DNA of 12,127 nt, from positions 1-12,127 of the forward strand of contig DAOVRJ010000050.1 in assembly GCA_030628225.1 (NCBI GenBank), read 5' to 3'. Position 1 is the first letter of the stretch. Every line of letters begins with the position of its first letter. Origin of the DNA: Candidatus Zixiibacteriota bacterium (GTDB taxonomy: Bacteria; SM23-81). Under the pieces are notes generated by a model. The model saw only the letters and a program-made list of their open reading frames with translations, was not told where the DNA came from and ran no database searches. This document shows positions 1-12,127 of the stretch, piece after piece. A program made the translations under genes and the position numbers.

Positions 1-564
1 AGGGTAACTGGCATTCAGGTGAAGACCGATGATCTGTTTCACGCCGGGGAGGTAGCCAAATCTATTGGTAAATCCTTGGGTTATCCCTATTACACCGTCG
101 ACTGGATGCACATGCATAAGAACCTGTTCTCCTGGATGACCATGGAGAAGTGGGGAATGTTCATCATTCTCAGTCTCATAGTCATCGTGGCCACCTTCAA
201 CATCATCAGTACCCTGATCATGGTGGTCATGGAGAAAACAAAGGACATCGGCATCTTGAAATCCATGGGAGCCACCTCCGGCAGCATCATGCGTATCTTT
301 ATGTTCGAGGGTATACTGGTTGGCTTGGTGGGGACAATTTTGGGGTGTGTGGTGGGCTATCTGATCTGCTGGGCCCAGGAGACGTTCCATTTCTTTTCTC
401 TTCCCGCAGAGATCTATTTTATCAACACCTTACCCATTGAGATGAAGGTGGTTGATTTCACCAAGGTGGCTTTGGCCGCCATGGGGCTCTGTTTTTTAGC
501 CACCGTATATCCGGCTCGCAAAGCAGCCAAGCTGGCTCCAGTGGACGCCATTAGCTATGAGTGA
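1..564 (+). CDS. lolC: LolC/LolE-family lipoprotein-release ABC transporter permease (5'-truncated)
   Basis: This is the C-terminal 187 residues of an inner-membrane permease; the reading frame is open from base 1 and the start lies outside the window. Three hydrophobic segments are visible, at about visible residues 51-76, 99-124 and 153-170, the FtsX-like core typical of LolC/LolE. Between the first two lies the conserved cytoplasmic coupling segment (EKTKDIGILKSMGAT). The protein ends with the family's signature tail, [18 protein letters not shown]. In the Lol system such a permease extracts mature lipoproteins from the inner membrane using ATP hydrolysed by LolD. The next gene encodes LolD and overlaps this one by 8 bases, which fits the assignment. 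The visible part cannot tell LolC from LolE or from a single hybrid permease (LolF type), so the symbol is provisional. A MacB-like permease is less likely given the tail motif. Confidence 0.9.
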   Translation, partial: RVTGIQVKTDDLFHAGEVAKSIGKSLGYPYYTVDWMHMHKNLFSWMTMEKWGMFIILSLIVIVATFNIISTLIMVVMEKTKDIGILKSMGATSGSIMRIFMFEGILVGLVGTILGCVVGYLICWAQETFHFFSLPAEIYFINTLPIEMKVVDFTKVALAAMGLCFLATVYPARKAAKLAPVDAISYE

Positions 565-1291
565 TCCCAGATCAAAGAGGCCACGTTTCGAACAGGCCCA
601 GATTTTGCTGCAAGCTGGGGATGTACACAAGAGCTATCAATCGGGGGCAAGTCGTCTGGATGTCCTGAGGGGAGTCAATCTGGATATCCGTCGGGGGGAA
701 ATTCTGGTAATCATGGGAGCTTCCGGGGCGGGTAAGAGCACGCTGTTGCACATTCTGGGTGCGCTGGACCGTCCCACCCGAGGGACGGTGAGACTGGATA
801 ACACTGAAATTTTCTCCCTTTCGGATGAGAAACTGGCTCGCGTGCGCAATAGAACGGTGGGATTTATCTTTCAATTTCACCATCTATTGCCGGATTTCAC
901 CGCCGCTGAGAATGTAGCCATGCCTCTGCTGATCAATGGTCAGAGCCCCGGAGCAGCTCGGGATGCTGCTCTCCAACTGCTGCGGGAAGTGGGGTTGGGT
1001 AGGTGCATGGACCAGAAACCTGGCCAGCTTTCCGGGGGAGAGCAGCAGCGAGTGGCTGTGGCTCGAGCCCTGATCAACAGTCCTTTGATCATCCTGGCAG
1101 ATGAGCCCTCGGGTAATTTGGACAGAGCCAACAGCGAGATGCTTCACGAGCTTATTTGGCAACTCAGTCGGTCAAAAGATCAGGCCTTTGTCATCGTGAC
1201 ACATAGTGAAGAACTGGCTGCCAGGGCTGATCGTATTCTCCGTCTATCAGAAGGACAACTGCAGCCCGAGACCTTATCGTCGAGGACATAA
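557..1291 (+). CDS. lolD: Lipoprotein-releasing ABC transporter ATPase LolD
   Basis: The 244-residue ATP-binding subunit is close to the usual LolD length of about 230. All nucleotide-binding motifs are intact: Walker [10 protein letters not shown] at 54-62, Q-loop Gln106, signature LSGGEQQR at 158-165, Walker B ending in ADEP at 181-184, D-loop GNLD at 186-189 and switch His216. The stretch [16 protein letters not shown] after the Q-loop is characteristic of the LolD/MacB/FtsE branch. With the upstream permease it should power lipoprotein release from the inner membrane. The ATG lies inside the end of the permease gene, in TATGAGTGA, with only a weak ribosome-binding site, so translation is probably coupled to the upstream gene. 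Its TAA stop shares one base with the mcsA start. Confidence 0.95.
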
Positions 1292-1821
1292 TGCTCTGCG
1301 AAAATTGTGGTGAAAAGAAGGCCGAGTTTGATTACATTCAGATGGAGAAGAACAAGAAGACCATCTTGCACCTCTGCTTGGATTGTGCACGAAAGAAGGG
1401 TTTTAAGAATCTTCTCCCCAGCAGCAATCTTATCGTGGGAAACATCCTGGCCGGTTTTCTTAAGGAAGGCGAGGCAAAAAGCACCAGTACCATGCCCAAG
1501 CTGAAATGTTCAGGATGTGGCCTTTCGTATGGGGAATTTCGCCGGCATGGACGGTTGGGATGTAGCCGGTGCTATGACGCCTTTTTCGACAACTTAAAGG
1601 ATCTGCTGCGTAGAATTCATGGGAGCAACGACCATGTGGGCAAAGCGCCTCATTCCTCCCAGGAAAGATTTTTAATTCGCCGGGAGCTCAGTCGGCTGCA
1701 CCGGGAGATGAGAAGAGTGGTGGAGAGAGAGGAGTTTGAGAAGGCCGCCGTTCTGCGAGATCAGATTCGAAAGCTGGAGCAAATAGGGACCGAAAAGATC
1801 AACCCGGGAGGTAAACCGTGA
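1291..1821 (+). CDS. mcsA: McsA, zinc-binding activator of protein-arginine kinase McsB
   Basis: This 176-residue protein carries four CxxC pairs (Cys3/6, Cys29/32, Cys73/76, Cys91/94) forming two predicted treble-clef-like zinc sites. A C-terminal UVR motif helix follows at about 131-166 (core EEFEKAAVLRDQIRKLE). This layout matches McsA, about 185 residues in Bacillus, which binds and activates McsB. The ATG shares its A with the lolD stop (TAATG), and a GAGGA Shine-Dalgarno sits 4 bases upstream, so the gene is probably read as part of the same message. The end overlaps the mcsB start by 4 bases. In Firmicutes mcsA usually follows ctsR; here it follows a lipoprotein exporter gene. A generic UVR-domain protein is the alternative, but the mcsB-clpC neighbours make McsA nearly certain. 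Confidence 0.93.
   Translation: MLCENCGEKKAEFDYIQMEKNKKTILHLCLDCARKKGFKNLLPSSNLIVGNILAGFLKEGEAKSTSTMPKLKCSGCGLSYGEFRRHGRLGCSRCYDAFFDNLKDLLRRIHGSNDHVGKAPHSSQERFLIRRELSRLHREMRRVVEREEFEKAAVLRDQIRKLEQIGTEKINPGGKP
1805..1812 (+). promoter_or_regulatory. Shine-Dalgarno of mcsB that fixes a GTG start
   Basis: A strong GGGAGGT sequence at 1806-1812 lies 5 bases before GTG at 1818. It supports GTG as the true mcsB start and places it in a GTGA overlap with the mcsA stop. Confidence 0.8.
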
Positions 1822-2921
1822 CCGTGGAGGAATTGGTCAAGGAACCGGCATCGTGGCTGGACGGATCCGGGCCCATGTCCAGCGTCGTGCTCAGCAGTCG
1901 CGTGCGGTTGGCCAGGAACCTGAAGGCGTATTCCTTCACCAATCGTTCCCAGGATTCGGAGTTAGCAAAGATTCTGGATCAATTCAGCCGGGTGGTCAAG
2001 GAGAGTACGTTTCTCCGCAAAGGGATGTTGGTTCATATCGGTAAGCTGAAGAAGCTGGAGCGCGATTTTTTGGTGGAACGGCATCTCATCAGCCCTGATC
2101 TGGCCAAGGGGGACAAGAACCAGGGACTCTATGTGGGCGACCGGGAGGCGGTCAGCGTCATGATCAACGAGGAGGACCATATTCGTCTTCAGGCTATGCG
2201 ATCTGGTCTGCAGCTTCGAGAAGCCTGGCAGATCGTCGACCGCATCGACGACGAGCTTAGCAAACATATGGATTATGCCTTCTCGGACCAGTACGGTTAT
2301 CTGACCGCTTGTCCTACCAATGTGGGCACGGGGCTGCGGGCTTCGGTGCTTATTCATCTCCCGGCCTTGGTATTGACCAAAGATATAAATGAGATCCTGC
2401 AGGGAATCGGCCAGGTTGGCCTGGCCGTGCGTGGATTCTATGGGGAGGGAACTGAGGTTTTAGGCAATCTATTCCAGATGTCCAACAGAACCACATTAGG
2501 TCGTTCCGAAGAGGACATCGTTGATGACATCGAGCAGGCCACCCGGAAGATCATCGACTATGAAGAAAATGCTCGAAAGACTCTGTTGACTGATGCCCGG
2601 CCGCAGATCGAGGACAAGATCTGGAGGGCCTTCGGCATCCTGAAAACTGCACGGGTGCTGTCATCCCAGGAGCTGATGAGTCTGATCTCGGCGGTGCGCC
2701 TGGGGGTGGGCTTAAAGATGATCCAGTCCATTTCCATAGCCTCCTTGAACCATTTAATCATGCTGCTGCAGCCTGCCCATCTGCAGAAATGGTTTAATAA
2801 GAAGATGGATGCTGGCGAGCGGGATATAAGGCGGGCGGAGTTGGTTAGGGAGAAATTGACCACTTTGAGCGGCTATGCTGAAGATGATGGCCAGCCAAGA
2901 CAGGGAGGGTCCCTGAGATGA
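1818..2921 (+). CDS. mcsB: McsB, protein-arginine kinase
   Basis: The protein has 367 residues, close to the roughly 360 usual for McsB. It belongs to the phosphagen-kinase fold and transfers phosphate from ATP to arginines of damaged or regulatory proteins, marking them for ClpC. Seen directly: the ATP-site motif SSRVRLARN at 26-34, the catalytic-loop motif NEEDHIR at 117-123 and the CPTNVGTGLRASV block at 165-177 with the conserved Cys165. A C-terminal RDIRRA at 335-340 matches the RDxxRA phospho-arginine allosteric motif described for bacterial McsB. That motif separates it from guanidino-metabolite kinases and implies an intact pArg sensor. The start is GTG, overlapping the mcsA stop; the TGA stop overlaps the clpC ATG. 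No key residue appears lost, so an active enzyme is expected. Confidence 0.95.
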   Translation: MTVEELVKEPASWLDGSGPMSSVVLSSRVRLARNLKAYSFTNRSQDSELAKILDQFSRVVKESTFLRKGMLVHIGKLKKLERDFLVERHLISPDLAKGDKNQGLYVGDREAVSVMINEEDHIRLQAMRSGLQLREAWQIVDRIDDELSKHMDYAFSDQYGYLTACPTNVGTGLRASVLIHLPALVLTKDINEILQGIGQVGLAVRGFYGEGTEVLGNLFQMSNRTTLGRSEEDIVDDIEQATRKIIDYEENARKTLLTDARPQIEDKIWRAFGILKTARVLSSQELMSLISAVRLGVGLKMIQSISIASLNHLIMLLQPAHLQKWFNKKMDAGERDIRRAELVREKLTTLSGYAEDDGQPRQGGSLR

Positions 2922-5305
2922 ACGGTATGTATACCGATAGGGTGAAACGGGTGCTGCAGCTGGCCCGGGATGAAGCAGGCCGGATACATCACAACTATGT
3001 GGGTACAGAGCATCTGCTGCTGGGCATCCTTCGCGAGGGAAGAGGCGTGGCCGCCTCTATCTTGGTCAGCCTTAACGTGGGGTTGGATGAGATTCGTCAG
3101 TCAGTGGAGGAGGCCATCTCCACATCATCTAGCACCTTAACCATAGGCCAGATTCCATTTACATCTCGAGCAAGGCAGGCCATAGACCGGGCTTCCTATG
3201 AGGCTCGGGCTCTGAACTCAAAGCTGGTGGGTACCGAGCATCTTTTGCTGGCCTTGTTGGCCGAAACGAAGGGAGTAGCTGCCCATGTGCTGAGCACCTT
3301 CGAGATTACTTACTCCGATGTGAAAGAAGAGCTGGAGAAAATCATGTCCGGAGAGGATGAAGGCAAGGCGCGCTCCAAAACTCCGGCCTTAGACCATTTT
3401 GGACGCGATCTGACCGAGCTGGCTCGTCAAGATCAACTGGATCCTGTTATCGGGAGAGACAAGGAGGTGGAGAGGGTTTCCCAGATTCTGTCGCGCCGCA
3501 AGAAAAACAATCCCGTGTTGATCGGCGAGCCGGGAGTGGGCAAGACCGCCGTCGTTGAAGGTCTGGCCCAACGGATCGTGGAGAAGAAAGTACCCCACGT
3601 GCTGCAGGATAAGCGCGTGATAGCTATAGATTTAGCGGCTATTGTGGCCGGCACCAAGTATCGCGGGCAGTTTGAGGAACGGCTTAGGGCGGTGATTATA
3701 GAGATAAAAAAGGCTGATAACGTGATCATCTTCATCGATGAGCTGCATACGATCGTGGGCGCCGGGGGCGCAGAGGGTAGCCTGGATGCCTCTAATATTT
3801 TCAAGCCCGCCTTGGCTCGGGGCGAGCTCCAGTGCATAGGCGCCACCACCCTGGACGAGTACCGAAAGCACATCGAGAAAGACGGTGCTCTGGAGAGGCG
3901 ATTTCAGACAATTCTGATAGGCCCGCCCACCAAAGAGGAGACCATCGAGATCCTCATGGGGCTTCGTAAGCGCTACGAGGAGCATCACCGAATAAAAATT
4001 ACCGATGGGGCCATTCGGGCAGCAGCTAATCTCTCGGACCGCTATATCACCGATCGGTATCAGCCGGACAAAGCCCTGGATGTCATCGACGAGGCTGGAT
4101 CCAGAGTACATCTGGCCAGCTGCCGGGAATCCACGGAGATGGTGGAGTTGGAGAAGAAGATCGAGAGTATCAATGAGCAGAAGAGGCACTGTATTAACCG
4201 ACAGGAGTTTGAAAAAGCGGCCCGGATGAGGGATGTCTTGGCCGAGCTGGAGGAGAAGCTGAAGGAGCTTCGCCAGGAGACCTGCGTGGAACTGGACGAG
4301 GAGGACGTGGCTCAGATTGTCTCCGGGATGACCGGAATTCCGGTTTTTAAGCTTGAGGAGAAGGAATCAGCCAGGCTGTTGCGTATGGAGAATGAGCTGA
4401 AAAAGAGAATCATCGGCCAGGAAGACGCCATTTCTGCTGTTTCCAGGGCTATACGACGTTCCCGAGCGGGACTCCATGATGCCAGGCGGCCCATCGGGTC
4501 CTTTATCTTTCTGGGACCCACCGGGGTGGGAAAGACGGAACTGGCCAGGGTGTTGGCCGATTTCCTATTTGAGGACCGGGAAGCTCTGATACGGCTGGAT
4601 ATGTCGGAGTATATGGAGAAGTTCAACGTCTCCAGGTTGGTTGGGGCACCCCCGGGCTATGTGGGATACCAGGAGGGGGGGCAACTGACGGAAAAAGTTC
4701 GCCGTAACCCCTATTCCGTTGTCCTGTTCGACGAAATCGAGAAGGCTCACCCAGATGTCTTCAACATTCTCCTGCAAATCCTGGATGAGGGTCAGCTGAC
4801 GGACAGCTTTGGACGGAAAGTAGATTTTCGGAACACCGTGGTGATCATGACCTCTAACATCGGGACTCGAGAGGTGGGCAAGGGGAAAGGGTTGGGTTTC
4901 CAGAAAGGTGGCCTGGCGACTGGCTTCGACCAGATCAAAGCACGAATTAACGATGCCTTGAAAAAAACATTTAACCCCGAATTTCTCAATCGGATAGACG
5001 AGAGCATTATCTTTCATCCGTTGGGTAAAAAGGAGATATTGAAGATCATCGACATCCTCTTGGTCGATATTGGGGAACGGGTGGCGGAGAAGGGAATGTC
5101 CGTTACGCTGACACGGGAGGCCAAAGAGTTCTTGGTCGAGAAGGGTTTTGACCCTATTTTTGGTGCCAGACCTTTGAGAAGAGCTCTCCAGGTCTATTTC
5201 GAGGATCCCTTGTCAGACGATATACTCCGCGGCAAGTTCAAAGAGGGTAGCAGTATTAAGGTCGGTCGCCGAGGAGATAAGTTGACCTTTAGCCGTCTGG
5301 GTTAA
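2918..5305 (+). CDS. clpC: ClpC-type AAA+ unfoldase of the Clp protease
   Basis: This 795-residue protein has the full ClpC plan. Two Clp_N repeats occupy about 1-145 and should bind phospho-arginine. AAA+ domain 1 has Walker A GEPGVGKT at 203-210 and Walker B IIFIDE at 270-275. A short middle coiled coil with a UVR motif lies at about 405-455 (core [10 protein letters not shown]). AAA+ domain 2 has Walker A GPTGVGKT at 533-540 and Walker B VVLFDE at 601-606. The tripeptide LGF at 659-661 sits where the ClpP-docking loop is expected, so a ClpP partner encoded elsewhere is predicted. The short middle domain excludes ClpB, and ClpA lacks this UVR segment. The ATG at 2918 overlaps the mcsB stop and follows GGGAGGG by 8 bases; ATG at 2927 is a possible but worse-spaced start. 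Confidence 0.96.
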
Positions 5306-5324
5306 AGTTCGGATCATCTATCTG

Positions 5325-5356
5325 AGGGGGGGAGCGGGACATGCTCCCCCTTTGTG
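5325..5356 (+). terminator. GC-rich hairpin after clpC, probable intrinsic terminator
   Basis: GGGGGAGC at 5328-5335 pairs perfectly with GCTCCCCC at 5343-5350 around a 7-base loop. The pairing can extend three more steps (two G-T and one A-T) to 5325/5353. It begins 20 bases after the clpC stop and is followed by TTTGTGTT, a broken T-tract. Termination may therefore be partial, letting some transcripts continue into the tamB-like gene. Confidence 0.65.
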
Positions 5357-5358
5357 TT

Positions 5359-5364
5359 GAGGGA
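5359..5364 (+). promoter_or_regulatory. Shine-Dalgarno of the tamB-like gene
   Basis: GAGGGA ends 7 bases before ATG at 5372. This selects that ATG over the in-frame GTG at 5354, which lies right beside the terminator hairpin and has no usable ribosome-binding site. Confidence 0.75.
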
Positions 5365-5371
5365 ACAGGGA

Positions 5372-8300
5372 ATGAAAGTACGTCTTTGGGTTCTCGTTTG
5401 CGTCCTCATAGCCGCTGTTCTGGGTTTGTCTCTGTATGTAGGCTGGAGATGGATGGGGGTTGGTCAGAGGATGGAAAGCCTCTTTCTGTCGCGGATCACC
5501 GCTCTGTCGGGAGCCCGGGTTCAGGTGAGAGATTTTCATCTGGGTCTTGGTTATGTGCGGTTCGGGGAGATGATCATGGTAGATGAGGAAAGGGGTCTTT
5601 CCCTGACCATTGAGCAGGCGCGCCTTGGTTTTTCCTCGCTCGATTACATTACCAGCGGATTTCGATTCAGAGCTGGCTTCAAGGAGATGCTCATCAGCCA
5701 TCCGCAGCTGAGGGTGGATCTGGACCGGTTTCTCTTGGCCCGGAGGAGTGGTTCTGCCGCGTCTCTCCCTCTTAACGTTAACTTGCCAGAGCGCATTACC
5801 ATAGTCAAAGGTTCTGTCGTTCTGGTGAAAGTCGGTGACCATCGCCGCAGCGAGATCACCGAGTTCGATGGCTGGCTGGAGATGACCGGGGGCCAGAGGA
5901 GCAGTTTCCGGCTGACCGGTTGCTGGGGAGGACAGGGGACTAAGAACCTGCTGGTCTCCGGGACTTTGGATTCCCAATTGGAGATTTTATCCCTGCAGGC
6001 TGAGCTCAAAGAGGCCAACCTGGCCCAGGTGCTGGGTCCGGTTCTTCCAACCCGGTACACCATTGATGGGGGTCTATTACGGTTCTCTATGATCGTTGAC
6101 AGAGGTCCTCAAGCCCGGGAGTCAAAAGTGCTGGGCAGCTTAGAGCTGGAAGCCAGCAGTTTGGTTGATGAGGGGCTGGATATTCGTTTGGAAGATCTGT
6201 GGGCCCGGGCACGCCTGGATGGGATGGACCTGGCAGTGGAGGGAATCGAGGCCAGAACAGGTGGAGGAAAGGTGCAGGTCCATGGCCGGATTATCAATCT
6301 GCCCCGGCCGACCTTCCACCTGAGCATGGAGGCCAGTGGTCTGAAGACGGAACAGATGCTGTTGAAGATCCTCGGGGAGGACCACGAATACATGCCCTAT
6401 GGGTCCGTGGACCTGAGAGGAGAATTAGAGGGTTCCGGGAAAAACCTGGTTTTTCAGGGCAGGCTTAGCGCAAGGCAGTTAGCGGTTTCTGGCCACCGTC
6501 TGGACGACCTCAGGGCCAGCATGAAGGTCCAGGGTTCCCAGATTCAGGTGAGCGGGTTGAGGGTCAGGCTGCCCTGGGCTGTGCTTGGTTGCCAGGGTAA
6601 GTTGGATATAGCCCAGTCTCCAGCTGCTCTGGAGGCAGAGTGGCGCTTGGAGGAGGTGGATTTAGCAGAGGCTTGCCAGCATCTAGATCTTATTGCTCTG
6701 AAGGGAGAGGGGGTGTTGGCGGGAAGGCTTAGCGGTCCGGTTGGATCGCCTTACCTGAGAGGAGGGTTGCGTCTATCCCGGCTGAAGATGCAGTGGCTGC
6801 CTGTGGAGAAGCTCAACGGTCAGTTTTTTTGGGATGGGAGCCGACTGAGCTATCGGCTGGGGTCGCCGGATGGGCAAGTGGTCTTGGAAGGAGGGGGGAC
6901 GGGCATTTCCAGGAATTCGTCTCATCAGGCGATCCTAAGGGTTTGGAACATACCCCTGAGGGAGATGCTCGGCGGACAAAGGATTGGGGTAAGGGAGGCA
7001 AGATTCTCTGGTCGCTGGATATTCTCTGGCTCGGCAGATCAAGCTAAGATGTTTGGGGAATTGGAATTGGAGAGAGACACTGGTGCGAAGGGATGTTTCC
7101 ATAGCTGGGCCGAGCTCTCCCGTCAGCAGGAGGATCGGTGGTGTTTGCAGGTGAAGACGATCTCGCCGGACTGGGAGGTTCGCGGGATTCCCATGGCGCT
7201 GAAAATCAATTTTTCCCTGGATGGCCAGCGGTTACAATTAAGAGAATTGAACTTCAACGATCAACTGAAGATGTTTGGGGTGATGGAGAGGGATGATCGG
7301 CGGAGATTGAGCGGCCAGTTGACCTTTTCCCGGGTGGATGCCCGATGGCTCTGCGGGCTTCTTTCCACAACCGTGGCGACGAATCAGCTGGAAGGTCTCA
7401 TCTCCGGTCGGGTGCAGCTGGCCGGTACCACGCGGAGCCCGGAAGCATGGGGCCATATTGAGGGAATCCACGGTCGCCTGGCCCGATTAGACGACATGTC
7501 TTTGCAGGTTCCACTGAGACTGAAGCAGGGCACTTTATATCTGGGATCATCTCTGCTGAGTCGTCAGGATAAGCGACTGATGGTTCTGAATGGGAAGATT
7601 GATGCTGGGGGAGCATTTTCCATCCAGACGTGGGGAGAGCAGATCGAGGCGAAGACCTTGGCCCGGTTGTTCAAGCGGATATCCCCGGAGATGGAGGGAC
7701 TGTTGAGTTATCAGTGTCGCCTTGAGGGCTCAACTCTTTCTCCCGTTATCGAGGGGCAGTTGCATTGGGTTCAGGGACAGCTGAGGATGATGAAATTTGA
7801 CGATTTTTGGGTCTGTTTCAGGGGCCAGAAAAACCAACTTAAATTAGAGCAACTTTCCATGGTTAAAAAGGGTCAGCGCCAAATTTCCATCACCGGTTCC
7901 GTTCCGTATGCCTTTTTGGGTTTTAACAGAAAGCCCGGTCAGGAAGAGGAATTGGATCTGTCTGTTCGGGTGGAGGGCGATGTGCTCTCATTGTTGCCCT
8001 CTTTTACCTCTCAGGTTAAGAAGGCCAGCGGGTATGGAGAGGCCAGTTTCCGGTTGGGGGGAGGTCCCGGTTCTCTGGTTCTGGGCAGCGGTCGGTTGCG
8101 ATTGCGGAGGGGATGGATAGAGCCGATGATTCTGGTCAAGAGGCTGGAGAATCTCAATGGGTGGGTGGAGATCGACGAGGAAGACCATTTTGCCCGGATA
8201 AAAGAGCTGACCGGTGCTATAGAAGGTAATTCTTTAGAGGTGGTCAATTTCCGAAAATTGAGCCGGGGTCGCCGCAGGTTGGAATCTCTCCGAATTCCTG

Positions 8301-9499
8301 GTTTGGGGTTGGATCTGGGCATATTGGGTATCAGAACAGGGCCGGAAGGTATTGAGGTGAACCTTCCCGGGCTGATGGCCAGAGGGGAAACAGGGAAAAT
8401 TCGGATAACCGGCACCAATCTTCAGAAGCCCCTGATTCTCGCCGGACCTTTGGAGTCGCCGGAGATTCTGGGGTGCTTGGGACTGAATCACACAGATTTC
8501 ACCTACCCCCCTATTTCAAATCAGGAGGGAGAGTTGTTGGGTTTTCTGGCGCGGATCCGTTGGGATTTGACGGTGATGGCCCTGAAGGATGTGTGGTTTG
8601 AGAACGATGTTGCCGCCCTGAGAGTGAAAGACACCCAATCTAAGCTGCGTTTCGTCGGTTCTGCGGAAGATGGAACGCTGAGGGTGATGGGCCACGCAGA
8701 GGCGGACCGGGGGGAAGTCACATACCTGGATAGACAGTTCCAGGTGGTGAAATTGGATCTGAAGTTCGAGGGGCACGAAAAAACCACCCTGAGGGGTTAT
8801 GATAACCGCCCCATCGTCTCCGGGAAATTCGAGACAACTGTTTATGCTGAATCCACTGGAGTGGCCACAGATATTTACATCACCATCTACGCCATCGATC
8901 CGGAAACGGGGGAGAGGACACTGCAGGGGAAGTGGGGGGACTTCAAGCTGGAGCTTTCATCCAGTGATCCCAGCGATGACACTCAGGAGAAGATCCTGGA
9001 TAAGCTGGGATATACCGGTGACTATGCTGAGAAAGTTTTGCAATTGCTGCAGTTGACCCTGGGTCCCAAACTGGAAGATTACTTTATTCGTCCGGTGTTT
9101 GAACCTGTGGAGAGGACCATCAAAAGAACATTGGGCATCGATGTCATCCGGCTTCGAGCTGGTCTAACTCGAAATCTCCTGGTTCAGGATGAACGACCTC
9201 AAGGAGACTATGAGTCTTTGTCCCGGCGATTGTTTTTGCCGCACAGCAGCCTGCTTATCGGAAAGTATCTTACTGACAGTTGTTTTCTAAGTTACATGTG
9301 TCAGTTTCGAACCAGAACAGACGAGTTTATGGATGACCGCCTGGGCATTATGCACCGCTTAGGCCTGGAGTTTTATCTTAAGGGCAGCACTATCTTAGAT
9401 CTGGAATATGACTACGAGCGTGACCTCACCGAGGGCGACAAAAAGGTGTGGATTTCCAGCAGTAAGAAGATCCAGGTTACCCACAGTTTCTCCTTTTAA
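5372..9499 (+). CDS. tamB: TamB/AsmA-like inner-membrane-anchored translocation and assembly protein
   Basis: This very large protein (1375 residues from the chosen ATG) starts with a basic MKVR and one hydrophobic helix at about residues 4-26, an uncleaved signal anchor. A long body follows of alternating beta-strand-like segments with frequent G, D and L, as in AsmA/TamB proteins. The C-terminal TamB (DUF490) domain is recognisable: RGEVTYLDRQFQV at 1113-1125, then a GKWGDFKLELSSSDP block starting near 1186, where the family's conserved L.S.P element falls. The last residues end in HSFSF, resembling an outer-membrane strand. Family members bridge inner and outer membranes and assist beta-barrel assembly or phospholipid transfer. 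E. coli TamB has about 1260 residues, so this one is slightly long. The body is too divergent to recognise by eye; the assignment rests on both ends. No TamA/BamA gene lies downstream. Confidence 0.85.
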   Translation: MKVRLWVLVCVLIAAVLGLSLYVGWRWMGVGQRMESLFLSRITALSGARVQVRDFHLGLGYVRFGEMIMVDEERGLSLTIEQARLGFSSLDYITSGFRFRAGFKEMLISHPQLRVDLDRFLLARRSGSAASLPLNVNLPERITIVKGSVVLVKVGDHRRSEITEFDGWLEMTGGQRSSFRLTGCWGGQGTKNLLVSGTLDSQLEILSLQAELKEANLAQVLGPVLPTRYTIDGGLLRFSMIVDRGPQARESKVLGSLELEASSLVDEGLDIRLEDLWARARLDGMDLAVEGIEARTGGGKVQVHGRIINLPRPTFHLSMEASGLKTEQMLLKILGEDHEYMPYGSVDLRGELEGSGKNLVFQGRLSARQLAVSGHRLDDLRASMKVQGSQIQVSGLRVRLPWAVLGCQGKLDIAQSPAALEAEWRLEEVDLAEACQHLDLIALKGEGVLAGRLSGPVGSPYLRGGLRLSRLKMQWLPVEKLNGQFFWDGSRLSYRLGSPDGQVVLEGGGTGISRNSSHQAILRVWNIPLREMLGGQRIGVREARFSGRWIFSGSADQAKMFGELELERDTGAKGCFHSWAELSRQQEDRWCLQVKTISPDWEVRGIPMALKINFSLDGQRLQLRELNFNDQLKMFGVMERDDRRRLSGQLTFSRVDARWLCGLLSTTVATNQLEGLISGRVQLAGTTRSPEAWGHIEGIHGRLARLDDMSLQVPLRLKQGTLYLGSSLLSRQDKRLMVLNGKIDAGGAFSIQTWGEQIEAKTLARLFKRISPEMEGLLSYQCRLEGSTLSPVIEGQLHWVQGQLRMMKFDDFWVCFRGQKNQLKLEQLSMVKKGQRQISITGSVPYAFLGFNRKPGQEEELDLSVRVEGDVLSLLPSFTSQVKKASGYGEASFRLGGGPGSLVLGSGRLRLRRGWIEPMILVKRLENLNGWVEIDEEDHFARIKELTGAIEGNSLEVVNFRKLSRGRRRLESLRIPGLGLDLGILGIRTGPEGIEVNLPGLMARGETGKIRITGTNLQKPLILAGPLESPEILGCLGLNHTDFTYPPISNQEGELLGFLARIRWDLTVMALKDVWFENDVAALRVKDTQSKLRFVGSAEDGTLRVMGHAEADRGEVTYLDRQFQVVKLDLKFEGHEKTTLRGYDNRPIVSGKFETTVYAESTGVATDIYITIYAIDPETGERTLQGKWGDFKLELSSSDPSDDTQEKILDKLGYTGDYAEKVLQLLQLTLGPKLEDYFIRPVFEPVERTIKRTLGIDVIRLRAGLTRNLLVQDERPQGDYESLSRRLFLPHSSLLIGKYLTDSCFLSYMCQFRTRTDEFMDDRLGIMHRLGLEFYLKGSTILDLEYDYERDLTEGDKKVWISSSKKIQVTHSFSF

Positions 9500-9507
9500 A
9501 TTGGGTC

Positions 9508-9538
9508 GAAAAAATTTTAAACATGCATAAATTTTTTC
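9508..9538. repeat. Perfect AT-rich 10-bp inverted repeat upstream of the rpmA promoter
   Basis: GAAAAAATTT (9508-9517) and its exact reverse complement AAATTTTTTC (9529-9538) flank an 11-base spacer containing the palindrome ATGCAT. The right arm ends exactly where the rpmA -35 box begins. It could be an UP element built of A-tracts about two helical turns apart, an operator, or a weak hairpin terminator for the tamB-like gene. The stem is almost all A-T, so a strong terminator is unlikely. Confidence 0.6.
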
Positions 9539-9567
9539 TTGCAAATTCAAAGAGGATGTATTACAAT
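9539..9567 (+). promoter_or_regulatory. Sigma-70-type promoter for rpmA
   Basis: TTGCAA (9539-9544) and TACAAT (9562-9567) are separated by exactly 17 bases in an AT-rich intergenic region, with A/T tracts just upstream. Transcription would start near 9573-9575, giving a leader of about 50 bases before the rpmA ATG at 9623. Confidence 0.75.
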
Positions 9568-9579
9568 AGGTGAACTATC

Positions 9580-9595
9580 ATAAGGCTATAAGGCT
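9580..9595 (+). repeat. Tandem 8-bp repeat in the rpmA leader
   Basis: ATAAGGCT occurs twice head to tail (9580-9587 and 9588-9595), followed by TTTTCT, between the predicted transcription start and the ribosome-binding site. It does not form a hairpin with itself. Its role is unknown and it may be chance. Confidence 0.5.
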
Positions 9596-9612
9596 TTTCT
9601 GACAATAATTAT

Positions 9613-9617
9613 GGAGG
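9613..9617 (+). promoter_or_regulatory. Shine-Dalgarno that sets the rpmA start
   Basis: GGAGG lies 5 bases before ATG at 9623. It overlaps an in-frame upstream ATG at 9611, which therefore cannot be the normal start. The chosen start gives the canonical L27 N-terminus MAHKKG. Confidence 0.85.
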
Positions 9618-9622
9618 TTGCT

Positions 9623-9898
9623 ATGGCACACAAGAAGGGTGTGGGAAGCTCCCGTAACGGAAGGGATAGTGCTGGACAGAGATTGGGCGTCAAGCGCTTT
9701 GCAGGTCAGAGGGTTACGGCGGGGAGTATTCTTGTTCGACAGAGGGGAACTAAGATCCATCCCGGCAACAACGTGGGATTGGGGAGCGATGACACCTTGT
9801 TCGCCAAGATAGATGGTGTGGTCACCTTTGAACCCAAGGGGCGCCGTCTAAAGCAAGTAAGCGTTTATGTTGTTGCCCCACCCAGTGGCGGGTCGTAA
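9623..9898 (+). CDS. rpmA: 50S ribosomal protein L27 (bL27)
   Basis: This 91-residue basic protein opens with [16 protein letters not shown], the conserved N-terminus that reaches into the peptidyl-transferase centre. It continues with the family motifs [40 protein letters not shown] and VTFEPKGRR. It starts directly with MAHKKG, so it lacks the short cleavable N-terminal extension seen in Firmicutes L27 (removed by Prp). This agrees with a non-Firmicute host despite the mcsAB-clpC genes. The gene has its own promoter and intrinsic terminator and appears monocistronic. The usual upstream partner rplU (L21) is absent, and no obgE follows. Confidence 0.97.
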
Positions 9899-9911
9899 AG
9901 GCCCGCTTTTT
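9888..9911 (+). terminator. Intrinsic terminator overlapping the end of rpmA
   Basis: GCGGGTC (9888-9894) pairs with GGCCCGC (9900-9906), with one T-G wobble, around the 5-base loop GTAAA, followed by TTTTT at 9907-9911. The last rpmA codons form the left arm and the TAA stop at 9896-9898 lies in the loop. A second T7 run follows at 9921-9927. Confidence 0.85.
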
Positions 9912-9980
9912 GAAGTTTGATTTTTTTGTAGCATGATTGAGAATTTTTTCACGAGCTGCTCAGCAGTGGAGGGTGCACTC

Positions 9981-9987
9981 GAGGGAG
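9981..9987 (+). promoter_or_regulatory. Shine-Dalgarno supporting a TTG start
   Basis: GAGGGAG lies 7 bases before TTG at 9995. No in-frame ATG or GTG offers a better start that keeps the family N-terminus (MAKVGVLLSG), so TTG initiation is likely. Confidence 0.75.
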
Positions 9988-9994
9988 ATTTGTT

Positions 9995-10684
9995 TTGGCG
10001 AAGGTGGGGGTGTTGCTCAGTGGGTTGGGCCATAGCGATGGCTCCGATATTCAAGAGACGGTATTGGTCGTACATTATCTCTCCCAGGCAGGCGCTGAGG
10101 TGGTCTTCCTGGCTCCGGATGAAATCCAGCAGGAGGTGATAGATCACCACACCGGAAAATTGACAGATGAACGGCGGAATATTTTGGTGGAGTCGGCCAG
10201 GATAGCGGGACCGAAGATCAAGGTGGTGGATCAGGTTAACCCCAGCGAGTTGGATGCGTTGATTATCCCGGGTGGTCTGGGGGTGGTTAAAAACCTGTGC
10301 GATTTCTTGTCTGCGGGAGAGAACTGCCGGGTTAATGAGCAGGTTCGTCATTTGGTGGGCAGTATGGTTCGGGGGAAGAGGCCGGTAGGAGTTCTTTCCA
10401 TGGCCGCTGTGTTGCTGGCCAGGGTTTTGAAGAGCAGGAAGGGGATCACTCCCACTTTAACGGTCGGAAGTGATGCCGGGATGGCCGGTAAGATCCAGGC
10501 AATGGGAGCTATTCACGTATCGACCAAGATGGACGAAGCCCTCATCGACGATCAGAACCGGCTGATCAGCACGCCAGCCTCTTTGTCGGGAACAGGAATT
10601 GGCCAGATGGCTCAGGGAATTAAAAACCTGGTCAGGGGGACTCTGGAGTTCGTTCACAAGGGAGTCAATCATGCGGGAAGTTAA
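9995..10684 (+). CDS. elbB: ES1/ElbB-like DJ-1/PfpI superfamily protein with Ser at the nucleophile position
   Basis: The 229-residue protein aligns along its length with E. coli ElbB and vertebrate ES1, as I recall those sequences. Shared blocks are VLLSGLGHSDGSDIQE (6-21), HHTGKLTDERRNILVESARI (51-70), ALIIPGGLGVVKNLCDF (88-104) and the C-terminal NRLISTPA (188-195). ElbB-type proteins have been reported as weak glyoxalases; the physiological role is unclear. At the nucleophile elbow, where relatives read CIAP, this protein reads SMAA with Ser135, and the SGCG motif near the N-terminus reads SGLG. Cysteine-dependent glyoxalase or deglycase activity is therefore doubtful. The start is TTG. 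The gene follows the rpmA terminator and overlaps the fumarase alpha gene by 14 bases, implying co-expression. The symbol marks family, not proven function. Confidence 0.85.
   Translation: MAKVGVLLSGLGHSDGSDIQETVLVVHYLSQAGAEVVFLAPDEIQQEVIDHHTGKLTDERRNILVESARIAGPKIKVVDQVNPSELDALIIPGGLGVVKNLCDFLSAGENCRVNEQVRHLVGSMVRGKRPVGVLSMAAVLLARVLKSRKGITPTLTVGSDAGMAGKIQAMGAIHVSTKMDEALIDDQNRLISTPASLSGTGIGQMAQGIKNLVRGTLEFVHKGVNHAGS
10658..10664 (+). promoter_or_regulatory. Shine-Dalgarno of the fumarase alpha gene
   Basis: AAGGGAG lies 6 bases before ATG at 10671, inside the end of the ES1-like gene. It marks 10671 as the start rather than the in-frame ATG 72 bases upstream, which would add 24 residues unlike the family. 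Confidence 0.8.
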
Positions 10685-11516
10685 GGCTGATCAGATCACC
10701 GAAGTGGTCAAAGGTCTCTGCATGGAAGCCAATTATTCGCTGGGCGACGATGTTTTTCAGGTTCTGGAAAAGGCTGTTGAAATTGAGGAATCTAGTACCG
10801 GGAAGGAAATCCTGGAGATGATTGTAAAGAACGCCTATATTGCCAAGAAAGAACAGGTGGCTATTTGCCAGGATACCGGGTTCGCCGTCTTTTTTGTGGG
10901 GTTGGGGCAGGAGGTCCACATCGTGGGCGGGAACTTTGAGGAAGCCATCAACGAGGGCGTTCGCCGCGGATACGCAGATGGCTATTTGCGCAAATCCATC
11001 GTCGCCGATCCCGTTCTGGATCGTAAAAACACCGGGGATAACACGCCGGCAGTGATCCATACTCAAGTTATACCGGGCGATAAAATTCGAATCATCTTCG
11101 CTCCCAAGGGGGGAGGCAGCGAGAACATGAGCGAGGTGAAGATGATGAAAGCCGCCGATGGTATCGATGGCATCAAGGATTTTGTTGTGGATAAAGTGAA
11201 ACGTTCTGGAGGCAACCCCTGCCCGCCGGTTATCGTGGGTGTGGGCATCGGAGGAACGTTTGAAAAGTGCGCTTTGTTGGCCAAGAAAGCCCTGCTTCGT
11301 CCTTTGGGACAGCGCCATCCTGACCCTCGTTTTGCAGCGGTAGAGATGGATATCTTGGAGCGGGCCAACGATTTAGGCATCGGACCCATGGGGTTGGGTG
11401 GCAGAGTGTCGGTCTTGGACGTGCACATAGAAATTTTCCCATGCCATATCGCCAGTATGCCGGTCGCCGTGAACATGCAGTGCCACGCCTCACGGCATAA
11501 AGAGGCAGTGATCTGA
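10671..11516 (+). CDS. fumA: Class I fumarate hydratase, alpha subunit (N-terminal domain)
   Basis: This 281-residue protein is the Fe-S half of a two-subunit class I hydro-lyase that interconverts fumarate and malate. The three expected [4Fe-4S] ligands are present: Cys66 in AICQDTG, Cys184 in NPCPPVIVGVGIGG and Cys271 in MQCHASRH. Further conserved blocks are KNTGDNTPAVIH (119-130) and KGGGSENMS (146-154). The length is normal for the stand-alone alpha subunit; E. coli FumA fuses both halves. The start overlaps the ES1-like gene by 14 bases, and the beta gene follows after 72 bases. L-tartrate dehydratase (TtdA) shares the fold and motifs and cannot be excluded, but fumarase is the commoner identity for such split pairs. 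The exposed cluster is oxygen-sensitive, which hints at an anaerobic host. Confidence 0.9.
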   Translation: MREVKADQITEVVKGLCMEANYSLGDDVFQVLEKAVEIEESSTGKEILEMIVKNAYIAKKEQVAICQDTGFAVFFVGLGQEVHIVGGNFEEAINEGVRRGYADGYLRKSIVADPVLDRKNTGDNTPAVIHTQVIPGDKIRIIFAPKGGGSENMSEVKMMKAADGIDGIKDFVVDKVKRSGGNPCPPVIVGVGIGGTFEKCALLAKKALLRPLGQRHPDPRFAAVEMDILERANDLGIGPMGLGGRVSVLDVHIEIFPCHIASMPVAVNMQCHASRHKEAVI

Positions 11517-11517
11517 G

Positions 11518-11547
11518 CTTGCCTGAGTGCTTTCAGAACTATGCAAG
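11518..11547 (+). other. Possible two-tier hairpin between the fumarase subunit genes
   Basis: CTTGC (11518-11522) can pair with GCAAG (11543-11547), and nested CTGA (11523-11526) with TCAG (11533-11536). The helix is interrupted and no T-run follows, so it is not a terminator. It might stabilise the message or be chance. Confidence 0.3.
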
Positions 11548-11588
11548 GGTCTGTTTCCAACTCTTTCTTTTGACAGAGGGGGAAAATT

Positions 11589-12127
11589 GTGGCGGAAGCT
11601 ATCAAGCTCGTCACGCCGCTCTCAGATGAAGATGTAGACAAGCTGAGGATCGGAGACAAGGTGCTCCTCAGCGGCGTCATCTATACCGGAAGAGATGCGG
11701 CTCATAAACGTCTTGTGGAACTGCTGGACCAAGGTAAAGATCTGCCCATAGACATTCAGGGTCAGATCATCTACTACGTGGGACCGGCTCCGGCGAAGCC
11801 GGGAAGGCCTATCGGATCGGCCGGGCCCACCACCAGCTATCGCATGGATCCATATGCTCCCAGACTCATCGCCAGGGGCCTCAAGGGAATGATCGGCAAG
11901 GGACCACGGGGGGAGATGGTAGTGGAGGCGATGAAGCGGAGCAAATCGGTTTATTTCGCCGCAGTGGGCGGTGCGGCGGCCCTGATAGCCAGGTCCATTA
12001 AAAAAGCCGAGGTGGTAGCATACGAGGACTTGGGACCAGAGGCCATCCGCCGTCTGGAGGTGGAAGATTTCCCGGTCATCGTTGCCCATGATGCCCATGG
12101 CGTCGGTCTCTATAAGCGTTGTACACA
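11589..12127 (+). CDS. fumB: Class I fumarate hydratase, beta subunit (C-terminal domain, 3'-truncated by window)
   Basis: A GTG start at 11589 sits 6 bases after an AGAGGGGG Shine-Dalgarno. The frame stays open to the window end, giving 179 residues of a subunit usually about 185-200 long, so it is nearly complete. Visible class I fumarase beta features are the substrate-binding GSAGPTTSYRM at 76-86, GMIGKGPRG at 100-108, VGGAAAL at 126-132 and the end-of-domain segment VIVAHDAHGVGLY at 163-175. With the alpha subunit it should form the active fumarase, the beta subunit providing much of the substrate pocket. TtdB-type tartrate dehydratase is the main alternative. The symbol denotes the beta subunit, not the fused E. 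coli FumB. Confidence 0.9.
   Translation, partial: MAEAIKLVTPLSDEDVDKLRIGDKVLLSGVIYTGRDAAHKRLVELLDQGKDLPIDIQGQIIYYVGPAPAKPGRPIGSAGPTTSYRMDPYAPRLIARGLKGMIGKGPRGEMVVEAMKRSKSVYFAAVGGAAALIARSIKKAEVVAYEDLGPEAIRRLEVEDFPVIVAHDAHGVGLYKRCT

Follow-up and report, generated by a model that had tools for sequence, protein, structure and literature searches.

The first five genes of the window, which join a lipoprotein-releasing ABC transporter to the arginine-phosphorylation (pArg) quality-control proteins McsA, McsB and ClpC, are probably the local copy of an ancient diderm housekeeping superoperon, inherited mostly by vertical descent, that would give growth-linked, CtsR-free expression of McsAB-ClpC. 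Directly established are the order and tight spacing of the genes, the recurrence of this order across phyla, the absence of CtsR, and the intact signatures of the pArg kinase, ClpC and phosphatase. The window is a whole contig of 12,127 bases from the genome of an uncultured diderm, 2.34 Mb in size and 92% complete, and its gene calls are mechanical.

Organization of the array and its pArg components

The 3′ part of lolCE is followed on the same (+) strand by lolD, mcsA, mcsB and clpC (Table 1), and the coordinates bear out the order and the successive overlaps of 8, 1, 4 and 4 bases that had been read from this DNA in the original prediction. Stoichiometric co-expression had also been put forward as likely; tight co-transcription is likely, but overlaps alone do not establish that it is stoichiometric. 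Judging from the spacing and the lack of promoter-like sites, the genes would be read as a single message, with one sigma-70-like site found in positions 1-6000 against 3.7 expected by chance, and no CIRCE site near the array. In a genome of the sister genus (G001), the order is tyrS-prfB-lysS-lolCE-lolD-mcsA-mcsB-clpC-tamB-like, and the array thus extends beyond the upstream edge of the window. Not every overlap is conserved exactly, since G001 has a gap of +11 at the lolD-mcsA junction; of 39 direct lolD-mcsA junctions from other genomes, 15 overlap, and the median gap is 8 bases.

Table 1. Features of the array and its downstream edge (positions in the window)
Feature	Position	Strand	Evidence and remarks
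lolCE, C-terminal 187 aa, lipoprotein-releasing ABC permease	1..564	+	TIGR02212 E 7e-60, FtsX domain; gene truncated by contig start
lolD, ATPase of lipoprotein-releasing ABC transporter	557..1291	+	TIGR02211 E 2.5e-85
mcsA, protein-arginine kinase activator, zinc-type CxxC pairs and UVR motif	1291..1821	+	NF053706 E 1e-41
mcsB, protein-arginine kinase, GTG start	1818..2921	+	NF002194 447.5 bits
clpC, AAA+ unfoldase, two N-domain GTEH glutamates and LGF ClpP loop	2918..5305	+	Solved ClpC structures
Hairpin then U-rich tract, probable terminator between clpC and TamB-like gene	5327..5351	+	Conserved in sister genus G001
Putative TamB-like protein, about 1,375 aa	5371..9499	+	Beyond the array, after the hairpin; same place in G001

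Family assignments differ in how they stand to the curated cut-offs. The lolCE fragment is 89% identical to the full-length gene of G001, which scores 379.9 bits against the TIGR02212 cut-off of 362. LolD, at 285.5 bits, falls slightly below the TIGR02211 cut-off of 307.75, and McsA, at 142.8 bits, below the NF053706 cut-off of 210; 164 residues of McsA align to a solved McsA (8wtb_B, E 3e-29), and its UVR motif is PF02151. McsB exceeds its cut-off of 385 bits and matches the solved McsB 6tv6 (E 5e-98), while ClpC aligns over its full length to solved ClpC/MecB chains (E 4e-275). The LolCE permease and the LolD ATPase lie side by side, as in a Lol exporter. No match to LolA (PF03548) was found in the 92% complete genome, although the gene could lie in the missing 8% or have diverged too far to match, and the name LolCE-LolD is therefore given by sequence family only. 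This combination would fit a carrier that has diverged, a carrier gene on a missing contig or an exporter that works without LolA.

Judged by sequence, the signature residues of the kinase, ClpC, ClpP and a YwlE-like phosphatase are intact in the window's genome. The catalytic region of McsB conserves NEEDH, C165 and E210, and its residues 335-340, RDIRRA, fit RDxxRA, which we take to be the C-terminal pArg-site motif of McsB. The two ClpC glutamates are presumably equivalent to E32 and E106 of B. subtilis. ClpP is encoded beside clpX, and the YwlE-like low-molecular-weight (LMW) phosphatase has the P-loop CTGNTCRS, a type in which the threonine directs phosphoarginine specificity in YwlE and PtpB (PMC8001253). 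This phosphatase lies within a 384-aa open frame (L173:1456-2610, minus strand) and is perhaps fused to another domain.

Downstream of clpC, the GC-rich hairpin and U-tract have a counterpart in G001 at about 6372-6403 of locus L017 (minus strand), though the window's copy is missing from the list of a generic terminator scan. Because the hairpin is kept in both the window and G001, clpC is probably the last gene of the array in this lineage. The next open reading frame opens at GTG 5354, with a signal-like sequence beginning at ATG 5371, and its putative identity as TamB-like comes mainly from its position and from a weak and short match to NF047952 (E 2e-8), Pfam giving no match for this protein. 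Further downstream, a gene labelled by BLAST as rpmA (ribosomal protein L27) occupies 9611-9898, and rpmA, again by BLAST label, stands directly 3′ of clpC in loci L034 and L035 (one from Zixibacteria, the other from a near relative).

Recurrence across phyla and nested versions of the locus

A survey of mcsB neighbourhoods, as the original prediction had proposed, finds lolCE and lolD beside mcsB in many distant phyla, so that the adjacency is clearly not one of very close relatives alone. One genome per GTDB species was scanned with an McsB alignment, yielding 80 named loci that were chosen and ranked by similarity to the window's McsB, and the following phylum counts hold for this named set only. 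Counting lol genes up to five same-strand genes upstream of mcsB, adjacency was found in 12 of 13 Omnitrophota and 9 of 10 Gemmatimonadota, and Fibrobacterota, Zixibacteria, Eisenbacteria, Latescibacterota, Cloacimonadota and Auribacterota, with one locus each, all showed it; the counts were 0/29 for Bacillota, 1/8 for Planctomycetota and 0/3 for Verrucomicrobiota. The closest named McsB relatives, which include Fibrobacteres, Zixibacteria and Eisenbacteria MAGs, are 49-55% identical to the window's protein, and a scan of viral contigs gave no McsB relative.

A second survey searched 386 genomes across the domain, selected without regard to gene order, and found McsB in 142. One locus per family was taken from the stronger McsB matches, with L036, L037, L090 and L132 omitted because they hold no clean McsB frame. 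Among the 67 non-Bacillota McsB-positive families, lol lies upstream in 42 and bamA downstream of clpC in 30, with either present in 50 and both in 22; several loci in the remainder are interrupted by contig ends. In this sample, adjacency is thus the common state outside Bacillota. Such recurrence in many distant two-membrane phyla marks the array as an ancient shared order and not a local accident. The literature that we searched has no account of such a supercluster, and since most subscription papers lay outside the search, a prior report is possible.

In full, the array reads prfB-lysS-lolCE-lolD-(aminotransferase)-mcsA-mcsB-clpC-bamA-ompH-lpxD-(lpxC/fabZ), of which E. coli retains prfB-lysS. 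In the Omnitrophota/PVC type, a class-IV aminotransferase separates lolD from mcsA (for example, L046:8539-9408 and L024:8299-9177). Directly after clpC, the Omnitrophota locus L046 continues at 13499-17084 with mlaE, an ABC ATPase and mlaD, followed by a radA/sms-like gene; in Bacillota, too, a frame about as long as radA, not identified by family, lies 3′ of clpC.

Nested versions emerge from 40 loci around lolCE in genomes where the McsB search found none. Many read prfB-lysS-lolCE-lolD-bamA-ompH-lpxD without clpC, while 14 of the 40 keep clpC, mostly as lysS/prfB-lolCE-lolD-clpC-bamA. The ClpC proteins of these McsB-negative loci are 49-58% identical to that of the window, and on a quick ClpC tree the McsB-negative label requires three changes. 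Loci that lack mcsAB, or mcsAB-clpC, are accordingly nested versions of one array, and of its quality-control proteins ClpC is kept more constantly than the kinase. As a marker of pArg-dependent ClpC, the pArg-site glutamates fail, since both are conserved in 81/81 non-Bacillota McsB-positive and in 13-14 of 14 McsB-negative proteins. The McsB tree broadly follows phyla, with lol adjacency on both the FCB side and the Omnitrophota/PVC side; like the ClpC tree, it is a quick tree with weakly supported deep nodes and no inferred root.

The contrast originally drawn with the Bacillus-type ctsR-mcsAB-clpC arrangement is correct, as no CtsR match (PF05848) was found in the window's genome (G000). 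Across the 386 genomes, CtsR occurs in 7 against 142 for McsB, whereas it occurs in 142 of 149 genomes of the Bacillota-type phylum around G198. Within that phylum, 23 genomes with three or fewer contigs and a class-II lysS were compared by hand for gene position, and lysS lies upstream of ctsR, on the same strand and within 25 kb, in 11. An rRNA operon intervenes in two retrieved cases, a single small gene separates lysS from ctsR in L101, and L218 reads directly lysS-ctsR-mcsA-mcsB-clpC, with a 161-aa frame at the place of CtsR. The same slot in Bacillota thus runs lysS, an rRNA operon in some cases, then ctsR-mcsA-mcsB-clpC. These results rest on genomes other than the named Bacillus subtilis control, which gave no match for McsB (PF00217) or CtsR, contrary to what is known of the species. 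A survey of Actinomycetota places clpC near lysyl-tRNA synthetase (PMC10149685), and the linkage of lysS to clpC in Bacillota, Actinomycetota and diderms is thus common to monoderm and diderm lineages, with either lolCE-lolD or ctsR in the gap.

Origin of the gene order

The superoperon that we regard as the probable source of the array runs prfB-lysS-lolCE-lolD-(aminotransferase IV)-mcsA-mcsB-clpC-bamA-ompH-lpxD. Transcribed as one message, it would have McsA, McsB and ClpC made in step with genes for translation and outer-membrane assembly, making their expression growth-linked, with no CtsR heat-shock switch. Arginine marks placed by McsAB would send damaged proteins to ClpC-ClpP for degradation, with general substrates and no special lipoprotein aim. 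The Bacillota lysS-(rrn)-ctsR-mcsA-mcsB-clpC order would be the same ancestral locus, with ctsR replacing lolCE-lolD. This origin is favoured by recurrence in the named phyla and in 42 of the 67 families, by the nested states without mcsAB or mcsAB-clpC, by the grouping of McsB by phylum, by the rarity of CtsR, by the lysS-ctsR linkage and the lysS-clpC vicinity in Actinomycetota, and by the presence of ClpP and phosphatase. Against it, the conserved terminator-like hairpin splits clpC from the downstream envelope gene in the window's lineage, the weak deep nodes and lack of an inferred root leave gain or loss of lolCD and mcsAB undecided, and selection often lies behind an order conserved at such a distance, so a real functional link may exist. 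A further step, which we offer tentatively and hold at somewhat less than even likelihood, is that mcsAB-clpC already lay inside an ancestral bacterial envelope-biogenesis locus. The Gram-positive ctsR-mcsA-mcsB-clpC operon would then be a remnant of this locus in bacteria that lost the outer membrane, ctsR having replaced the lol genes and growth-linked expression having given way to a heat-shock switch.

A functional link could take the form of an envelope-related job for ClpC itself, such as the cytoplasmic clearance of LolCE that has failed to assemble, of BamA precursors or of other secretory precursors, which would select for its place between lolD and bamA and leave McsAB as an optional adaptor. 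We consider this unlikely. The 14 McsB-negative lolCE loci that keep clpC, in most cases with lolD before it and bamA after it, are consistent with such a job, as are the 30 of 67 families in which bamA follows and the mlaE, ABC ATPase and mlaD genes after clpC in L046. However, lysS-lolCE-lolD-bamA occurs without clpC in many McsB-negative genomes, lysS is also a recurrent neighbour, with no envelope role, and the ClpC of monoderm Bacillota functions without an outer membrane.

The original prediction proposed that pArg-dependent control deals with export defects; McsAB would then mark, for ClpCP, Lol subunits that are damaged or lipoprotein precursors that are mislocalised. The close lolD-mcsA adjacency across the 39 genomes with a median gap of 8 bases, together with the presence of kinase, unfoldase, protease and phosphatase, would suit a dedicated surveillance of this kind, but it is improbable and not specifically supported. 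In many genomes, lol, clpC and bamA stay together while mcsAB is absent; lolD and mcsA are parted by the aminotransferase in loci of the Omnitrophota/PVC type; the unrelated lysS, prfB and class-IV aminotransferase genes share the array; mcsAB lies away from lol in most sampled Planctomycetota and Verrucomicrobiota; and no LolA match was found in the window's genome. The lol/pArg gene order is shared and ancient, and a dedicated working partnership with lipoprotein export is possible, with specific evidence against it.

Horizontal transfer of a mobile lol-mcsAB-clpC cassette might account for odd placements in the McsB tree, such as the Planctomycetales-labelled MAG L086 inside Omnitrophota (which may be a labelling error), but is very improbable, given that the tree otherwise groups largely by phylum and that the prfB-lysS and bamA-ompH-lpxD anchors, which a cassette would not carry, are identical on both sides. 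Simple operon drift in the window's lineage, originally put forward as the null, has nothing in its favour beyond the general frequency of gene shuffling and is rejected by the cross-phylum survey, where the same order is found in many phyla.

Significance and comparison with known systems

Published accounts present arginine-phosphorylation quality control as a system of Gram-positive bacteria (PMC8370763) and ClpC as not typical of Gram-negative ones (PMC10128030). In the present case, a pArg system with intact signatures and without CtsR lies within the locus for outer-membrane assembly in many uncultured diderm phyla. This placement makes three points testable: the role of McsAB-ClpC in diderms, whether its expression there is growth-linked, and whether the Gram-positive stress operon is the fossil of an outer-membrane locus. 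The last of these matters for the debate on diderm-to-monoderm transitions.

Among known systems, the Bacillota ctsR-mcsA-mcsB-clpC heat-shock operon resembles the window in its mcsA-mcsB-clpC order and signature residues, and often lies downstream of lysS. It differs in having ctsR where the window has lolCE-lolD, with no CtsR in the genome. The diderm outer-membrane locus lysS-lolCE-lolD-bamA-ompH-lpxD has the same anchors and order as the present array, where mcsA-mcsB-clpC stands after the lol genes and before those for the envelope; in the window's lineage, the putative TamB-like gene, after the terminator-like hairpin, takes the place that bamA has in other diderm loci. The large conserved outer-membrane locus of diderm Firmicutes likewise clusters envelope biogenesis genes, including tamB/bamA/skp, in a paper that makes no mention of clpC, mcsB or lysS (PMC5007114). 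In the Actinomycetota neighbourhood, clpC is near lysyl-tRNA synthetase, as it is here, while lol genes are not reported and mcsB occurs in the reference list only (PMC10149685).
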